Shown one piece after another: positions 1-64,000 of a stretch of DNA of 64,000 nt. Numbering within the stretch: position 1 is the first letter of the stretch; each line of letters starts with the position of its first letter. The translations under genes were made by a program, and so were the position numbers. The stretch is from Nitratireductor soli (GTDB lineage Bacteria > Pseudomonadota > Alphaproteobacteria > Rhizobiales > Rhizobiaceae): positions 186,001 through 250,000 of the forward strand of contig NZ_LFVY01000006.1 in assembly GCF_001050155.1 (NCBI RefSeq), read 5' to 3'. The notes under the pieces are model-generated. The model did no database searches. It was not told the DNA's origin and worked only from the letters and a program-made list of their open reading frames with translations.

Positions 1-1
1 T

Positions 2-1597
2 TTCTACCAGGGGCTGACCGATGCCTATGGCCGGCCGATCGAGAAGAATGAGCTGACCCGGGAGATCGCCGCGCCCACCATCGGTGGTGTGCGCTCGCCG
101 ATCACCGGCTATCCGGGCGACGGTCTCAATCCGCAGCGTCTCGCCGCCATCCTGCGCGAGGCTGATGCCGGCGATCCGCTGCGCTATCTGGAGCTCGCTG
201 AAACGATCGAGGAGCGCGACCTGCATTATGCCGGTGTGCTCGGCACGCGCCGCCGTTCGGTGGCGCAGATCGAGATCAGCGTGGAATCCGCCAGCGATGC
301 GGCCGGCGATGTCGACATGGCCGATACGGTGCGCGACTGGCTGACGCGCGACGAGCTGTCGGACGAGCTCTTCGACATCCTCGATGCCGTCGGCAAGGGT
401 TATTCCTTCACCGAGATCATCTGGGACACGTCCGAGGGGCAGTGGCAACCGCAGCGTCTCGAATGGCGCGACCCGCGCTGGTTTCGGCCGGCCAGGCGCG
501 ACCTCACCACGCCCCTGCTCATCGACGAGCATGGCGCGGAGCAACCGCTGCCTGGCGGCAAGTTCATCGGCGCGGTCATCAAGGCGAAATCCGGCCTGCC
601 GGTGCGTTCCGGCATCGCCCGCATGGCCATCTGGGCCTGGATGTTCAAAGCTTTTACCCAGCGCGACTGGGCGATCTTCACCCAGACCTATGGACAACCG
701 CTCCGGATCGGCCGTTACGGACCGGGCGCCACCGAGGATGATCGCGCGACCTTGTTTCGCGCCGTCGCCAACATCGCCGGCGATTGCGCGGCGATCATCC
801 CCGACGGCATGGCGATCGAGTTCGTCGAGGCGTCGAACCTCGGCACCGGCCACTCGAATTACATGGAACGCTCCGACTGGCTCGACCGGCAGGTCTCGAA
901 AGGGGTGCTCGGCCAGACCACGACCACCGATGCGGTATCCGGCGGGCATGCGGTCTCCAAGGAGCACCGCAAGGTCCAGGAAGACATCGAGCGGGCCGAC
1001 GCCCGCGCGCTTTCAGCCGTCATCAACCGCGACCTGGTGCGCGTGTGGATAGACCTGGAACACGGCCCGCAGAAGCGCTATCCGCGCATCAAGATCGCCA
1101 GGCCCGACGAGGAGGATCTCGATCAGCTGTCGAATTCGCTGGCCCGTCTTGTCCCGCTTGGCCTGCGGGTGCAGGTGAGCGAGATCCGCGACAAGTTCGG
1201 CCTGGCCGAACCGGAGGACGGTGCCGAGGTGCTGGGGGCACCGAAGGACGTTCCGCCAGATCCGCCGCCGCTGGGGGATATCCCTGACGACCTCACACCA
1301 GGCGAAGGCCGCCGATCGCTTCACCAGGAGCATTCGCCCGGCGGACGCATGGCCGACGAGTTGATCGCCGATGCGGCCTTGCCGCTTGCCGGTCCTGCCA
1401 TCGGCGGCATGGTCGAGCGTGTCCGCGACCTGGTCGCCAAAGCCGGCAGTCTCGATGAGGCAATCCGCGCGCTGGAGAACGCCAGCGCGGTCCGATCTGC
1501 GCCTGCCGATCTGATTGCGGTGATGCGCCAGGCGCTGATGCTGGCATGGCTGTCGGGCGAGGCCGCGGAGGCGGACGGTGGCCGCGATGGCGACTGA
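2..1597 (+). CDS. Mu-like portal protein (DUF935, gp29 type), 5' end outside window
   Basis: The reading frame is open from base 2, so the start lies to the left; about 531 residues are visible. The protein matches the DUF935 family, the portal of Mu-like phages, which forms the dodecameric DNA gate at the head vertex. Recognisable family segments are LEWRDPRWF and MFKAFTQRDWAIF in the first half, with a long charged and proline-rich C-terminal tail. It overlaps the next gene (gpF-like) by 20 bases, as in a tight late operon. The family call is from sequence character; the role is by homology. A terminase gene is expected just upstream but is not in the window. Confidence 0.9.
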   Translation, partial: FYQGLTDAYGRPIEKNELTREIAAPTIGGVRSPITGYPGDGLNPQRLAAILREADAGDPLRYLELAETIEERDLHYAGVLGTRRRSVAQIEISVESASDAAGDVDMADTVRDWLTRDELSDELFDILDAVGKGYSFTEIIWDTSEGQWQPQRLEWRDPRWFRPARRDLTTPLLIDEHGAEQPLPGGKFIGAVIKAKSGLPVRSGIARMAIWAWMFKAFTQRDWAIFTQTYGQPLRIGRYGPGATEDDRATLFRAVANIAGDCAAIIPDGMAIEFVEASNLGTGHSNYMERSDWLDRQVSKGVLGQTTTTDAVSGGHAVSKEHRKVQEDIERADARALSAVINRDLVRVWIDLEHGPQKRYPRIKIARPDEEDLDQLSNSLARLVPLGLRVQVSEIRDKFGLAEPEDGAEVLGAPKDVPPDPPPLGDIPDDLTPGEGRRSLHQEHSPGGRMADELIADAALPLAGPAIGGMVERVRDLVAKAGSLDEAIRALENASAVRSAPADLIAVMRQALMLAWLSGEAAEADGGRDGD

Positions 1598-2300
1598 CGT
1601 CCGTTTCGAGGAGGCGATCTCATTCCTGCGCCGCCGGCTGGAGCTGCCGGCCGACCGCTGGGGCGCGCTGGTGCGGCAGATCGACCAGGCGGCGCGCGAC
1701 CGGTCGGCCGGCATGTCCGACGCGCTGGTGACCGACATCCTGCGCGAGCTCCTCGAGGCGATCGAGGACGGGACCGGCTTCGACGCCTTCCTCGACGGCT
1801 GGAACGAGGCCACGCGCCGGCACGGCTGGAGCGCCTCGATAGGCTCTGGAGACGACGCATTCGAAACAGCCCATCGCGCCCGGCTCGCTTTCCGCGTCAT
1901 GACAGCCCAGGCCTATGCTGCCGGCCGCTGGCAGCAGATCCAGCGCCTGAAGCGGGTGCGGCCCTATCTTCGCTATGTCCATGTCGATCCAGAGCTGACG
2001 CAACGCTGGTCGCGCCACGAGCATGCCGAATGGCATGGCGTGATCCTGCCGGTCGACCACGAATGGTGGGTGACACATTATCCGCCGAACGGCTGGAACT
2101 GCCGCTGCTTTGTCCAATCGCTCTCCGAGCGCGATCTGGCCCGCTACGGCTGGCAGGTCAGTGCCGAAGCACCGCCGGCGCGCACGGTGATCAAGTTCGT
2201 GCGCGGAAAGCCGATCGAGACGCCGGCCGGGATCGATCCGGGTTTTGCCTATAATGTCGGTGTGGTGGGTTTGCGCATCGGAATGGCTGGCGAGCGGTGA
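1578..2300 (+). CDS. Mu gpF-like minor head protein (phage head morphogenesis)
   Basis: 240 residues. The segment YPPNGWNCRC near residue 175 is the diagnostic Cys-containing motif of the Mu gpF / SPP1 gp7 head morphogenesis family, a minor capsid protein acting with the portal. A GTG start at 1578 is chosen because GGAGG at 1567-1571 lies six bases upstream; the in-frame ATG at 1587 has poorer spacing. The product is shorter than Mu gpF, so it is probably the compact form of the family found in siphophages of this group. It follows the portal gene directly, as in Mu. Confidence 0.88.
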   Translation: MAAMATDVRFEEAISFLRRRLELPADRWGALVRQIDQAARDRSAGMSDALVTDILRELLEAIEDGTGFDAFLDGWNEATRRHGWSASIGSGDDAFETAHRARLAFRVMTAQAYAAGRWQQIQRLKRVRPYLRYVHVDPELTQRWSRHEHAEWHGVILPVDHEWWVTHYPPNGWNCRCFVQSLSERDLARYGWQVSAEAPPARTVIKFVRGKPIETPAGIDPGFAYNVGVVGLRIGMAGER

Positions 2301-2370
2301 AGTTGACCATGGCGCTCGACAGTCCTACCGTCGCTATACGCGGAACCTAAGCGCGAACTCGGGAGGGGGC

Positions 2371-2916
2371 ATGCCGAAAATCTTCGCCATTGCAGTTTGT
2401 ATTACCTTGTTCCTGGTGAGCCAAACGATTGCTCAATCCGACGAGGATTCTCCGGGGCCCATCGTGCTTTCCGAGCGGGTCCAGGAGATAGCGAAGGAGT
2501 ACCCCCTTGCTGATCGCCTTGGGATAGACTGGTCCAAGGCGACCGAAGTCGACACAGGGCGCTATCTTGGCCTGCTCTCATCGGCACAGACGATCGCATC
2601 CGAAATTGCCCGCAGGAATGACCGTAATGTGCCGGAGGAAGCCGACTATCATGCGGCGTTCATTTCACTTTGCCTTTGGCCGAACAAGCCGCCTCTCGTG
2701 GAACCCAGTTGGGACATTCAGATGACCACCTTCTATGACGCAAATGAACGTAATCTCGTCAGAGAGGCGGTGGGCAAAATGGCAGTGATGCTGCCGAGCT
2801 ACTACAAAGATGGCGATGCCGATGCGTTCAAGTCAGCCATTGAGGCCTTGCCTAAAGACCCCAACGACTATTTTTCATCGGTCTTCAACGCTCCCCTAGT
2901 GGACCAAGGCCGATGA
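2371..2916 (+). CDS. secreted hypothetical protein, probable phage moron
   Basis: 181 residues, not recognised. A clear signal peptide occupies residues 1-22 (MPKIFAIAVCITLFLVSQTI, cleavage near AQS), so the product is probably periplasmic. The ATG at 2371 follows GGGAGGGGG. The coding sequence is visibly less GC-rich than the flanking head genes. It lies between gpF and the protease, a place where Mu has gene G, and its stop is one base before the start of a membrane-protein gene. The signal-peptide plus membrane-protein pairing suggests an envelope function such as lysogen protection, but this is inference only. Confidence 0.65.
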   Translation: MPKIFAIAVCITLFLVSQTIAQSDEDSPGPIVLSERVQEIAKEYPLADRLGIDWSKATEVDTGRYLGLLSSAQTIASEIARRNDRNVPEEADYHAAFISLCLWPNKPPLVEPSWDIQMTTFYDANERNLVREAVGKMAVMLPSYYKDGDADAFKSAIEALPKDPNDYFSSVFNAPLVDQGR

Positions 2917-2917
2917 G

Positions 2918-3388
2918 ATGGAATGCATTCTGAGCACACTGGCCAGGATACCGATCATCGAGTTCGTCTTGTTCATTGCGTGGTGGTTCGTCACGGCTGC
3001 GCAATGGCGAGGGCTACCTGTTGAAGGTCCAGACGAACTCTCCCTCGACGAACGACAGCTCGGAGCGACCGTTATCATTTCGGAGATGACCGGTATCCTG
3101 ACTGCCTGTTCTATCATCATCACCGGCATCGCGGCGTTTGCTGCAATCCTTGGCTCACAGCCTCCAGCGGAGACCGCGCCGCACCTCGGCTGGGCAGCGC
3201 TCTACGCCGTGGTCGCGCTTTTTCTGGCGCTTTGGGTCATGTCAGCGCTGCCGGCCAGAGTGACCAGGAAGAACGTGCTCAGGTCGAAATCAGTGGCGAC
3301 AATTTGCGCCATCGCCCTCTATCTCTCGCTGATCGCGGGCGTGCGCTTCGTCTTCGGCATATGGTCATTCGTGCTGTGGCCAGCATGA
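2918..3388 (+). CDS. four-helix membrane protein, probable phage moron
   Basis: 156 residues with about four hydrophobic segments (near residues 8-28, 50-78, 90-108 and 124-150), so an inner-membrane protein. It starts one base after the stop of the secreted protein, which implies translational coupling. Base composition is lower in GC than the phage structural genes around it. No family is recognised. With its upstream partner it forms a two-gene cassette inserted in the head operon; such cargo genes in prophages often serve the lysogen, for example in superinfection exclusion, but nothing in the sequence proves that here. Confidence 0.62.
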   Translation: MECILSTLARIPIIEFVLFIAWWFVTAAQWRGLPVEGPDELSLDERQLGATVIISEMTGILTACSIIITGIAAFAAILGSQPPAETAPHLGWAALYAVVALFLALWVMSALPARVTRKNVLRSKSVATICAIALYLSLIAGVRFVFGIWSFVLWPA

Positions 3389-3465
3389 GCCTAGTGCCCC
3401 AGGCGCTCGACCTCGATCGGGGCCGCAGGACCGAGCTCGGCATCAGGTTGGGCTTGGCCGCCTGA

Positions 3466-3648
3466 TCAGAAAAGGCTGCGAATGATCCCGACGGCCAGTG
3501 GGCCAACGACGACAACGGCAACCGCCGCCACGACAACCCACCGCCAAGCGCGGATATAGACGCGCCGCCAGAGCGGCTGAACCGCAATGAAGCGGCGCCA
3601 TTCCTCGCGCTCACTCTTCTCGTATGCAGCGTCAGCTCTCCATCCCAT
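3466..3648 (-). CDS. small single-pass membrane protein
   Basis: 60 residues encoded against the direction of the late operon. The N-terminal half is charged (EKSEREEWRRF) and the C-terminal half is one transmembrane segment (residues about 35-58, VVVAAVAVVVVGPLAVG). The ATG at 3648 has AGGA seven bases upstream; a GTG just before it is also possible. It converges on the membrane-protein gene at 2918-3388 and completes a three-gene non-structural cassette. Function unknown. Because it is short the call is moderate; the good transmembrane segment and ribosome site are the support. Confidence 0.5.
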   Translation of the reverse strand: MGWRADAAYEKSEREEWRRFIAVQPLWRRVYIRAWRWVVVAAVAVVVVGPLAVGIIRSLF

Positions 3649-3990
3649 CACAACATCCTAGCTGTTGTCGGTGACGAGGTCATTATTCGTCCGTAGACGC
3701 ACGGGAACCCGTTTCATGGCTCCACTGGCCGCTGCGGGCCGTCACTGGCACCCAGGGCCGTTCAAAACCCGTTTAACGGCGCGATTGGAGCCGGTCGCAT
3801 GTCTTTGCCGCAGGCACTGGCGACGAGGCCACCTTGACCGGCCTGGCGGGTCGTGACAGCCTTCCCGTCGTCGCGTCGCTGGCAGCCACCGATTTTCGCC
3901 ACCGCCGCCGGCGCCTCCTCTCTCTCGCCGAAGTTGATGCCCGCCGCCGCGGGCATGGTTCAGCGCAGCCCGGCCGGCCAATCTGCGGCC
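3649..3990. other. gap between moron cassette and protease gene
   Basis: About 340 bases with no convincing gene. The protease frame stays open back to a GTG at 3853, but the translated stretch 3853-3990 is low-complexity and unlike the family N-terminus. An ACGGGAACCCGT palindrome lies near 3699. A promoter for the leftward small gene at 3648 should be in the left part. Confidence 0.4.
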
Positions 3991-5094
3991 ATGTTTCGCG
4001 ACCGCCGATACTCCGTCTCCCTGCATGCCTCGTCGCACGACGACGCCATAGCCATGTGCGCGGCCGTCAACCTGCCGGCCGACAACGAGGCGGCACCGGA
4101 ATGGGTGCACCTCCTGCCGGCAGGTGAAATCCAAACTGGCGATGGCCGTGGTCCCTACCGGGTCCGCAACCCGGCGACTGTGCTTTCGGCGAGCCTGGGG
4201 CCGGGCGAAAGGCTGCCGATCGACGAGAACCACGCGACGGACTTGGCGGCGCCCCGCGGCGAGCCGGCCCCGGCACGCGGCTGGATCGTCGAGCTTCAAT
4301 CACGCGACGACGGTGTCTGGGGCAGGGTCGAATGGACCGCCTCCGGCCGCCGCCTGGTCGTCGGCCGCGCCTATCGCGGACTTTCACCGGTGATTCGACA
4401 TCTGAAGAATGGCGAGGTCACCGCGATCCTGCGCGCCTCGCTCGTCAACCGCCCCAATCTGCGCGGCCTGACCGCGCTCCATCAGGAAGGACAGGACATG
4501 ACCCTGATCGAGAAGTTGCTGAAGGCACTCGGCCTCGACGCCAACACCGGCGAGGACCAGCTCGTTGCCCATGTGACGGCGATGCACGCCGAGAAAGCCG
4601 CCTCAGCCACGGCGCTCCAGGCGGCGATGTCGCCCATCGCCAAAATGGTCGGCCTCGACGACAGCGCCACGGCCGAGGCGGTCCTCGCCGGTGTCGAGCG
4701 GCTGAAGGGCGTGGACGGCGACGCAGCCGCGGTGACGGCCCTGCAGGCCGAGCTCGCCGCCGTCACCACCACGCTCAACGCGCTGTCCGAGACGACCAGG
4801 CGCGAGAAGGCCGAGGCCTTTGTCGACGGCGAGGTGAAGCGCGGCCGCGTTGGCCTGAAGCCGGTCCGCGACCGCTACGTCACGATGCACATGGCCGATC
4901 CGGAAGGCGCCAAGACCCTGATCGCGGCGATGCCCGTGCTCGGCGCCGGCGGGTCCATCGTGCCGGCCGCTCCACCTGCCAGGGACGGCGAGATCTCGCT
5001 GCATGCCGAGCAGCTCGCCGTCGCCCGCATGCTTGGCCAGGATCCGAAGGACTATGCCGCGACGCTGAAGGCCGAGCGCGAGGCCGCGCTCTAA
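3991..5094 (+). CDS. Mu-like prohead protease (gpI, gp32) with C-terminal scaffold
   Basis: 367 residues from the ATG at 3991; the frame is open to 3853 and an ATG at 4054 is another candidate, since none has a strong ribosome site. The N-terminal half carries the family hallmarks EWVHLLPAG, DGRGPYRV and DENHATDLAAP, followed by YRGLSPV and LVNRPNLRGLTAL, all typical of the Mu I protease that matures the prohead. The C-terminal third is alanine-rich and helical, corresponding to scaffold Z. It precedes the decoration and major capsid genes, as expected for head assembly. Confidence 0.85.
   Translation: MFRDRRYSVSLHASSHDDAIAMCAAVNLPADNEAAPEWVHLLPAGEIQTGDGRGPYRVRNPATVLSASLGPGERLPIDENHATDLAAPRGEPAPARGWIVELQSRDDGVWGRVEWTASGRRLVVGRAYRGLSPVIRHLKNGEVTAILRASLVNRPNLRGLTALHQEGQDMTLIEKLLKALGLDANTGEDQLVAHVTAMHAEKAASATALQAAMSPIAKMVGLDDSATAEAVLAGVERLKGVDGDAAAVTALQAELAAVTTTLNALSETTRREKAEAFVDGEVKRGRVGLKPVRDRYVTMHMADPEGAKTLIAAMPVLGAGGSIVPAAPPARDGEISLHAEQLAVARMLGQDPKDYAATLKAEREAAL
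4498..5094 (+). CDS. nested scaffold protein (Mu gpZ equivalent) from internal start
   Basis: In Mu the scaffold Z is made from an internal start inside gene I, in the same frame. Here the ATG at 4498 has AGGAAGG at 4484-4490, seven bases upstream, far better than any start available to the full protease. The 198-residue product begins MTLIEKLLKALGL and is alanine-rich and helical, as scaffolds are. The overlap with the protease is complete and in frame. Presence of the start and ribosome site is direct observation; use as a separate scaffold is inferred from Mu. Confidence 0.65.
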   Translation: MTLIEKLLKALGLDANTGEDQLVAHVTAMHAEKAASATALQAAMSPIAKMVGLDDSATAEAVLAGVERLKGVDGDAAAVTALQAELAAVTTTLNALSETTRREKAEAFVDGEVKRGRVGLKPVRDRYVTMHMADPEGAKTLIAAMPVLGAGGSIVPAAPPARDGEISLHAEQLAVARMLGQDPKDYAATLKAEREAAL

Positions 5095-5137
5095 GCCGCA
5101 GCAAGCCAACCCCGAAACCTGAAAAAGGACCCGCCCA

Positions 5138-5590
5138 ATGGCAGCCCTGACCGAAGACCGCAACACCCCGCAGGCGCTTGGCGACATGCGCGAGGGCCTG
5201 ATGGCCGCCGCGACGACGATCTTCGCCGGCGCCATCGTCATGCGCAACGCCGCCGGTCACCTGACTAGGGGCGCCACGGCCACCGGCCTGGTCGGCGTCG
5301 GCCGCGCCGAGACGCGCGCCGTCAATGCCGGTTCGGCGGGCGACGCCAGCGCCAAATACCGGCCGGGCATCTTCCGCTTCGCTAATTCGGCCGCCGCCGA
5401 CGAGATCACCATCTCGGAGATCGGCACGCCGTGCTTCGCCGTCGACGACCAGACGGTGGCCAAGACGGACGGCACCGGCACGCGCTCGATCGCCGGTTTC
5501 GTCGACCATGTCGACGCCCAGGGCGTCTGGGTGCGCTTCGACGAGACGCTGGTGCGGACGCACCTTTCCGGCATCACCAACCCGGTCTGA
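5138..5590 (+). CDS. probable capsid decoration (cement) protein
   Basis: 150 residues with a run of small residues and short beta-prone segments (FAGAIVMRNAAGHLT, GLVGVGRAETRAVNAG, FRFANSAAADEIT), the pattern of DUF2190-like capsid cement proteins. It lies between protease/scaffold and major capsid, the usual place for a decoration gene. AAAGGA lies upstream of the ATG at 5138. Family assignment is by position and composition, so the exact family is not certain. Confidence 0.65.
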   Translation: MAALTEDRNTPQALGDMREGLMAAATTIFAGAIVMRNAAGHLTRGATATGLVGVGRAETRAVNAGSAGDASAKYRPGIFRFANSAAADEITISEIGTPCFAVDDQTVAKTDGTGTRSIAGFVDHVDAQGVWVRFDETLVRTHLSGITNPV

Positions 5591-5621
5591 CGCCACGCTC
5601 ACGACAATTGAGGAACGCTCG

Positions 5622-6515
5622 ATGATCATCAATTCGCAAAATCTCGACGCGCTGCGCGTCGGCTTCTCGACCGCCTTCCGGCGCGGCCTCGGCCAGGCGA
5701 CCAGCATGTACACGCGCGTCGCCACCACCGTGCCGTCCTCGACCAAAGACAACGCCTATGGCTGGCTCGGCAAGATGCCGAACATGCGCGAGTGGATCGG
5801 GCCACGTCATGTGCACGGGATCTCCGAGCACGATTACCGGATCAAGAACAAGTCGTTCGAACTGACCATCTCGGTCGATCGCGACGACATCCGCGACGAC
5901 AACATCGGCGTCTACGAACCGATGTTCGTTGAGATGGGCGAGTCGGTGACCGCAAGCCCCGACATGCTCGTGTGGGGCTTGCTGAAGGCCGGTTGGACGA
6001 CGCCCTGTTATGACGGGCAGAACTTCTTCGACACCGACCACCCGGTGCTCGACGAGGAGGGAGTGGTTCAGTCCGTCTCCAATGACGGCGGCGGCGGCGG
6101 AACCGCCTGGTATCTTCTCGCCACCCGGCGCGCCTTGAAACCGCTAATTTACCAGGAGCGCGAGAAGGCGCAGTTCGTGGCGAAAGACAACCCCACCGAC
6201 GAGAACGTCTTCTCGAGGAAGGAGTTCGTCTATGGCGTCGATGGCCGCTGGAACGTCGGTTTCGGCTACTGGCAAATGGCCTTCGGCTCCAGACAGACGC
6301 TGAACGCCGCCAACTACGAGGCGGCGCGCGGAGCGATCACCGGCATGAAGGGCGACCACGGCCGGCCGCTCGGTCTTGTCCCCGACCTCCTGGTGGTGCC
6401 ACCGACGCTCGAAGGCGCCGGCCGCGAGATCCTCAAGTCGGTGCTGGTCAACGGCGGTGAGACCAACAAGTGGGCGAATTCGGCCGAGCTCCTGATGGTG
6501 CCCTGGCTGGCTTGA
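5622..6515 (+). CDS. Mu gpT-like major head subunit
   Basis: 297 residues, close to Mu gpT length. The N-terminus MIINSQNLDALRVGFSTAF and the segment NFFDTDHPVLDEEG are typical of Mu gpT major capsid proteins. The ATG at 5622 is used because it restores the family N-terminus; a longer frame upstream overlaps the decoration gene and is not coding-like. This should be the most abundant virion protein. A copy of the structured repeat begins six bases after the stop codon. Confidence 0.92.
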   Translation: MIINSQNLDALRVGFSTAFRRGLGQATSMYTRVATTVPSSTKDNAYGWLGKMPNMREWIGPRHVHGISEHDYRIKNKSFELTISVDRDDIRDDNIGVYEPMFVEMGESVTASPDMLVWGLLKAGWTTPCYDGQNFFDTDHPVLDEEGVVQSVSNDGGGGGTAWYLLATRRALKPLIYQEREKAQFVAKDNPTDENVFSRKEFVYGVDGRWNVGFGYWQMAFGSRQTLNAANYEAARGAITGMKGDHGRPLGLVPDLLVVPPTLEGAGREILKSVLVNGGETNKWANSAELLMVPWLA

Positions 6516-6520
6516 CCGAG

Positions 6521-6620
6521 TTCACGGGCCGCACCGCCGCCTGATGGCGGCTGGCCCTCCGCATGGGCGCCCGAACGGTCGGGCGGCCACCGGTCGGTGG
6601 CTCGGCCGTCCGGCCGGGGT
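6521..6620 (+). repeat. structured junction element, copy 1
   Basis: First of five copies. Four hairpins in series: outer stem GGGCC (6526-6530) with GGCCC (6553-6557) enclosing GCCGCC-TGAT-GGCGGC; GCCCGA-ACGG-TCGGGC (6569-6584); GCCACC-GGTC-GGTGGC (6586-6601); CGGCC-GTCC-GGCCG (6603-6616). It fills most of the gap between the major capsid gene and the next gene, whose start is 24 bases downstream. Confidence 0.8.
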
Positions 6621-6643
6621 GTCCACACTCGAAAGGCAACGAC

Positions 6644-7129
6644 ATGGCTAGACAGGCGAAAAAGGAAGCACCCGGCGAGGCTATCGTCGAACAAAATTCC
6701 AGCGAGAAGGAGCGGTCTGGTACGGCTCGCGAGGCACCCAGCACCATAGAGGGACGCGAGGCGCACGCCTCGGACGTAGGGGTTCAGCCCGCCGCTCCAA
6801 ACGGTTCTCCCACCAACGAAGAGCAGGATGGCCCTGCCGTGCCGCCGGGCCGGGCGGCCTGGCTGGCGCTCCAGGAGCTCGACGAGGAGGACGTGCGACG
6901 CCGCCATCCGCAGACCGTCGCGGCGCTGCGGGCCTGGGCCGAAAAGGCCGGTAGCCGGGAGGCGATCGAGGTCGGCCCTGCCGTCCGGATCGTGGCCAGG
7001 CGCGAAGGTTTCCGCCGCTGCGGCATCGCCCATCCGAAGGCTGCGACCGATCATCCGGCCGAACGTTTCACGCCGGACGAGCTGGAACGGCTGCTGTCGG
7101 AACCCAACCTGATCGTGGAGCTCGTCTGA
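6644..7129 (+). CDS. Mu gp35-like structural protein
   Basis: 161 residues. The N-terminal 75 residues are polar and disordered-looking; the C-terminal part (from LDEEDVRRRHPQTVAAL to the end) resembles the short domain of Mu/FluMu gp35-type proteins with FRRCGIAHP and RFTPDELERLLSEPNLIVELV, the last being a motif often seen just before the DUF1320 gene. The ATG at 6644 follows a GAAAGG site. The frame is open further upstream, but that stretch is the repeat element, so the short start is preferred. Exact role in the head is not known. Confidence 0.7.
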   Translation: MARQAKKEAPGEAIVEQNSSEKERSGTAREAPSTIEGREAHASDVGVQPAAPNGSPTNEEQDGPAVPPGRAAWLALQELDEEDVRRRHPQTVAALRAWAEKAGSREAIEVGPAVRIVARREGFRRCGIAHPKAATDHPAERFTPDELERLLSEPNLIVELV

Positions 7130-7134
7130 GCGCT

Positions 7135-7563
7135 ATGGCCTATTGCACGCTCCAGGAGCTGACCGACCGCTATTCGGAGCGGATGCTGGTCGAGATCTCC
7201 GACCGCGCCGACGCGCCGACGGGCATGATCGATGCCGACTTGATCACCAGAGCGATCGCCGACGCCGACGCGCTGATCGACGGTTATCTGAAGGTGCGCT
7301 ACCGGCTGCCGCTTGCGAGCGTGCCGCGCCTGGTGAAAGACCTGTCGCTGCGCATCTCGATCTACTACGCCCACGCCCATGTCGCCGCGGAAAAGATCAG
7401 GCGCGACTACGAGGAGGCGCTTAGCAGCCTGAAGCATATCAGCCAGGGTCTGATCCGCCTCGACCTGGATGGTGTTGAACCGGAGGCGTCGGGCGCCTCG
7501 GAAGTGCGCACCAACAATCCCGAACGGCCGATCACTGCCGCCACGATGAAGGGCTATATCTGA
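7135..7563 (+). CDS. Mu gp36-like protein (DUF1320), head-tail connection
   Basis: 142 residues. The N-terminus MAYCTLQELTDRY, then TRAIADADALIDGYL and RYRLPL, are characteristic of DUF1320 / Mu gp36 proteins, which are head completion or connector proteins. Its stop overlaps the next start in TGATG, pointing to translational coupling. Length is normal for the family. Confidence 0.88.
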   Translation: MAYCTLQELTDRYSERMLVEISDRADAPTGMIDADLITRAIADADALIDGYLKVRYRLPLASVPRLVKDLSLRISIYYAHAHVAAEKIRRDYEEALSSLKHISQGLIRLDLDGVEPEASGASEVRTNNPERPITAATMKGYI

Positions 7564-8099
7564 TGCCCCATTCGACAGGCTCAGGAGGCGCGCGCATTGA
7601 GCTCACCGGCCGCGAGGAAACGCTTTCCTTCCTTGCCGATGCGGTCGGCCGTACCGACGACAAGCGTGGCCTGTTCGACGCGATCGGCGCTTCGCTGGTC
7701 CTCTCGACGCAGCAGCGCTTCGAGCGCGAGGAAGACCCCGAGGGCAATCCCTGGCCGGATTCGCTGCGCAAGCTGGTCGAGGGCGGGCGGACGCTGACTA
7801 TGACGGCGCGTCTCGTCTCCTCCATCACCCATGAGGCCAGTGCCAGCGCTGTCGCGGTCGGCACCAACGAGATCCACGGCGCGATCCACCAGACCGGTGG
7901 AACGATCCGCGCCAAGACCTCGCGCGGCCTGCGCTTTCGCGGTCCCGGCAATGGCGGATGGGTGACGACACAGGAAGTCACCATGCCCAGGCGCGCCTTT
8001 CTCGGCCTCGACCAGGACGATGAGGCTGAGATCCGCGCCTTGTCGGCCGACTGGCTGGGCGCCGAGGATGACGCGGGAGGCGGCGATGCTGGTCGCTGA
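7563..8099 (+). CDS. phage virion morphogenesis protein (Mu gpG-like)
   Basis: 178 residues. Family segments are LVLSTQQRFEREEDPEGNPW, TLTMTARLVSSITHEA, IHGAIHQTGG and the C-terminal MPRRAFLGL, all typical of the phage virion morphogenesis / tail completion family (Mu gpG, P2 gpS). The gene starts in a TGATG overlap with the gp36-like gene. In Mu this gene lies before the protease; here it is moved downstream, next to the tail terminator. Confidence 0.87.
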   Translation: MPHSTGSGGARIELTGREETLSFLADAVGRTDDKRGLFDAIGASLVLSTQQRFEREEDPEGNPWPDSLRKLVEGGRTLTMTARLVSSITHEASASAVAVGTNEIHGAIHQTGGTIRAKTSRGLRFRGPGNGGWVTTQEVTMPRRAFLGLDQDDEAEIRALSADWLGAEDDAGGGDAGR

Positions 8100-8526
8100 C
8101 CTGGTCGGACGCATCGAGGCCGGCGTTTCGACGCTCGCGGGACGTACCGAGACGGCCGCCGAGCTTTCGGAGCTGATCCGTCGCAAGGCGTTGCCGCAGG
8201 CCTCGCCCTTCGCCTTCGTGCTGCCGCTCGGCCTTCATGCACACGGCCGCGGCGAGGCGGGCGCCGGGGCTTTCATCCAGGCCGTCGACGAAGCCTTCGC
8301 CGTGATCTTGTTCGCCCGCGCTTCGGGCGACATCACCGGCGGCAAGGCGCTGCCCGGCATCGATGCGCTGGTCTGGGCGGTCATCGAAGCCATCTGCGGC
8401 TGGGGGCCTGACGACGCCATCGGCGTCTTCCATTTGCGCCGCGGCCAGCTCCTCTCAGCCGAGGCCGGCGCCGTCATCTATCAGCTCGATTTCGGGCTCC
8501 AGCAACAGGTGAGGATCGTCGCATGA
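8086..8526 (+). CDS. phage tail terminator-like protein (gp37 type)
   Basis: 146 residues from the ATG at 8086, which has GGGAGG at 8075-8080. It overlaps the previous gene by 14 bases. The sequence (LVADLVGRIEAGVSTLAGR, FVLPLG, GWGPDDAIGVFHLRRGQLLS) fits the small Gp37 family that caps the tail tube at the head-proximal end. It ends in an ATGA overlap with the next small gene. Confidence 0.8.
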   Translation: MLVADLVGRIEAGVSTLAGRTETAAELSELIRRKALPQASPFAFVLPLGLHAHGRGEAGAGAFIQAVDEAFAVILFARASGDITGGKALPGIDALVWAVIEAICGWGPDDAIGVFHLRRGQLLSAEAGAVIYQLDFGLQQQVRIVA

Positions 8527-8726
8527 CCGGAAAGCCGAAACCTGCGGAACGTCCGCCGCTGCCCGCCGCCGGCGGCAGCTTCGTGCGCCAGCCCGACGGT
8601 TCGCTGTTGCGCGTCGATCGCGCCGAAGGCGAAGCCGCCGACCGCTCGCCGTCCGACGTTTCGGACGCCCCGTCTGGAGCGAGCCGCGAAAGCGGCGACA
8701 GCGTGAAGACAAAGAGGAGCACTTAA
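8523..8726 (+). CDS. small phage protein whose C-terminus is a repeat copy
   Basis: 67 residues starting in an ATGA overlap. Residues 11-32 (PPLPAAGGSFVRQPDGSLLRV) resemble the short linker proteins found between tail terminator and tail tube in Mu-like phages (gp38 position). From about residue 34 onward the protein is read through repeat copy 2, giving a serine- and acid-rich tail. Its stop abuts the start of the tail tube gene. Function unknown. Confidence 0.6.
   Translation: MTGKPKPAERPPLPAAGGSFVRQPDGSLLRVDRAEGEAADRSPSDVSDAPSGASRESGDSVKTKRST
8621..8708 (-). repeat. structured junction element, copy 2 (inverted, inside a gene)
   Basis: Reverse-oriented copy. On the plus strand it reads CGCC-GAA-GGCG (8621-8631), a degenerate third stem, GTCCGA-CGTT-TCGGAC (8651-8666) and GCCGC-GAAA-GCGGC (8683-8696). 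The 8651-8666 stem carries a paired change relative to GCCCGA/TCGGGC in the other copies. It lies inside the 3' half of the gene at 8523-8726. Confidence 0.65.
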
Positions 8727-9659
8727 ATGCCGATCAAATGGCGCTCGAAGATCCTGCTCGCCAAGATCGAGGCGGCCTATGGGGTCGATTCCGCTCCCAC
8801 CGGCGGCGCAAACGCCATCCTCGCCACCAACATCGTGCTGACGCCGATGGAAGGCCAGGACGTGTCGCGCGAGCTGGAGCTGCCGTGGCTGGCCGCCCAG
8901 GCGACGATACCGGCCGGCCTGCATGTCCGGCTGCAGTTCCGCGTCGAGCTCGTGCCCTCCGGTGCCGCCGGCACGGCACCCGCCTGGGGGCCGCTGATGC
9001 GCGCCTGCGCCGTCGCCGAGACGGTGACGCCGGCAACCAGTGTGGTTTACAATCCCGTGACCGATGGCCACGAGAGCGTGACGATCCATTTCTGGATCGG
9101 CGGCACGCGCTATGTGGCGCGCGGATCGCGCGGTACGGCTGTCCTGCGCTTCACGGCCCAGGCCGTTCCCTACCTCGAATTCGACTTCCGCGGCCTGTTC
9201 GCCGTGCCCTCTGAACAGGCGCGGCCGACACCGACGCTGACCGCCTTCCTCAAACCCGACCTGGTGACGAGCGCCAAGACGCCGAGTTTCGAGATCGGCG
9301 CGCAACCCTTCGTCATGCGCTCCTTCGCGCTCGACCTCGGCAATGCCATCGAGATGCGCTTCCTGGTCGGCTCCGAAACGGTCCTCATCACCGACAAGGC
9401 GGAAAGTGCTGCGGCGCAGGTCGAGGCGGTGCCGCTGTCAACCTTCGATCCCTACACGGCTGCGCAGGATCAGACGTCGCTCGCCGTCGAGCTGGTGCAT
9501 GGCACGGTCGCCGGCCGTATCGCCACGCTCGACATCGCCGCCGCCCAGCTCCAACGGCCGGCTGGCCTGGAGAACGCACAGGACGTGCTGGAATGGCCGC
9601 TGCGCCTCGTGCCGCTGCCGGTGGCCGGCAACGATCAGTGGACGCTAACGCTCACCTAG
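8727..9659 (+). CDS. phage tail tube protein
   Basis: 310 residues. The N-terminus KWRSKILLAKIEAAYGVDS, then ILATNIVLTPMEGQDVSREL, is typical of siphophage tail tube proteins of the B3/RcapMu kind; the remainder is beta-rich. It is the building block of a flexible tail, and no sheath gene is present, so the phage is a siphovirus rather than a contractile myovirus. GAGGAG at 8712-8717 supports the ATG at 8727. Confidence 0.82.
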   Translation: MPIKWRSKILLAKIEAAYGVDSAPTGGANAILATNIVLTPMEGQDVSRELELPWLAAQATIPAGLHVRLQFRVELVPSGAAGTAPAWGPLMRACAVAETVTPATSVVYNPVTDGHESVTIHFWIGGTRYVARGSRGTAVLRFTAQAVPYLEFDFRGLFAVPSEQARPTPTLTAFLKPDLVTSAKTPSFEIGAQPFVMRSFALDLGNAIEMRFLVGSETVLITDKAESAAAQVEAVPLSTFDPYTAAQDQTSLAVELVHGTVAGRIATLDIAAAQLQRPAGLENAQDVLEWPLRLVPLPVAGNDQWTLTLT

Positions 9660-9668
9660 GAGGCAATT

Positions 9669-9998
9669 TTGACCTACCGGCTCGACCCCAACCCCGAATT
9701 CTGGGCGCAAGTGACCGTGCGTCGGCCCGGCGAGCACGCGGAGCCGGAGACGTTCCGCGCAAAGTTCCGGGCGCTTTCGATCGAGGAATTCAACGAGCAC
9801 GACCTTTCCGCCGAGGAAGGAACCCGCGCCTTTCTGGACGATGCTCTCCGTGACATCGACGAGGTGGAGGCGCTGGACGGTTCGCCGCTTTCCTTCACCG
9901 AGGCCGTGCGCGCCAAGATGATCGGCGCCCCGCATGTGCGGGCGTCCCTCGTTGCCTCCTATCTCGGCGCCTTTCGCGAGGCGCTCTCGGGAAACTGA
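9669..9998 (+). CDS. tail assembly chaperone, 0-frame product (gpG-like)
   Basis: 109 residues from a TTG start at 9669, backed by a perfect AGGAGG at 9658-9663 that overlaps the stop of the tail tube gene. Position between tail tube and tape measure, small size and a following gene in the -1 frame identify it as the upstream half of a lambda G/GT-type chaperone pair. The last codons are TCG GGA AAC TGA, which contain a G-GGA-AAC slippery heptamer (9989-9995) immediately before the stop. Confidence 0.8.
   Translation: MTYRLDPNPEFWAQVTVRRPGEHAEPETFRAKFRALSIEEFNEHDLSAEEGTRAFLDDALRDIDEVEALDGSPLSFTEAVRAKMIGAPHVRASLVASYLGAFREALSGN
9989..9995 (+). promoter_or_regulatory. slippery heptamer for programmed -1 frameshift
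   Basis: The bases GGGAAAC are in the X-XXY-YYZ phase relative to the upstream gene (G GGA AAC). A -1 slip gives GGG AAA CTG and enters a frame that is open to 10408, joining the two chaperone reading frames into one product of 246 residues. The stop codon directly follows the heptamer. Confidence 0.75.
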
Positions 9999-10018
9999 TC
10001 GCCGCCGCGCGGGCCTGG

Positions 10019-10408
10019 GTGGCGGGCGCGCTGTCCATGGGCGGGGCCGACGGGGCCGGCGCGGCGGGGGAATGGCGGGAAGCGGCCGACGACGCCAGGC
10101 GCTGGGGAATGGACGAGCCGGACATCGCCGCCTTGGTGGCGGCCTTGTCCGGCCGCCGGTCGGCGGGGTTTGCCGGCGTCTGGCCGGACAATTGCCCGGC
10201 CGTGGACGCGTTTCTCGCCGCGGCCTCGCAATGGCGCACGGCGCTGGTCGTCGAAGGAGGACGCTTGAGGATGATGTGGATCGGGCTCGACTATGCGGGG
10301 GCGGCGGTCGCCTGGAAGGCCGGCGGCCGGATGATCGACGCGGCCGTCTTCGCCGGCGTCCAGGCGATCGAGCTTGCCGCCCGCGCGGCCATGAACGGCG
10401 AGGTGTGA
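10019..10408 (+). CDS. tail assembly chaperone, -1 frame part (gpT-like, DUF1799-type)
   Basis: A GTG at 10019 allows 129 residues, but the frame is open leftwards to the slippery site, so the more likely product is the frameshift fusion with the gene at 9669. The sequence (WREAADDARRWGMDEPDIA, VWPDNCPAVDAFLAAASQWR, WIGLDYAGAAVAW) matches small DUF1799-like proteins placed before tape measure genes. The fusion form normally recruits the tape measure during tail assembly while the short form is in excess. Confidence 0.75.
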   Translation: MAGALSMGGADGAGAAGEWREAADDARRWGMDEPDIAALVAALSGRRSAGFAGVWPDNCPAVDAFLAAASQWRTALVVEGGRLRMMWIGLDYAGAAVAWKAGGRMIDAAVFAGVQAIELAARAAMNGEV

Positions 10409-10412
10409 CACC

Positions 10413-12383
10413 GTGGCACTTCGTCTTGCCCTGGTCATCGAAGGCGATGCCGCCGGCGCCAAGAAGGCCCTGCAGGAGGCTGCCGGCGGTGTCGACGAAC
10501 TCGGCAGGAAGGCCGACCAGGCCTCGCGCAAGATCGAGCGGGTCGGCCGCGTCGAGTGGAACGACGCCGAGTTCGACCGCGCCCGCAACGGGCTGAAGGC
10601 CACCGCCGACGAAGGCGAGCGGGCGGCCGAGAGCGTGCGCGCGGTGGCCGACGCCGGCGGCCGGGCGGCGCCCGAGATCGGCAAGATGGGCGACGCGGCA
10701 GAAGTGGCCGGCGGCAAGGTCGGCGCTCTGGGCACCGTGCTGATCGGCGCCGCTGGCGGCCTGGCGGCGGGCATCGCCATCACGGCGATCGGCGAAGGCC
10801 TGAAGATCGCCGCTGGTGCCGCCGCCGATCTCGTCCGCGAAATCACCTCCAACCAGCCGAAGATCGCGCGGGCGCTGGAAGATCATGCGGGGCTTGTCGC
10901 CAAGGTGAAAGGCGCCTGGGCCGAGGCATCGGGCGCGGCTTCCTCCTATGGTCTCAACGCCGCATCGGTTCTGCGTTTCGAGAGCCAGCAGAATGTCGGG
11001 CGGCTGGAAGAGGCGACGCGCGCATCGCAACGCGATCTCGTTCAAGGCAGCGATGCGCTGCGGCCCTCGGATGTGCTCGGCAATCCGTTCGGCCGGTTCG
11101 GCCCGCTGAAGGCCGAGGTCGAGGGCTTTCGCCAGGAGCTGCGCGAGGGCCAGGCCGATGTGATCGAGTTCCGCCGCCAGGTCGGCGCGATCGCCGGGGC
11201 CTTGCCGAAGGACTCGCCGTTCCGCCGGCTGGCCGAGCAGATCCTGGAGGACACCAAGGCTGCCTCCGAGTTGCAGGCGGAACTGGAGCGGTCGCGCGAT
11301 CTGCTCGATGGCTTGCAGGGCGACGCCGAGGCCTCGGCCACGGCGCTCGGCGGCTCTGCCGAGAAATACCGCGACCTCGGCGGCGCGGCGGGCGAAGCGG
11401 CGCCGGCGATCGGCGCTGGCGCCGACGAAATCCGCCGCTCGGGCGAAGCTGCCGCCGGCGCCAATCCGGCGCTTGCCGAAACTGACCGGCTGTTGAAGTC
11501 CATCGCCGGCGGCGCCGCGGTGCCCACCGATCTGCTCGGCTCGCCGGCCCGCGCCGCCGCGACGCCGCTGACCGAGGGCCGAACGTTCGCAGGCGGCGGG
11601 TTCACCGGCCACATGCCGGCCGACCGGATCGCCGGCCTGGTGCATGGGCGCGAATATGTGTTCGACGCGGCATCGACCTCCCGCATCGGCGTCGCCAATC
11701 TCGATGCCATCCGTGCCGGCGTGGCGGGCTATGCCAGTGGCGGTTATGTCGGCGCTGTGCCCTCCGGCCTTTCGGGTCGTTCGCCCGTTGCCGCCTCGGC
11801 CGAGGATTTCCGCATCCTGTCGGGCTCGCTGCACCAGTTCCTCTCCGCGATTGCCCAGGGGCAGGATGTGATGAAGACGCTTGCCGGTGTCGTCGACCGC
11901 GTCAGCCAGCGCTTTCTCGATTTCGCCTTCCGCGCCCTCGACCAGGCGCTGCTCGGCGGCGGCAGTGGCGGCGGCGGGCTCCTGGGCGGCATCGTCGGTG
12001 CGGTTGGCCAGGCATTCGGATTCGGCGGGATCGGCGGTAATGTCTTCCCGCCGGCGCCCCTGGCGCCGGTCGGCCTCTACCATGGCGGCGGGCGCGTCGG
12101 CGCCGGGCCGCAGCTCTCACGCGCCGTGCCGGCCTCCGTCTTCATCGGCGCGCCGCGCATGCACACGGGCGGCTTGCTGAAGCCCGGCGAGCGGCCGGTG
12201 ATCGCCATGGACGGCGAGGAGATCGGCTGGCCCGATCAACTGGCGCGGAAGTACGGACAGGGTCAGACCGTTGTCAACAACTTCAACATCGAGACGCCGA
12301 ACCCGAAAGCCTTCGCCGAGAGCCGTGCCTCGGTCGCCCGCGCTGGCGCCCGCTTCGCCAGCCGCTTTGGAAGGTATAGCTGA
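10413..12383 (+). CDS. tape measure protein
   Basis: 656 residues from a GTG at 10413. The N-terminal half is alanine-rich coiled-coil with a hydrophobic stretch near residues 103-135 (GTVLIGAAGGLAAGIAITAI). The middle has GGGFTGHMPADRIAGLVHG and EYVFDA, a recurrent tape-measure C-terminal motif, then a glycine-rich segment and a second HTGGLLKPGERPVI repeat. Such proteins set the tail length and act in DNA entry. The size suggests a tail of about 100 nm or less, an inference from usual scaling. Confidence 0.85.
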   Translation: MALRLALVIEGDAAGAKKALQEAAGGVDELGRKADQASRKIERVGRVEWNDAEFDRARNGLKATADEGERAAESVRAVADAGGRAAPEIGKMGDAAEVAGGKVGALGTVLIGAAGGLAAGIAITAIGEGLKIAAGAAADLVREITSNQPKIARALEDHAGLVAKVKGAWAEASGAASSYGLNAASVLRFESQQNVGRLEEATRASQRDLVQGSDALRPSDVLGNPFGRFGPLKAEVEGFRQELREGQADVIEFRRQVGAIAGALPKDSPFRRLAEQILEDTKAASELQAELERSRDLLDGLQGDAEASATALGGSAEKYRDLGGAAGEAAPAIGAGADEIRRSGEAAAGANPALAETDRLLKSIAGGAAVPTDLLGSPARAAATPLTEGRTFAGGGFTGHMPADRIAGLVHGREYVFDAASTSRIGVANLDAIRAGVAGYASGGYVGAVPSGLSGRSPVAASAEDFRILSGSLHQFLSAIAQGQDVMKTLAGVVDRVSQRFLDFAFRALDQALLGGGSGGGGLLGGIVGAVGQAFGFGGIGGNVFPPAPLAPVGLYHGGGRVGAGPQLSRAVPASVFIGAPRMHTGGLLKPGERPVIAMDGEEIGWPDQLARKYGQGQTVVNNFNIETPNPKAFAESRASVARAGARFASRFGRYS

Positions 12384-12398
12384 TGGAGAGTGATATCG

Positions 12399-12494
12399 CT
12401 CACGGTCCGCATCGCTCGCTCCGCTCGCTGGACCTCCGCGAGGGCGCCCGAAACGTCGGGCGGGCAGCGGTCGCTGCCTTGCCGGCGACAGGGA
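12399..12494 (+). repeat. structured junction element, copy 3
   Basis: Between tape measure and the DUF2460 gene. Outer stem GGTCC (12404-12408) with GGACC (12430-12434), a compensated variant of GGGCC/GGCCC; GCCCGA-AACG-TCGGGC (12446-12461); GGCAGC-GGTC-GCTGCC (12463-12478). The fourth hairpin has decayed and is replaced by the GGGAGG ribosome site of the next gene. Confidence 0.78.
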
Positions 12495-12501
12495 GGATCT
12501 A

Positions 12502-13134
12502 GTGCCGGCGCCATTCCTCGACGCGGCGATCTTTCCGATCCACGTTTCGGCCGGCTCGCCGGGTGGGCCGGACTGGCCCGCCGAGATCGTTCCGCTCTCC
12601 TCGGGCCGCGAGGAGCGCAATTCCGCCTGGTCGGCGCCCTTGCGCAGCTACGACGCCAAATACGGTGTCCGCACGCCGGCCGAGCTCTACGAGGTGCTGT
12701 CGCTCTACCATGCGGCGATGGGCCGGCTGTCAGGCTTCCGCTTTCTCGACTGGACCGATTACCGTTCGGCCGCGCCGCACCAGGCGCCCACGGCCACCGA
12801 CCAGCAATTGGGCGTCGGCGATGGCGTCGAGACCGCATTCCCGCTCGCTAAGCGCTATTCCTTCGCCGGCGCCCATCACGACCGCAGGATCACGCGGCCC
12901 TTCGGCACCGTGCTGGTGGCGATCGACGGCGCGCCGCAGGGCGCCGGCTTCGCCGTCGACATGACCTCCGGCACGGTCACCTTCGCCGCCCCACCTGCCA
13001 ATGGCGCCGTCCTGACCTGGGGCGGCCAGTTCCATGTGCCGGTGCGCTTCGACTGCAAGCTCGATCAGATCTCGCTGCGCACGGCGGCGATCGGCGACAT
13101 CCCGTCGATCTTTCTGAAGGAACTGCGCGAATGA
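12502..13134 (+). CDS. distal tail protein, DUF2460 (GTA Gp12 type)
   Basis: 210 residues from a GTG at 12502 with GGGAGG upstream at 12491-12496. FLDAAIFPIHVSAGSPGGP, RNSAWSAPLRSYDAKYGVRT, FRFLDWTDYRS and the C-terminal VPVRFDCKL are diagnostic of DUF2460, the distal tail protein of gene transfer agents and related siphophages that starts the baseplate hub. It overlaps the DUF2163 gene in ATGA. Confidence 0.9.
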   Translation: MPAPFLDAAIFPIHVSAGSPGGPDWPAEIVPLSSGREERNSAWSAPLRSYDAKYGVRTPAELYEVLSLYHAAMGRLSGFRFLDWTDYRSAAPHQAPTATDQQLGVGDGVETAFPLAKRYSFAGAHHDRRITRPFGTVLVAIDGAPQGAGFAVDMTSGTVTFAAPPANGAVLTWGGQFHVPVRFDCKLDQISLRTAAIGDIPSIFLKELRE

Positions 13135-14027
13135 AGACGCTTCCAGCCGGCCTGCAGGCGCTGCTCGATTCCGGCGTCACCACGCTTTGCAATTGTTGGC
13201 GCATTGCGCGCCTGGATGGCCAAGTGTTCGGCTTCACCGATCACGACAGGCCGCTCACCTTCGCCGGCACCGCGTTCAAGCCCGAGACAGGCCTGTCGGC
13301 CTCCGAGGTTTCCTCGTCGCTCGGTCTTGCGGTCGACACGATGGAGGTTGAGGGCGCCGTATCATCCGCCGAGATCACCGAGGACGACATCGCGCTCGGC
13401 CTTTGGGACAATGCGGCGGTCGAGCTCTGGCGGGTCGACTGGACGGATGTCGACAACCGCGTGATCCTGCGCAAGGGCTCGATCGGCGAGGTGACGCGCG
13501 GCGACGTGGCCTTCATGGCCGAATTGCGCGGCCTGGCGCACGCGCTCAACCAGGAGCGCGGCCGCAAGTACCAGCGGCCCTGCGACGCCGTCGTGGGTGA
13601 CGCCCGCTGCACGGTCGATCTCGACACGGCCGCGTTCAAGGGAACGGGAACCGTGACGACCGTCTCAGACGACAGGCTGGTGACGGCGTCCGGCCTGTCG
13701 GCCTTCGCCGACGAGTGGTTCGCGCAAGGCGTGCTCACCTGGACGTCCGGAGCCAATGACGGGACCGTCACCGAGGTTTCGGGGCATCTGAAACAGTCGG
13801 GCGGGCTGGCAGGGTTGACGCTGTGGACGCGGGCTGCCCGAACGATCGAGCCCGGCGACACGTTTTCCGTGACCGCCGGCTGCGACAAGCGCTTCGCCAC
13901 CTGCAAGGCCAAGTTCGCCAACCAGCTCAACTTTCGCGGCTTTCCGCACATTCCCGGCAATGATTTCGCCCTCGGCACCGCCAAGCGCAGCGGCGACAAT
14001 GATGGCGGGAGTTTTTTTAATGGTTAG
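13131..14027 (+). CDS. baseplate hub protein, DUF2163 (GTA Gp13 type)
   Basis: 298 residues. The sequence LCNCWRIARLDGQVFGFTDHD, then CDAVVGDARC and CDKRFATCKAKFANQLNFRG, is diagnostic of DUF2163; the conserved cysteines are kept. This is the hub subunit linking distal tail protein and the tip. The final codons include a run of seven T (14012-14018). The stop lies within the leading edge of repeat copy 4. Confidence 0.92.
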   Translation: MKTLPAGLQALLDSGVTTLCNCWRIARLDGQVFGFTDHDRPLTFAGTAFKPETGLSASEVSSSLGLAVDTMEVEGAVSSAEITEDDIALGLWDNAAVELWRVDWTDVDNRVILRKGSIGEVTRGDVAFMAELRGLAHALNQERGRKYQRPCDAVVGDARCTVDLDTAAFKGTGTVTTVSDDRLVTASGLSAFADEWFAQGVLTWTSGANDGTVTEVSGHLKQSGGLAGLTLWTRAARTIEPGDTFSVTAGCDKRFATCKAKFANQLNFRGFPHIPGNDFALGTAKRSGDNDGGSFFNG

Positions 14028-14030
14028 CGC

Positions 14031-14128
14031 TCACGGGCCGTATCGCTCACTGCGTTCGCTGGCCCTGCACGAGCGCGCCCGAAACGTCGGGCGGCCGGCG
14101 GTCGCCGGCTCGGCCTGCGGCCGGGAGG
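14031..14128 (+). repeat. structured junction element, copy 4
   Basis: Between DUF2163 and peptidase genes. Stems: GGGCC (14035-14039) with GGCCC (14061-14065); GCCCGA-AACG-TCGGGC (14077-14092); GCCGGC-GGTC-GCCGGC (14094-14109); CGGCC-TGC-GGCCG (14111-14123), whose 3' arm leads straight into the GGGAGG ribosome site of the next gene. Confidence 0.82.
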
Positions 14129-14135
14129 CGCTTTC

Positions 14136-14702
14136 ATGACTGACGTGGCACGCTTGTTCCGTCAGCGGATCGTCGCCGTCGCGCGCGGTTTCGACGGCGT
14201 CGCCTATCGCCATCAGGGCGCCGATCGCCATGGCTGCGATTGCCTTGGCCTGGTGCGCGCCGTGTGGCGCGAGCTGTACGGCTTCGACGCCGAGGCGCCG
14301 CCGGCCTACGGCCCGGCCTGGGCCGATCCCAGCGGGGTTGAAACGCTGTTGAACGCCGCTTCAAGACACCTTCAACCGCGCCCGATCGCCGCCATGGCGG
14401 CAGGCGATGTGCTGGTCTTCCGCTGGCGGCCGGGGCTTGCGGCCAAGCATTGCGGCATCCTCACCGCCGACGACCGCATGATCCACGCTTATGAGTCCGC
14501 AGGCCGCGTCGCCGAGGGCCACATCGCCGACGCCTGGCGCCGACGCATCGCCGGAGTATTTTCTTTCCCAGCGCCAATCCATTGCAAGGCAACCACCCCG
14601 GCCGAAGGCCGAGGCAGCGACCGCTGCCCGCCCGACTTTTCGGGCGCCCCCACGGAGGGCCAGCGCGCAAAGCGCGCGATACGGCCCGTGAGTGAGAACT
14701 GA
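14136..14702 (+). CDS. NlpC/P60-family tail peptidase (GTA Gp14 type)
   Basis: 188 residues. HGCDCLGLVRAVWRELYG carries the catalytic Cys, and AAKHCGIL the catalytic His, of the NlpC/P60 fold. GTA Gp14 homologues are cell-wall peptidases at the tail tip. GGGAGG precedes the ATG at 14136. The family normally ends near residue 148; here the last roughly 38 residues (from about ATTPAEGRGSDRCPP on) are translated from repeat copy 5, an unrelated Arg-rich tail. It overlaps the next gene in TGATG. Confidence 0.88.
   Translation: MTDVARLFRQRIVAVARGFDGVAYRHQGADRHGCDCLGLVRAVWRELYGFDAEAPPAYGPAWADPSGVETLLNAASRHLQPRPIAAMAAGDVLVFRWRPGLAAKHCGILTADDRMIHAYESAGRVAEGHIADAWRRRIAGVFSFPAPIHCKATTPAEGRGSDRCPPDFSGAPTEGQRAKRAIRPVSEN
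14597..14692 (-). repeat. structured junction element, copy 5 (inverted, inside a gene)
   Basis: Reverse-oriented copy. On the plus strand: CGGCC-GAA-GGCCG (14599-14611); GGCAGC-GACC-GCTGCC (14613-14628); GCCCGA-CTTT-TCGGGC (14630-14645); GGGCC (14657-14661) with GGCCC (14683-14687) enclosing GCGCGC-AAA-GCGCGC (14663-14677). It supplies the last codons of the peptidase gene, and the next start codon follows ten bases later. Confidence 0.82.
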
Positions 14703-17700
14703 TGGCCACCATCGTCCTGGGCGTCATCGGCGCCTCGATCGGCGGCGCTTTCGGCGTCATCGGTGGGCTGGTCGGCCAGGCGGTCGGGGCGCTGGCCGGC
14801 TCGTTTGCCGATCGCGCCATCGTCAACGCGCTCACCCCGCCGGTCAAGCGCGAGGGGCCGCGCCTGACCACCAGCGACATCCAGACGGCCACCGAAGGTT
14901 CCGACATCGACCGCGTCTATGGCCGCACCCGCGTCACCGGCGAGATCTTCTGGGCAACCCGCTACGAGGAGGTGGCCAAGACCGAGCGCGCCGGCGGCAA
15001 GGGCGGGCCGCGCGTCGAGACGACCACCTATCATTATTACGGCAATTTCGCCGTCGGCCTTTGCGAGGGGCCGATCGCCGGCATCGGCCGCATCTGGGCC
15101 GACGGCAAGGAGATCGACCAGACGGGGATCGAGTTCCGCGTCCACCGTGGCACGCAGGCGCAAAGCCCCGACCCGCTGATCGAGGCCAAGGAGGGCGCCG
15201 GCAACGCGCCCGCCTATCGCGGGCTCGCCTACCTCGTCTTCGAGCGCCTGCACCTGGAATCCTATGGCAACCGCCTGCCGCAGATCGCTGTAGAGGTGTT
15301 CCGGCCGACCGGCGCGCTGGAGCCGCTGGTGCGCGGCGTCGCCGTCATTGGCGCCAACGAGATGGGCTTCGAGGTCGAGGAGGTGCGCGTCATCCACCAG
15401 TTCTTCGGCGGCATCCTTTTGAACCGCCACACCAAGGTCGATGCGAGCGACTGGATCGTCTCGATCGACCGGCTGCAGATGCTGGCGCCGAACGTCCGCC
15501 AGGTGCTGCTGGTGCTGCCCTGGTTCGGCGACGATCTGCGCGCCGGCCATTGCACCTGCCGGCCGAAGGTCGACGACAACGAGAAGGAGACCAACGTGCC
15601 ATGGTCGGTGGCGGGCGTCTTCCGCATCTTTGCCGACCTGGTCAGCGAGGCCGCCGGCGTGCCGGCCTTCGGCGGCTCGCCCTCCGACCAGGCGGTGGTG
15701 ACGGCGATCCGCGATCTCAACGCGCGCGGCATCGATGTCACCGTCGTGCCGTTCCTGATGATGGACGTAGCCGGTGCCAACGCTTTGCCCGATCCCTATT
15801 CGGACAACGCCGCTTCCATCGGCCAGCCTTCCTATCCCTGGCGCGGCCGCATCACCTGTTCGCCGGCGCCGGGCTTCGCCGGTTCGCCCGACAAGACGGC
15901 GGCGGCCGCAGTCCAGGTAGCAAGCTTCCTCGGCACGGCCAACGCATCGCATTTCGGCGCGGCCGGCGAAGCGGTCGTCTATTCCGGGCCAGCCGAATGG
16001 TCCTATCGCCGCTTCATCCTGCACTACGCCAAGCTCGCGGCGATCGCCGGAGGCGTCGAGAGTTTCCTCATCGGCACGGAAATGCGCGGCCTGACGGAGG
16101 TGCGCGCGTCGTCTTCCGCCTATCCCTTCGTTGCCGGGCTGAAGGCGATCGCCGCCGAGGCGCGCGCGCTATTGGGGGGCAGCGTCAAGATCGGCTACGC
16201 CGCCGACTGGTCCGAATATCATTCGCACCGGCCGGCCGACGGCTCGGGCGACGTCTATTTCAACCTCGATCCGCTCTGGTCGGATGCCGATGTCGATTTC
16301 ATCGGCATCGACAACTACCTGCCGATCGCCGACTGGCGCGACGGCACCGGCCATCTCGACTACGACGCTTCCGGCCCGACCACCATCTACGACCGCGCCT
16401 ATCTGGCGGCGAACGTCGAGGGCGGCGAATATTACGACTGGTATTACGCCTCCGATGCCGACCGCCAGGCGCAGGCGCGCTCGCCGATCGCCGACGGCGC
16501 CTATGGCAAGCCCTGGGTGTTTCGCCAGAAGGATCTGCGCAATTGGTGGCTGAACGCGCATCACGACCGGCCAGGCGGCATCGAGGCCGGTGCGCCGACC
16601 GCTTTCGTGCCGCAGGGAAAGCCGATCCGCTTCACCGAGATCGGCTGCCCGGCGGTCGACAAGGGCGCCAACCAGCCCAACGTCTTCGTCGACGCGAAAT
16701 CGTCGGAAAGCGCCTATCCGCATTTTTCCACCCGCGCCCGCGACGACGCCATGCAGCGCGCCTTTCTCGAAACGGTCCTGTCCCACTGGTCGGACAACAA
16801 TCCGCATTCGCCGGTCTATGGCGGGCCGATGGTGGCCATCGACCGCGCCTGCATCTGGGCCTGGGACGCCAGGCCGCATCCGTCGTTTCCGCAGGATCTG
16901 CGCTGGGGGGACGCGGTCAATTGGGAGCTCGGCCATTGGATTTCCGGCCGGCTGGGCACGGCGCCAGCGGCCGAGACGCTCCGCGCGGTGCTCGATGATG
17001 CCGGTTTCGCCGATCACCATGTGGCGCCGCTTTCGACGATCGTCGAGGGCGTCACCACCGGCCGGGTGCTGTCTGCCCGCGCCATGCTTGAAGCCTTGCA
17101 GGCGGTCTACCAGTTCGAGGCGGTCGAATCGGACGGGCTGATCAAGTTCTCGCCCAGGCTGGGGGCGCTGCCGGTGGCCGAGCTCGATGGCGAAGGGCTG
17201 GCGGTCGCGGCCGACACGGCGGCCCGCTTTCGCCAGACGCGGGCGCAGGAGACAGAACTGCCGGCGGCGATCAAGCTCGCCTATGGCGATCCGGGCCGCG
17301 ACGACCAGCCGGCCTCGGCCGAGGCGCGGCGCTCGGCCGGCGGCTCCCAGCGCGTCGTCGAAATGGCCCTGCCGGCCATCATGAGCGAGGGCCAGGCGAC
17401 GCGCATCGCCGAGATCGAGCTTTCGCGCGCGTGGATCGCCCGCGAGCGCGCCGAATTTTCCCTGCCGCCGTCGCGCCTGGCGCTCGACCCGGGCGACGTG
17501 GTCGATTTCCTGCCGACGCGGACGACGCTCCGGCTGACCGGCATCCATGACGCGGGCCTGCGCCGCGCCGAAGGCCACCGGGTCGACCCGCTGGCGGCGG
17601 CCCCGGTGCCGCGCGCATCCTCGCCGGCGCCGACCCCGCCCGTCACGCTCTATCTCAAGGCGCGCCTGGCGCTGATCGATGGGCCGCTCCTGAAGGATGC

Positions 17701-18601
17701 CGACGCCGACCACGCCGGCTATTTGGCGGGCCTGATGAAACCGTGGCGGACGGGCATGGCGGTGTTCCGCTCGGCCGGCGAGACGGATTTCTCGCTCGAT
17801 GCGCTGCTCGCCCTGCCGTCCACCAGCGGGCTCACCACGGAGGATTTCCATGCCGGCCCGGTGTGGCGCTTCGACCGCGGCAACACGCTGACGGTGCGGC
17901 TTGCGAACGGCTCGCTGTTTTCCGCCACCGAGCGCCAGGTGATGGACGGCGCCAACGCGGCGCTGGTCGAGAACCAGGACGGCGAATGGGAGCTCGTCCA
18001 GTTTGCAACAGCGACGGCGCTGGGCGGCGGCGCCTTCGCGCTGACCGGCCTGCTGCGCGGCCAGAAGGGCACCGAACACGCCATGCGCGCGCCGGTGCCG
18101 GCGGGCGCGCGCTTCGTGCTGGTGGACGAGGCGGTCGGGCAATCGACGCTCGATGCGGCGGCGGTCGGGCTCGCCCGCAACTGGCGCTTCGGGCCGGCCG
18201 ACCGTGACATCGCCTCGGCCGATTTCGACAGCCAGGCCTTCACCTTTAAGGCAAAAGCGCGCCGGCCGCTGTCGCCGGCCAGGCTGACCGGAAGGCGCCA
18301 CCCGGCGAGCGGCGACTGGCAGCTCTCCTGGATCAGGCGCACGCGCATCGGCGGCGACGCCTGGGGCGTCGAGGACGTGCCGCTCGGCGAGGCCGACGAG
18401 CGCTACCGGCTGGAGATCCTCGACGGGCCGGGAGGCAGCATCCTGCGCGCCCTCGAGCTGACGACGGCGAGCCGCCTTTATACAGCCGCCGAGCAGGCCG
18501 CCGATTTCGGCGGCGTTCAATCGACGTTTCACGTGCGGGTGGCGCAGAGGAGCGCAAGCTTTGGCCTCGGCATCTGGCGCGAGGTGCTGATCCACGAATA
18601 G
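14702..18601 (+). CDS. tail tip megatron protein (GTA Gp15 type) with TIM-barrel domain
   Basis: 1299 residues. The N-terminus has the GTA Gp15 hydrophobic lead (VLGVIGASIGGAFGVIGGLV) and DIDRVYGRTRVTGEIFW. Residues about 400-740 form the glycoside-hydrolase-like TIM-barrel domain (FLIGTEMRGLTEVR, GYAADWSEYH, IRFTEIGCPAVDKGANQPNVF), and residues about 780-1010 match the phage-tail domain of rcc01698-type proteins. It is the host-recognition and cell-wall-penetrating tip. Length is normal for the family. Confidence 0.93.
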   Translation: MATIVLGVIGASIGGAFGVIGGLVGQAVGALAGSFADRAIVNALTPPVKREGPRLTTSDIQTATEGSDIDRVYGRTRVTGEIFWATRYEEVAKTERAGGKGGPRVETTTYHYYGNFAVGLCEGPIAGIGRIWADGKEIDQTGIEFRVHRGTQAQSPDPLIEAKEGAGNAPAYRGLAYLVFERLHLESYGNRLPQIAVEVFRPTGALEPLVRGVAVIGANEMGFEVEEVRVIHQFFGGILLNRHTKVDASDWIVSIDRLQMLAPNVRQVLLVLPWFGDDLRAGHCTCRPKVDDNEKETNVPWSVAGVFRIFADLVSEAAGVPAFGGSPSDQAVVTAIRDLNARGIDVTVVPFLMMDVAGANALPDPYSDNAASIGQPSYPWRGRITCSPAPGFAGSPDKTAAAAVQVASFLGTANASHFGAAGEAVVYSGPAEWSYRRFILHYAKLAAIAGGVESFLIGTEMRGLTEVRASSSAYPFVAGLKAIAAEARALLGGSVKIGYAADWSEYHSHRPADGSGDVYFNLDPLWSDADVDFIGIDNYLPIADWRDGTGHLDYDASGPTTIYDRAYLAANVEGGEYYDWYYASDADRQAQARSPIADGAYGKPWVFRQKDLRNWWLNAHHDRPGGIEAGAPTAFVPQGKPIRFTEIGCPAVDKGANQPNVFVDAKSSESAYPHFSTRARDDAMQRAFLETVLSHWSDNNPHSPVYGGPMVAIDRACIWAWDARPHPSFPQDLRWGDAVNWELGHWISGRLGTAPAAETLRAVLDDAGFADHHVAPLSTIVEGVTTGRVLSARAMLEALQAVYQFEAVESDGLIKFSPRLGALPVAELDGEGLAVAADTAARFRQTRAQETELPAAIKLAYGDPGRDDQPASAEARRSAGGSQRVVEMALPAIMSEGQATRIAEIELSRAWIARERAEFSLPPSRLALDPGDVVDFLPTRTTLRLTGIHDAGLRRAEGHRVDPLAAAPVPRASSPAPTPPVTLYLKARLALIDGPLLKDADADHAGYLAGLMKPWRTGMAVFRSAGETDFSLDALLALPSTSGLTTEDFHAGPVWRFDRGNTLTVRLANGSLFSATERQVMDGANAALVENQDGEWELVQFATATALGGGAFALTGLLRGQKGTEHAMRAPVPAGARFVLVDEAVGQSTLDAAAVGLARNWRFGPADRDIASADFDSQAFTFKAKARRPLSPARLTGRRHPASGDWQLSWIRRTRIGGDAWGVEDVPLGEADERYRLEILDGPGGSILRALELTTASRLYTAAEQAADFGGVQSTFHVRVAQRSASFGLGIWREVLIHE

Positions 18602-18610
18602 GAGCTCATG

Positions 18611-19354
18611 ATGGCCGACACGACGAAACTCCAACTGCCGATGATCGCCGCCGACCAGGCGCAGAAACACGTGCCGGTCAATGAGAGCCTGGTCCGGCTC
18701 GACACGCTGGTGCAGATGGCCGTCAAGGACCGCGACCTGACGGCGCCGCCCGGCGCGCCCGGCGATGGCGACGCCTATATCCCTGCCGCCGGCGCGACCG
18801 GCGCCTGGGCCGGCTGGGACCTGAACGTCGCCGTCTGGTCGGGCGGAGCCTGGGCAAAGCTTGCGCCACGCGCGGGCTGGCTGGCCTTTGCCGAGGACGA
18901 GGCGCAGGCGCTGATCTTCGACGGCGCCGCCTGGCGGACGCTCGCCGAGGCGCTGGGACTGATGGCTCTGGCCGCCTCGACCATCGTCTCGCAAGGGCCG
19001 GCCGGCAGCGCCAACGCCATCGTCGTCGCCGAGGAGCTGCTTGCCGGGCTTGCGGGCGCCAGCGTCGATTCGACCGTCCTCATTCCCAACCGGGCGATCG
19101 TCTTCGGCGTCTCGACCCGGACGGTGACGGCCGTCACCGGGGCCGCCTCCTACGATTGCGGCCTTGCCGGAGAGCAGTCGAAATTCGGTGGCTCACTGGG
19201 GGCCGCACCCGGCTCGACCAATGCCGGCGTCATCGGCCCGCAGGCCTTCTATGGCGACACGGCGATCCGCCTGACCGCCAATGGCGGCGATTTCACCGGC
19301 GGTGCGGTGCGCATCGCCATCCATTATTTTCTGCCAACAGTGCCGCAGTCATGA
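18611..19354 (+). CDS. DUF2793 tail fibre-associated protein
   Basis: 247 residues from the ATG at 18611 (GGAG six bases upstream; the ATG at 18608 is too close). TTKLQLPMIAADQAQKHVPV, then NESLVRLDTLVQMAV, AWAGWDLNVAVWSGGAW and GWLAFAEDEAQ are hallmarks of DUF2793, found next to tail-tip genes in GTA and alphaproteobacterial phages and thought to be a fibre or spike component. It follows the tip gene by nine bases. Confidence 0.88.
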   Translation: MADTTKLQLPMIAADQAQKHVPVNESLVRLDTLVQMAVKDRDLTAPPGAPGDGDAYIPAAGATGAWAGWDLNVAVWSGGAWAKLAPRAGWLAFAEDEAQALIFDGAAWRTLAEALGLMALAASTIVSQGPAGSANAIVVAEELLAGLAGASVDSTVLIPNRAIVFGVSTRTVTAVTGAASYDCGLAGEQSKFGGSLGAAPGSTNAGVIGPQAFYGDTAIRLTANGGDFTGGAVRIAIHYFLPTVPQS

Positions 19355-19441
19355 GCCGCGACAACCAGCAAAGAAGGAGCAAACCCGACCAGGCCAGTTC
19401 ACGAATCCGCCGCCGGCGGATGCAACCAAGCCCGAGAGGCC

Positions 19442-19861
19442 ATGCCGATGACAGAGATCGTCTTCAACACCCCCGAACCCGTCAGCCTGAACATCCAGCA
19501 GGGTGTGCCCTTCGCCGCCTCGCTGGCATCGCTGGCGGCCCTTGGCCCTGAGCATGGGCTGGCCTATCTGCGGCCCGGCCCCTACGCCTTCATCTGGCGG
19601 GTCCAGCCGGCACCGGCCGACGTGCTCGTCGAACAGATCATGCCCGGCCATCTGCTGTGCCGGAACACCATCCTGCAGCGCAGCGACGACACGCCGTCGG
19701 GTGTCGACCAGCTGTCGTTCAAGTTCGTCGTGGTGGCCAATCCGACCGCCCACGCCAATACGGGCGGTACTGGCTGGCTGATGCCGGGCAGCCTGATCGC
19801 CGCGGCCTCGGCGCTGCCGTCCGGCTGGGCGCCGGTCAACGCTTCGCCCTATCCTTATTGA
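19442..19861 (+). CDS. hypothetical phage protein, possible tail fibre accessory
   Basis: 139 residues, not recognised. The sequence is beta-prone with many prolines (FNTPEPVSLNIQQGVPFAAS, LRPGPYAFIWRVQPAPADV). The gene is co-directional with and 87 bases behind the DUF2793 gene. GAGAGG is four bases before the ATG at 19442. A small adhesin or chaperone for the fibre is possible, but this is position-based guesswork. Confidence 0.6.
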   Translation: MPMTEIVFNTPEPVSLNIQQGVPFAASLASLAALGPEHGLAYLRPGPYAFIWRVQPAPADVLVEQIMPGHLLCRNTILQRSDDTPSGVDQLSFKFVVVANPTAHANTGGTGWLMPGSLIAAASALPSGWAPVNASPYPY

Positions 19862-20003
19862 CCACGGATGGCCGGCGCCCGTGAAGGGCGCCGGCGGCGG
19901 GCCTGTCGCCAAACAATCCCCGCCCGACGATGACCATCGATAACCGCCGCACCCGCCGCCCTTTCGGGCCGGGCGAGTGTGGCTGCGATCGGGTTAAATC
20001 GGC

Positions 20004-20828
20004 ATGAAGGACAATTTTGGGTTTCGCGACGTGGCGCCGGTGCGGCCGGCCGCTGCCTATATCGGCGGCAAGAGACGGCTTGCCGCCGAGCTCTGCCGGC
20101 GCATCGCCGCCGTGCCGCACCGGGCCTACGCCGAGGTGTTCGTCGGCATGGGCGGTGTGTTCTTCCGCCGGCGGTCGGCCCCGCCGGCCGAGATCGTAAA
20201 TGACGGCAATGGCGAGGTGGCGAACCTGTTTCGCATCCTGCAGCGGCACTATCCGCAATTCATGGAAACGCTGCGTTTCCAGATCACCTCGCGGCGTGAA
20301 TTCGAGCGGCTGAAGGCGAGCGATCCCTCGACGCTGACCGATCTGGAGCGCGCCGGCCGCTTCCTCTACCTCCAGCGCCTGGCCTTCGGCGGCAAGGTGA
20401 CCGGCCAGAATTTCGGCGTCGATCCGGCCGCCTCGGCCGGCTTCAACCTGACAAGGCTGGCCCCGCTGCTCGAAGGCGTCCATGAACGGCTGTCGGGCGT
20501 CACAATCGAGAACCTCGACTGGCTGGCTTTCATCGACCGCTACGACCGGCCGGCGACGCTGTTCTACCTCGATCCGCCCTATTGGGGCTCGGAGGGCGAC
20601 TACGGCAAGGCGCTGTTCGGCCGCGATCAGTTCGCCGCGATGGCCGGGCGCCTGGCGCGGCTGAAGGGGCGCTTCATCCTGTCGATCAACGACCGGCCGG
20701 AGGTGCGGGCAATCTTCGCCGGCTTCGCCATCGAGGCCGTCACGCTCACCTATTCGATCGCCGGCGGCAGGGGAACGCCGGCGCGCGAGCTGATCATAAC
20801 GAACACTCGCTCTCACAATTCCGATTGA
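20004..20828 (+). CDS. D12-class (Dam-type) N6-adenine DNA methyltransferase
   Basis: 274 residues. YIGGKRRLAAEL (SAM motif X), EVFVGMGGVFF (motif I) and the catalytic DPPYW near residue 190 define a Dam/D12-class enzyme that methylates adenine N6. No restriction gene is adjacent, so it is an orphan. Its place behind the fibre genes matches the position of DNA-modification genes at the right end of Mu-like genomes, where they protect phage DNA from host restriction. The target site cannot be read from sequence. Confidence 0.9.
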   Translation: MKDNFGFRDVAPVRPAAAYIGGKRRLAAELCRRIAAVPHRAYAEVFVGMGGVFFRRRSAPPAEIVNDGNGEVANLFRILQRHYPQFMETLRFQITSRREFERLKASDPSTLTDLERAGRFLYLQRLAFGGKVTGQNFGVDPAASAGFNLTRLAPLLEGVHERLSGVTIENLDWLAFIDRYDRPATLFYLDPPYWGSEGDYGKALFGRDQFAAMAGRLARLKGRFILSINDRPEVRAIFAGFAIEAVTLTYSIAGGRGTPARELIITNTRSHNSD

Positions 20829-21057
20829 ACTAAGCAGTTAGGCCGGCTCGATGGCCTGCATCGGTTGCGAGAGGGTGACGTTCACGCGGAGCCGGAGAGA
20901 GGGAACGTTCCGTGTTTGTCTACTGCGCTCGAACTTCATCCATGCCGGGGCGGATCAATATCTGATCCCCTCAGATTGGGGAACTCAGTCTGGCAGTTGC
21001 TTGCGGTTCATATTGTGAGCAATCTGCTTCTCTTGTTCTTTAATGTGGGTGGGTGCG
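20829..21057. other. AT-richer gap at probable prophage right boundary
   Basis: No gene is supported. Base composition drops here. A TCCCC/GGGGA stem lies near 20970. The right end of a transposable prophage would be a CA dinucleotide with a 5-bp host duplication, but without the left end it cannot be fixed. Confidence 0.3.
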
Positions 21058-21282
21058 ATGAGTTCAATGAAAATGACGGATATCCTCGAATACAACGAGC
21101 AAATGCCATTCTCGAATTATGACCTTGTTTTAATGCATTTGCACGAGGCGTCCCGCCTGGCGGCAAAGGTGCCGGATTTCAAGGAACACCAACTATTCTC
21201 CTACCTTCTTGGAATGTGTGTCGAATTGCTTGTTCCGCAGCAGGCTCCTCGACGCCTTCCAGATGGCCGGCGAACGCACTGA
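21058..21282 (+). CDS. small hypothetical protein, possibly frameshifted at 3' end
   Basis: 74 residues from the ATG at 21058. Residues 1-50 (MTDILEYNEQMPFSNYDLV, HLHEASRLAAKVPDF) look like a genuine helical soluble protein. The last 20 residues become Arg/Pro-rich (VPQQAPRRLPDGRRTH), while another frame over the same DNA reads RLLDAFQMAGERTEAKLRA, which is more protein-like. Composition is AT-richer than the prophage. Function unknown. Confidence 0.45.
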   Translation: MSSMKMTDILEYNEQMPFSNYDLVLMHLHEASRLAAKVPDFKEHQLFSYLLGMCVELLVPQQAPRRLPDGRRTH

Positions 21283-21410
21283 AGCAAAGCTTCGGGCACG
21301 ACACGACGCCAATCATTGTTCCGGCTCGGATGAAGGTTGTTTCATTTGGCCTGCCAGGCTTAGTCGGTAGGCCGTCGGCGTGCGGGGGCACCTGTGAACT
21401 GGCGCAAAGC

Positions 21411-21632
21411 CTAACGTCGACGTGAAAAGCGTTGATAGACCTGGACCCAGAAGTCCGCGCGTTGCGCTTCCGCGGTGCGCTCGCAAATGAGGGCGCGTAG
21501 GAGTGCTTCCCCCGCGGCGGCAGACCCTAGAGCATTGACCAATGCCAACGCAGCCTCGTCGACCGAGGAGGTGCTTTCAAGCTCCGAGGCATCTTCCTGA
21601 TCGGAAATCGAACGCCAATCTTTTGAGCCCAT
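21411..21632 (-). CDS. small acidic hypothetical protein divergent from luxR
   Basis: 73 residues, not recognised. It has an acidic N-terminus (SISDQEDASELESTSSVDE) and a helical C-terminus (ALALVNALGSAAAGEALLRA, AQRADFWVQVYQRFSRR). It is transcribed away from luxR with 110 bases between the starts. Small antiactivators such as QseM or TraM occur beside LuxR-type regulators in rhizobia, but no similarity to either is evident, so this is only a candidate. Confidence 0.5.
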   Translation of the reverse strand: MGSKDWRSISDQEDASELESTSSVDEAALALVNALGSAAAGEALLRALICERTAEAQRADFWVQVYQRFSRRR

Positions 21633-21724
21633 CCGTCGTCCTCAGATTACACTTAACCGATCAAATCTTTGACAGTACTTGCCATATGGTTGCAATCAGG
21701 AGATGATTTCATCGTTAATCGCCC

Positions 21725-21734
21725 GGGGGGGGGG
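21725..21734 (+). repeat. G10 homopolymer in luxR ribosome-binding region
   Basis: Ten consecutive G end eight bases before the luxR ATG at 21743 and take the place of its Shine-Dalgarno sequence. Such tracts are prone to slipped-strand length change. Confidence 0.85.
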
Positions 21735-21742
21735 CGATCATT

Positions 21743-22471
21743 ATGCATCAAGGCAAAATTGAGAGCGCGCTCGGACAAACTTCATTGGCCTTCAACCTCA
21801 TCGAAAAATCCGATTCGATAGAAGGTGCGATCGAGACTCTGCAGCACATCTTCCAAGTCCAGCATGTCACCTTTCACCTTGCTAACGTCAATTTCGGGCC
21901 AATCGACTCTCCCTTTGTCAGAAGCACCTATCCGCCTGAATGGATCGCCAGGTACTTGCTGAAAGGGTATGTGGACGTGGACCCGGTCGTGGCGACCGGA
22001 TTCTCAGGAATGCTACCGTTCTTCTGGTCGGAATTGGAGATCGACGAGCGATCCATGTCGATGATGGCGGACGCTCAGGCATTTGGGCTTGGCGCAGACG
22101 GCTATTCCATTCCTGTCATCGATAAAAGCGCTCGACGGTCTCTGCTTTCGTTCAGCGCCGACGCTCCGACTGGAACGTGGAAGCACTATATTCGTAACGT
22201 TGCTGCGGACTTGGCCGAGATGGCGCATATTTTGCACAAGAAGGCGCTGATGGAGGCCGGGTGTCGGTTTAGCGTTCATCTCGGACCCCGTGAAATCGAG
22301 TGCCTCTACTGGCTGGCGCAAGGCAAGGACGCCGGGACAATCGCCGACATCCTGATCATATCAGAACACACAGTGCGCAGCTATTTGAAGTCGATCAGGC
22401 ACAAGCTCAGTTGCTCGTCTTTGCCTCAAGCCGTGGCAAAAGCGATAACCATGCGCCTGATAACGCTATAA
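21743..22471 (+). CDS. LuxR-family quorum-sensing regulator with autoinducer-binding domain
   Basis: 242 residues. The N-terminal domain has the ligand-pocket pattern YPPEWIARYLLKGYVDVDPV, with Trp, Tyr and Asp-Pro in the LuxR spacing, followed by FFWSEL and GYSIPV. The C-terminal HTH (LGPREIECLYWLAQGKDAG, ISEHTVRSYLKSIRHKL) is of LuxR/FixJ type. It should bind an acyl-homoserine lactone and control the luxI gene 98 bases downstream. The G10 tract is its only ribosome-site-like sequence. The cognate lux box was not identified with confidence. Confidence 0.92.
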   Translation: MHQGKIESALGQTSLAFNLIEKSDSIEGAIETLQHIFQVQHVTFHLANVNFGPIDSPFVRSTYPPEWIARYLLKGYVDVDPVVATGFSGMLPFFWSELEIDERSMSMMADAQAFGLGADGYSIPVIDKSARRSLLSFSADAPTGTWKHYIRNVAADLAEMAHILHKKALMEAGCRFSVHLGPREIECLYWLAQGKDAGTIADILIISEHTVRSYLKSIRHKLSCSSLPQAVAKAITMRLITL

Positions 22472-22568
22472 TTGCCATCCCCGACTTTGCGGGAACCAAT
22501 TCTGGGAAATTGTCGCTGCCCCGCGCTTGTCCGAGCTTCATTCCGTCACTGAAACGACGGAGGGCGGG

Positions 22569-23216
22569 ATGTTTTTTGCGATCCAGGCAAATGCTTATGA
22601 GAAGAACACGGGTATTCTCGATCAGATGTTCAGGTTGAGGAAACAGGTCTTCTTCGATCAGTTATGCTGGCAGGTCGAAGTGCAGGGTGACTATGAGCGC
22701 GATCGCTATGATGACCTCGGACCTGTCTACCTGGTCTGGGCCGACATCGAAAGGGAAGTGCTGTATGCCGCGATCCGGCTGATGCCGACGACCGGCCCGA
22801 CACTCCTCTATGACGTCTTCTACGACACACTGCCGGATGCGGCCCATCTGTCGGCTCCCGGTATCTGGGAAGCCACTCGGGCTTGTGTGCATCACGAGAA
22901 CCTCGAGCGGGACTTTCCTGGTGTTTCACCGATGCGCGCTTTCGGACTGATGTCGCTCGCATCGGCCGAATGTGCCTTTGCACATGCCATCAGCACAATC
23001 GTCGTTAACTACGAACCCTATCTGAAGCGTGCCTACGCAAGCGCCGGCGCGCTTGTTGAAGAGATCGGGCGCGCCGGTGGCTATGGTCGCTATCCCGTAT
23101 GCTGCGGTCTTTTTGAGATATCTGAAAGCGTGATTCTGCGGATGAGGGCAAAGCTTGGCCTGGAGGGGTCGATTATTGGGACCGAGAACGCGTCGCCGCT
23201 TCAGCTCACAGCCTAG
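22569..23216 (+). CDS. LuxI-family acyl-homoserine lactone synthase
   Basis: 215 residues from the ATG at 22569, preceded by GGAGGGCGGG; an earlier in-frame TTG lacks support. Invariant LuxI residues are present: Arg and Phe in FRLRKQVFFDQLCW, the Trp there, DRYDD, AAIRLMPTTGP, and EATRACV with Glu and Arg. It makes an acyl-homoserine lactone from SAM and an acyl carrier protein. An imperfect inverted repeat CAATT-N6-AATTG lies near 22500 between luxR and luxI. The end overlaps the convergent small gene by four bases. Confidence 0.92.
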   Translation: MFFAIQANAYEKNTGILDQMFRLRKQVFFDQLCWQVEVQGDYERDRYDDLGPVYLVWADIEREVLYAAIRLMPTTGPTLLYDVFYDTLPDAAHLSAPGIWEATRACVHHENLERDFPGVSPMRAFGLMSLASAECAFAHAISTIVVNYEPYLKRAYASAGALVEEIGRAGGYGRYPVCCGLFEISESVILRMRAKLGLEGSIIGTENASPLQLTA

Positions 23217-23341
23217 AAGCGGCCCGTCTGTCCACGCTTCGTGTACGGTTCCGGCTTGTCCAGCGCGTCCACTTTCACCAGCCCGTCATCCGGCAGCGGC
23301 TCCTGCAGTGCCTTCGCCTCGCCCCAGGGCGCGCCGGTCAT
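23213..23341 (-). CDS. small hypothetical protein, resembles a YedK C-terminus
   Basis: 42 residues beginning in an ATGA overlap with the upstream gene, so translation is probably coupled. The stretch ALQEPLPDDGLVKV resembles the C-terminal end of SOS-associated peptidases (YedK/HMCES), so it may be the remnant of such a gene rather than an independent protein. No catalytic residue is present. Confidence 0.4.
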   Translation of the reverse strand: MTGAPWGEAKALQEPLPDDGLVKVDALDKPEPYTKRGQTGRF

Positions 23342-23583
23342 GGCTCGTCCCACCACAAGGTTCTGATTGCGTGAGGTCCCGGCTTCTTCAGATGTTTGTC
23401 GATCTTCTTCTGAAGAATTGCCGGCGAGCCCTGTCCAATGATCCCATGATAGGAGCAATAGGCCTCGTAGTAGCCGCCCTTGCGTGCCACGTCGAAATTC
23501 ACATCCGACACCATCTTTTCGAACTCTTCGGTGACGTCGATCTCGTCGGCCTTGCTTCCCATGGTACCCCCCATCATTGTCAT
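23338..23583 (-). CDS. small hypothetical protein
   Basis: 81 residues if it starts in the ATGA overlap at 23583; a start at 23562 (MGSKADEIDV) gives 74 residues and has a GGGGGG ribosome-like site. Acidic N-terminal part, then FDVARKGGYYEAYCSYHGI and a Lys-rich helix (ILQKKIDKHLKKPGP). It is not recognised. It is the middle of three head-to-tail overlapping frames on this strand. Confidence 0.5.
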   Translation of the reverse strand: MTMMGGTMGSKADEIDVTEEFEKMVSDVNFDVARKGGYYEAYCSYHGIIGQGSPAILQKKIDKHLKKPGPHAIRTLWWDEP

Positions 23584-23694
23584 CGCGCGGTCGTCGGCGA
23601 AACGCGAAGGTACCCCCAGCTGACGACGCTTTCCAGCGCCTCTATCCTGCCGGCCAGATAGTCGTTCTCGCCCATCAGGGCGATCACCGCCTGG
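23580..23694 (-). pseudogene. 3' fragment of a small gene, truncated upstream
   Basis: The frame ending at 23580 reads QAVIALMGENDYLAGRIEAL and then ESVVSWGYLRVSPTTAR, a plausible helical C-terminus that ends in an ATGA overlap with the next gene. Upstream of about 23694 the frame turns into arginine/serine-rich shadow sequence where an unrelated gene fragment lies on the other strand. It therefore looks like the end of a broken gene. Confidence 0.4.
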
Positions 23695-23880
23695 CGCGCC
23701 GCAGGCCGCCTGGCCGAGCTGCTTGTTTCGGGAAAAAGGGTGATCGTGCGGACCGGCAAGGACCAGTACGGCCGCACGCTGGCGGTGGTGCTGGTCGATG
23801 GCGAAAGCGTCGGTGCGAAGCTGATCGAGGAAGGCCACGCCCACCCATGGGCCGGCCGCCGCGAGACTTGGTGCAAATAG
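23695..23880 (+). pseudogene. thermonuclease-like (SNase) C-terminal fragment
   Basis: Translation in the frame ending at 23880 gives RLAELLVSGKRVIVRTGKD, QYGRTLAVVLVDGESVGAK and LIEEGHAHPWAGRRETWCK, the typical C-terminal half of staphylococcal-nuclease-like proteins, including the Arg of YGR and the terminal WxGRRxxWC. The frame is closed by a stop at 23659 and no N-terminal half (with the Asp/Arg active-site start) exists, so this is a truncated remnant joined to another broken gene at about 23695. Confidence 0.6.
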
Positions 23881-24023
23881 CCTTCAACGCCCGTTCAACG
23901 GTTCAAACGAGGTTGACGAATCGATGCCAAGTGAAGTTGCGCGTTCGTGCCAACTGAAATTGCGCGCTACACCAATATCCCAGAATTGCGCATATCAAGC
24001 GCGAGCTCAATAGAAGAACAAAG

Positions 24024-24098
24024 TGGCTCCCCGGGCCGGATTCGAACCAGCGACCAACCGGTTAACAGCCGGTTGCTCTACCACTGAGCTACCGGGGA
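24024..24098 (-). tRNA. tRNA-Asn (anticodon GTT)
   Basis: On the minus strand the sequence starts TCCCCGGTAGCTCAG, has an anticodon stem ACCGG/CCGGT around a CTGTTAA loop (GTT anticodon), the T-loop GGTTCGAATCC, and an acceptor 3' strand CCGGGGA followed by G and an encoded CCA. Length 75. All stems close. The 3' end faces the remnant region at 23213-23880. Confidence 0.95.
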
Positions 24099-24321
24099 AT
24101 GCCTGTGCTCGTGTCAGTGGCGAGGCTATAGCAAACCGCATTCGCCTTTGCAAAGCGGCAATTTCACTTTTTTCCGACTTTCACCGCGTCTGCCTCGCTT
24201 TCGCGCCGATGGGTTCTCATATAGAGGGCTTGCCCGCCGTGCAGCAGAGACGGTAGTGCGGCGGAAGGTGCCGGTGACGCATGCGTGGCCGTACAGGAAA
24301 CAGGACGATGGCTGGACCCGA

Positions 24322-24588
24322 ATGAGCGACGGAACCGAGACGAAAGACACTGCCGCGCGGCCATCCGTGTCTCTGATGGGGCGGCGCATCCCGATACCGC
24401 GCTCGCGGCTGGCGCGGATCGCCGGCGGCATCGGCCTGGTTGTACTTGGCCTGTTCGGCTTCCTGCCGGTGCTGGGGTTCTGGATGATTCCGCTGGGCCT
24501 GCTGGTCCTCTCCTACGACATAGCGTCGGTTCGCCGCAGGCGGCGCAGACTGGCCGTCTGGTGGAACCGGCGGCGTCACCAGCGCTGA
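24322..24588 (+). CDS. small PGPGW-like membrane protein
   Basis: 88 residues from the ATG at 24322; longer upstream frames are possible but not protein-like. A hydrophobic stretch from about residue 30 to 66 (IAGGIGLVVLGLFGFLPVLG, FWMIPLGLLVLSYDI) forms two short membrane segments or a hairpin, followed by a strongly basic tail (VRRRRRRLAVWWNRRRHQR). This fits the small transmembrane proteins annotated as PGPGW type. Function unknown. Confidence 0.7.
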   Translation: MSDGTETKDTAARPSVSLMGRRIPIPRSRLARIAGGIGLVVLGLFGFLPVLGFWMIPLGLLVLSYDIASVRRRRRRLAVWWNRRRHQR

Positions 24589-24635
24589 GGTTGGGGAAGG
24601 GGAGCGGTGGTTCAGGCGTCAGGCAAGAGCTGCGA

Positions 24636-25601
24636 TCAGTCGGGGAACTGGTTGCGGGTGTCCAAAAGATCCGTCGGCAGCAGTTCGACGTCCTGGTTGC
24701 GGCCGGGGATGACACCGAAATCGCGCTGGTAGATGCGGTCGCGATTCTTGGCGATGATCGTGTATTCGCCTTCGGCCAGAACCATCGACGCATAGGCGCC
24801 GACCGTTTCGTAGACGATTTCGCCCGTATCGGTGAGGATCGACCAGGCGGTGTCGGCAATGGCCTCGCCGCCGCGTTCGCGCACCAGCTTGAGCGTCAGA
24901 TCGGCGGCGCGGTGTTCCACCGTCGCTTCGGTCAATTTGCCCGCCTCGACACGAATGTCCGAGCGGATCAGCGCGTTGACCGAGCCGTAGTTGGAGACAA
25001 CGTGGTAGGTGCCCGTGTTGAGGCGAACGATGCTGCCGGGCTTCACGTCGGGAATGATCAGCGCGCCGTCGCCGATCGCCTCCTCGCTGACTTCATAGAT
25101 CGAGAAGCGCAGCTGGTCGGGCGGAATGCGCACGCCGCCAGACAGGACGGCGTTGAGCTTGAGGCCGCCGGCATCGAGAACCAGGTCCTCGCGATGCGGC
25201 TCGCGGCCGACCGTGATGCGCTTGGTGGCGCCGGCGCGTCCATAGGCGGCGTGAACGAGGTAGCTGCCGGGGGCGAGCTGAAAAACGCCGGTGCCGCCGC
25301 GCGCGGTTGCCACCAGGGGCAATTTCTCGTCCGGTCCAGTTTCCGTGCCGAACACGCGCCACACAAGGCCGGTGTGAATTTCGCCGGCATCGTTGGCCAG
25401 ATGCGCGGCAAGGGTGATCTCGCCTGTTCCCTGCAAGGTGAGCGGACCACCCAGCGCGGCCGGCGCGTAATTGTTGAGGCCGGGGAGACGCAAACCGTCA
25501 ATCGCCGCCGATGCCTCCACTTGCGCGGCGGCCTGCAAGACCACGGATGGCGAACCAGCAATGAACGTCAGGGCAAGAACTGCCTGGGAAAGTCGGCGCA
25601 T
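24636..25601 (-). CDS. conserved secreted protein of unknown function
   Basis: 321 residues with an N-terminal signal peptide (MRRLSQAVLALTFIAGSPSV, cleavage near QAAAQ). The mature part looks like repeated beta-sandwich modules: LVWRVF and LAPGSYLVHAAYG near residue 80-115, LRFSIYEV and LNTGTYHVVSNYG near 165-205, AWSILTDTGEIVYETVGAYA and LAEGEYTIIAKN near 255-290. Each module has a G-x-Y step, suggesting three or four carbohydrate-regulatory-like repeats in the periplasm. Single gene, role unknown. Confidence 0.8.
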   Translation of the reverse strand: MRRLSQAVLALTFIAGSPSVVLQAAAQVEASAAIDGLRLPGLNNYAPAALGGPLTLQGTGEITLAAHLANDAGEIHTGLVWRVFGTETGPDEKLPLVATARGGTGVFQLAPGSYLVHAAYGRAGATKRITVGREPHREDLVLDAGGLKLNAVLSGGVRIPPDQLRFSIYEVSEEAIGDGALIIPDVKPGSIVRLNTGTYHVVSNYGSVNALIRSDIRVEAGKLTEATVEHRAADLTLKLVRERGGEAIADTAWSILTDTGEIVYETVGAYASMVLAEGEYTIIAKNRDRIYQRDFGVIPGRNQDVELLPTDLLDTRNQFPD

Positions 25602-25738
25602 GGTGCAACTTCAAGCCCAAGCCGGTGGCAATTTCAAGGCGATTGTGCGATTTCAGGCCTGCGTGCCTCCAGCCGCAAGCCAGCCGCAAGCCAGCCCAAG
25701 CGTTCCCACCCGGGTTTTTCACCGACAGGAGACAGACA

Positions 25739-26323
25739 GTGCATCCATCCGTGCTCAATTTCATGCTGGAGCGCAAATCGACGCCGATCCAGGATCTGAG
25801 CGCACCTGCGCCTTCGGACGCGGAGATCGAGACCATTCTGACCGTGGCTTCGCGCGTGCCGGACCATGGCCGCCTGACGCCATGGCGGTTCATCCTGTAT
25901 CGCGGCGAAGAGCGGCTGCGGATCGGCGAGGCGCTGGCGGCGTTGGCCGAGCAGCGCGAGGGCGCGCTGCCGGAATTGCGGTTGGAGAAGGAGCGGACGC
26001 GTTTTTCGCGCGCGCCGCTGGTCATCGGCGTCGTCTTCGTGCCCAGGAAGAGCCCGACCATCCCCGAATGGGAGCTGTTCCTGTCGGGCGGCATGGCGGC
26101 GATGAACCTGATGATCGCGGCCAACGCGCTGGGTTACGGCACCAATCTGATCACCAACTGGTATTCGGACGATGCCGAAGGGCGGCGCCTGTTGGGGCTG
26201 GCGCCGGAGGAAAAGGTGATCGGCTTCGTGCATATCGGCAGCACCGAGGGAGACGCACCGGAGCGGCCGCGCCCGGACGTGGCATCACTGGTATCGACGT
26301 ATCGCGGGCCGTGGGAGGGGTGA
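25739..26323 (+). CDS. nitroreductase family protein (YdjA-like)
   Basis: 194 residues from a GTG at 25739 with AGGAGA six bases upstream. The sequence MLERKSTPIQDLSAPAPSD, ASRVPDHGRLTPWRF, PEWELFLSGGMAAMNLMIAA and GYGTNLITNW is typical of the short YdjA-type nitroreductases, FMN-dependent NAD(P)H oxidoreductases. The stop overlaps the start of the flavin reductase-like gene in TGATG, so the two are cotranslated. The physiological substrate is not known. Confidence 0.88.
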   Translation: MHPSVLNFMLERKSTPIQDLSAPAPSDAEIETILTVASRVPDHGRLTPWRFILYRGEERLRIGEALAALAEQREGALPELRLEKERTRFSRAPLVIGVVFVPRKSPTIPEWELFLSGGMAAMNLMIAANALGYGTNLITNWYSDDAEGRRLLGLAPEEKVIGFVHIGSTEGDAPERPRPDVASLVSTYRGPWEG

Positions 26324-26928
26324 TGTTCTACGAACCGGCAAATGGGCACGGCCTGCCGCACGATCCCTTCAAGGCGATCGTCGCGCCCCGGCCGATCGGC
26401 TGGATTTCGAGCATGGGACGGGACGGCGCGGTCAATCTCGCTCCCTATTCCTTCTTCAATGCGATCTCTTCCGATCCGCATCTGGTGCTCTTTTCGTCGG
26501 AAGGGGCGAAGGACAGCGCGACCTTCGCCGAGGAGAGCGGCGAATTCGTCGTCAATCTGGCAAGCCGCGACCTGGCCGAGAAGATCAACGCCAGTTCCAT
26601 CGACGCGCCGCGCGGCGTCAGCGAGTTCGCCCATGCCGGATTGACGGAAGCGCCCTCGAAGCTGGTTGCGCCGCCGCGCGTGGCCGAGTGCCACGCGGCG
26701 CTCGAATGCAAGGTCACGGAGGTGCGCAGGCCGAACGGGCTGAACGGCAAGCCGGCCGGCGTGATCGTCGTCACTGGCGAGGTGATCGGCATCCACATCG
26801 ACGAGGCCGTGCTGAAGAACGGCCTGTTCGACGTGGTCGCCGCCGGCACCCTGGCGCGGCTCGGCTATCGCGATTACGCGGCGGTGACCGAAGTGTTCGA
26901 AATGGTCAGGCCGCGCTGGAAGGGCTAG
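26323..26928 (+). CDS. flavin reductase-like domain protein (DIM6/NTAB family)
   Basis: 201 residues. The segments KAIVAPRPIGWISSMGRDG, NLAPYSFFNAIS, FVVNLASRDLAEKIN and VVTGEVIGIHID are those of the flavin reductase-like FMN-binding split-barrel family. GGGAGGGG lies just before the overlapping TGATG. With the nitroreductase it forms a two-gene flavoprotein unit; one may supply reduced flavin for the other, which is inference. Confidence 0.85.
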   Translation: MFYEPANGHGLPHDPFKAIVAPRPIGWISSMGRDGAVNLAPYSFFNAISSDPHLVLFSSEGAKDSATFAEESGEFVVNLASRDLAEKINASSIDAPRGVSEFAHAGLTEAPSKLVAPPRVAECHAALECKVTEVRRPNGLNGKPAGVIVVTGEVIGIHIDEAVLKNGLFDVVAAGTLARLGYRDYAAVTEVFEMVRPRWKG

Positions 26929-27002
26929 TTCTACAGTTGCGATTTGGAGTCGCGCTCCTTCGCGGTAAATCGCAGCTGTCATGCTGGAAACCGGCGGCCT
27001 GA

Positions 27003-27389
27003 CTACCAGGCGTCCGGTTCGCGCACCATGTGAATGATGTTGGCCGGGCTGGTCACCCAGCCGCCCTTGAAGCCTTCCGGCAACGGCTCGATCGCGTCGC
27101 AACGCACGACGCCCGCTTTGGCCATGCGGTCGGCGGCGGCGGAAAATTCGTCGGTGAAGAGCTCCAACCAGATTTCCGCCTGGCTCATCTGCGGGGCTTC
27201 GTCGATCCACAATTTGTTGGGGCCGAGCTCGAAACCGACGGCCGGCGCTTTGTCCGTGATCGGCGTGAGGCCGACGGCGTCGCGATAGAAGGCGATGGTG
27301 GCTTCGTACTGGTGTGTCGGCACCTTCATGGCGATGTCGATGCCGCCGTAGAGTTTTGTCGTCGTTTTTACAGGCATTTGCTCACTCAT
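27003..27389 (-). CDS. VOC (glyoxalase/bleomycin resistance) family protein
   Basis: 128 residues with one VOC module: MKVPTHQYEATIAFYRDAVG, VGFELGPNKLWID, AEIWLELFTDE and GGWVTSPANIIHMV. The metal-site positions are only partly recognisable, so the activity is unknown. It lies 24 bases behind the AHSA1 gene and both probably answer to the divergent ArsR regulator. Confidence 0.82.
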   Translation of the reverse strand: MSEQMPVKTTTKLYGGIDIAMKVPTHQYEATIAFYRDAVGLTPITDKAPAVGFELGPNKLWIDEAPQMSQAEIWLELFTDEFSAAADRMAKAGVVRCDAIEPLPEGFKGGWVTSPANIIHMVREPDAW

Positions 27390-27413
27390 GGCATTTTCCT
27401 TGGTGTTTTCGGC

Positions 27414-27896
27414 TCAACGTTCGGGTTCACGCGCCGGTTCGCCGCGCAGTTCGCTGGCATAGTAGCCGTGGCGCAGATTGATGCCGTGCTCGAGAAAGGC
27501 CTTCATGCAGCACAGCATTTGCGTCCAGCCCTCGCAGTTGATGTAGGAGGCGCGCAGATGAGCGGCACTCTCGCGCCAGCCTGCTTCGGCTATGGTGACC
27601 AGCGTTCCGCCATCGTCGAGCGGCTCGAAATTCATTTCGATGCGCGTCTTGTAGAGCGTCTCTCCCTTCGGGCCGGAGCCGTCCCAGCGCAGAACGATGC
27701 GCTCGTTGTTTGCGACCTCATCGACCTCGACGGGCACCTCGCCCCACCACAGGACGGTCGCGCCGGTGATCAACGGCGCGCTGGCGCCGCCGACCGTGGT
27801 GAAATAGCCGCTGAGCTTCACTGGGTTCACCACCGCATCGAACACCGTCTCAACCGGCTTTGAAATTCTCGCGGAAACCCTGAATTCCGGTTTCAT
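27414..27896 (-). CDS. SRPBCC / AHSA1-family protein
   Basis: 160 residues from the ATG at 27896 with AGCGAGGA upstream. MKPEFRVSARISKPVETVF, GGASAPLITGATVLWWGEVP, RIVLRWDGSG and GGTLVTIAEAGW are those of the AHSA1/START-like ligand-binding fold. This family is often paired with an ArsR regulator and a VOC protein, as here. The ligand is unknown. Confidence 0.87.
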   Translation of the reverse strand: MKPEFRVSARISKPVETVFDAVVNPVKLSGYFTTVGGASAPLITGATVLWWGEVPVEVDEVANNERIVLRWDGSGPKGETLYKTRIEMNFEPLDDGGTLVTIAEAGWRESAAHLRASYINCEGWTQMLCCMKAFLEHGINLRHGYYASELRGEPAREPER

Positions 27897-27928
27897 GGCA
27901 CATCCTCGCTCTTGATCGATCGAAACAT

Positions 27929-27948
27929 ATGTTATAAAAATATAACAT
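27929..27948. promoter_or_regulatory. perfect inverted repeat overlapping the ArsR start codon
   Basis: ATGTTATA-AAAA-TATAACAT, 8-bp perfect arms with a 4-base spacer. The right arm runs two bases into the ATG of the ArsR gene (27947), and the AHSA1 start is 32 bases to the left. It is the obvious operator for both divergent genes. Confidence 0.75.
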
Positions 27949-28288
27949 GTCAAGACAAGCCAAAGACGACCTCGTGTTCAAAGCCCTGGCGCACCCGCGG
28001 CGGCGCGCCATGCTCGATGAACTGAAAGACCGCCCCTGTACGACGGGCATGCTTTGCGCCCGCTTTGCCGACATGGACCGATGCACCGTCATGCAGCATC
28101 TGAAAGTGCTGGAGGAGGCCGACCTGATCATCGCCAGGCGTGAAGGGCGGGAGCGGTGGAACCATCTCAACGCCCTGCCGATCAAGGCGATCAGCGATCG
28201 CTGGATCAGCCAGTACGCGGCGCATGCGGTTTCCATACTCGATCGGCTGAAGGGCGATCTCGACGGAACGGTTTCAAGCGACGCGTGA
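27947..28288 (+). CDS. ArsR-family transcriptional repressor
   Basis: 113 residues. FKALAHPRRRAMLDELKDRP and MDRCTVMQHLKVLEEADLII form the ArsR winged helix; no metal-binding cysteine cluster of the ArsR/SmtB type is seen (Cys occur at CTTGMLC and RCTV only). The start ATG at 27947 has no Shine-Dalgarno and lies inside the operator, so the mRNA may be leaderless. It probably represses itself and the AHSA1-VOC genes. Confidence 0.9.
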   Translation: MSRQAKDDLVFKALAHPRRRAMLDELKDRPCTTGMLCARFADMDRCTVMQHLKVLEEADLIIARREGRERWNHLNALPIKAISDRWISQYAAHAVSILDRLKGDLDGTVSSDA

Positions 28289-28418
28289 CCGGCAGGCAAG
28301 CGGCCAACTTGTCCTTGCCACGCCGGGCGGGGAGTGTCAGATTTTCACGGGGACTGGGAGGTCTTGACGGAGCCGAACGCCGGGCGCTGGCGATCGGTCC
28401 GATCGTTTGGAGGCAGAC

Positions 28419-28964
28419 ATGCGCGGACTTCCCATTATCTTTGCCGTGGTCTTGTGTTTCCTGGCGGGCGCAATCCTGCCGGGGCGGGCGGGAGAAACGG
28501 TGCTGACCGTCGCCGGTTCGGTGGAAAACACCAATCGCGGCGCGTTCGACCCATTCTTCGACGGGTTTCTCAAATATCACGACAAGGAGTTCGACAAGGC
28601 GTTTGGCTTCGACGTGGCCGCGCTGGCGACCCTGCCGCAGCAATCGATCAAGGTCAATGCCGACACCGAAGACTGGCCGGGCGTTCTCGCCATGGAAGGT
28701 CCGCTGCTGAAGGACGTGCTGGAGGCGGCGGGAGCGACAGGCAAATCGGTGACTGTTTACGCGCTCGATGGTTTCGGCCTGCAGATGGACGTCGAGAAAA
28801 TTGCCGCCCGTGACTGGGTGCTGGCGATGAAAGTGAACGGCGAGCCGCTGGGGATCGGTGGGCTGGGGCCGCTCTGGCTGGTCTATGACACGGGTGACCG
28901 GGTGGCGGGCGAAGACGAGGAGAAAACCTGGGTCTGGTCGGTCTTCTACATCGAGGCCGAGTAG
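28419..28964 (+). CDS. secreted protein with sulfite-oxidase-like molybdopterin fold, no Cys ligand
   Basis: 181 residues from the ATG at 28419 with GGAGG five bases upstream. A signal peptide covers about residues 1-23. The mature part (VLTVAGSVENTNRG, PLLKDVLEAAGATGKSVTVY, ALDGFGLQMDVEK, VLAMKVNGEPLGIGGLGPLW) resembles the oxidoreductase molybdopterin-binding domain. The mature chain has no cysteine, so the usual Mo-ligating Cys is absent and it may not be an enzyme. Single gene. Confidence 0.75.
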   Translation: MRGLPIIFAVVLCFLAGAILPGRAGETVLTVAGSVENTNRGAFDPFFDGFLKYHDKEFDKAFGFDVAALATLPQQSIKVNADTEDWPGVLAMEGPLLKDVLEAAGATGKSVTVYALDGFGLQMDVEKIAARDWVLAMKVNGEPLGIGGLGPLWLVYDTGDRVAGEDEEKTWVWSVFYIEAE

Positions 28965-28998
28965 GACGCCCGGCCCCGCGTTCCGAAAAGCCTGACCT

Positions 28999-29877
28999 TC
29001 AATCGGCTGCTCCATCGGTCGCACGGGCCAGCACGCGCTGCGCCAGAGCCAGGTGCGGCCGGTCATACATGCGTCCGCCAATGTTCACGACGCCGGCATT
29101 GCCGGCGGCGGCGAAGGCCTGCACGACGGCCTGTGCCTTCTCGATCTCATGCGCCGTAGGCGTGAAGGCCGCGTTGATGACCGGCACCTGCGCCGGGTGG
29201 ATCGCCATCTTGGCGACAAAGCCGTCGCGGGCGGCAAGGCGGCACTCTTCGGTGAAGGCTTCCATGTCGGAGAAGTTGGGGAACACCGTGTCGACGGCCG
29301 GCACGCCGGCAGCGGCGGCGGCCAGCAATGTCATGCTGCGTGCAAGGCGGAAGAGGTCGGTGTAGGAACCGTCCGCGTTGCGCGCGGCGAGCGCGCCGAT
29401 ATGGGCGGAGAGGTCTTCGGCGCCCCAGGTCAGCCCCGCCAGGCGCGGGCTTGCGGCACGGTAGCTCGCCGCGTTGAGGACGCCTATGGCGGTTTCGGTG
29501 ATGATCGGCAGGATGCGTGTCGCGCCGTCCTCGATGCCGTGCGCCGCCTCGTGGACGCGCAGGCTGGCGGCAAGGCGCGTGACATCGGCGCCGCCCTCCG
29601 CCTTGGGCAGCATGATGCCGTCGGGGCGACCCGCCATGACGATGGCGAGATCGTCCTCGGTCATGCCGCTCGCCAGGTCGTTGACGCGCACATAGAGGGC
29701 GAGCGCGCTCCTGTCACGCGCGCCGGACAGGAAGCCGGTGGCGACGCGCCGGGCTTCCTCCTTGTTGTCCAGGCCGACGGAATCCTCCAGATCGACGATC
29801 AGCACATCGGCGCCCGATGCCTGCGCCTTCTCCAGCTTTCGGGGCGAATCTCCGGGAACGAACAGCAGCGAACGCAT
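28999..29877 (-). CDS. HpcH/HpaI aldolase family, CitE-like CoA ester lyase
   Basis: 292 residues. MRSLLFVPGDSPRKLEKA, ADVLIVDLEDSVGLDNKEEA, GIMLPKAEGG, LTWGAEDLSAHIG and MAIHPAQVPVINAAF are classic CitE-like motifs with the acidic Mg-binding residues. Such lyases split or form beta-hydroxyacyl-CoA esters such as malyl-CoA. It is two bases downstream of a MaoC hydratase gene; the pair could act in sequence on a CoA thioester. Confidence 0.9.
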   Translation of the reverse strand: MRSLLFVPGDSPRKLEKAQASGADVLIVDLEDSVGLDNKEEARRVATGFLSGARDRSALALYVRVNDLASGMTEDDLAIVMAGRPDGIMLPKAEGGADVTRLAASLRVHEAAHGIEDGATRILPIITETAIGVLNAASYRAASPRLAGLTWGAEDLSAHIGALAARNADGSYTDLFRLARSMTLLAAAAAGVPAVDTVFPNFSDMEAFTEECRLAARDGFVAKMAIHPAQVPVINAAFTPTAHEIEKAQAVVQAFAAAGNAGVVNIGGRMYDRPHLALAQRVLARATDGAAD

Positions 29878-29879
29878 GG

Positions 29880-30335
29880 TCAGACGTCCTGCTTCTTGAC
29901 GATCATCGCCTGGCGCAGGCAGCGCGCCACCAGCTTGTCGTCCTGATTGTAGGCGCGGTGCTCGAACTCGACGATGCCGCGATCGGGCTTCGACTTCGAT
30001 TCACGGACGGATTTGACCTCGGTCTCGACGCGGATCGTGTCGCCATGGAACACCGGATTGGGAAAGACGGTTTCCGTCATGCCGAGATTGGCGATGGTCG
30101 TGCCGAGCGTTGTGTCGTGGACGGAGATGCCGATCATCAGGCCGAGCGTGAACAGGGAATTGACCAGCGGCTTGCCCCATTCCGTTTTCTCGGCGAAGGC
30201 GAAATCGATGTGCAGGGGCTGCGGATTGAGGGTCATCACGGAAAACAGCATGTTGTCGCTCTCCGTCACGCTCTTGCGCAATTCGTGCTGGAAAACCTGT
30301 CCCGGCTTGAATTCCTGCAGATAAAGACCGGCCAT
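29880..30335 (-). CDS. MaoC-family hot-dog hydratase/dehydratase
   Basis: 151 residues from the ATG at 30335, which has GGAGG nine bases upstream; a longer frame runs through the palindromic repeat and is rejected. QVFQHELRKSVTESDNMLFS, NPQPLHIDFAFAEKTEWGKP and LVNSLFTLGLMIGISVHD form the MaoC hydratase motif with Asp and His. First gene of a two-gene operon with the CitE-like lyase. Confidence 0.9.
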   Translation of the reverse strand: MAGLYLQEFKPGQVFQHELRKSVTESDNMLFSVMTLNPQPLHIDFAFAEKTEWGKPLVNSLFTLGLMIGISVHDTTLGTTIANLGMTETVFPNPVFHGDTIRVETEVKSVRESKSKPDRGIVEFEHRAYNQDDKLVARCLRQAMIVKKQDV

Positions 30336-30365
30336 CGATGTCCTCCGATTGGTGTCCGGTTTCTT

Positions 30366-30472
30366 GATAGACCGGTTCAGCGTTTCATGGAAACGCTGAA
30401 CCGGTCTATCGCTTTGCTTTTCCGTATTTATGCGGACGTCAGGTGAAACCACCTGACTGCAAAATGCTCTAG
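30366..30472. repeat. rhizobial-type palindromic intergenic repeat, copy R1
   Basis: It starts with a perfect palindrome of 21-bp arms around ATG (30366-30410), followed by a spacer and a second palindrome GTCAGGTG-AAAC-CACCTGAC, and ends AAAATGCTCTA. A similar sequence occurs at 31866-31961 in the same orientation. Confidence 0.8.
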
Positions 30473-30588
30473 TGGTGGATCCTGACAGATGGTGCCCATC
30501 TGTTGGGAAAAATCGCCCCACCGGATCAATAGCTTGTGGGCTGACTTGTCGAAACAGATGGGACCATCTGTTTCGGTCAGACCACTAG
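30469..30588. mobile_element. 120-bp MITE-like palindromic element
   Basis: Ends are CTAGTGGT and ACCACTAG (8-bp inverted repeats). Internal stems are CAGATGG/CCATCTG, present once in each half. No coding capacity. It overlaps the end of R1 by about four bases. Confidence 0.6.
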
Positions 30589-30687
30589 ACGCGCGCCACG
30601 GCCCCGGCAAGCCGGCAGTTATGGTAAACGTTTCCTATACGAATTGCCGCTAGGGTCGGTTCAGACGGGGCGGGAGCGTGTGCGGCG

Positions 30688-31833
30688 GTGAGAGTGGTCC
30701 AGCATTTTCTGAATTGGATGGAGACGGCCAAAGTGTCGGAGCGGGCAGCAGCGGCAACGGCGCTGGCGCGGGCTTATCTCGACGCGGAGCTGGCCTTTGA
30801 GGACCGTTATGCGGCGGAAGCCGCGCTGACCGCGCTGCTTGACGATCCCTCTTCCAAGGTGCGCGCGGCGCTGGCCGAGGCCCTGTCCGTCAGCCGTCAT
30901 GCGCCGATGCAGGTGGTGGCGGCGCTGGCCGCCGACCAGCCGGACGTCGCCGCGCCCATTCTGGCACGCTCGCCGGTCCTGTCCGATTCCGACCTGATCG
31001 ATCGCGTTGCCGAGGGGCGAGAAAAAACCCAGCGTCTGATCGCCATGCGTCCACGGCTTTCCATGGGGGTCTCGGCGGCCATTGCCGAGGTCGGCGCGCT
31101 TGAAGCCTGCGTCGAGCTGGTGGAAAATTCCGGCGCCGATATCGCCGGGCTGAGCTTTCGCCGCATGGTGGAGCGGCATGGCGCCGATGCCGTTTTGCGC
31201 GAAGCGCTGATCAAGGATGCGCGCCTGCCGCCCGATTGCCGGCATCTGCTGCTTGTTCAACTCGGCGAGACGCTGCGCGTCGCACCGCTGGTCCAGGCGC
31301 TGGTCGGAGCCGCGCGGGCGGAAAAACTGACGCGGGATGCCTGTGTGCGTGCGTCGCTGACCTTGATCGAGGCAATCGGGCAGGATGAGCATGCGGCGCT
31401 GGTCGAGCATCTGCGGCTGCGTGGCGATCTGTCGACCGGCTTTCTCATCCGCATGGTGGCGCATGGCAAGATCGACTTCTTCGGCGCGGTGCTCGTGGCG
31501 TTGACGGGGCAGGCCGAAACGCGAATCCGGGCGCTTCTGTCAGGCGGCCGGGACGTCGCCGTCGGAGCGCTGTTGCACAAGGCCGGGCTCGGTCGTCACA
31601 CTCGGGCGCCGATCCTGCGGGCACTCGGCGTCTGGCGCGAAGTGGCGCGCGGCAAGCGCGTGGCGGGTGCGCAGGAGGTTTCCTGGCTGATGCTGCACAG
31701 CCTTGGCGCGACGCCGGGGCAGGCGGGACCGGACGCCGATGCGGCCGAACTGGCCGGGCTTCTGCGTGGAATCCATCTGGATGCGCTGCGCGAGAACGCG
31801 CGCCTCCAGGCGCAGGCGATTGCCGCAGCGTAA
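30688..31833 (+). CDS. DUF2336 protein (HEAT-like repeats)
   Basis: 381 residues from a GTG at 30688. Helical repeats with the pattern LLDDPSSKVRAALAEALS, VVAALAADQPDVAAPILARS and GADIAGLSFRRMVE are typical of DUF2336, found widely in alphaproteobacteria and rich in HEAT-like units. No catalytic motif. It stands alone between two direct repeats and convergent to parE. Confidence 0.85.
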   Translation: MRVVQHFLNWMETAKVSERAAAATALARAYLDAELAFEDRYAAEAALTALLDDPSSKVRAALAEALSVSRHAPMQVVAALAADQPDVAAPILARSPVLSDSDLIDRVAEGREKTQRLIAMRPRLSMGVSAAIAEVGALEACVELVENSGADIAGLSFRRMVERHGADAVLREALIKDARLPPDCRHLLLVQLGETLRVAPLVQALVGAARAEKLTRDACVRASLTLIEAIGQDEHAALVEHLRLRGDLSTGFLIRMVAHGKIDFFGAVLVALTGQAETRIRALLSGGRDVAVGALLHKAGLGRHTRAPILRALGVWREVARGKRVAGAQEVSWLMLHSLGATPGQAGPDADAAELAGLLRGIHLDALRENARLQAQAIAAA

Positions 31834-31865
31834 ACCGTCGCTTCTAATTCCTTCGCAAAGATCGC

Positions 31866-31961
31866 TTCAGCGTTTCATAGAAGCGTTGAACCGGTCTATC
31901 TCTTTGTTTTTGCGCATTTATGCGGACGTCAGGTGATTCCACCTGGCTACAAAATGCTCTA
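31866..31961. repeat. rhizobial-type palindromic intergenic repeat, copy R2
   Basis: Same order as R1 with a less perfect first palindrome, then GTCAGGTG-ATTC-CACCTGGC and the end AAAATGCTCTAA. The final CTA (31959-31961) is the complement of the parE stop codon, so the repeat abuts and supplies the end of parE. Confidence 0.78.
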
Positions 31962-34004
31962 AATATCAAGCTCTTCGGCGAATTCGGCATTGTCCTGGAT
32001 GAAGCGGAAACGGGCTTCCGGCTTGGTGCCCATCAGCGCATCGATGGCCGTCTGCGTGGCTTCCTGGCCGTCGATGACGGTGACCCGCAACAGCATCCGC
32101 TTCTTCGGATCCATGGTGGTCTCCTTGAGCTGGCTCGCCATCATCTCGCCGAGGCCCTTGAACCGCCCAAGCTCCACCTTGCCGCGCCCGGTGAACTCGG
32201 TCTGCAGCAGCTCGTCCTTGTGCGCGTCGTCGCGGGCATACATGGTCTTGCCGCCCTGGCTGATGCGGTAGAGCGGCGGCACGGCCATATAGAGATGGCC
32301 GTTCTCGATGAGTTGCGGCATCTCCTGATAAAAGAAGGTGATCAGCAGCGAGGCGATGTGCGCACCATCGACATCGGCATCGGTCATGATGATCACACGG
32401 TCATAGCGCAGATCGTCCTCGCGGTATTTGGACCGCGTGCCGCAACCCAGAGCCTGGGTCAGGTCGGAAATCTGCTGGTTTGCGGCAAGCTTGCCCGAAC
32501 CGGCGCTGGCGACGTTGAGGATCTTTCCACGCAACGGAAGGACGGCCTGGCTGGTGCGGTTGCGCGCCTGCTTGGCGGAGCCGCCGGCCGAATCGCCCTC
32601 GACGATGAAGATTTCCGCGCCGGCGGCCGCTCCCATGGTGCAATCGGCGAGCTTGCCGGGCAGGCGCAGCTTGCGCACGGCGCTCTTGCGGCTGACCTCG
32701 CGCTCCTGGCGGCGGCGCAGGCGCTCGTCGGCGCGGGCCACCACCCAGTCGAGCAGTTTCGATGCTTCCTGCGGGTTGTCGGCCAGCCAGTGGTCGAAGG
32801 GATCGCGCACGGCGTTCTCGACGATGCGCATGGCGGCGGCCGTCGCCAGCTTGTCCTTCGTCTGGCCGACGAATTCCGGCTCGCGGACGAAGACCGACAG
32901 CATGCCGGCGGCCGAGATCATCACATCCTCGGCGGTGATGATGGCGGCGCGCTTGTTGGCGGTCAGTTCGGCATAGCTGCGCAGGCCGCGCAGCAGCGCG
33001 TTGCGAAAGCCGCTCTCATGGGTGCCGCCCTCGGCGGTGGGGATGGTGTTGCAATACGAGTTCAACAGTGCATCGCCGCCATACCAGGTGACGGCCCATT
33101 CGACCGCGCCATGGCCGCCGCGCTTTTCGCTGCGGCCGGCAAACACTTCCTTGGTGACCTGGAATTCGCCTTCGAGCGAGGCGGCGAGAAAGTCCTTCAG
33201 GCCGCCGGGAAAATGAAAACTCGCCTTTTCCGGCGTCTGATCCTTGCCGGTGATCAGCGAGGGCGCGCAGGACCAGCGGATTTCGACACCGCCGAACAGA
33301 TAGGCCTTCGAGCGCGCCATGCGGTAGAGCCTGGCGGGCTCGAACTTGGCGTCCTTGCCGAAAATCTGGTCGTCCGGCTTGAAGCGCACCTTGGTGCCGC
33401 GCCGGTTGTGAACCTCACCCAGCTTTTCAAGCTTGCCTTGCGGCAGGCCGCGCGAAAAGGTCTGGCGGAAGAGCTGGCGGTTGCGGGCGACCTCGACTTC
33501 CAGGAGTTCCGACAGGGCGTTGACGACCGAAATGCCGACGCCGTGCAGGCCGCCGGAGGTCTCATAGACCTTGGAATCGAATTTGCCGCCCGCATGCAGC
33601 GTCGTCATGATGACTTCGAGGGCCGATTTGTCCTTGAATTTCGGATGCGGATCGACCGGGATGCCGCGGCCATTGTCGGTCACGGACAGGAAGCCGTCCT
33701 CGTCCAGTTCGACCTCGATGAAGGTGGCGTGGCCGGCCACGGCCTCGTCCATCGAATTGTCGATCACCTCGGCGAACAGGTGATGCAGCGCCTTGTCGTC
33801 CGTGCCGCCGATATACATGCCCGGTCGCCGGCGCACCGGCTCCAGGCCTTCCAGAACCTCGATGTCGGCCGCACTGTAGCCATCAGACCCATCGCGCACC
33901 GGGGCGGCGCGTGGCGCAGGTTTGCTCGGCGCCGCCGGCTCTGGTGTCCTGGCGCGTTCCGGGTTGGGGGCGAGGCCGCCAAAGAGATCGTTGTTGTCGT
34001 CCAT
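31959..34004 (-). CDS. parE: DNA topoisomerase IV subunit B
   Basis: 681 residues. The GHKL ATPase part has DNSMDEAVAGHATFIEVELD and SVTDNGRGIPVDPHPKFKDK; LHGVGISVVNALSE is the ATP lid. The Toprim part has FIVEGDSAGGSAKQARNR and MTDADVDGAHI. The C-terminus EMMASQLKETTMDPKKR is ParE-like and there is no GyrB insertion. It pairs with ParC, not in the window, to decatenate daughter chromosomes. The first 45 residues are Pro/Ala-rich. Confidence 0.96.
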   Translation of the reverse strand: MDDNNDLFGGLAPNPERARTPEPAAPSKPAPRAAPVRDGSDGYSAADIEVLEGLEPVRRRPGMYIGGTDDKALHHLFAEVIDNSMDEAVAGHATFIEVELDEDGFLSVTDNGRGIPVDPHPKFKDKSALEVIMTTLHAGGKFDSKVYETSGGLHGVGISVVNALSELLEVEVARNRQLFRQTFSRGLPQGKLEKLGEVHNRRGTKVRFKPDDQIFGKDAKFEPARLYRMARSKAYLFGGVEIRWSCAPSLITGKDQTPEKASFHFPGGLKDFLAASLEGEFQVTKEVFAGRSEKRGGHGAVEWAVTWYGGDALLNSYCNTIPTAEGGTHESGFRNALLRGLRSYAELTANKRAAIITAEDVMISAAGMLSVFVREPEFVGQTKDKLATAAAMRIVENAVRDPFDHWLADNPQEASKLLDWVVARADERLRRRQEREVSRKSAVRKLRLPGKLADCTMGAAAGAEIFIVEGDSAGGSAKQARNRTSQAVLPLRGKILNVASAGSGKLAANQQISDLTQALGCGTRSKYREDDLRYDRVIIMTDADVDGAHIASLLITFFYQEMPQLIENGHLYMAVPPLYRISQGGKTMYARDDAHKDELLQTEFTGRGKVELGRFKGLGEMMASQLKETTMDPKKRMLLRVTVIDGQEATQTAIDALMGTKPEARFRFIQDNAEFAEELDI

Positions 34005-34188
34005 GAAGAATGTAATTTCCTGTCCCGCGAATCACCCTGCAGTTTGCCATGGAACGCATGGCAAAGCGAAGCCTGTTCCGGTTCCGTTCAGCGCTTCCGC
34101 AGGCCTGCGAGTACCGAGATTTCGAGCCGCAGCGACACGAAAGTGGAATTCCGGATCGCGCGTGTCATAGGGGAAGACGCGGCGACCT

Positions 34189-34857
34189 TCAATCGCGCCC
34201 GGCAGCCAGCCAGTCGAACAAGGGCTTGAGGCGGACGAATGCCGCAAGGCAATTTTCGGCAAACCCGTTTTCGCAGGCGAGGCGCGGGGCGGCGAAATCT
34301 TCCCAGCCGCTCAATGATTTGTAGCGCAGCAATTGCGCATGCGGATGATCGACCGGATAGGGCTGGGGCACGCGTTTCAGTTCCGGTTCGCTCAGCCGGG
34401 CACCGTTGCCGGACAAATCCTGCAAAAGAGCGGCCAGATCGTTCCCGTCGTCGCCGGCGATGCGCGCGCGAAAGGCATCAAGCCCGGCCTTGGCCAGCTC
34501 GAACACGCCGGTGCCGGCTACCAAGCGATCAGGCTCGAGACCGAAAAACCATCCTGGGTTCAGTAAACCGTCCGTCACGGGCATGAAGGAAATGTGCAGA
34601 TGCGCGTTGTAGGGTGTCTTGTCGCGGGAAAAGCGCACATCCCTGTGGACGCGAAAGATCTTCGACCGGTGCCGCAACCCGGTCAATTCATCCAGGCGCG
34701 GTGTCATGGCGCGGCAGAAATCTTCCGCCGGCCGCTTCACTGCGCGTTCATAGGCAGGTTTGTTCGCAGCGAACCAATCGCGATCGTTGTTGGCCCGCAG
34801 GGCGGTCAGAAAATCCAGCGTCTCAGGCGGAAAACGTGAAAACCCGTCGATCTCCAT
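34189..34857 (-). CDS. DUF2461 family protein
   Basis: 222 residues. FPPETLDFLTALRANNDRDW, FAANKPAYERAVKRPAEDF, IFRVHRDVRFSRDKTPYNAH and WFFGLEPDRLVAGTGVF are hallmarks of DUF2461 (TIGR02453). Biochemical role unknown. It reads in the same direction as the TfoX-like gene 18 bases upstream, and the two may be cotranscribed. Confidence 0.92.
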   Translation of the reverse strand: MEIDGFSRFPPETLDFLTALRANNDRDWFAANKPAYERAVKRPAEDFCRAMTPRLDELTGLRHRSKIFRVHRDVRFSRDKTPYNAHLHISFMPVTDGLLNPGWFFGLEPDRLVAGTGVFELAKAGLDAFRARIAGDDGNDLAALLQDLSGNGARLSEPELKRVPQPYPVDHPHAQLLRYKSLSGWEDFAAPRLACENGFAENCLAAFVRLKPLFDWLAAGRD

Positions 34858-34874
34858 GATCTATCGATCGCCTC

Positions 34875-35216
34875 TCATTTCGCGGGCAGGGTGCCGACGA
34901 AGTCGAGCGCCAGGGCGATCCATTCCTTCATGGCGGCGCCGTCGCAGCTTTCCGCATCGACAAAGACGAAACCGCTCATGCTGCGCCCGCCCATTTCCAT
35001 GATCTGCGCGCCGGGCCGTTTCAGGGCTTCGGACTGCCGTTCCTTGCCGACGCGAAACAGGAAGCGGCCTTCGCCTGCTTTTGTGCGATCGGCACCACTG
35101 ATCATGTTGCCGTCCAGCATGAAGCAGATGCCGCCCATCATGCGCTTTTCAACCATGCCCGGGAGGCCTTCCAGGGCATCGCGCATACGGGCCGCAAGCT
35201 GTTCGTCATAAGCCAT
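34875..35216 (-). CDS. TfoX N-terminal domain protein
   Basis: 113 residues from the ATG at 35216 with GGGGAG upstream; a longer frame would run through the gcvP terminator. MRDALEGLPGMVEKRMMGGI, CFMLDGNMISG and FLFRVGKE are typical of the small stand-alone TfoX N-domain proteins. In gamma-proteobacteria TfoX controls competence, but these short alphaproteobacterial forms have no assigned role. Confidence 0.87.
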   Translation of the reverse strand: MAYDEQLAARMRDALEGLPGMVEKRMMGGICFMLDGNMISGADRTKAGEGRFLFRVGKERQSEALKRPGAQIMEMGGRSMSGFVFVDAESCDGAAMKEWIALALDFVGTLPAK

Positions 35217-35261
35217 TTCAGAGCTCCCCGGTTCACCGTACGTGACCGAATGCTTCGATAC

Positions 35262-35293
35262 AAAAAAGCCCGGCCATGATCTCATGGCCGGGC
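35262..35293 (-). terminator. intrinsic terminator of the gcv operon
   Basis: On the minus strand a 12-bp perfect stem, GCCCGGCCATGA with TCATGGCCGGGC and a 2-base loop, is followed by six T. It lies 56 bases after the gcvP stop. Confidence 0.88.
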
Positions 35294-35348
35294 GGGGATT
35301 GCATAGGGTTTGATGGCAGGCTCCTGCCACTTCTCCTGACGCGGTGCG

Positions 35349-38150
<2,802 letters not shown>

Positions 38151-38159
38151 GGTCGCTCC

Positions 38160-38528
38160 TTACGCTACGCTCGCCTGATAGGCGGCTTCGTCCATCAGGC
38201 CTTCGAGCTGGCTTTCGTCGGCGAGCGTCATCTTCCACAGCCAGCCATCGCCGGCGGCGGCGGAGTTGACGAGCGAGGGGTCGCTGGTCAGCGCCTCGTT
38301 GACCTCGGTCACCTCGCCATTGGCCGGCGCGTAGACGTCGGATGCGGCCTTGACGGATTCGACGACGACGGCGGTGTCGCCCTTGGCGAGCGTCTTGCCG
38401 GCTTCGGGCAGTTCGACGAAGACCAGATCGCCGAGCTGTTCCTGCGCGTAGTCGGTGATGCCGACCGTCGCGACGCCGGCATCGACCTTGATCCACTCGT
38501 GGTCTTCGGTGAAATAGGTTTTGCTCAT
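38160..38528 (-). CDS. gcvH: glycine cleavage system H protein
   Basis: 122 residues. [20 protein letters not shown] and the lipoyl site [16 protein letters not shown] with Lys60 are those of GcvH, the lipoylated shuttle between P, T and L proteins. Five bases separate it from gcvT and nine from gcvP. Confidence 0.97.
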
Positions 38529-38533
38529 CGTTG

Positions 38534-39637
38534 TTATCCTTTGTGGTAGCGCTGCGGCGTGAAGGGTAGAGGATGGACGTCGAGTGCGATGCGGTTGCCG
38601 CGCACTTCGGTGAACAGGCGGGTGCCGGGCTCGGAGAGGCTCCTGGCGACATAGCCCATGGCGACGGGATGGCCGGCCGATGGGCCGAAGCCGCCGGAGG
38701 TGACGCGGCCGACGGTCTCGCCGGCTTCGTTTATGATCGGCGCACCGGCGCGCACGGGCTGGCGGCCCTCCGGCTTCAGGCCGACGCGTTTTTCCCTGGC
38801 GCCCTCGGCGATGATCGCCTGGAGGGCGCGGGCGCCGATGAATTTGCCTTCCTCGCGCAGCGCTTTCGGCACGGCCCACAGGATGGCGGCGCTGGCCGGG
38901 TCGGTCGCTTCGTCGAGATCCTGCCCGTGCAGGCACAGACCCGCCTCCAGCCGCAGGCTGTCGCGGGCGGCGAGGCCGATCCACTGCACGCGGTCGTCAT
39001 CGAGCAGCTTCCTGGCGAAACGCTCGGCGTCATCCACCGGCAGCGCCACTTCGAAGCCGTCCTCGCCGGTATAGCCGGAGCGGGCGACAAACCAGTTCGG
39101 GCGCGGTTCGGTGCCGGTCATGAAGGTGAGGTCGCTCAAATCCAGGCCGGCGGCGATCAGCACGGCTTCGGCTTCCGGTCCCTGCAGGGCGAGGAGAACG
39201 CGCTCGAGCGCTTCGAACGTGATGTCGAAACCTTGCGCGATGTCGCGGAAATGGGCTTCGTCCCGAGCGGCGTTGCCGGCATTGGCGACGACCATGAAAC
39301 GCTGGGGGCCGAGCCGGGTGACGATCAGATCGTCGATGATGCCGGCCTTCTCGGTCAGCAGAACCGTGTATTTCGACCGGCCTTCGCCAAGAGCCGCCGC
39401 ATCCAGCGGGCAGGCGCGCGACAGGAATGCGATGGCATCCGGGCCTTGGACCTCGAACAATTGCATGTGCGAGATGTCGAAAAGGCCGGCGCTTTCGCGC
39501 GTGTGAAGGTGCTCCTTCATCACGCCGGCAGGATAGGTCAGGGGCATGCGCCAGCCGGCGAAGGCGCCAAAGCGGGCGCCCGCTTCTTCATGCAGCGCTT
39601 CCAGCGGCAGATGCCTGAGGGTTTCGGTGTCGCTCAT
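38534..39637 (-). CDS. gcvT: glycine cleavage system T protein (aminomethyltransferase)
   Basis: 367 residues from the second of two adjacent ATG codons (39637), four bases after [45 protein letters not shown] and [15 protein letters not shown] are GcvT motifs. It transfers the methylene group from the aminomethyl-H protein to tetrahydrofolate. First gene of gcvT-gcvH-gcvP, under the glycine riboswitch. Confidence 0.97.
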
Positions 39638-39684
39638 CATTCCTCCAAAGTTGCACGCATGCCCGTTGTTCACGGCATGTTCGT

Positions 39685-39890
39685 GCCCCTCTGTCGGAAG
39701 CCTGAGAGACTCGCGCGACCGGAACCCTGTCGGCCACGCTTACACCTTCGGCGCGGGGACCAGCCCCGACTTTCCAGAGTGTCTTTACCGATCGACGGTT
39801 CTTTTGCCTGAGAGATTTCGGGCGATTTCCCCTTCGGCGTCCGCACCGGATCACTCCAGCTTGGCTCTCTCCCGCAGACCGGCAGGGCTT
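39685..39890 (-). promoter_or_regulatory. tandem glycine riboswitch
   Basis: On the minus strand two aptamers lie head to tail. Each has the GGxxGxGAG-type P1 side, a CGCCGAAGG core (plus-strand complements near 39831-39839 and 39745-39754) and the TCTCAGGC core (complements near 39793-39802 and 39699-39708). The first aptamer keeps CAGGCAAAAGAAC. It lies about 50 bases upstream of gcvT and should turn on the operon when glycine is high. Confidence 0.93.
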
Positions 39891-40011
39891 TCACCCTAGA
39901 CGATCGGGAAACTAGCGCAGGCGGATTGGTTTGTCACCTGCCGTAATGCGGGCAGGCCCGTTGGACCAACTGTTTCTGTGCAGAAACCGGAGGCGGCGAC
40001 AGTCGGGTGGA

Positions 40012-40395
40012 TCAATGGCCATCCGAGGTGCGCTGCAGATCGCTTTCGATCTGCGAGACCAGGCGGGCCGTTTCTTCCTGCAAACGCCGGATGCGCTTCA
40101 GATTGGCGGTGACGGCATTGACCAGTTCCGAGCGGCTTTCGTCGGCGGGGGAAGAGCCGACCCCGTGCAACAGCCAGGATAGGCTGACATTCAGGACACC
40201 GGCCAGCATGGCCAGGCGGTTGGCGCGCGGCTGCGAGCGGTCGCTCTCCCAGGCCTGGATCGTGGCGGCCTTGACCCCGAGGCGGCGGGCAAGCTCGGCG
40301 ACGCTCAGGCCAACTGCGTCGCGGGCGCGCGATAGTCGCCCGCCCATCGTGTCGAGGTCGGGCGTATCGGAATAGATATCGGCGGCGTCATGCAC
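40012..40395 (-). CDS. XRE-family transcriptional regulator
   Basis: 127 residues from a GTG at 40395 with GGAGG upstream. The HTH is GLSVAELARRLGVKAATIQA followed by WESDRSQPRANRLAMLAGVL, with a C-terminal helix (RRLQEETARLVSQIESDLQ) that may oligomerise. It resembles short alphaproteobacterial XRE regulators. No operon partner; targets unknown. Confidence 0.9.
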   Translation of the reverse strand: MHDAADIYSDTPDLDTMGGRLSRARDAVGLSVAELARRLGVKAATIQAWESDRSQPRANRLAMLAGVLNVSLSWLLHGVGSSPADESRSELVNAVTANLKRIRRLQEETARLVSQIESDLQRTSDGH

Positions 40396-40590
40396 CGGAC
40401 AGCACCTCCATTTTGGCGTGAAATGACCCGCAGCGTTTGGCGGGATGGCTGGCCGGAGCATGCAGTAAGCGGCGGGCAATCGCAACTTTGCTGCAAAGCG
40501 CTTGCTGGGGCTTTATGGAATTGTTCTATGAAAACAGTTCGCTGAAGAGTTTTCCTGTGAAGTTGAATCCGCTTCTTCGGCGCCGCGCGC

Positions 40591-41430
40591 TCACGTTCCG
40601 CCAAGCCGGGCCGCGTGCCAGGCCAGGTGATCGTCCATGAAGGAGGAGATGAAGAAATAGGAATGGTCGTAGCCCTCGCGCATGTTGAGCGTCAGGGGTA
40701 TGCCGGCTTTTGCGCAGGCCGTTTCAAACAACCACGGACGCAGCCCTTCATCGAGAAAACCGTCGGCGGTTCCCTGGTCGATGAGGAACCCGGCAAAGCG
40801 ATGCCCGTCCTCGACCAGGGCGCAAGCATCATGGGCGCGCCAGGCAGGCTTGTCGGCGCCAAGGTATTTTTCGAGCGCACCCATCGACCAGCCGGCGGTG
40901 GATGGTTCGACGATCGGCGCGAAAGCGGAGCAGCTTTTGAAGCGATCGGGGTTTTTAAGGGCGATGGTCAGCGCCCCGTGGCCGCCCATGGAATGACCGA
41001 AAATGCCTTGTCGGCTCATATCGGCGGGGAAGTTGCCGGCGATGAGCTGCGGCAATTCCTCGGCGATATAGGAGTACATGCGGTAATTTCGCGAGAAGGG
41101 CGCTTGCGTCGCGTCGATATAGAAGCCGGCGCCCTTGCCGAACTGCCAATTGTCCGGCTCGTCGGGGATATCGCTGCCGCGCGGGCTGGTGTCGGGGCAG
41201 ACGATGATCAGGCCGTGTTCTGCCGCCATGCGGCGATACTCGCCCTTGTCCATGACATTGGCGTGCGTGCAGGTCAGGCCCGACAGGTACCACAGCACCG
41301 GGCAGGGGCCGTCGGCGGCCTGCGGCGGCACGAAGACGGCGAAGGTCATGTCGCATCGGCACGCAGTGGAGGCGTGGGTGTAGACGCCCTGCGTGCCGCC
41401 ATGGGATTTGGCGATGGAAACGGTTTTCAT
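40591..41430 (-). CDS. fghA: S-formylglutathione hydrolase
   Basis: 279 residues. The esterase D family motif GHSMGGHGALTIALK with the nucleophilic Ser, CPDTSPRG, and YDHSYFFISSFMDDH with the catalytic His are present. It releases formate and glutathione from S-formylglutathione. It is the last gene of adhC-yaiI-fghA, and its start is one base from the yaiI stop. Confidence 0.95.
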   Translation of the reverse strand: MKTVSIAKSHGGTQGVYTHASTACRCDMTFAVFVPPQAADGPCPVLWYLSGLTCTHANVMDKGEYRRMAAEHGLIIVCPDTSPRGSDIPDEPDNWQFGKGAGFYIDATQAPFSRNYRMYSYIAEELPQLIAGNFPADMSRQGIFGHSMGGHGALTIALKNPDRFKSCSAFAPIVEPSTAGWSMGALEKYLGADKPAWRAHDACALVEDGHRFAGFLIDQGTADGFLDEGLRPWLFETACAKAGIPLTLNMREGYDHSYFFISSFMDDHLAWHAARLGGT

Positions 41431-41431
41431 G

Positions 41432-41908
41432 TCAGTCCTTTTCCTGCTTTTCGCGCAAGGCGCGGCGCACGGCCTGGTCCAGCGCCTGCAGGAAGGCCGA
41501 GCGGTCCCTGGGCGTGAAGCCCGGATTGTAGCCCTTGATTTCTCCCGCCTCGCGCAGGTCCTGCTTCAGATTGCGCATGGCGACGGCCATGCCGATGCTC
41601 TGCGGTGTGAATGGACGCCCGGTCGGACCGAGCGTGTGGACGCCGTTTTCGACCAGCCGCGCGGCCAATGGCACGTCGGCGGTGATGGCGATGTCGCCGG
41701 CCACCGCATTGTCAACGATCCAGTCGTCCGCCGCGTCGAATTTTCCCGTCACGACGATGTTCCGGATCATCGGATCGCGGGAGGGGCGCAGGCCGCCATT
41801 GGCGACGAAGGTGACCGGCAGACCGTGCCGCTCGGCCACTTTCACCACCTCCGCCTTGACGGGGCATGCATCGGCATCGACGTAGATGGCGGTCAAGGGT
41901 TTGGTCAC
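41432..41908 (-). CDS. YaiI/YqxD family protein (DUF188, PIN-like)
   Basis: 158 residues from a GTG at 41908, preceded by GAGGCGG. IYVDADACPVKAEVVKVAER, TFVANGG, VVTGKFDAADDWIVDNA and AITADVPLAARLV are DUF188 motifs with the conserved Asp residues of a PIN-like nuclease fold. It sits between the two formaldehyde-detoxification enzymes; its role there is unknown. Confidence 0.92.
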   Translation of the reverse strand: MTKPLTAIYVDADACPVKAEVVKVAERHGLPVTFVANGGLRPSRDPMIRNIVVTGKFDAADDWIVDNAVAGDIAITADVPLAARLVENGVHTLGPTGRPFTPQSIGMAVAMRNLKQDLREAGEIKGYNPGFTPRDRSAFLQALDQAVRRALREKQEKD

Positions 41909-41921
41909 GGTTCTGGCCGCC

Positions 41922-43049
<1,128 letters not shown>

Positions 43050-43191
43050 GATGCTGATTCTCCTGGTTTTCACGATTTGAGCGTTGTTTGCCGGCGGGGC
43101 AACCGCTTTTGCCGGATATTCTGGGGAAGGCCGGGCCTGACGACTGCTGCAAGTCGGCTGTATATCGACACGCATGCGGACCGGGCGTCTT

Positions 43192-43221
43192 CACATTTCG
43201 CCACGCATGGCGAACAATGTG
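43192..43221. promoter_or_regulatory. inverted repeat between adhC and the LysR gene
   Basis: CACAT-TTCGCC-ACGCAT-GGCGAA-CA-ATGTG: nested 6-bp and 5-bp inverted arms in the 208-bp divergent promoter region, 36 bases before the LysR start. A candidate operator. Confidence 0.55.
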
Positions 43222-43257
43222 CAAGGGCGCTCGCCCCTCCCGTATTTCGAGGAATCC

Positions 43258-44199
43258 ATGGCCGATCTACCTCCTCTGAGAGCATTGCAGGTCTTCGAAG
43301 CGGTCGGTCGCCTGGGAAGCGTGACGAGAGCAGCACAAGAACTCCATGTGTCGCCGGGAGCGGTCAGCCAGCAGATCAAGAGCCTGGAGAATACACTTGA
43401 AACGCGGCTCGTCGAACGGAAGGGCAGCGGCATCGTCCTGACAAAGGTGGGAACCGCTTTTCACAAGGCGGTGGAAAAATCATTCGCCGACCTCCTGAAA
43501 GCGCGGGTCGAGATCATCGACAAGCACAAGTCGGGGGCGCTGATCATCAGCGCGCTGCCGCTCTTCGCCAGTCGCTGGCTGTCGTCCAGAATGTTCGCCT
43601 GGCAGACATCCCATCCGCAGATCAACCTTCATCTGGAAGGCTCGGTCACCGAGCCGGCCACCGCCGAGAGGCCCTTTGATTTCCGCATCACATATGCGGA
43701 CAAGGCGCATCTGTTCGACAGTTTCGTTCCGCTGTTCACCGATGGCCTGTGCCCGGTGTGCAGTCCGGCGCTGATCGAAAACGGGCCGCCGTTGAACACG
43801 CCGGCCGATCTCCTGTCATACCGGTTGCTGACCATCGACTGGAGCCCCTTCCTGTCGCCGCCGCCGAGCTGGGAGGACTGGTTCCATCTGGTCAACGTCG
43901 ATGGCACGCACATTCCCCATTTCTTCGTCATGTCGCTGTCGAGCCTGGCCATCGAAGCGGCCATCGAGGGGCGCGGGATCGTGCTGGCGCAACGGGCGAT
44001 GGTCGAGGATGAACTCAGGAGCGGGCGTCTGATCGCGCCGTTTCCCGATGTGCTCAAACTGCCGTCGCCCTATATCCTCGGCTGGAAGAAGTCCGTCTTC
44101 GGCAAGGCGGGCGCCGGTGCGTTTCATCGCTGGCTTGTCGGGCTGGCCCGCAAGGAGGATGTCGCTGCACCGGCGCCGACCGCGCCTGATCCTATTTGA
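43258..44199 (+). CDS. LysR-family regulator, GcvA-like
   Basis: 313 residues from the ATG at 43258. LRALQVFEAVGRLGSVTRAA and ELHVSPGAVSQQIKSLENTL form the LysR HTH in the GcvA/AmpR style; the rest is the periplasmic-binding-like effector domain. It is divergent from adhC and its 3' end overlaps the convergent binding-protein gene by eight bases. It may control either neighbour; the inverted repeat at 43192 favours adhC or autoregulation. Confidence 0.9.
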   Translation: MADLPPLRALQVFEAVGRLGSVTRAAQELHVSPGAVSQQIKSLENTLETRLVERKGSGIVLTKVGTAFHKAVEKSFADLLKARVEIIDKHKSGALIISALPLFASRWLSSRMFAWQTSHPQINLHLEGSVTEPATAERPFDFRITYADKAHLFDSFVPLFTDGLCPVCSPALIENGPPLNTPADLLSYRLLTIDWSPFLSPPPSWEDWFHLVNVDGTHIPHFFVMSLSSLAIEAAIEGRGIVLAQRAMVEDELRSGRLIAPFPDVLKLPSPYILGWKKSVFGKAGAGAFHRWLVGLARKEDVAAPAPTAPDPI

Positions 44200-45355
44200 G
44201 GACCTCGATCTTTCCGCCCGCTATCTTGGCGAAGTAGACATTCGGCCTGCTTTGCGCGCTTTCCGATCCCTCGGGACCGGACTTGTCGAACGAGACCGCG
44301 CCGTTCAGGACATCGACCTTGGTTTCCCACAGAGCCTTGCGGATCGCTTCCGGTTCGGTGGAGCCGGCCTTCTCGATGGCCGCGGCGATGACCTGCACAC
44401 CGTCATAGCCGCGGAAGCTTTCGGTCAGGCCGGCGAAGTCGAAGCCCTTTGCCTTCCAGGCATCGATGAAGCCGCGCGTCTTGTCGGGAAACGCGGTGCT
44501 GTCGGGGTCCCAGGGGGCGAAGAAGACCAGATGCACCGTGTTTTCGGCCGCGCTGCCGGCCTGGGCGACGAGCTGGTCGGGGTTCTGCGAACCGCCCGTG
44601 GTGATGATCTGCTTGTCGATGCCCAGCGCTGCCGCCTGTTTCAGCACCAGGGTGAGCTGTTCGACGGCGGTGGTGACGATGAGCGTGTCGGCATCCGACG
44701 ATTTCAGCTTGGACAGCTGCGCGCTCACATCCTGCGCCGCCTGGTCCATCAGTTCGACATTGCCGACCTCGATCGCATGCTCCTTCAGCATCTTGCCGAA
44801 CTGGTTGACCGTGTTGAGCCCCCAATCATTGTTGATGGCCAGGAAGTCGGCTTTCTTTATGTGAAACCGGTCGAGCTTCTGTTCGAAACCCGCCGCCTCG
44901 ATGACCTGCGTTGCTGCGATGCGGAAGACGAACGGGTTGCCGGTTTCGGTGATCTTGTTGGCACCGGAGGTCTCGACCACCATCGGCACCTGGTACTGCA
45001 TCAGTTTCGGCATGGCGGCCAGCGTCAGGCTGGAGCCCCAGGCGCCGAGAATGACCGGCACCTCGTCGCGAACGATGAGCTTTTCGGTGACGGTGGCCGC
45101 CTCGGTCGGGTTGCTCTTGTTGTCCTCGATGATCAGCTTGAGCGTCTTGCCGCCGAGAACGCCTCCCTTGGCGTTGATCTCATCGACGGCGATGCGCGCG
45201 CCGTCCGTGACATAGGCTCCGGATGCGGCGAACGCGCCGGTCAGCGGCATGTTGACGCCGATGGCGATGTCTTCGGCATGGGACTGGGCGATGGATGCGC
45301 CGATAAGCCCGCAGGCCGCAAGAAGCGCGCGAGAGAATGTTCTGCTTCGTTTCAT
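44192..45355 (-). CDS. periplasmic ABC amino-acid/aromatic-type substrate-binding protein (LivJ-like)
   Basis: 387 residues with a signal peptide (cleavage near SHAED). IAIGVNMPLTGAFAASGAYV, IAVDEINAKGGVLGGKTLKL, VPVILGAWGSS and FRGYDGVQVIAAAIEKAG are those of type 1 periplasmic binding proteins for branched amino acids or aromatic acids. No permease or ATPase gene is nearby, so it is an orphan here. Last gene of the di-iron/reductase set. Confidence 0.9.
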   Translation of the reverse strand: MKRSRTFSRALLAACGLIGASIAQSHAEDIAIGVNMPLTGAFAASGAYVTDGARIAVDEINAKGGVLGGKTLKLIIEDNKSNPTEAATVTEKLIVRDEVPVILGAWGSSLTLAAMPKLMQYQVPMVVETSGANKITETGNPFVFRIAATQVIEAAGFEQKLDRFHIKKADFLAINNDWGLNTVNQFGKMLKEHAIEVGNVELMDQAAQDVSAQLSKLKSSDADTLIVTTAVEQLTLVLKQAAALGIDKQIITTGGSQNPDQLVAQAGSAAENTVHLVFFAPWDPDSTAFPDKTRGFIDAWKAKGFDFAGLTESFRGYDGVQVIAAAIEKAGSTEPEAIRKALWETKVDVLNGAVSFDKSGPEGSESAQSRPNVYFAKIAGGKIEVLK

Positions 45356-45394
45356 GGTGTTCTCCTCATTGTTATCGTTGGGTTGTCGTCGAGG

Positions 45395-46375
45395 TCAAAG
45401 ATCGAGCACGAGGGTCGCCGTCCTGGATCGCGAGACACAAGGCAGGACCACTTCGCCGGCTTCGCGCTGCTGGTCGCTGAGAATATCGTCATTGTGTTCC
45501 GGAATGCCGGCCAGAACCTTGACCAGGCAGGTGCCGCAAATGCCCGCCCGGCAGGAATTGGTGATGGTGCAGCCGGCATCCTCCAGGGCGCTGAGCATCG
45601 ACTGGTCCGCGGGCACCCGGACGCGCTGCCCGGAGCGGGCGAGCTCGACGTCGAACTCGCCGGGATCGAGGGGCGCATGGCGCTCGGATGGCGAGAACCG
45701 CTCCTTGCGAAGGGCACCGGCCGGCCAGGATCGGCAACGGTCTTCGACGGCTTCGATCAGGGGTTCGGGCCCGCAGCAATAGACCAGGCGCCCCGGCTCG
45801 TGGCCGGACAGACAGGCGTCGAGATCGAGAAGCCCGTTCTCATCTTCCGGGCAGATGTCGACCACGCCGCCGGCCAGGCGCGCGATCTCTTCGACAAACG
45901 CCATCGAGCGGGCGCTGCGCCCACCGTAGAGCAGGCGCCAATCGGCGTTGGTCGCCGACAGTTGCGCCAGCATGGGCAGGATCGGCGTGATGCCGATGCC
46001 GCCGGCGATGAATAGATAGCGCCCGGCTGGTTCGAGCGGGAAATTGTTGCGGGGATGGCTGGCCTTGAGCGCGTCGCCTGCACGTAGTTGCGTGTGAATA
46101 TATTCAGACCCGCCACGGCTTGCCGGGGCATGCAGCACGCCGATGCGCCAGCGGCTCCTGTCGGCGGGATCGCCGCAGAGCGAGTATTGCCGTGTCACGC
46201 CGTTGGGCAGGACGAGGTCGATGTGAGCACCCGGAGACCAGGCCGGCAATGCGCCGCCGCCGGCGCTGGTCATGATGAGCGTCACGACGCCGTCCGCAAC
46301 GGGTTCGCGTCTGTCGATCTTCAGCAGGAGCTGTTCGTCTGCGCCGTGTGCGGGAATGATTGCTGCTTGGTTCAT
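45395..46375 (-). CDS. PDR/VanB-type oxidoreductase with C-terminal 2Fe-2S domain
   Basis: 326 residues. Flavin site RQYSLCG, nucleotide site FIAGGIGITPILPM and CCGPEPLI, and a plant-type ferredoxin domain CRAGICGTC with a distant fourth Cys in VVLPCVSR. The order (flavin, NAD(P)H, ferredoxin) is that of phthalate-dioxygenase-reductase enzymes. It normally feeds electrons to a Rieske oxygenase, but the neighbour here is a ferritin-like di-iron protein. Confidence 0.93.
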   Translation of the reverse strand: MNQAAIIPAHGADEQLLLKIDRREPVADGVVTLIMTSAGGGALPAWSPGAHIDLVLPNGVTRQYSLCGDPADRSRWRIGVLHAPASRGGSEYIHTQLRAGDALKASHPRNNFPLEPAGRYLFIAGGIGITPILPMLAQLSATNADWRLLYGGRSARSMAFVEEIARLAGGVVDICPEDENGLLDLDACLSGHEPGRLVYCCGPEPLIEAVEDRCRSWPAGALRKERFSPSERHAPLDPGEFDVELARSGQRVRVPADQSMLSALEDAGCTITNSCRAGICGTCLVKVLAGIPEHNDDILSDQQREAGEVVLPCVSRSRTATLVLDL

Positions 46376-46468
46376 GGCAGACGGCCTTTCAATAGTGTTC
46401 GGGCATGCACCGGCTGTCGCTCCGCCAAATGGCGGAGCGTCGAGGACAATGGTGAAATCGAATGCGTG

Positions 46469-47164
46469 TCAGGCGGCGCGCATTGTCGCGGCGACCACTT
46501 CGGGAGTGAAGGATTTCCAGGCGATATCGCGCATGCCGCGCATGGCGCGCAGGATTTCATCGCGGTCCTCGTCGGTCTCGGCATAGGTGGACAGAACCTG
46601 CCGGCCGAGGCCCGTGTGGAATTTTTCGTCGATCTCGATCTGCTTGTAGATCTTGACGACGTCCATGTGGCCGTGGCGTTCGGCTCCGACGTATGTCGGC
46701 GCGAAACTGCCCGATGCCGAGGTTTCCGAAACGTACCAGGCGGCGATGGCGGCCAGATGGTGGCGCTCCATGCATTCCCAGAGGAAATTGCTCCACGGCA
46801 CGGCAGCGACCGGGACCGAAGTCGGCACGATGCCGCCCAGCGATTCAACCGCTTTGCCGAGCGCCTCGTAGTGCTCGGCTTCCTGGAAAGACTGCTTGGC
46901 GAGCAGGGTTATGTGATTGCGCTGAAAGCGCATGCCGTAGCGGCGAATCTGCTCGTTGAGCAAGAACACATAGTCGATCTCGCGCCAGCAGCGCGTTTCA
47001 AGCCATGATGCCAGGACAAGCTGGTTCGGGTTTTCCGAGTATTTGTCGAAGAACGACTTCGTGGCGTCATGCGTGATTTCTTCTACGCTTTGAAGAATTT
47101 CATCGACCTCGGCTTCGATCGAAGCAAGGCCATTTCCGCCTCTTACCTTTTTTGTATCAAGCAT
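46469..47164 (-). CDS. ferritin-like di-iron protein, putative oxygenase
   Basis: 231 residues from the ATG at 47164, which has AGGAGA seven bases upstream; an in-frame ATG at 47221 has none. Four metal-ligand helices can be read: Glu in SWLETRCWREID, ExxH in QEAEHYEALG, Glu in LWECMERHHLA, and ExxH in EIDEKFHTGLG. This is the ligand set of di-iron carboxylate enzymes. First gene of a set with the reductase and a binding protein. The His/Glu spacing does not match AurF; no close family is recognised. Confidence 0.8.
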   Translation of the reverse strand: MLDTKKVRGGNGLASIEAEVDEILQSVEEITHDATKSFFDKYSENPNQLVLASWLETRCWREIDYVFLLNEQIRRYGMRFQRNHITLLAKQSFQEAEHYEALGKAVESLGGIVPTSVPVAAVPWSNFLWECMERHHLAAIAAWYVSETSASGSFAPTYVGAERHGHMDVVKIYKQIEIDEKFHTGLGRQVLSTYAETDEDRDEILRAMRGMRDIAWKSFTPEVVAATMRAA

Positions 47165-47481
47165 AGAAGTTTCTCCTTTGTCTATGCTCTCAATCAGACT
47201 GCTCAAGTCATTCAAAGTCAACGCTAATTGCCTTTAGAAAACCTGCCTGCATTTTAAGTCTGGCTAAAACCACAAGCGTCAATTCGGGGCGCAGGACAGG
47301 TGGATCTGCAGTGCCCGTGCGGTTGCGCGGGAGATCGCTCATCGGGTTGGGAGACAGTCGCGCCTTGGCGGTGACGCAATCGGACAAACCGGCTTCTCAT
47401 CAACGCGTGCCGCGAAGTGCTTGAGCCGCCGGGAGCAAACCCATAGAACAGGGAAAACACCGCCTGGGGGAAACGCCGTTC
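47165..47481. other. divergent intergenic region, di-iron gene / pccA
   Basis: 317 bases holding the promoters of two divergent units. The left part near 47165-47260 is AT-richer. No repeat, RNA or operator stands out. Confidence 0.5.
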
Positions 47482-49494
47482 ATGTTCAAGAAGATCCTCA
47501 TCGCCAACCGCGGTGAAATCGCCTGCCGCGTGATGAAGACGGCGCGCAAGATGGGCATTGCCACGGTCGCCGTCTATTCCGATGCCGATGCGGATGCCGT
47601 GCATGTGGATATGGCCGATGAGGCCGTGCGTATCGGCCCGGCGCCGGCGAACCAGAGTTACCTGATCGCCGACAGGATCATCGCCGCCTGCAAGGAAACG
47701 GGCGCCGAGGCGGTCCATCCGGGCTATGGTTTCCTGTCGGAGAATGCCGGTTTCTGCGAACGGCTCGAGGCGGAGGGAATCACGTTCATCGGGCCGAAGG
47801 CGAAGGCCATCCAGGCGATGGGCGACAAGATCACCTCGAAGAAGATCGCCGCCGAGGCCGGGGTTTCGACGGTGCCGGGCTTCATGGGGCTGATCGAGAG
47901 TGCGGACCATGCGGCGCAGATCGCCGGGGAAATCGGCTACCCGGTGATGATCAAGGCATCGGCCGGCGGCGGCGGCAAGGGCATGCGCGTCGCCTGGAAC
48001 GAGGCGGAGGCGAAGGAAGGGTTCGAGCGCTCGAAGTCGGAGGCGGCGTCCTCCTTCGGCGACGACCGCATCTTTGTCGAAAAATTCGTCGAGGAGCCGC
48101 GGCATATCGAAATCCAGGTGCTGGCCGACGGTCACGGCAATTGCGTTCACCTGGGTGAACGGGAATGCTCTATCCAGCGGCGCAACCAGAAGGTGGTCGA
48201 GGAGGCGCCGTCGCCGTTCCTCGACGCCGAGACACGCGCGGCCATGGGCGCGCAGGCCGTGACGCTGGCGAAAGCCGTCGATTATCAGAGCGCCGGTACG
48301 GTCGAATTCATCGTCGACAAGAACCGCAATTTCTTCTTCCTGGAGATGAACACGCGGCTGCAGGTGGAGCACCCGGTCACCGAGCTGATCACCGGCATCG
48401 ACCTGGTCGAGCAGATGATCCGCGTCGCCGGCGGCGAGAAGCTGGCGATGGCGCAGGCCGATGTGACGCTGAATGGGTGGGCCGTCGAAAGCCGCATCTA
48501 CGCGGAGGATCCGGTGCGCAATTTCCTGCCGTCCATCGGCCGGCTGACGCGCTATCGCCCGCCGGAAGAGGGGCGCTACGACGATGTCGTCCTGCGCAAC
48601 GACACCGGTGTCGCCGAAGGCTCCGAAATCTCCATGTTCTACGATCCGATGATCGCCAAACTGTGCACCTGGGCGCCGGAGCGGCTGGAGGCGATCGAGG
48701 CGATGAGCGAGGCGCTCGACCGTTTCGTGATCGACGGCATCGAGCACAACATTCCGTTCCTGGCAACGCTGATGAGCCACCCGCGCTGGCGCGAGGGGCG
48801 CTTGTCGACGGGCTTCATCGCCGAGGAATTTCCCGATGGCTTCGCGCCGCCGGCGCCGTCGGAGGAAGAACGCGCCGTGCTGGCGGCGGTGGCGCTGGCG
48901 GTCGAGCTCTTGCGGCGCGACCGGCTCGATCGCCTGACGGGCCGGCTGGCGCCGCATTCGGGCGAATTGAAGCGCGACTGGGTGGTGCGCCTGAACGACG
49001 AATACCTGACCGCGACGGTGATCGAGGGGATGATCTCCATCCCGCTGGAAATGGATATCTGCATCGACGGCGGCGCGACGCTGACGGTGTCGTCGTCCTG
49101 GCGGCCGGGCGATGCGGTGTGGCAGGGTGCGGTCGGCGGCAGGCCGGTCTCCGTGCAGGTCAGGCCGGTGCTGAATGGCGTCCAGCTTGCCTGGCAGGGC
49201 GTTTCGGCCAAAGCGCGCGTGATGCTGCCGCGCATTGCCGATCTCGACCGGCTGATGCCGGTGCGCGTCGCGCCCGACACGTCGAAGCTCCTGCTGTGCC
49301 CGATGCCCGGACTGGTGGTGTCGATCGCCGTGGCCATCGGCCAGGAGGTCAAGGCTGGCGAGATCCTTGCCGTGGTCGAGGCGATGAAGATGGAGAACGT
49401 GCTGCGCGCCGAGCGCGACGGCACGGTGGCGAAGGTCAATGCCGCGCCGGGTGACAGCCTGGCGGTCGATGCGGTGATCATGGAATTCGATTGA
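47482..49494 (+). CDS. pccA: propionyl-CoA carboxylase alpha (biotin carboxylase/BCCP) subunit
   Basis: 670 residues. FKKILIANRGEIACRVMKTA, KASAGGGGKGMRVAW and MNTRLQVEHPVTELITG are the biotin carboxylase motifs; AVVEAMKMENVL near the C-terminus holds the biotinyl lysine. Length and central linker fit PccA of rhizobia. The beta subunit gene is not adjacent in this window. The following HAD gene overlaps or abuts it and may be cotranscribed. Confidence 0.93.
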   Translation: MFKKILIANRGEIACRVMKTARKMGIATVAVYSDADADAVHVDMADEAVRIGPAPANQSYLIADRIIAACKETGAEAVHPGYGFLSENAGFCERLEAEGITFIGPKAKAIQAMGDKITSKKIAAEAGVSTVPGFMGLIESADHAAQIAGEIGYPVMIKASAGGGGKGMRVAWNEAEAKEGFERSKSEAASSFGDDRIFVEKFVEEPRHIEIQVLADGHGNCVHLGERECSIQRRNQKVVEEAPSPFLDAETRAAMGAQAVTLAKAVDYQSAGTVEFIVDKNRNFFFLEMNTRLQVEHPVTELITGIDLVEQMIRVAGGEKLAMAQADVTLNGWAVESRIYAEDPVRNFLPSIGRLTRYRPPEEGRYDDVVLRNDTGVAEGSEISMFYDPMIAKLCTWAPERLEAIEAMSEALDRFVIDGIEHNIPFLATLMSHPRWREGRLSTGFIAEEFPDGFAPPAPSEEERAVLAAVALAVELLRRDRLDRLTGRLAPHSGELKRDWVVRLNDEYLTATVIEGMISIPLEMDICIDGGATLTVSSSWRPGDAVWQGAVGGRPVSVQVRPVLNGVQLAWQGVSAKARVMLPRIADLDRLMPVRVAPDTSKLLLCPMPGLVVSIAVAIGQEVKAGEILAVVEAMKMENVLRAERDGTVAKVNAAPGDSLAVDAVIMEFD

Positions 49495-49508
49495 GGGAGA
49501 TGGATGGG

Positions 49509-50192
49509 ATGATGCAGGACAATAAGCGGGCAGCGATCCTTTTCGATCTCGACGGCACGTTGACGGACCCGTTTGTCGGCATCACCCGCAGCATTCGGCA
49601 TGCAATGGAGGCCATGGGGCGCGAGGCGCCGGGCGACGACGCGCTGCGCACCCATATCGGGCCGCCGCTGCAGGTCACTTTCGCGCAATTGCTGGAAACG
49701 GAGGACGCGGCGCTCGTCTGGCAGGCGGTCGGACACTATCGCGCCCGCTATCAGCGCATCGGCAAACTCGAGAACGCGCTTATTCCCGGCATTGTCGATG
49801 TGCTCGCCCATTGTGTCGATGCCGGCTACTTCCTGTCCCTCGCCACGTCGAAAATGGAAAGCTACAGCCGGGACATCCTCGACCATTTCGACCTGACCCG
49901 CTTTTTCGATGCGGTGCATGGCTCAGCACCCGACGGCACCAACGCCAACAAGGCGGATCTGATCCGGCATATCCTCGCTGTCGAGCCGGTCGAGGCATCG
50001 CGGGCGGTGATGATCGGCGACCGGATGCACGACATCCTCGGCGCCAAGTCCAACGGTGTCACCGGCATTGGCGTGTTGTTTGGATTTGGCGACCGGGCGG
50101 AACTGGAGGAGGCCGGTGCCGCCGCCGTCGTTGCCAAACCTGCCGAGTTGCCGGCCGCCATCGATGCGATGCTTGCGCCGCAAAGCGCCTGA
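49509..50192 (+). CDS. HAD-family phosphatase, phosphoglycolate phosphatase-like
   Basis: 227 residues from ATG 49509, after GAGGGAG. ILFDLDGTLTDPFVGITRSI (motif I, Asp nucleophile), LSLATSKMES, and MIGDRMHDILGAKSNGVTGI (motif IV) are HAD features with a Gph-type cap. Upstream in-frame starts reach back to the pccA stop. Substrate unknown. Confidence 0.9.
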   Translation: MMQDNKRAAILFDLDGTLTDPFVGITRSIRHAMEAMGREAPGDDALRTHIGPPLQVTFAQLLETEDAALVWQAVGHYRARYQRIGKLENALIPGIVDVLAHCVDAGYFLSLATSKMESYSRDILDHFDLTRFFDAVHGSAPDGTNANKADLIRHILAVEPVEASRAVMIGDRMHDILGAKSNGVTGIGVLFGFGDRAELEEAGAAAVVAKPAELPAAIDAMLAPQSA

Positions 50193-50310
50193 GAGAGCGA
50201 ACAAACCGGTGCGTGCCGGCAGGGCGCTCTTTACCGGGCGGGGTCGATGCGGAACAATGAGGCTTGAGTCTGCAAACCCGGACAATGGCGCAGCATGACA
50301 GTGGCACATC

Positions 50311-53300
50311 ATGGCAAGTGACAAGCGATCCCGCGATCCCATTTTCGTGGCGGCGGAACGCGAGAAGAGACGTCCGGAGCGACCGTTCATCCATTTGCGC
50401 GTCCATTCGGCCTATTCGCTGCTCGAAGGCGCCCTGCAACTGGGCAAGGTCATCAAGCAGGCGGTGGAGGACGAGGCGCCGGCGATTGCCGTCACCGACA
50501 CCAACAATCTGTTCGGCGCGCTGGAATTCGCGCAAAAGGCTTCGAAGGAAGGCCTGCAGCCGATCATCGGCTGCCAGCTTGCCGTGGCCTTCGACGATGC
50601 GCTGACCGAATCGCGCCGCGCCAATGGGCGCAAGATGATGGCGCAGCATGACCCGCTCGTGCTTCTGGCGGCCACGGAAGAAGGCTATGCCAATCTCGTC
50701 CGGCTGGTCAGCCGCGCCTATCTGGACAATGAGCCGGGCGCCGAAACCCACATTACCGCTGCCTGGCTGCGCGAGCTCAGCGCCGGCATCATCTGCCTGA
50801 CCGGCGGCCCGCGCGGGCCGGTGGGCGCGGCCCTGAAGGCCGAGCGGGCCGAGGTGGCCGAGGCGCGGCTCGCTTTCCTGAAGGCGCTTTTCGGCAACCG
50901 GCTTTATGTGGAACTCGAGCGGCTCCAGGGCTACGACCGGGCGCTGGAGGCGGCGGCCGTCGATCTCGCCTACCGGCATGAATTGCCGCTCGTGGCCACC
51001 AACGAGGCGTTCTTTCCCGCCCGCGAGGATTTCGACGCGCATGACGCGTTGATCGCCATCGCCGAGGGTGCGGTCATCGCCATGGATGACAGGCGCCGCC
51101 TGACGCCGGACAATTATCTGAAACCGCAGGCGGAGATGGCGCGGCTTTTCGCCGATCTGCCGGAGGCCATCGACAACACGATCGAGATCGCCCGGCGCTG
51201 TTCCTATTTCACGCAAACCCATGCGCCGATCCTGCCGCGCTTCACCGGCGGCGACACGGACGATCCCGAGGCCGCGCTGCAGGCGGAGGCGGACGAATTG
51301 CGCCGGCAGGCGCGCGAGGGCCTCGACAAGCGCATCGCGACGTTCGGCATGACCGAGGGGTTTTCGCTGGAACATTATGCCGAGCGGCTCGACTATGAGC
51401 TCGGCGTGATCGAGCGGATGAAATTCCCGGGCTACTTCCTGATCGTTGCCGATTTCATCAAATGGGCCAAGGCGCAGGACATTCCCGTTGGGCCGGGGCG
51501 CGGTTCGGGCGCCGGCTCGCTGGTCGCCTATGCGCTGACCATCACCGATGTCGACCCGCTGCGCTTCTCGCTGCTGTTCGAGCGCTTCCTCAATCCCGAC
51601 CGCGTGTCGATGCCCGATTTCGACATCGACTTCTGCCAGGACCGCCGCGAGGAGGTGATCCGCTACGTGCAGGGCAAGTATGGCCGCGACCAGGTGGGGC
51701 AGATCATCACCTTCGGAACCTTGCAGGCGCGCGCCGTGCTGCGCGACGTGGGCCGCGTCCTGCAGATGCCCTATGGCCAGGTCGACCGGCTGTGCAAGAT
51801 GGTGCCGTCGAACCCGGCCAACCCGACGCCCCTGCCCAAGGCGATCGAGGACGAGCCGCGCTTTGCCGAGGAGGTGGAGAAGGAACCGATCGTCGGCACG
51901 CTGCTCGAGATGGCGCAGAAGCTCGAAGGGCTCTACCGGCATGCCTCGACGCACGCCGCCGGCATCGTCATCGGCGACCGGCCCCTGTCCGAGCTGGTGC
52001 CGATGTACCGCGATCCGCGCTCCGACATGCCGGTCACCCAGTTCAACATGAAATGGGTCGAGCAGGCCGGGCTGGTGAAGTTCGACTTCCTCGGCCTGAA
52101 GACGCTGACGGTGCTGGAAAAGGCGGTCAAGCTGATCCGCCGGCGCGGCATCGAGATCGACCTGGCGCGCATTCCGCTCGACGACCCCGACAGCTACGCC
52201 ATGCTGTCGCGCGGCGAGACGGTCGGCGTGTTCCAGGTGGAATCGGCGGGCATGCGCAAGGCGCTGATCGGCATGAAGCCCGACCGCATCGAGGACATCA
52301 TCGCCCTGGTGGCGCTCTATCGCCCCGGGCCGATGGAGAACATCCCCACCTACAATGCGCGCAAGCATGGTGAAGAGGAAATCGCCTCGATCCATCCGAA
52401 GATCGACCATCTGGTGAAGGAGACGCAGGGCGTCATCGTCTACCAGGAACAGGTGATGCAGATCGCCCAGGAACTGGCCGGCTACACGCTTGGACAGGCG
52501 GATCTGCTGCGTCGCGCCATGGGCAAGAAGATCCGCGCCGAGATGGAAAAGCAGCGCGGCATCTTCGTGAAGGGGGCGACGGAACGCGGCGTGGCCAAGC
52601 CGCAGGCGAATTTCATCTTCGACCTTCTGGCGAAGTTCGCCGATTACGGCTTCAACAAGTCGCACGCGGCCGCCTATGCCATCGTCTCCTACCAGACGGC
52701 CTATCTGAAGGCGCATCACCCGGTCGAATTCCTGGCCGCGTCGATGACCTACGACATGGCCAACAGCGACAAGCTGAACGATTTCCGCCGTGACGCGCTC
52801 AGGCTCGGCATCGAAGTGGTGTCGCCCTCCGTGCTGACCTCGCATCGCGATTTCGAGGTCGGCGAAAACCGCATCTTCTACTCGCTGGCGGCGATCAAGG
52901 GGGTGGGCGACGCGGCTGTCGAGCACATCGTCGAAAAACGCGAAGAACAGCCCTTCGCCAATCTGGAGGATTTCTGCGCCCGTATCGATCCGAAGATCGT
53001 CGGCAAGCGCGTGCTGGAAAGCCTGATCCAGGCCGGCGCCTTCGACTGTTTCGGCATCGAACGGGCAGCCTTGTTTGCCGGCATCGACCGGCTGATGGGC
53101 ATGGCGGCCAGGGCTGCCGAGGACGCGGCGATGGGGCAGGGCGATATTTTCGGCCTGTCGGCCGGCGGCGAACCGCAGAAGCTGCATCTGCCCGTTGCCG
53201 ATCCTTGGCCGGCGGCCGAGAAGCTGCACCGCGAGTTCCAGGTGGTCGGCTGTTATCTCTCGGCGCATCCGCTCGACGAATATGCCGAGGCGCTGGACAA

Positions 53301-53832
53301 GATGCGTGTACAGAACTGGGGCGATTTCCAGGCGGCGGTGAAGAAGGGGGCGACGGCCGGGCGGCTCGCCGGCACGGTGACCTCGAAGCAGGAACGGCGC
53401 ACGCGCACCGGCAACAAGATGGGCATCATCCAGCTTTCCGATGCCACCGGCCAGTATGAAGCGGTGCTGTTTTCCGAAGGCCTGGCGCAGTATCGCGACC
53501 TTCTGGAAGCGGGCTCCTCCGTGGTCATCATGGTGTCGGCGGAGGATCGGCCGGAAGGCGTCAATCTGCGCATCCAGACGGTTCAGTCGCTGGAGGAAGA
53601 AGCCTGCCGCATGCAGAAGGCGCTGCGCGTCTATGTGCGCGACCCGGGCCCGCTATCGGCCATCTCGGCGCAGCTTGGCCAGCGTGGCGACGCGCAGGTG
53701 AGCCTGGTCGTCATCAAGGAAGGCGGACAGGGCGAGATCGAGGTCGGTCTGCCGGATCGCTACCGCATCTCGCCACAAATTGCCGCCGCCATGCGCGCGG
53801 TGCCCGGCGTGGTGGACGTGGAACTGGTCTGA
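50311..53832 (+). CDS. dnaE: DNA polymerase III subunit alpha
   Basis: 1173 residues, usual length for DnaE1. The PHP domain begins FIHLRVHSAYSLLEGALQLG; the polymerase core has GPGRGSGAGSLVAYAL and PDFDIDFCQDRREEV with the catalytic aspartates; NKSHAAAYAIVSYQTAYLK follows; the C-terminal part has the helix-hairpin-helix and OB fold (GRLAGTVTSKQERRTRTGNK). It is the replicative polymerase; it sits alone. Confidence 0.97.
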   Translation: MASDKRSRDPIFVAAEREKRRPERPFIHLRVHSAYSLLEGALQLGKVIKQAVEDEAPAIAVTDTNNLFGALEFAQKASKEGLQPIIGCQLAVAFDDALTESRRANGRKMMAQHDPLVLLAATEEGYANLVRLVSRAYLDNEPGAETHITAAWLRELSAGIICLTGGPRGPVGAALKAERAEVAEARLAFLKALFGNRLYVELERLQGYDRALEAAAVDLAYRHELPLVATNEAFFPAREDFDAHDALIAIAEGAVIAMDDRRRLTPDNYLKPQAEMARLFADLPEAIDNTIEIARRCSYFTQTHAPILPRFTGGDTDDPEAALQAEADELRRQAREGLDKRIATFGMTEGFSLEHYAERLDYELGVIERMKFPGYFLIVADFIKWAKAQDIPVGPGRGSGAGSLVAYALTITDVDPLRFSLLFERFLNPDRVSMPDFDIDFCQDRREEVIRYVQGKYGRDQVGQIITFGTLQARAVLRDVGRVLQMPYGQVDRLCKMVPSNPANPTPLPKAIEDEPRFAEEVEKEPIVGTLLEMAQKLEGLYRHASTHAAGIVIGDRPLSELVPMYRDPRSDMPVTQFNMKWVEQAGLVKFDFLGLKTLTVLEKAVKLIRRRGIEIDLARIPLDDPDSYAMLSRGETVGVFQVESAGMRKALIGMKPDRIEDIIALVALYRPGPMENIPTYNARKHGEEEIASIHPKIDHLVKETQGVIVYQEQVMQIAQELAGYTLGQADLLRRAMGKKIRAEMEKQRGIFVKGATERGVAKPQANFIFDLLAKFADYGFNKSHAAAYAIVSYQTAYLKAHHPVEFLAASMTYDMANSDKLNDFRRDALRLGIEVVSPSVLTSHRDFEVGENRIFYSLAAIKGVGDAAVEHIVEKREEQPFANLEDFCARIDPKIVGKRVLESLIQAGAFDCFGIERAALFAGIDRLMGMAARAAEDAAMGQGDIFGLSAGGEPQKLHLPVADPWPAAEKLHREFQVVGCYLSAHPLDEYAEALDKMRVQNWGDFQAAVKKGATAGRLAGTVTSKQERRTRTGNKMGIIQLSDATGQYEAVLFSEGLAQYRDLLEAGSSVVIMVSAEDRPEGVNLRIQTVQSLEEEACRMQKALRVYVRDPGPLSAISAQLGQRGDAQVSLVVIKEGGQGEIEVGLPDRYRISPQIAAAMRAVPGVVDVELV

Positions 53833-53910
53833 CCCGATAGCGTCGGCACGCTGCAGGCAGTAGACAGGCAATTTTTCGACAATCAATTTTTGGATAAGGC
53901 TTTTAAGACC

Positions 53911-54996
53911 ATGGACCAGAACACGATCGGAGCAGGAAGCGACGTCCGGGAGCTGCGCTTCTCGTTTACAGGCAAAGCGGTCGAGTATTTCGGCATCTGG
54001 ATCGTCAATCTTCTGTTGTCGATCGTCACGCTCGGCATCTACACCGCCTGGGCCAAGGTGCGGCGGTTGCGCTATTTCTATGGAAACACATGGCTTGACG
54101 GGCATAATTTCGAGTACCACGCCCGGCCGATCAAAATCCTGCTTGGCAGGGTCATCGTGGTCGCACTGCTGATCGTCTACAACCTGCTGGTCAGCGTTTC
54201 GCCCTTCTTCGGCCTTCTGATCATCCTCTACATCCTGGTTTTTCCCTGGCTCCTCAACAAGTCGATGGCGTTCAATGCGCGCATGACCAGCTACCGCAAT
54301 GTGCGGCTCAATTTCCGCGGCAGCTATCTCGGCGCGCTCGGCGTGTTCATTGTGATGCCGTTGGCGACCATCCTGTCGCTTGGCCTTCTGGCGCCGGTCG
54401 CCTCGCGGCTGGCCAACAATTATATCGGCCGGCATCTGGGCTATGGCATGGCGCGCTTCGACACGCGCGCTCCGCTTGGCGCGCTCTACGCCAATCTGGG
54501 CGCCACCGTCCTGTTCGTGATCCTGGTCGCGCTGGTCTGCAGCGGGCTGGGTTTTGTCATCGGTACGGGAGCATCAACCATAGGCGGGCTGGCGGAGGAC
54601 GGCGAGGAGGCCCTTCTCCGTCTGATTTCCAGCGGGCCGATCATCGGTGCAATGGTCGGCGGATATGTGGCGCTGACGCTCGCTTATCTGTTCTATGCCG
54701 CCGGGGTGCGCAACGTCGCCTTCAATCACACGACGCTCGATGGTGCGCACCGCCTGTCGTCCCGTGTCGGGCGGTTTCGCTATGTGTGGATCCTTGTGTC
54801 GAACCTTTTCGCCACGCTGTTGACGCTCGGCCTCCTGCGCCCCTGGGCCGCGGTGCGGACCTGGCGCTATCTGGCCAGTTCGACCGGATTGCAGGCCGTC
54901 GGCTCGCTCGACCATTTCGTCGACGGAGCGGCGCCTGAAGGCAATGTCGGAGCGGCGGAGTTTTTTGACATCGAGGGCATCGATTTCGGCCTTTAG
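53911..54996 (+). CDS. DUF898 (YjgN family) membrane protein
   Basis: 361 residues. RFSFTGKAVEYFGIWIVNLL, LGIYTAWAKVRRLRYFYGNT and TWLDGHNFEYHARP are the DUF898 signature; about eight membrane segments follow. The second half repeats the theme (GVRNVAFNHTTLDGAHRLSS). It is 35 bases before an M48 peptidase gene; the two form a conserved-looking pair. Role unknown. Confidence 0.88.
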   Translation: MDQNTIGAGSDVRELRFSFTGKAVEYFGIWIVNLLLSIVTLGIYTAWAKVRRLRYFYGNTWLDGHNFEYHARPIKILLGRVIVVALLIVYNLLVSVSPFFGLLIILYILVFPWLLNKSMAFNARMTSYRNVRLNFRGSYLGALGVFIVMPLATILSLGLLAPVASRLANNYIGRHLGYGMARFDTRAPLGALYANLGATVLFVILVALVCSGLGFVIGTGASTIGGLAEDGEEALLRLISSGPIIGAMVGGYVALTLAYLFYAAGVRNVAFNHTTLDGAHRLSSRVGRFRYVWILVSNLFATLLTLGLLRPWAAVRTWRYLASSTGLQAVGSLDHFVDGAAPEGNVGAAEFFDIEGIDFGL

Positions 54997-55031
54997 CACG
55001 AGTTTACAGGTGGATAGGTAAAAGCAGGGGC

Positions 55032-56057
55032 ATGATCCAGGGACGCTATTTTCCACCCGGCTCGTCGCGCGCCATCAGTGCCGATCTGCGCAACACGGAA
55101 CAGGGGCTGATCCTGCATCTGGACCGGCAGGACGATGTTTTGCAGCCGGGCATGCCGAAGGTTTCTGATCCGCTGGCCGGTGTGCCGCGCAAGCTTACCT
55201 TTGCCGATGGCGGCGTGTTCGAGGCGCCGCACGGCGCCGATATCGACGGCCTGCTGCGGGTCCGTGGCGGCTTTTTTGCCCGGCTGGCGCAACTGGAGAA
55301 GAGCCTGGCGTTTGTCGCGGTGGCCGCTGTCGCCGTGGTCGGGCTGCTGTTTCTCATCTACCGCTTCGGCATTCCGCTTTTGGCAACGGGGGCTGCCGCG
55401 GTCACCCCGCCCGTGGTGGTTGCGGCCATGGATCGCGGCACGCTGGAAACCGTCGACCGGACGGTGTTTTCACCTTCCGAGCTGGACGAAGAGACGCAAG
55501 CGCGCTTGCGGAGGATTTTTGGCGAGTTGTCGGCCATGGTCGAGCCGGCAGGGCCGCAATTGCGTCTGCTCCTGCGCGAAGGCGGGGTTGTCGGCGCCAA
55601 TGCGCTCGCCTTGCCCGGCGGGACGATCATCGTCACCGACGATCTGGTGAAGTTGGCCGAAACAGATGACGAGATCGCCGGCGTGATGGCGCATGAGATC
55701 GGCCATGTGCGCGAGCGGCATTCGCTGAAGCAGATCTACCGCGTGCTTGGCATCGGTTTCATGATCGGCGTCATCGGTGGCGATGCGAGCCAGCTCGTCG
55801 ACGATGTGGTGACGCAGGCCGCGGCCTTTCAGACACTTGTCTATGCGCGTGGTTTCGAGGCCGATGCCGATCGTTTCAGCGTTGCCCTGATGGTCAGGGC
55901 CGGGCGCGACCCGACGGCGTTCGTCGATCTTCTGGATCGGATCGTCGGAACCAGCGGCGGCTCGAGCGAAACCGGATGGCTGTCGACCCATCCGGGCACG
56001 CAGGATCGGCGCCAGGCCGTTCTGGAGGCTGCCCGCGGGCTCGGCTGGGATGGCTAG
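55032..56057 (+). CDS. M48-family membrane metallopeptidase
   Basis: 341 residues. One membrane segment near residues 92-115 (AFVAVAAVAVVGLLFLIYRF). The zinc motif is VMAHEIGHVRERHSLKQ near residue 223 with the third ligand in FEADADRFSV. The N-terminal 90 residues form a small beta domain. It follows the DUF898 gene directly and may process or act with that protein. Confidence 0.9.
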   Translation: MIQGRYFPPGSSRAISADLRNTEQGLILHLDRQDDVLQPGMPKVSDPLAGVPRKLTFADGGVFEAPHGADIDGLLRVRGGFFARLAQLEKSLAFVAVAAVAVVGLLFLIYRFGIPLLATGAAAVTPPVVVAAMDRGTLETVDRTVFSPSELDEETQARLRRIFGELSAMVEPAGPQLRLLLREGGVVGANALALPGGTIIVTDDLVKLAETDDEIAGVMAHEIGHVRERHSLKQIYRVLGIGFMIGVIGGDASQLVDDVVTQAAAFQTLVYARGFEADADRFSVALMVRAGRDPTAFVDLLDRIVGTSGGSSETGWLSTHPGTQDRRQAVLEAARGLGWDG

Positions 56058-56073
56058 CGTTCCGCTGCGGCTC

Positions 56074-57024
56074 CTAACCATTCGCCTTGGTTGCGAATGA
56101 CACGGCATCCGTGTTGGCGCCGCACAGGAGGACGGCAACCTGTTCGCCTTTCGCCGGCTGGTATTTTCCCGATTGCAGGGCGGCGAACGCCGCCGCGCCT
56201 CCGGGTTCCAGGACGAGGCGCAATCTGTCCCACAATGTGCGCTGTGCCTCGACAATCGCCGCGTCCGATACGAGCAGCGATTGGGCGATGAATTTCTGCG
56301 CAATGGGGAACATCAGGCTGCCGACGCGCCGTGGCGCCAGCGAATCGGCGGCGACGCCCTCTGTCCTGCTGTCAACGGGTTCGCCGGCCTGCAGGGCGTT
56401 CGACAGGGTCGGCGCGCCCTCCGGCTCGACCGCGACAATCCTGACGCGGCCCTGAAACCAGGCGGCAATGCCGCCAATCAGCCCGCCGCCGCCGACCGCC
56501 ACCAGAAGGGTGTCGATGTCGGGCAGGTCGCTTTCGATCTCGGTGCCGAGCGTCCCCTGGCCGATCAGCGTTTCGGGCTGGTCGAAGGCGTGGATGGCAA
56601 GCGCGCCGGTTTCGGTGACGAAGGCCTCGCTGGCCGCCAGTGCGTCGGCGTAGCGTTCGCCGGCAATGACCAGACTGGCGCCGTAGCCGCGAATGCGCTC
56701 CGCCTTGGCCGGGGAGGTGATGGCGGGAACGAAGATGGTGGCCGGCACGCCGCGCCGCATCGCCGCATAAGCCACCGCCGCACCATGATTGCCGCCCGAG
56801 GCTGCGGCAACGCCGGCCTTGGGAACGACCCGGGTCAGAAGATTGGTGAATGCGCCGCGCACCTTGAAGGATCCGGTGTGCTGGAGCAGTTCGAGCTTGA
56901 GCTGCACCGGTGACGAAGCAAGGCCGAAATCAGCCAGGTCGATGCCGAGCACCGGCGTGTGGCGGATGTGCGGCCGTATCAGCGCTTCGGCCTCTGCAAT
57001 CTGTTCTGGCGTGATCGGGGACAT
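56074..57024 (-). CDS. threonine/serine dehydratase-like PLP enzyme
   Basis: 316 residues from the ATG at 57024. The PLP lysine is in TGSFKVRGAFTNLL, AAASGGNHGAAVAYAA holds the substrate loop, and VGGGGLIGGIAAW the phosphate-binding loop. The C-terminal regulatory ACT domain of biosynthetic threonine deaminase is absent, so it is a catabolic-type threonine or hydroxy-amino-acid dehydratase. Divergent from an ArsR regulator that probably controls it. Confidence 0.9.
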   Translation of the reverse strand: MSPITPEQIAEAEALIRPHIRHTPVLGIDLADFGLASSPVQLKLELLQHTGSFKVRGAFTNLLTRVVPKAGVAAASGGNHGAAVAYAAMRRGVPATIFVPAITSPAKAERIRGYGASLVIAGERYADALAASEAFVTETGALAIHAFDQPETLIGQGTLGTEIESDLPDIDTLLVAVGGGGLIGGIAAWFQGRVRIVAVEPEGAPTLSNALQAGEPVDSRTEGVAADSLAPRRVGSLMFPIAQKFIAQSLLVSDAAIVEAQRTLWDRLRLVLEPGGAAAFAALQSGKYQPAKGEQVAVLLCGANTDAVSFATKANG

Positions 57025-57052
57025 GGCTTGCTCGCGACGGTGATTGACTTCT

Positions 57053-57080
57053 ATTTCGTTACTTAGCAAATTAACGAAAT
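57053..57080. promoter_or_regulatory. perfect inverted repeat overlapping the second ArsR start codon
   Basis: ATTTCGTTA (57053-57061) and TAACGAAAT (57072-57080), 9-bp perfect arms with a 10-base spacer. The right arm ends two bases inside the ATG at 57079; the dehydratase start is 28 bases to the left of the left arm. Likely operator for both genes. Confidence 0.75.
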
Positions 57081-57381
57081 GCAAGAGATCGACATCATCA
57101 AGGCGCTGGCCAATGAACGCCGCCTCGCCATCCTGGCATGGCTGAAGGATCCGCGCGGCCATTTTCCGCCGCAAGTCGATGGCGACCTGATCGAGGACGG
57201 GGTTTGCGCGGTGCTGATCGCCGAGAAGCTCGGCATCTCGCAGGCGACGCTCAGCGAGCACATGCGCATTCTCGTGCAGGCCGGGCTGGTGCAGCCGAAG
57301 CGCATCAAGCAATGGATTTTCTACCGGCGCGCCGAGGAGCGGATCACCGCATTGAAGCAGGGTTTTTTCGCCGAGCTGTGA
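57079..57381 (+). CDS. ArsR-family helix-turn-helix regulator
   Basis: 100 residues. IIKALANERRLAILAWLKDP and LGISQATLSEHMRILVQAGL form the ArsR winged helix; Cys occurs only once (VCAVL), so it is not a classical metal sensor. The ATG at 57079 has no Shine-Dalgarno and lies in the operator. Divergent from the dehydratase gene. Confidence 0.9.
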   Translation: MQEIDIIKALANERRLAILAWLKDPRGHFPPQVDGDLIEDGVCAVLIAEKLGISQATLSEHMRILVQAGLVQPKRIKQWIFYRRAEERITALKQGFFAEL

Positions 57382-57400
57382 ACACCCGCTCCAGGCGAAA

Positions 57401-58036
57401 TCAGTAGTCGCGCTCAGCGCAGGCCTTGTGCTGGATGGCGGTCGCCTCGTCGTTGGCAAGCACTGAGACCGGTTCGGGCACGCTTCCGGCATAGATCACC
57501 ATCGACACGGTCTTGCCGTCCTGCAGCTCGGTCTCGATACAGGCGCTGACGCCATCGGCTTTCTGGCGCTTCTCGTTGTCGCCGAGACCGATCAGTTCGT
57601 AGCAGAGCCCGGTCTTGTTGACGAAGAACCTGCTGCAAGCGGCCATCGGGCCGCCGCCGCCGATCTTCCTGCCGCCGCTCCAGGTCCGTATATCCAGCTT
57701 GAAGCCCTTGGTTCGCGCCGGGAAGGAGGCCGGCGTTTCGCCGCGATAATGCTTCAGGCCGCACAGCGCCTCGCCGTCGGCAAGCGCCGCTGTCTTCACA
57801 AGCTCACCGATATCGATGCCGATGTCGGGAAGGAAGCGGGCGACACTGTCAATGCGGTCCTGGATCGTGCCGCCGGAAACCGTGCACATGGTTTTGAGCG
57901 AGAACCGCTCGGCGAGCCTGGCAGTGGCGAAACCGAAATGGTCGGTCTGGTTGTGCCGATAGTCATCGGCCGAAACCGGGGCGGCTACCAGCAGTGCAAG
58001 AAGAAATGTAGCGAGTGTCGTAGTATTGCGAAACAT
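57401..58036 (-). CDS. secreted hypothetical protein with conserved cysteines
   Basis: 211 residues from the ATG at 58036 with GGAGG upstream. Signal peptide to about residue 22 (TTLATFLLALLVAAPVSA). The mature part has six cysteines (in TMCTVSG, EALCGLK, MAACSRF, TGLCYEL, SACIETE, HKACAERDY), which suggests three disulfides in the periplasm. Not recognised. Confidence 0.78.
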   Translation of the reverse strand: MFRNTTTLATFLLALLVAAPVSADDYRHNQTDHFGFATARLAERFSLKTMCTVSGGTIQDRIDSVARFLPDIGIDIGELVKTAALADGEALCGLKHYRGETPASFPARTKGFKLDIRTWSGGRKIGGGGPMAACSRFFVNKTGLCYELIGLGDNEKRQKADGVSACIETELQDGKTVSMVIYAGSVPEPVSVLANDEATAIQHKACAERDY

Positions 58037-58335
58037 GGAACCTCCACCCTCAAGACATGCCCTGTTCATTTTTAGGATTGTCTTGAAGAAGCGGCAATCA
58101 TTTTTCCGTTCTTGCGCGCCAATCCCCGGAGCGCTCTTCAATCGGCTGATTGACTGGCGGTTGGGCGTCTTGGACATCAAACATGATTTCGGCAGGTTTC
58201 CTTCATGACTTCGAAACCCCGCATGTCGCAAAAGCGCGTAAGATCAAAGAGTTGGGTCAAGACAGCGTTTCCGTGAATCACCGATCCGGTCTGAAACGGC
58301 TGCTCGGCGCCGAACCCGGCCGATGGCATGGCGTT

Positions 58336-59646
58336 TCAGCTCTCGCTGTCGCGGGGCGGGCGACCCGCACGGCCACGGCCGAACGTATAACCGGTCTCCA
58401 CCGCCTGCTTGCCGAATTTCTCGCGCAGGCTGTCGATGGCGCCCTCGGCCAGCGCCCGCTTGTGCGACAGGCGGTCGACCAGGTCCGGCGGATCGGCCTT
58501 GGCGGCATCGGTCAGGTCGCTGACGCCGATGCCGAGCAAACGATAGCGCGTGCCGTCCGTCTCGCGCTTGAGCATTTCGAGGCCCGTGTGAAAGATGCGG
58601 TCGGCGAGCCGGGTCGGGTCGCCGAGCTGCCGGTTTCGGGTGCGAATGCGGAAGTCCGCCGTCTTCAATTTGAGGACGATCGTGCGCCCGGCGATGTCGG
58701 CTTTCTTCAGACGCGCCGACACACGCTCCGACAGGGCGCGCAGCACCGGCACCAGATCGTCCGGGCGTGACAGATCGGTATCGAACGTGGTTTCGGAGGA
58801 AACGCTTTTCGCCTCGCTGCGCGGTTTGACGCTGCGTTCGTCCATGCCGCGCGACAGGTGGTAGAGCCGGTCGCCCATCGTTCCGTAACGGCGCATCAGG
58901 TCGCCGCGCTCCATGGTCTGCAACTGGCCGATGCTGCGCAGGCCGTCGCTCGCCAGCGTCGCGGCGAACGCCTTGCCGACACCCCAGATCAGTGTGACCG
59001 GCTGTTGGGCGAGAAACGACACGGCTTCCGCCCGGCCGATCACCGAATAGCCGCGCGGCTTGTCGCGGTCGGAGGCGATCTTGGCGAGAAACTTGCAATA
59101 GGAAAGGCCGACCGACACGGTAATGCCGATCTCCAGCTCGATCTGGCGGGCAAAGCGGGCAAGCACCAGCGCCGGCGGTGCGCCGTGCAGTCTTTGCGTG
59201 CCGGCGAGATCGAGAAACGCCTCGTCGATGGAGATCGGCTCGACCATCGGCGTCAGCGCCTGCATCATGTCGCGCACCTGGCGCCCGACGCGGACGTATT
59301 TCTCCATGTCCGGCTTGACGACCACCGCCGTCGGGCAGGCTTCCAGCGCCTTGAACATCGGCATTGCCGAGCGGACGCCACTGATGCGGGCGATGTAGCA
59401 GGCCGTCGAGACGACACCCCGCTTGCCGCCGCCGATGATCACCGGCTTGTCGCGCAGCTCGGGATTGTCGCGCTTTTCGACCGCCGCGTAGAATGCGTCG
59501 CAATCGATGTGCGCCAGGCTCAGCGCGGCAAGCTCCGCATGGCGCAGCAGCCGTGGGCTGCCGCAGGCGCGGCAGCGCCGTGTCGCCGCATCCGCCGGGG
59601 CCAGGCAATCGCGGCAGAATCCGTGCGGAAGGGCGTTGACAGTCAT
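58336..59646 (-). CDS. dinB: DNA polymerase IV with N-terminal zinc-ribbon
   Basis: 436 residues from the ATG at 59646. The Y-family motifs are [18 protein letters not shown] and [15 protein letters not shown]. Residues 9-31 carry two Cys pairs (FCRDC and CRACG), an added zinc-ribbon typical of the rhizobial long form. The LexA box 12 bases upstream fixes the start and shows SOS control. It carries out translesion synthesis. Divergent from a GNAT gene. Confidence 0.95.
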
Positions 59647-59658
59647 GGCAGGCCATGT

Positions 59659-59673
59659 GAACATAAAGTGAAC
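59659..59673. promoter_or_regulatory. LexA (SOS) box
   Basis: GAAC-ATAAAGT-GAAC, an exact match to the alphaproteobacterial LexA operator GAAC-N7-GAAC. It lies 12 bases before the dinB start and could also affect the divergent GNAT gene. Confidence 0.88.
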
Positions 59674-59743
59674 ACGCATGATACTGGAAACACCATCGCG
59701 GCACAAGGTACTGCGGCGGAAGGCGCGGTGCGGAGGAGGTTTT

Positions 59744-60319
59744 GTGGAGCGCTCGTTCAGACCGCTGACAGCGGATTTGTGGCCGGCTTTCGAGGCGCTG
59801 TTCGGCAAGCAGGGCGCTTGTTACGGCTGCTGGTGCACGCATTTCCGCCTGCCGCCGGCGATGCGGCGCGACAATGACCGGGAGCGCAACAAGGATCATA
59901 TCAGGGCGCGGATCATGGCGGGGCCGCCGCCCGGCCTGTTGGCCATGGACGGCGCGCGCGCCGATGGCTGGATGCAGATCGGCCCGCGCGCCGACGTGCC
60001 CGAATGGAACAATGGCGGCCGGGTCTCCGCACCGCTCGACAAGGCCGAGGCTGATGATCCCGCGTTCTGGGCGATTTCGTGTTTTTTCCTGCGCAGCGCA
60101 GCGCGCCGGCAGGGGCTGACCCACCAGCTCGTCGCGGCGGGGATTGCCCATGCACGGGGTAATGGCGCCAGGTTTCTCGAGGCTTGTCCGATGACCTTGT
60201 CAAGGGATTCGCGGTCGATCGGCCTGTTCGTCGGTTCGGCCGCTGTCTTCGACAAGGCGGGCTTTGAAAGAGTTGCCGAGCGCAAGGCCGGGCGTCCGCT
60301 GATGCGGTTGGTGCTCTAG
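59744..60319 (+). CDS. GNAT-family N-acetyltransferase
   Basis: 191 residues from a GTG at 59744 with GGAGGAGG four bases upstream; an earlier ATG at 59678 has no such site and would lie next to the LexA box. [29 protein letters not shown] and [20 protein letters not shown] (acetyl-CoA loop) are GNAT features of the small group with the Cys-rich CYGCWC motif. Substrate unknown. Confidence 0.85.
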
Positions 60320-60438
60320 GCAATGGCCCGAAAAACGAGGCGGTTTTCGGGAACCACGATGCATGGATACACGGATGCAAAGGGGGGTAGAGTGTTCGCT
60401 GGCGGATGCGGATTGGCGAAATCCTGGCATGCCGCCGC

Positions 60439-61197
60439 TCACACGCCGAGCGCGCGGGCGATCGTCGGTCCCGCCTCGCGCCAGTGTTCGACCCGCGTGA
60501 TGCCTTCGGGCACCGGCGGAAGCAGGGCGCGCACCGAATTGTCGGCCATTAGAGCGCCGTGCGTCCATTTGGACGCGACACAAGGACGCTCTAACACTCT
60601 GAATCTATGCATCGTGCTTTCCGAAAATCGATTCCGATTTTCGGGCCGATGCAACAGGTGGAACAGATGCGCGTCGGCGACCGCGTCGCGCGCCGAAATC
60701 AGATTGTGGTACATGTCGTCGACGAAGGCGACGGGACGGGGATGCGTCCCGCGCAGCAATTTGATCGCCGGACCTTTCGCCCGCTCCGTGGTGACCAGCG
60801 GGTAGGGCAGGTCGAGATTGTCGAGCAGGGCGCGACGCCTGGCGCGGTGACGGTGCGGCATCGCCGTCAGGAGAACGACCTCCGCCGAACCGGCAAGGCC
60901 GGCGATGATCTCGGCGGCGTTCTCGGCAAGTTCCTGCCAGTCATGCTGAACGTCGAAGAAATCGTCGACCAGTTGCGACACATGATCCTTGCCGATGCGC
61001 GCGCCGGAGGCGAGGTCGGCGATGTTGCCGTTCAGGCTGAAGGAATCGAATTTCAACTCGAAGCCGCGTTCGCGCAGATAGACCGGAAAGGGCCGGATGA
61101 ATTCGAGAATCACATCGTCGACATCGAGAACCAGCAGGGGCAGATCGCTCTCAGCCAATTCGGCGATCTGCCGCATGGTTTCTAGATCGTCGCTCAT
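60439..61197 (-). CDS. HAD-like hydrolase with in-frame repeat insertion
   Basis: 252 residues from the ATG at 61197. LLVLDVDDVILEFIRPFPVY is HAD motif I, VVLLTAMPHRHRARR motif II, and AFVDDMYHNLISA motif IV, a compact cap-less phosphatase fold. Residues from about LHRPENRNRFSES to CVASKWTHGAL (35 residues) are encoded by a complete palindromic repeat (60549-60653, 105 bp) inserted without changing frame; the family-like sequence resumes as MADNSVRALLPPVPEGI. Substrate unknown. Confidence 0.85.
   Translation of the reverse strand: MSDDLETMRQIAELAESDLPLLVLDVDDVILEFIRPFPVYLRERGFELKFDSFSLNGNIADLASGARIGKDHVSQLVDDFFDVQHDWQELAENAAEIIAGLAGSAEVVLLTAMPHRHRARRRALLDNLDLPYPLVTTERAKGPAIKLLRGTHPRPVAFVDDMYHNLISARDAVADAHLFHLLHRPENRNRFSESTMHRFRVLERPCVASKWTHGALMADNSVRALLPPVPEGITRVEHWREAGPTIARALGV
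60549..60653. repeat. RIME-like two-palindrome repeat inside a coding sequence
   Basis: Left palindrome 60549-60594 begins TTAGAGCG, ends CGCTCTAA and has GCGTCC-ATTT-GGACGC at its core. Right palindrome 60608-60653 begins TGCATCG, ends CGATGCA, and has CGAAAATCG/CGATTTTCG arms. It is exactly 105 bp, 35 codons, and keeps the HAD gene in frame. Confidence 0.82.
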
Positions 61198-61216
61198 CGA
61201 GCTTGCCCCGTTCCGC

Positions 61217-61501
61217 TCAGGGTTGGATATCGTAGCTCGGCGCGCCGTGCGGCAGGGCGGTGAGGGCTGCGCCGATCGCCGCCGGTGCGATGCCGCTTGC
61301 TTGCGAAAAGCGCAGAACGGTCGGCTCATGCGCCAGGATGAATTGCATCACACCGGCCAGGAAGCCGGGTTCGGCGGCCGCCTGGCGTATATCGCCGGCT
61401 TCGATGCCGGTCAGCGCCAGAAAACGCGACAGGAGCTCGGGCTCGGCGGCGATGAACGACAGAGCCGACACGGCGATCGTTTCAGCTTCCTCGCGCTGCA
61501 T
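61217..61501 (-). CDS. DUF3572 family protein
   Basis: 94 residues from the ATG at 61501 with GGAAGGA upstream. ALSFIAAEPELLSRFLALTG, IEAGDIRQAAAEPGFLAGVM and QFILAHEPTVLRF are the DUF3572 signature, a small helical protein found next to divK in rhizobia. Role unknown. Confidence 0.92.
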   Translation of the reverse strand: MQREEAETIAVSALSFIAAEPELLSRFLALTGIEAGDIRQAAAEPGFLAGVMQFILAHEPTVLRFSQASGIAPAAIGAALTALPHGAPSYDIQP

Positions 61502-61754
61502 GGTGCTTCCTTCCCAATGTGTTGCTCGCGCGCCAGCGGGTGACACAGGCGCGTTTCGTGTCGGTATTTTACATTATCGCCGGTTGCGGGCATCCTCGCA
61601 GGCAGGCAAGGCTTGAACCGGACAAATCAAAGTCGATAATTACCGATTCATAAATCAAATTGCGCGACGATTGCGCTGAAATTCGCATCGGGGACATATC
61701 CGGACGAGACGCGGCAAACTGCGGGCGCGGACGCGATACAACGGGACGGGGTGA

Positions 61755-62126
61755 ATGCCGAAAAAGGTTATGATCGTTGAAGACAACGAGCTGAACATGA
61801 AGCTCTTTCGCGATCTCATCGAAGCCAGTGGTTACGACACGGTGCGCACCCGCGACGGGTTGCACGCGCTCGACCTGGCGCGCGAGCACCGGCCCGACCT
61901 GATCCTCATGGACATCCAGTTGCCGGAAGTCTCCGGCCTCGAAGTCACCAAGTGGCTCAAGCAGGACGATGACCTGCACACGATCCCCGTCATCGCCGTG
62001 ACGGCGTTCGCCATGAAGGGCGACGAGGAGCGGATCCGGCAGGGAGGATGCGAGGCGTACATCTCCAAGCCGATCTCTGTCGCCAGCTTCATCGAGACCA
62101 TCAAGTCATATCTGGGGGATGCGTGA
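61755..62126 (+). CDS. divK: single-domain response regulator DivK
   Basis: 123 residues, one receiver domain: [20 protein letters not shown], phospho-Asp in [16 protein letters not shown], and [15 protein letters not shown] with the conserved Lys. It is the DivK of the alphaproteobacterial cell-cycle phosphorelay (DivJ-PleC-CtrA control). 83 bases ahead of pleD, as in other rhizobia. Confidence 0.95.
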
Positions 62127-62164
62127 TGCTCCGCCTGCGAATTTACGGCTCTGCAGCATCGTTC

Positions 62165-62196
62165 TTTATGCGTCCGAATGGACGCATGGCGCTCTA
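62165..62196. repeat. partial palindromic repeat between divK and pleD
   Basis: ATGCGTCC-GAAT-GGACGCAT (62168-62187) followed by GGCGCTCTA. It matches the core and end of the left palindrome at 60549-60594. The AGGAGG ribosome site of pleD starts on the last base of the repeat. Confidence 0.72.
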
Positions 62197-62209
62197 GGAG
62201 GAACCGGCC

Positions 62210-63583
62210 ATGACCGCGCGCATCCTGGTCGTCGATGACGTGCCTTCCAATGTAAAGCTGCTCGAAGTGCGTCTTCTGGCCGAATATTTCGAGGTTCTGG
62301 CTGCCTTCAGCGGCGCCGAAGCTCTCGATATCTGCGAAGGCGGCAAGGTTGACGTCATCCTGCTCGATGTGATGATGCCGGGCATGGACGGGTTCGAGGT
62401 CTGCCGGCGGCTGAAAGCCGATCCGGCCACGCAGCACATTCCCGTCGTCATGATCACCGCCCTCGACCAGTCCGCCGACCGGGTTCGCGGTCTTGAGGCC
62501 GGCGCCGACGATTTCCTGTCCAAGCCGGTCAACGATCTGCAGCTCATCACCCGGGTGAAGAGCCTGGCGCGCCTGAAGACGCTGACGGACGAGTTGCGCC
62601 TGCGGGCGATGACGACGCGCAATGTCGGCCTGGAGCAGTTCTTGAACGGGCAGGGCGTGGAGAACGAGCCAGCACCCAAAGTGCTCTTGATCGACGAGGA
62701 CAATCATTCCTCGGCCCGCATCGCCTCCATGTTGCGCGGCGCCTTCTCGGTCGATGTCGAGGATGATCCGCAGGCCGGGTTCTTCCGCGCCGCCGAGGGA
62801 ACGTATGAATGCGTGCTGGTGGGAACCGGGTTTTCCGCCTATGACCCGCTGCGGCTGTGTTCGCAATTGCGCGCGCTCGATCGCACGAGGCTGCTGCCGA
62901 TCATCCTGATCGCCGACGAGGGCGAGGACGAGCGCATTGCCAGGGCTCTGGAACTGGCGGTCAATGATTACGTGGTCCGTGTCGTCGACCGGCAGGAACT
63001 GATCGCCCGCCTGCGCACGCAATTGCGCCGCAAGCGCTACAATGACCGCCTGCGCTCCAGCGTCACCGAGACGATGGAGATGGCGGTCACCGATCCTCTG
63101 ACCGGCCTGCACAACCGGCGCTATCTGGAAAATCATCTGCAGACGCTGTTCGAACGCGCCGTGTCGCGGCGCCGGCCGCTGTCGGTGATGATGGCCGACA
63201 TCGACAGTTTCAAATCCATCAACGACCGCTGGGGCCATGATGGCGGCGACGACGTCCTGCGCGAATTCGCCGACCGGCTGCGGCGCAACATTCGCGGCAT
63301 CGACCTGATCTGCCGCTATGGCGGCGAGGAATTTGTCGTCGTCATGCCCGACACCACACTGGGGGTCGCCGAGAAGGTGGCCGAACGGTTGCGCGTGGAG
63401 ATTGCCGGCGAGCCGTTCGCCGTCGACGGCGGCGCCAACGCCATTGCCGTCACCACCAGCCTGGGCGTCGCCGAACTGCACCGCGGCAGTGACACGGCTG
63501 CCGCCCTGATGAAGCGCGCCGATCTGGCGCTCTACGAAGCCAAGACGGGTGGCCGTAACCGCGTTGCCGCGCCGGCGGCCTGA
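62210..63583 (+). CDS. pleD: diguanylate cyclase response regulator PleD
   Basis: 457 residues. First receiver domain (ILVVDDVPSNVKLLEVRLLA, VILLDVMMPGMDGFEV, FLSKPVN), a second degenerate receiver (residues about 150-275, acceptor Asp replaced in CVLVGTGF), and a GGDEF domain with CRYGGEEFVVVMPDT. RGID five residues before the GGEEF segment fits the inhibitory I-site. It makes c-di-GMP in polar development. AGGAGG lies eight bases upstream. Confidence 0.96.
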   Translation: MTARILVVDDVPSNVKLLEVRLLAEYFEVLAAFSGAEALDICEGGKVDVILLDVMMPGMDGFEVCRRLKADPATQHIPVVMITALDQSADRVRGLEAGADDFLSKPVNDLQLITRVKSLARLKTLTDELRLRAMTTRNVGLEQFLNGQGVENEPAPKVLLIDEDNHSSARIASMLRGAFSVDVEDDPQAGFFRAAEGTYECVLVGTGFSAYDPLRLCSQLRALDRTRLLPIILIADEGEDERIARALELAVNDYVVRVVDRQELIARLRTQLRRKRYNDRLRSSVTETMEMAVTDPLTGLHNRRYLENHLQTLFERAVSRRRPLSVMMADIDSFKSINDRWGHDGGDDVLREFADRLRRNIRGIDLICRYGGEEFVVVMPDTTLGVAEKVAERLRVEIAGEPFAVDGGANAIAVTTSLGVAELHRGSDTAAALMKRADLALYEAKTGGRNRVAAPAA

Positions 63584-63750
63584 CGCGATCATCTGCCGAT
63601 GACGGGCTTTTGCCGATGACTGGATGCCTCGAAAGGCCGACCAGCCGATGCCCGGCCGCCGGCCGATGCATGATGCGCGGCATGACGTCAGGTGGCAATC
63701 GACGAAAGAGTGATGCTTCTTAGCCATATGGCTGCTTGGAGCTAGGGTCA

Positions 63751-64000
63751 GGACCTATTAATCTTGCTGGATTGGCGGACGATGGACGCGGAAATGCAAG
63801 GAGAGACGCGCAGGACGGGCTTACGCCCGGCCAAGGGGCTCGACGCGGCAGTTCAAAGTCCATCGTCCGTCCCTTGGGGATATGGCCAATTTTCCTGGAG
63901 AGAGCGTTGCAAGCCTTTGAAAACCGGATGGTTTCCTGCAGGCTTGCGCCTCCTCTCCAGGCAAATTGACTCATACCAATCCAGAAAGATTAACAGGTCC
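63751..64000. mobile_element. MITE-like element or IS end with 25-bp terminal inverted repeats
   Basis: Left repeat 63751-63775 and right repeat 63976-64000 are inverted copies with 23 of 25 bases matching (both read GGACCT-x-TTAATCTT-x-CTGGATTGG from outside in). The interior has nested inverted repeats (GGACGATGGAC near 63777 with GTCCATCGTCC near 63857) and no convincing coding sequence. The outer ends may extend further; the left flank AGGGTCA at 63744 precedes the repeat and the right side is cut by the window. Confidence 0.65.

Follow-up and report, generated by a model that had tools for sequence, protein, structure and literature searches.

Five copies of a repeat of about 100 bases, built of hairpins, lie among the late genes of a single prophage in the 64,000-nucleotide stretch of Nitratireductor soli DNA analysed here (hereafter, the window). 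Copy 1 (6523-6619, + strand, sense; 77.7 bits) stands between the major head protein gene (phrog_371) and ORF 6644-7129, and its model start falls 7 nt past the stop codon. Copy 2 (8617-8707, - strand, antisense to the operon; 59.2 bits) makes up most of the C-terminal half of a small phage ORF on the + strand (8523-8726), where it reads as the peptide RAEGEAADRSPSDVSDAPSGASRESGDSV. This ORF, for which a PHROGs search returned no match, directly precedes gene 8727-9659, a minor tail protein by PHROGs; the gene's place suggests that it and its homologues encode the tail tube. Copy 3 (12401-12493, + strand, sense; 89.6 bits) starts 17 nt past the tape measure gene's stop codon and ends 8 nt ahead of ORF 12502-13134, and copy 4 (14032-14126, + strand, sense; 101 bits) lies 4 nt past the stop of the tail assembly gene (13131-14027) and 9 nt ahead of the next start codon. 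Copy 5 (14596-14690, - strand, antisense; 102.2 bits) is an in-frame C-terminal tag of the + strand tail gene 14136-14702, classified as a minor tail protein by PHROGs; its product is presumably NlpC/P60-like, and its stop codon overlaps the next ATG. A preliminary description had placed all copies at junctions between late genes, which is the case for copies 1, 3 and 4, whereas copies 2 and 5 each supply, in frame, a 3' part of an ORF.

The five copies are genuine and homologous, as that description held, scoring 59 to 102 bits against 20.2 for the next best match in the window. The modelled element spans roughly 95-105 bp, is very GC-rich and contains five helices, with an extra, strongly covarying pair lying between its first and third hairpins. 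The stems and compensatory variants originally drawn are present, as are the GGTC loop, which is constant, and the outer stem GG(G/T)CC, though the latter as drawn is missing from copy 2. The paired changes across stems also hold up in larger samples: 15 copies (the five from the window and ten other loci) contain 34 cells changed on both sides vs 11.7 in shuffles, and a set of 127, which joins the window's copies to those of further bacterial and phage loci, contains 570 vs 171. This larger set includes at least one copy from each of 100 sources (the window, bacterial genomes and viral contigs), and standard pairs occupy 94.0% of its pair cells, where the shuffles reach 72.9% and slid controls no more than 48.4%.

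By RNA folding alone, copies 5 and 1 are clearly better than shuffles (z -3.1 and -2.0, respectively), and copies 2, 3 and 4 range from -0.25 to -1.4. Hairpins this GC-rich, with three of five copies folding little better than shuffles, might be taken for intrinsic terminators or chance palindromes. This explanation is scarcely credible, given that no terminator-like site occurs at any of the five copies, that homology and covariation are strong, and that a pattern search of the window's own genome found five matches vs none in the reversed control. Chance GC-rich palindromes at equal density, named beforehand as a refutation, are thus not what the pattern matches and bit scores reveal. Rfam yielded no match within the element at the gathering score, and two weak matches at E≤5 across positions 6000-15200, neither of them at a copy.

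The element is a dispersed palindromic repeat, not a prophage-specific RNA. A covariance-model search of related genomes and phages, as the preliminary description had proposed, recovered many further copies, and at E≤1e-4, 75 of the 394 genomes from the host's family have the element. Both chromosomes and several kinds of phage carry it, and the bearers include Chelativorans, Mesorhizobium and their phages. Within the window's genome, every copy at E≤0.001 lies in the prophage; at E≤0.01 five of seven matches do, the remaining two being weak (38.7 and 37.1 bits) and on other contigs, and the host uvrD carries a diverged copy recognisable by its peptide only. The claim that no copy exists outside the prophage therefore stands for the strong copies of this genome, and falls for the two weak matches, the diverged uvrD copy and other genomes, in which non-phage copies are common. 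Another genome, G039, has all five of its copies (E≤0.001) in one 36-kb stretch, and the two parts of it that were read (L063 and L064) carry phage genes. Copies 4 and 5 of the window match each other at 81% and a UvrD insert at 82%. With copy 5 as query, BLAST of phage and plasmid records gave no match at E≤0.01, a search in which the low-complexity filter may hide some matches.

Many copies are translated. Called genes contain 57 of the 127 copies, and 52 of these are antisense. Fifty of the antisense copies share a single frame, the least basic of the six possible, which is translated across some ten gene contexts and is also the frame of window copies 2 and 5. The antisense copies reside in genes for the DNA-repair helicase UvrD/PcrA (32), IleRS-like (9) and hydantoinase A-like (3) proteins and GlyRS beta (1), in one primase-like gene of a viral contig, in four phage ORFs and in two weak gene calls. 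Pfam searches covered one each of the UvrD and IleRS genes, two of those for hydantoinase A, the GlyRS gene and the primase-like one; shared motifs served to assign the rest. The other five gene-resident copies share the strand of the called gene, and small ORFs of a single locus (L065) account for three. A single gene, UvrD, supplies 32 of the 57, and because insertion at one place recurs in many genera, much of this may reflect vertical inheritance. The UvrD/PcrA inserts sit between motifs II and III, a site that holds 2 residues in PcrA 1pjr vs 80 in the UvrD of L012, which has two copies; four of 30 UvrD loci examined have only 7-13 amino acids there (L281, L287, L291, L295). An AlphaFold2 model of the L012 UvrD (3 sequences; mean pLDDT 30.6) was uninformative on the insert. 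In the literature searched, no title or abstract opening mentioned a palindromic repeat lying in frame, whether in UvrD or in Rhizobiales.

Inside uvrD the hairpins persist. Thirty of the 32 uvrD copies, when aligned, keep the same covarying hairpins (102 double-changed cells vs 36.7 in shuffles), and paired changes maintain them even where amino acids swap (PPDFSGA vs PGDVSPA). Selection on the transcript would predict an AC excess among mismatches in gene-resident antisense copies; these have 20 GU and 9 AC, the 3'-sense copies have 9 and 5, and the total pooled over contexts and helices is 36 GU to 20 AC, a count in which the model may favour GU. The strand-specific, GU-tolerant covariation expected of a structured cis-regulatory RNA is absent from this comparison by context. 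The RNA-element reading, our first working model, lost ground once gene-resident copies were found, and the argument from paired changes to selection on RNA is not supported, since the hairpins covary inside uvrD coding sequence and GU and AC mismatches are without strand asymmetry.

Sense copies in phages have a precise setting. They begin shortly past a stop codon, at an identical 7 nt in 10 of 16, and end just ahead of the next start or ribosome site. These 16 measured copies, from which L216 was omitted because it duplicates L080, and the tube-junction copy of L201, which was read by eye, make up the 17 phage sense copies considered here. Six of the 17 follow head, tail tube or sheath genes (head in the window and L059, sheath and tube in L063 and L080), and three more follow homologues of window gene 8727-9659, raising the number to nine if those are the tail tube. 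The count at gene 3' ends is 34 sense copies, including two L216 duplicates, vs two antisense intergenic copies; a further six antisense copies end no more than 20 nt from the end of the ORF that they extend, two of these in weak calls.

REP sequence between malE and malF of E. coli protects the upstream message and lowers downstream expression, and in phages the element might likewise be mainly an RNA 3'-end module, its hairpins shielding upstream virion messages from 3'-5' decay and lowering expression of the next gene. The filling of the space from stop codon to next start or ribosome site, the association with major virion genes and the sense excess at gene 3' ends are all consistent with such a module. 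We nevertheless think it unlikely, since 8 to 11 of the 17 sense copies stand behind other genes, no strand-specific GU signature is seen, and antisense copies, their frame being open, continue the ORF, so that the orientation bias may arise in part from insertion survival or from the counting. Moreover, a given junction among those compared is occupied in just 1 to 3 of the syntenic phages. Seven such phages do not agree on the junctions at which a copy can be detected: three of seven have one at the tube junction, and two of seven each at the tape-measure junction, between D2163 and nlpC, and between nlpC and the tip gene. Neither a target-site duplication nor a precise empty/filled pair was found among these phages, which are too diverged. 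A secondary RNA role of the element in phage late operons may exist.

With the sum of this evidence, we regard the element, at a probability of roughly 0.7, as a non-autonomous dispersed palindromic repeat of the host's family and its phages that works like the Rickettsia palindromic coding elements, apparently as a small selfish DNA. Hairpin-forming DNA, moved by a putative enzyme, would insert and so spread copies, and two main kinds of insertion would survive: those behind a stop codon, and those in frame by way of the mild antisense frame. The paired changes would arise at the DNA level, either because mobility needs the hairpin or through mismatch correction by template switching between the arms, and temperate phages would be a reservoir and the probable vehicle. 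Of the functions offered in the preliminary description (translation regulator, processing site and mobile palindrome), the last fits, given the dispersed family, the filled and empty junctions of syntenic phages and the insertion into unrelated genes. Counting against our reading, more phage sense copies stand behind major virion genes than neutral insertion suggests. A bolder version, possible but doubtful, is a phage-amplified repeat whose fate is set by orientation: sense copies would turn into 3'-end modules that follow major virion genes across unrelated tailed phages, antisense copies would turn into translated tags, and phages would carry such inserts into the essential genes for UvrD, IleRS and GlyRS of many genera, where amino acids would covary only to keep the DNA hairpin.

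Rickettsia has long posed the puzzle of palindromic repeats invading reading frames, and we know of no mover for them. The presence of this family in Chelativorans, Mesorhizobium and their phages makes the question testable through phage presence/absence differences and induction, with genetics possible. The UvrD inserts also offer a clear case of amino acids that covary through nucleic-acid pairing, and so caution those who infer RNA or protein structure from covariation.

Among known systems, BIMEs are intergenic arrays of palindromes in tandem units, and the element is similar in array size, palindromes, intergenic copies, tandem units and operon junctions. That it is a REP/BIME mobilised by a RAYT (Y1) transposase is nonetheless very improbable: Y1_Tnp was found in 2 of 11 element-bearing genomes searched and is absent from the window's genome and from three genomes with 10-11 copies, and 2 of 127 copies contain GTAG or CTAC. 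CGTC is present in 56 and GACG in 73 of the 127, counted at any position in the copy, so that the tag leaves the CGTC class of REP possible. Unlike REP/BIME, the present element has translated copies. Bru-RS, a palindromic Brucella repeat of 103-105 bp (PMC2267715), and RIME, a rhizobial intergenic repeat (Osteras 1995), resemble it by description, not sequence, in palindromic nature, bacterial order and, for Bru-RS, size. That one of these Rhizobiales repeats (RIME1/2 or Bru-RS) has been met at a new place seems decidedly unlikely, Bru-RS being classed as intergenic as far as that account goes (PMC2267715). The CcrM-associated intergenic repeats (CIR; printed CerM in PMC2229807) are, like the element, alphaproteobacterial stem-loop repeats; GANTC, the methylation site tied to CIR, occurs in 1 of 127 copies, and this candidate was rejected. 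The Rickettsia palindromic elements (RPE) are described as hairpin-forming, about 105-146 bp, and both intergenic and in frame within conserved protein genes (PMC2229807, PMC10969869). The element shares with them, by description and not by sequence, a palindromic, dispersed character, a length near 100-150 bp and in-frame copies, here in UvrD, IleRS, hydantoinase A and GlyRS beta; it differs in its hosts, in the packing of copies into phage late operons, in the sense copies close behind stop codons and in the use of a single antisense frame.

The paired changes in the element are real. We built a covariance model, R1 (95 positions, 27 pairs), from the five window copies and ten relatives; it scores those copies (6523–6619 +, 8617–8707 −, 12401–12493 +, 14032–14126 + and 14596–14690 −) at 59–102 bits, against 20 bits for the next-best match in the window, bearing out the preliminary description of five structured copies. 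The description also holds for their prophage setting: the ten ORFs within 5325–14702 scanned against PHROGs include major head, head-tail adaptor, neck, tail, tape measure and tail assembly proteins. Beyond the phage genes on the right, a tRNA-Asn gene (24024–24098 −) is a possible attachment site, and a glycine riboswitch occupies 39681–39787 − (54.2 bits). The compensatory stem changes first noticed in the sequence are upheld by counts of cells with both sides changed (34 versus 11.7 in shuffles for 15 copies; 570 versus 171 for 127 copies, 124 of them distinct). Across the 127 copies, 94.0% of pair cells are standard and the covariation score is 0.462, compared with at most 0.074 in slid controls; the alignment was fitted to the R1 structure, so these pair counts lean towards it. 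The set is a chosen one rather than a census (copies at E ≤ 0.0005 from 100 sources), and leaves aside ten loci (L258–L267) whose family-genome R1 matches are all at E ≥ 9e-6, loci repeating larger fetched stretches, and family-genome matches never fetched. Third-stem variants include CGCCCGA/TCGGGCG and CGGGCGA/TCGCCCG around a nearly constant loop, and in the fourth stem, which encloses GGTC, variation is free.

The element is not restricted to the window prophage. A strict pattern search gave hits in eight segments from Chelativorans, Pseudaminobacter and Mesorhizobium genomes and in five viral contigs; among the viral contigs, L017 has the very five copies of the window, and the copies of the Chelativorans alearense prophage are on L015. 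At E ≤ 1e-4, R1 finds it in at least 75 of 394 genomes of the host's family (ten candidates were scored per genome) and 34 of 109 genera. Within the 5.1-Mb host genome, where the window lies on contig C53, all five copies at E ≤ 0.001 fall in the prophage, and two weak matches elsewhere appear at E ≤ 0.01; the observation of no copy outside the prophage thus stands for this genome at the stricter threshold and fails for other genomes. Tandem arrays of two or three units, with a period of ~100–120 bp, occur at L076 4985–5274, L077 4977–5274, L208 1526–1748 and L218 1567–1755. In six genomes (L077, L219, L229, L245, L246, L037) the element lies 7–28 nt 3′ of the stop of a 344-residue gene ending QPK(K/R/L)(K/Q)AA, a semialdehyde dehydrogenase by Pfam (run for L077).

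Many copies are translated. The gene caller places 57 of the 127 within genes, 52 of them antisense to the model strand and 50 in one frame, whose usual peptide is AEGRxxDRxPxDxSxAPAxAxxxSERxAVSEN; window copies 2 and 5 read in the antisense frame. On the same strand as the gene are five copies: half of the L059 double copy, three in small L065 ORFs and one in a weak call in L074. Peptides from the antisense coding frame have a mean net charge of +2.7, below that of any other frame (+4.9 to +7.6), and 11 of the 127 copies contain a stop in it, compared with 10 to 39 in the remaining frames. UvrD accounts for 32 copies, between VDEYQDTN and GDDDQSIYG, where the two-copy UvrD of L012 has 80 residues against 2 in PcrA (1pjr); others occupy genes that are IleRS-like (nine), hydantoinase A-like (three), GlyRS beta (one) or primase-like (one), and four phage ORFs, with two more in weak gene calls. 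The host's own UvrD (L282) carries TAEGRKPDRASAGQAALAEG...VSESK, which by its sequence appears to be a relic of the element missing from the R1 matches. The UvrD motif II–III loop also holds other repeat-like inserts (L274, L284, L288, L048, L271, L275, L294, L297), of the kinds ISPLEGEIGS / ISPLVGEMPG and GPQGRPAVAPDGAPPRSEPRSGDSVSENK, which suggests that in-frame repeats favour this loop as a hotspot; the GPQGRPAVAPDGAPPRSEPRSGDSVSENK inserts could belong to the same element, read in a different frame.

Within the uvrD copies, pairing outweighs protein sequence. A model-free alignment of 30 of the 32 gives 102 double-changed cells versus 36.7 shuffled, with 93.0% paired, and insert peptides such as PPDFSGA, PGDVSPA, PDDVSSA and PSDRSDA alternate in step with the hairpin requirement. 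Further pair types in these 30 copies show no excess (26 versus 23.8; 95 of 500 shuffles as high). The preliminary description took paired changes as a sign of selection on RNA. Selection on the transcript should leave, on the element strand, an excess of AC in antisense-read copies and of GU in sense-read ones. Gene-antisense copies run opposite to this expectation (GU 20, AC 9; two-sided p 0.06), which does not bear out that reading; 3′-sense copies have GU 9 and AC 5 (p 0.42), and copies in other contexts six of each. Pooled over all helices, GU exceeds AC (36 to 20), chiefly in the first and last hairpins, a surplus that may come from R1 scoring GU above AC, the sole explanation we offer. 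C-G to G-C swaps predominate and intermediates are scarce; Watson-Crick pairs fill 1489 of the 1558 cells of the third and fourth stems, against 5 cells with GU and 9 with AC. A DNA-level cause of the paired changes seems more likely than RNA selection.

Copies come and go among seven syntenic phages: the window's, that of C. alearense (L059/L060), and those of L122, L123, L201/L202, L203/L204 and L205/L206. We call a junction empty if it lacks an R1 match and, at most junctions, the head one excepted, if the gap between BLAST matches is too short for a copy. The head/next-gene junction is filled in two of five covered phages. Among all seven, filled junctions number one between the small ORF 8523–8726 and the tube gene (L203 has no visible homologue of the ORF), three between tube and 9669 (L201 by eye, at an R1 score of only 15.7 bits; L203 has no visible 9669 homologue), and two each at tape measure/ORF 12502–13134, D2163/nlpC (14136–14702) and nlpC/tip. 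One additional copy follows the ORF-89 homologue in L203 and another precedes it in L060. R1 has no match at E ≤ 0.01 in L123 or L205/L206, nor at E ≤ 0.001 in genome G112. The head-gene site looks inherited, since the copies of two phages have the inner hairpin GCCGCCTGATGGCGGC in common. Mutually inverted copies flank the nlpC-like gene in two phages (window 14032–14690; L059 5988–6725), and because these resemble each other more within a phage (81% and 79%) than across phages at one and the same site (58% and 53%), copies would also have been exchanged or renewed within one phage; against this, the L059 sense copy behind nlpC is 74% like window copy 5.

The chance of five independent copies all falling in ~45 kb of the window genome (prophage size from L017, a 44-kb viral contig) is 5e-11, a figure that assumes an independence copies in one phage do not have. 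Genome G039 has all five of its copies at E ≤ 0.001 within 36 kb of one contig, the two parts read, on either side of the middle, carrying sheath, tube and tape measure (L063) and phage replication genes (L064). The syntenic prophage holds six of 11 copies in C. alearense, and L065 four of 11 in G247, with three of four L065 proteins tested matching PHROGs; G158 has 10 copies over seven contigs and no comparable cluster. At L065 14313–14408 + an element lies 8 nt 5′ of a phage-type reverse transcriptase gene (phrog_1423).

Within 60 nt downstream of a stop codon, phage loci carry sixteen sense copies, ten of them at exactly 7 nt and the others at 4 to 36 (L216 omitted as a duplicate of L080); the L201 tube copy makes 17. 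Of the 17, six come after a gene with a head, tube or sheath label, and three more after homologues of window 8727–9659, a minor tail protein in PHROGs that by its location we regard as the tail tube. Such numbers behind virion genes are not expected from neutral insertion, though counts are small and some sites inherited, and a second role for the element there is possible.

Passages of PMC2229807 and PMC10969869 describe Rickettsia palindromic elements (RPEs) as palindromic, hairpin-forming and inserted in frame, and on these accounts our element is like them in size, hairpins and in-frame insertion. Since RPE, RIME and Bru-RS were compared by description, we suggest a likeness to RPEs in behaviour and claim no membership.
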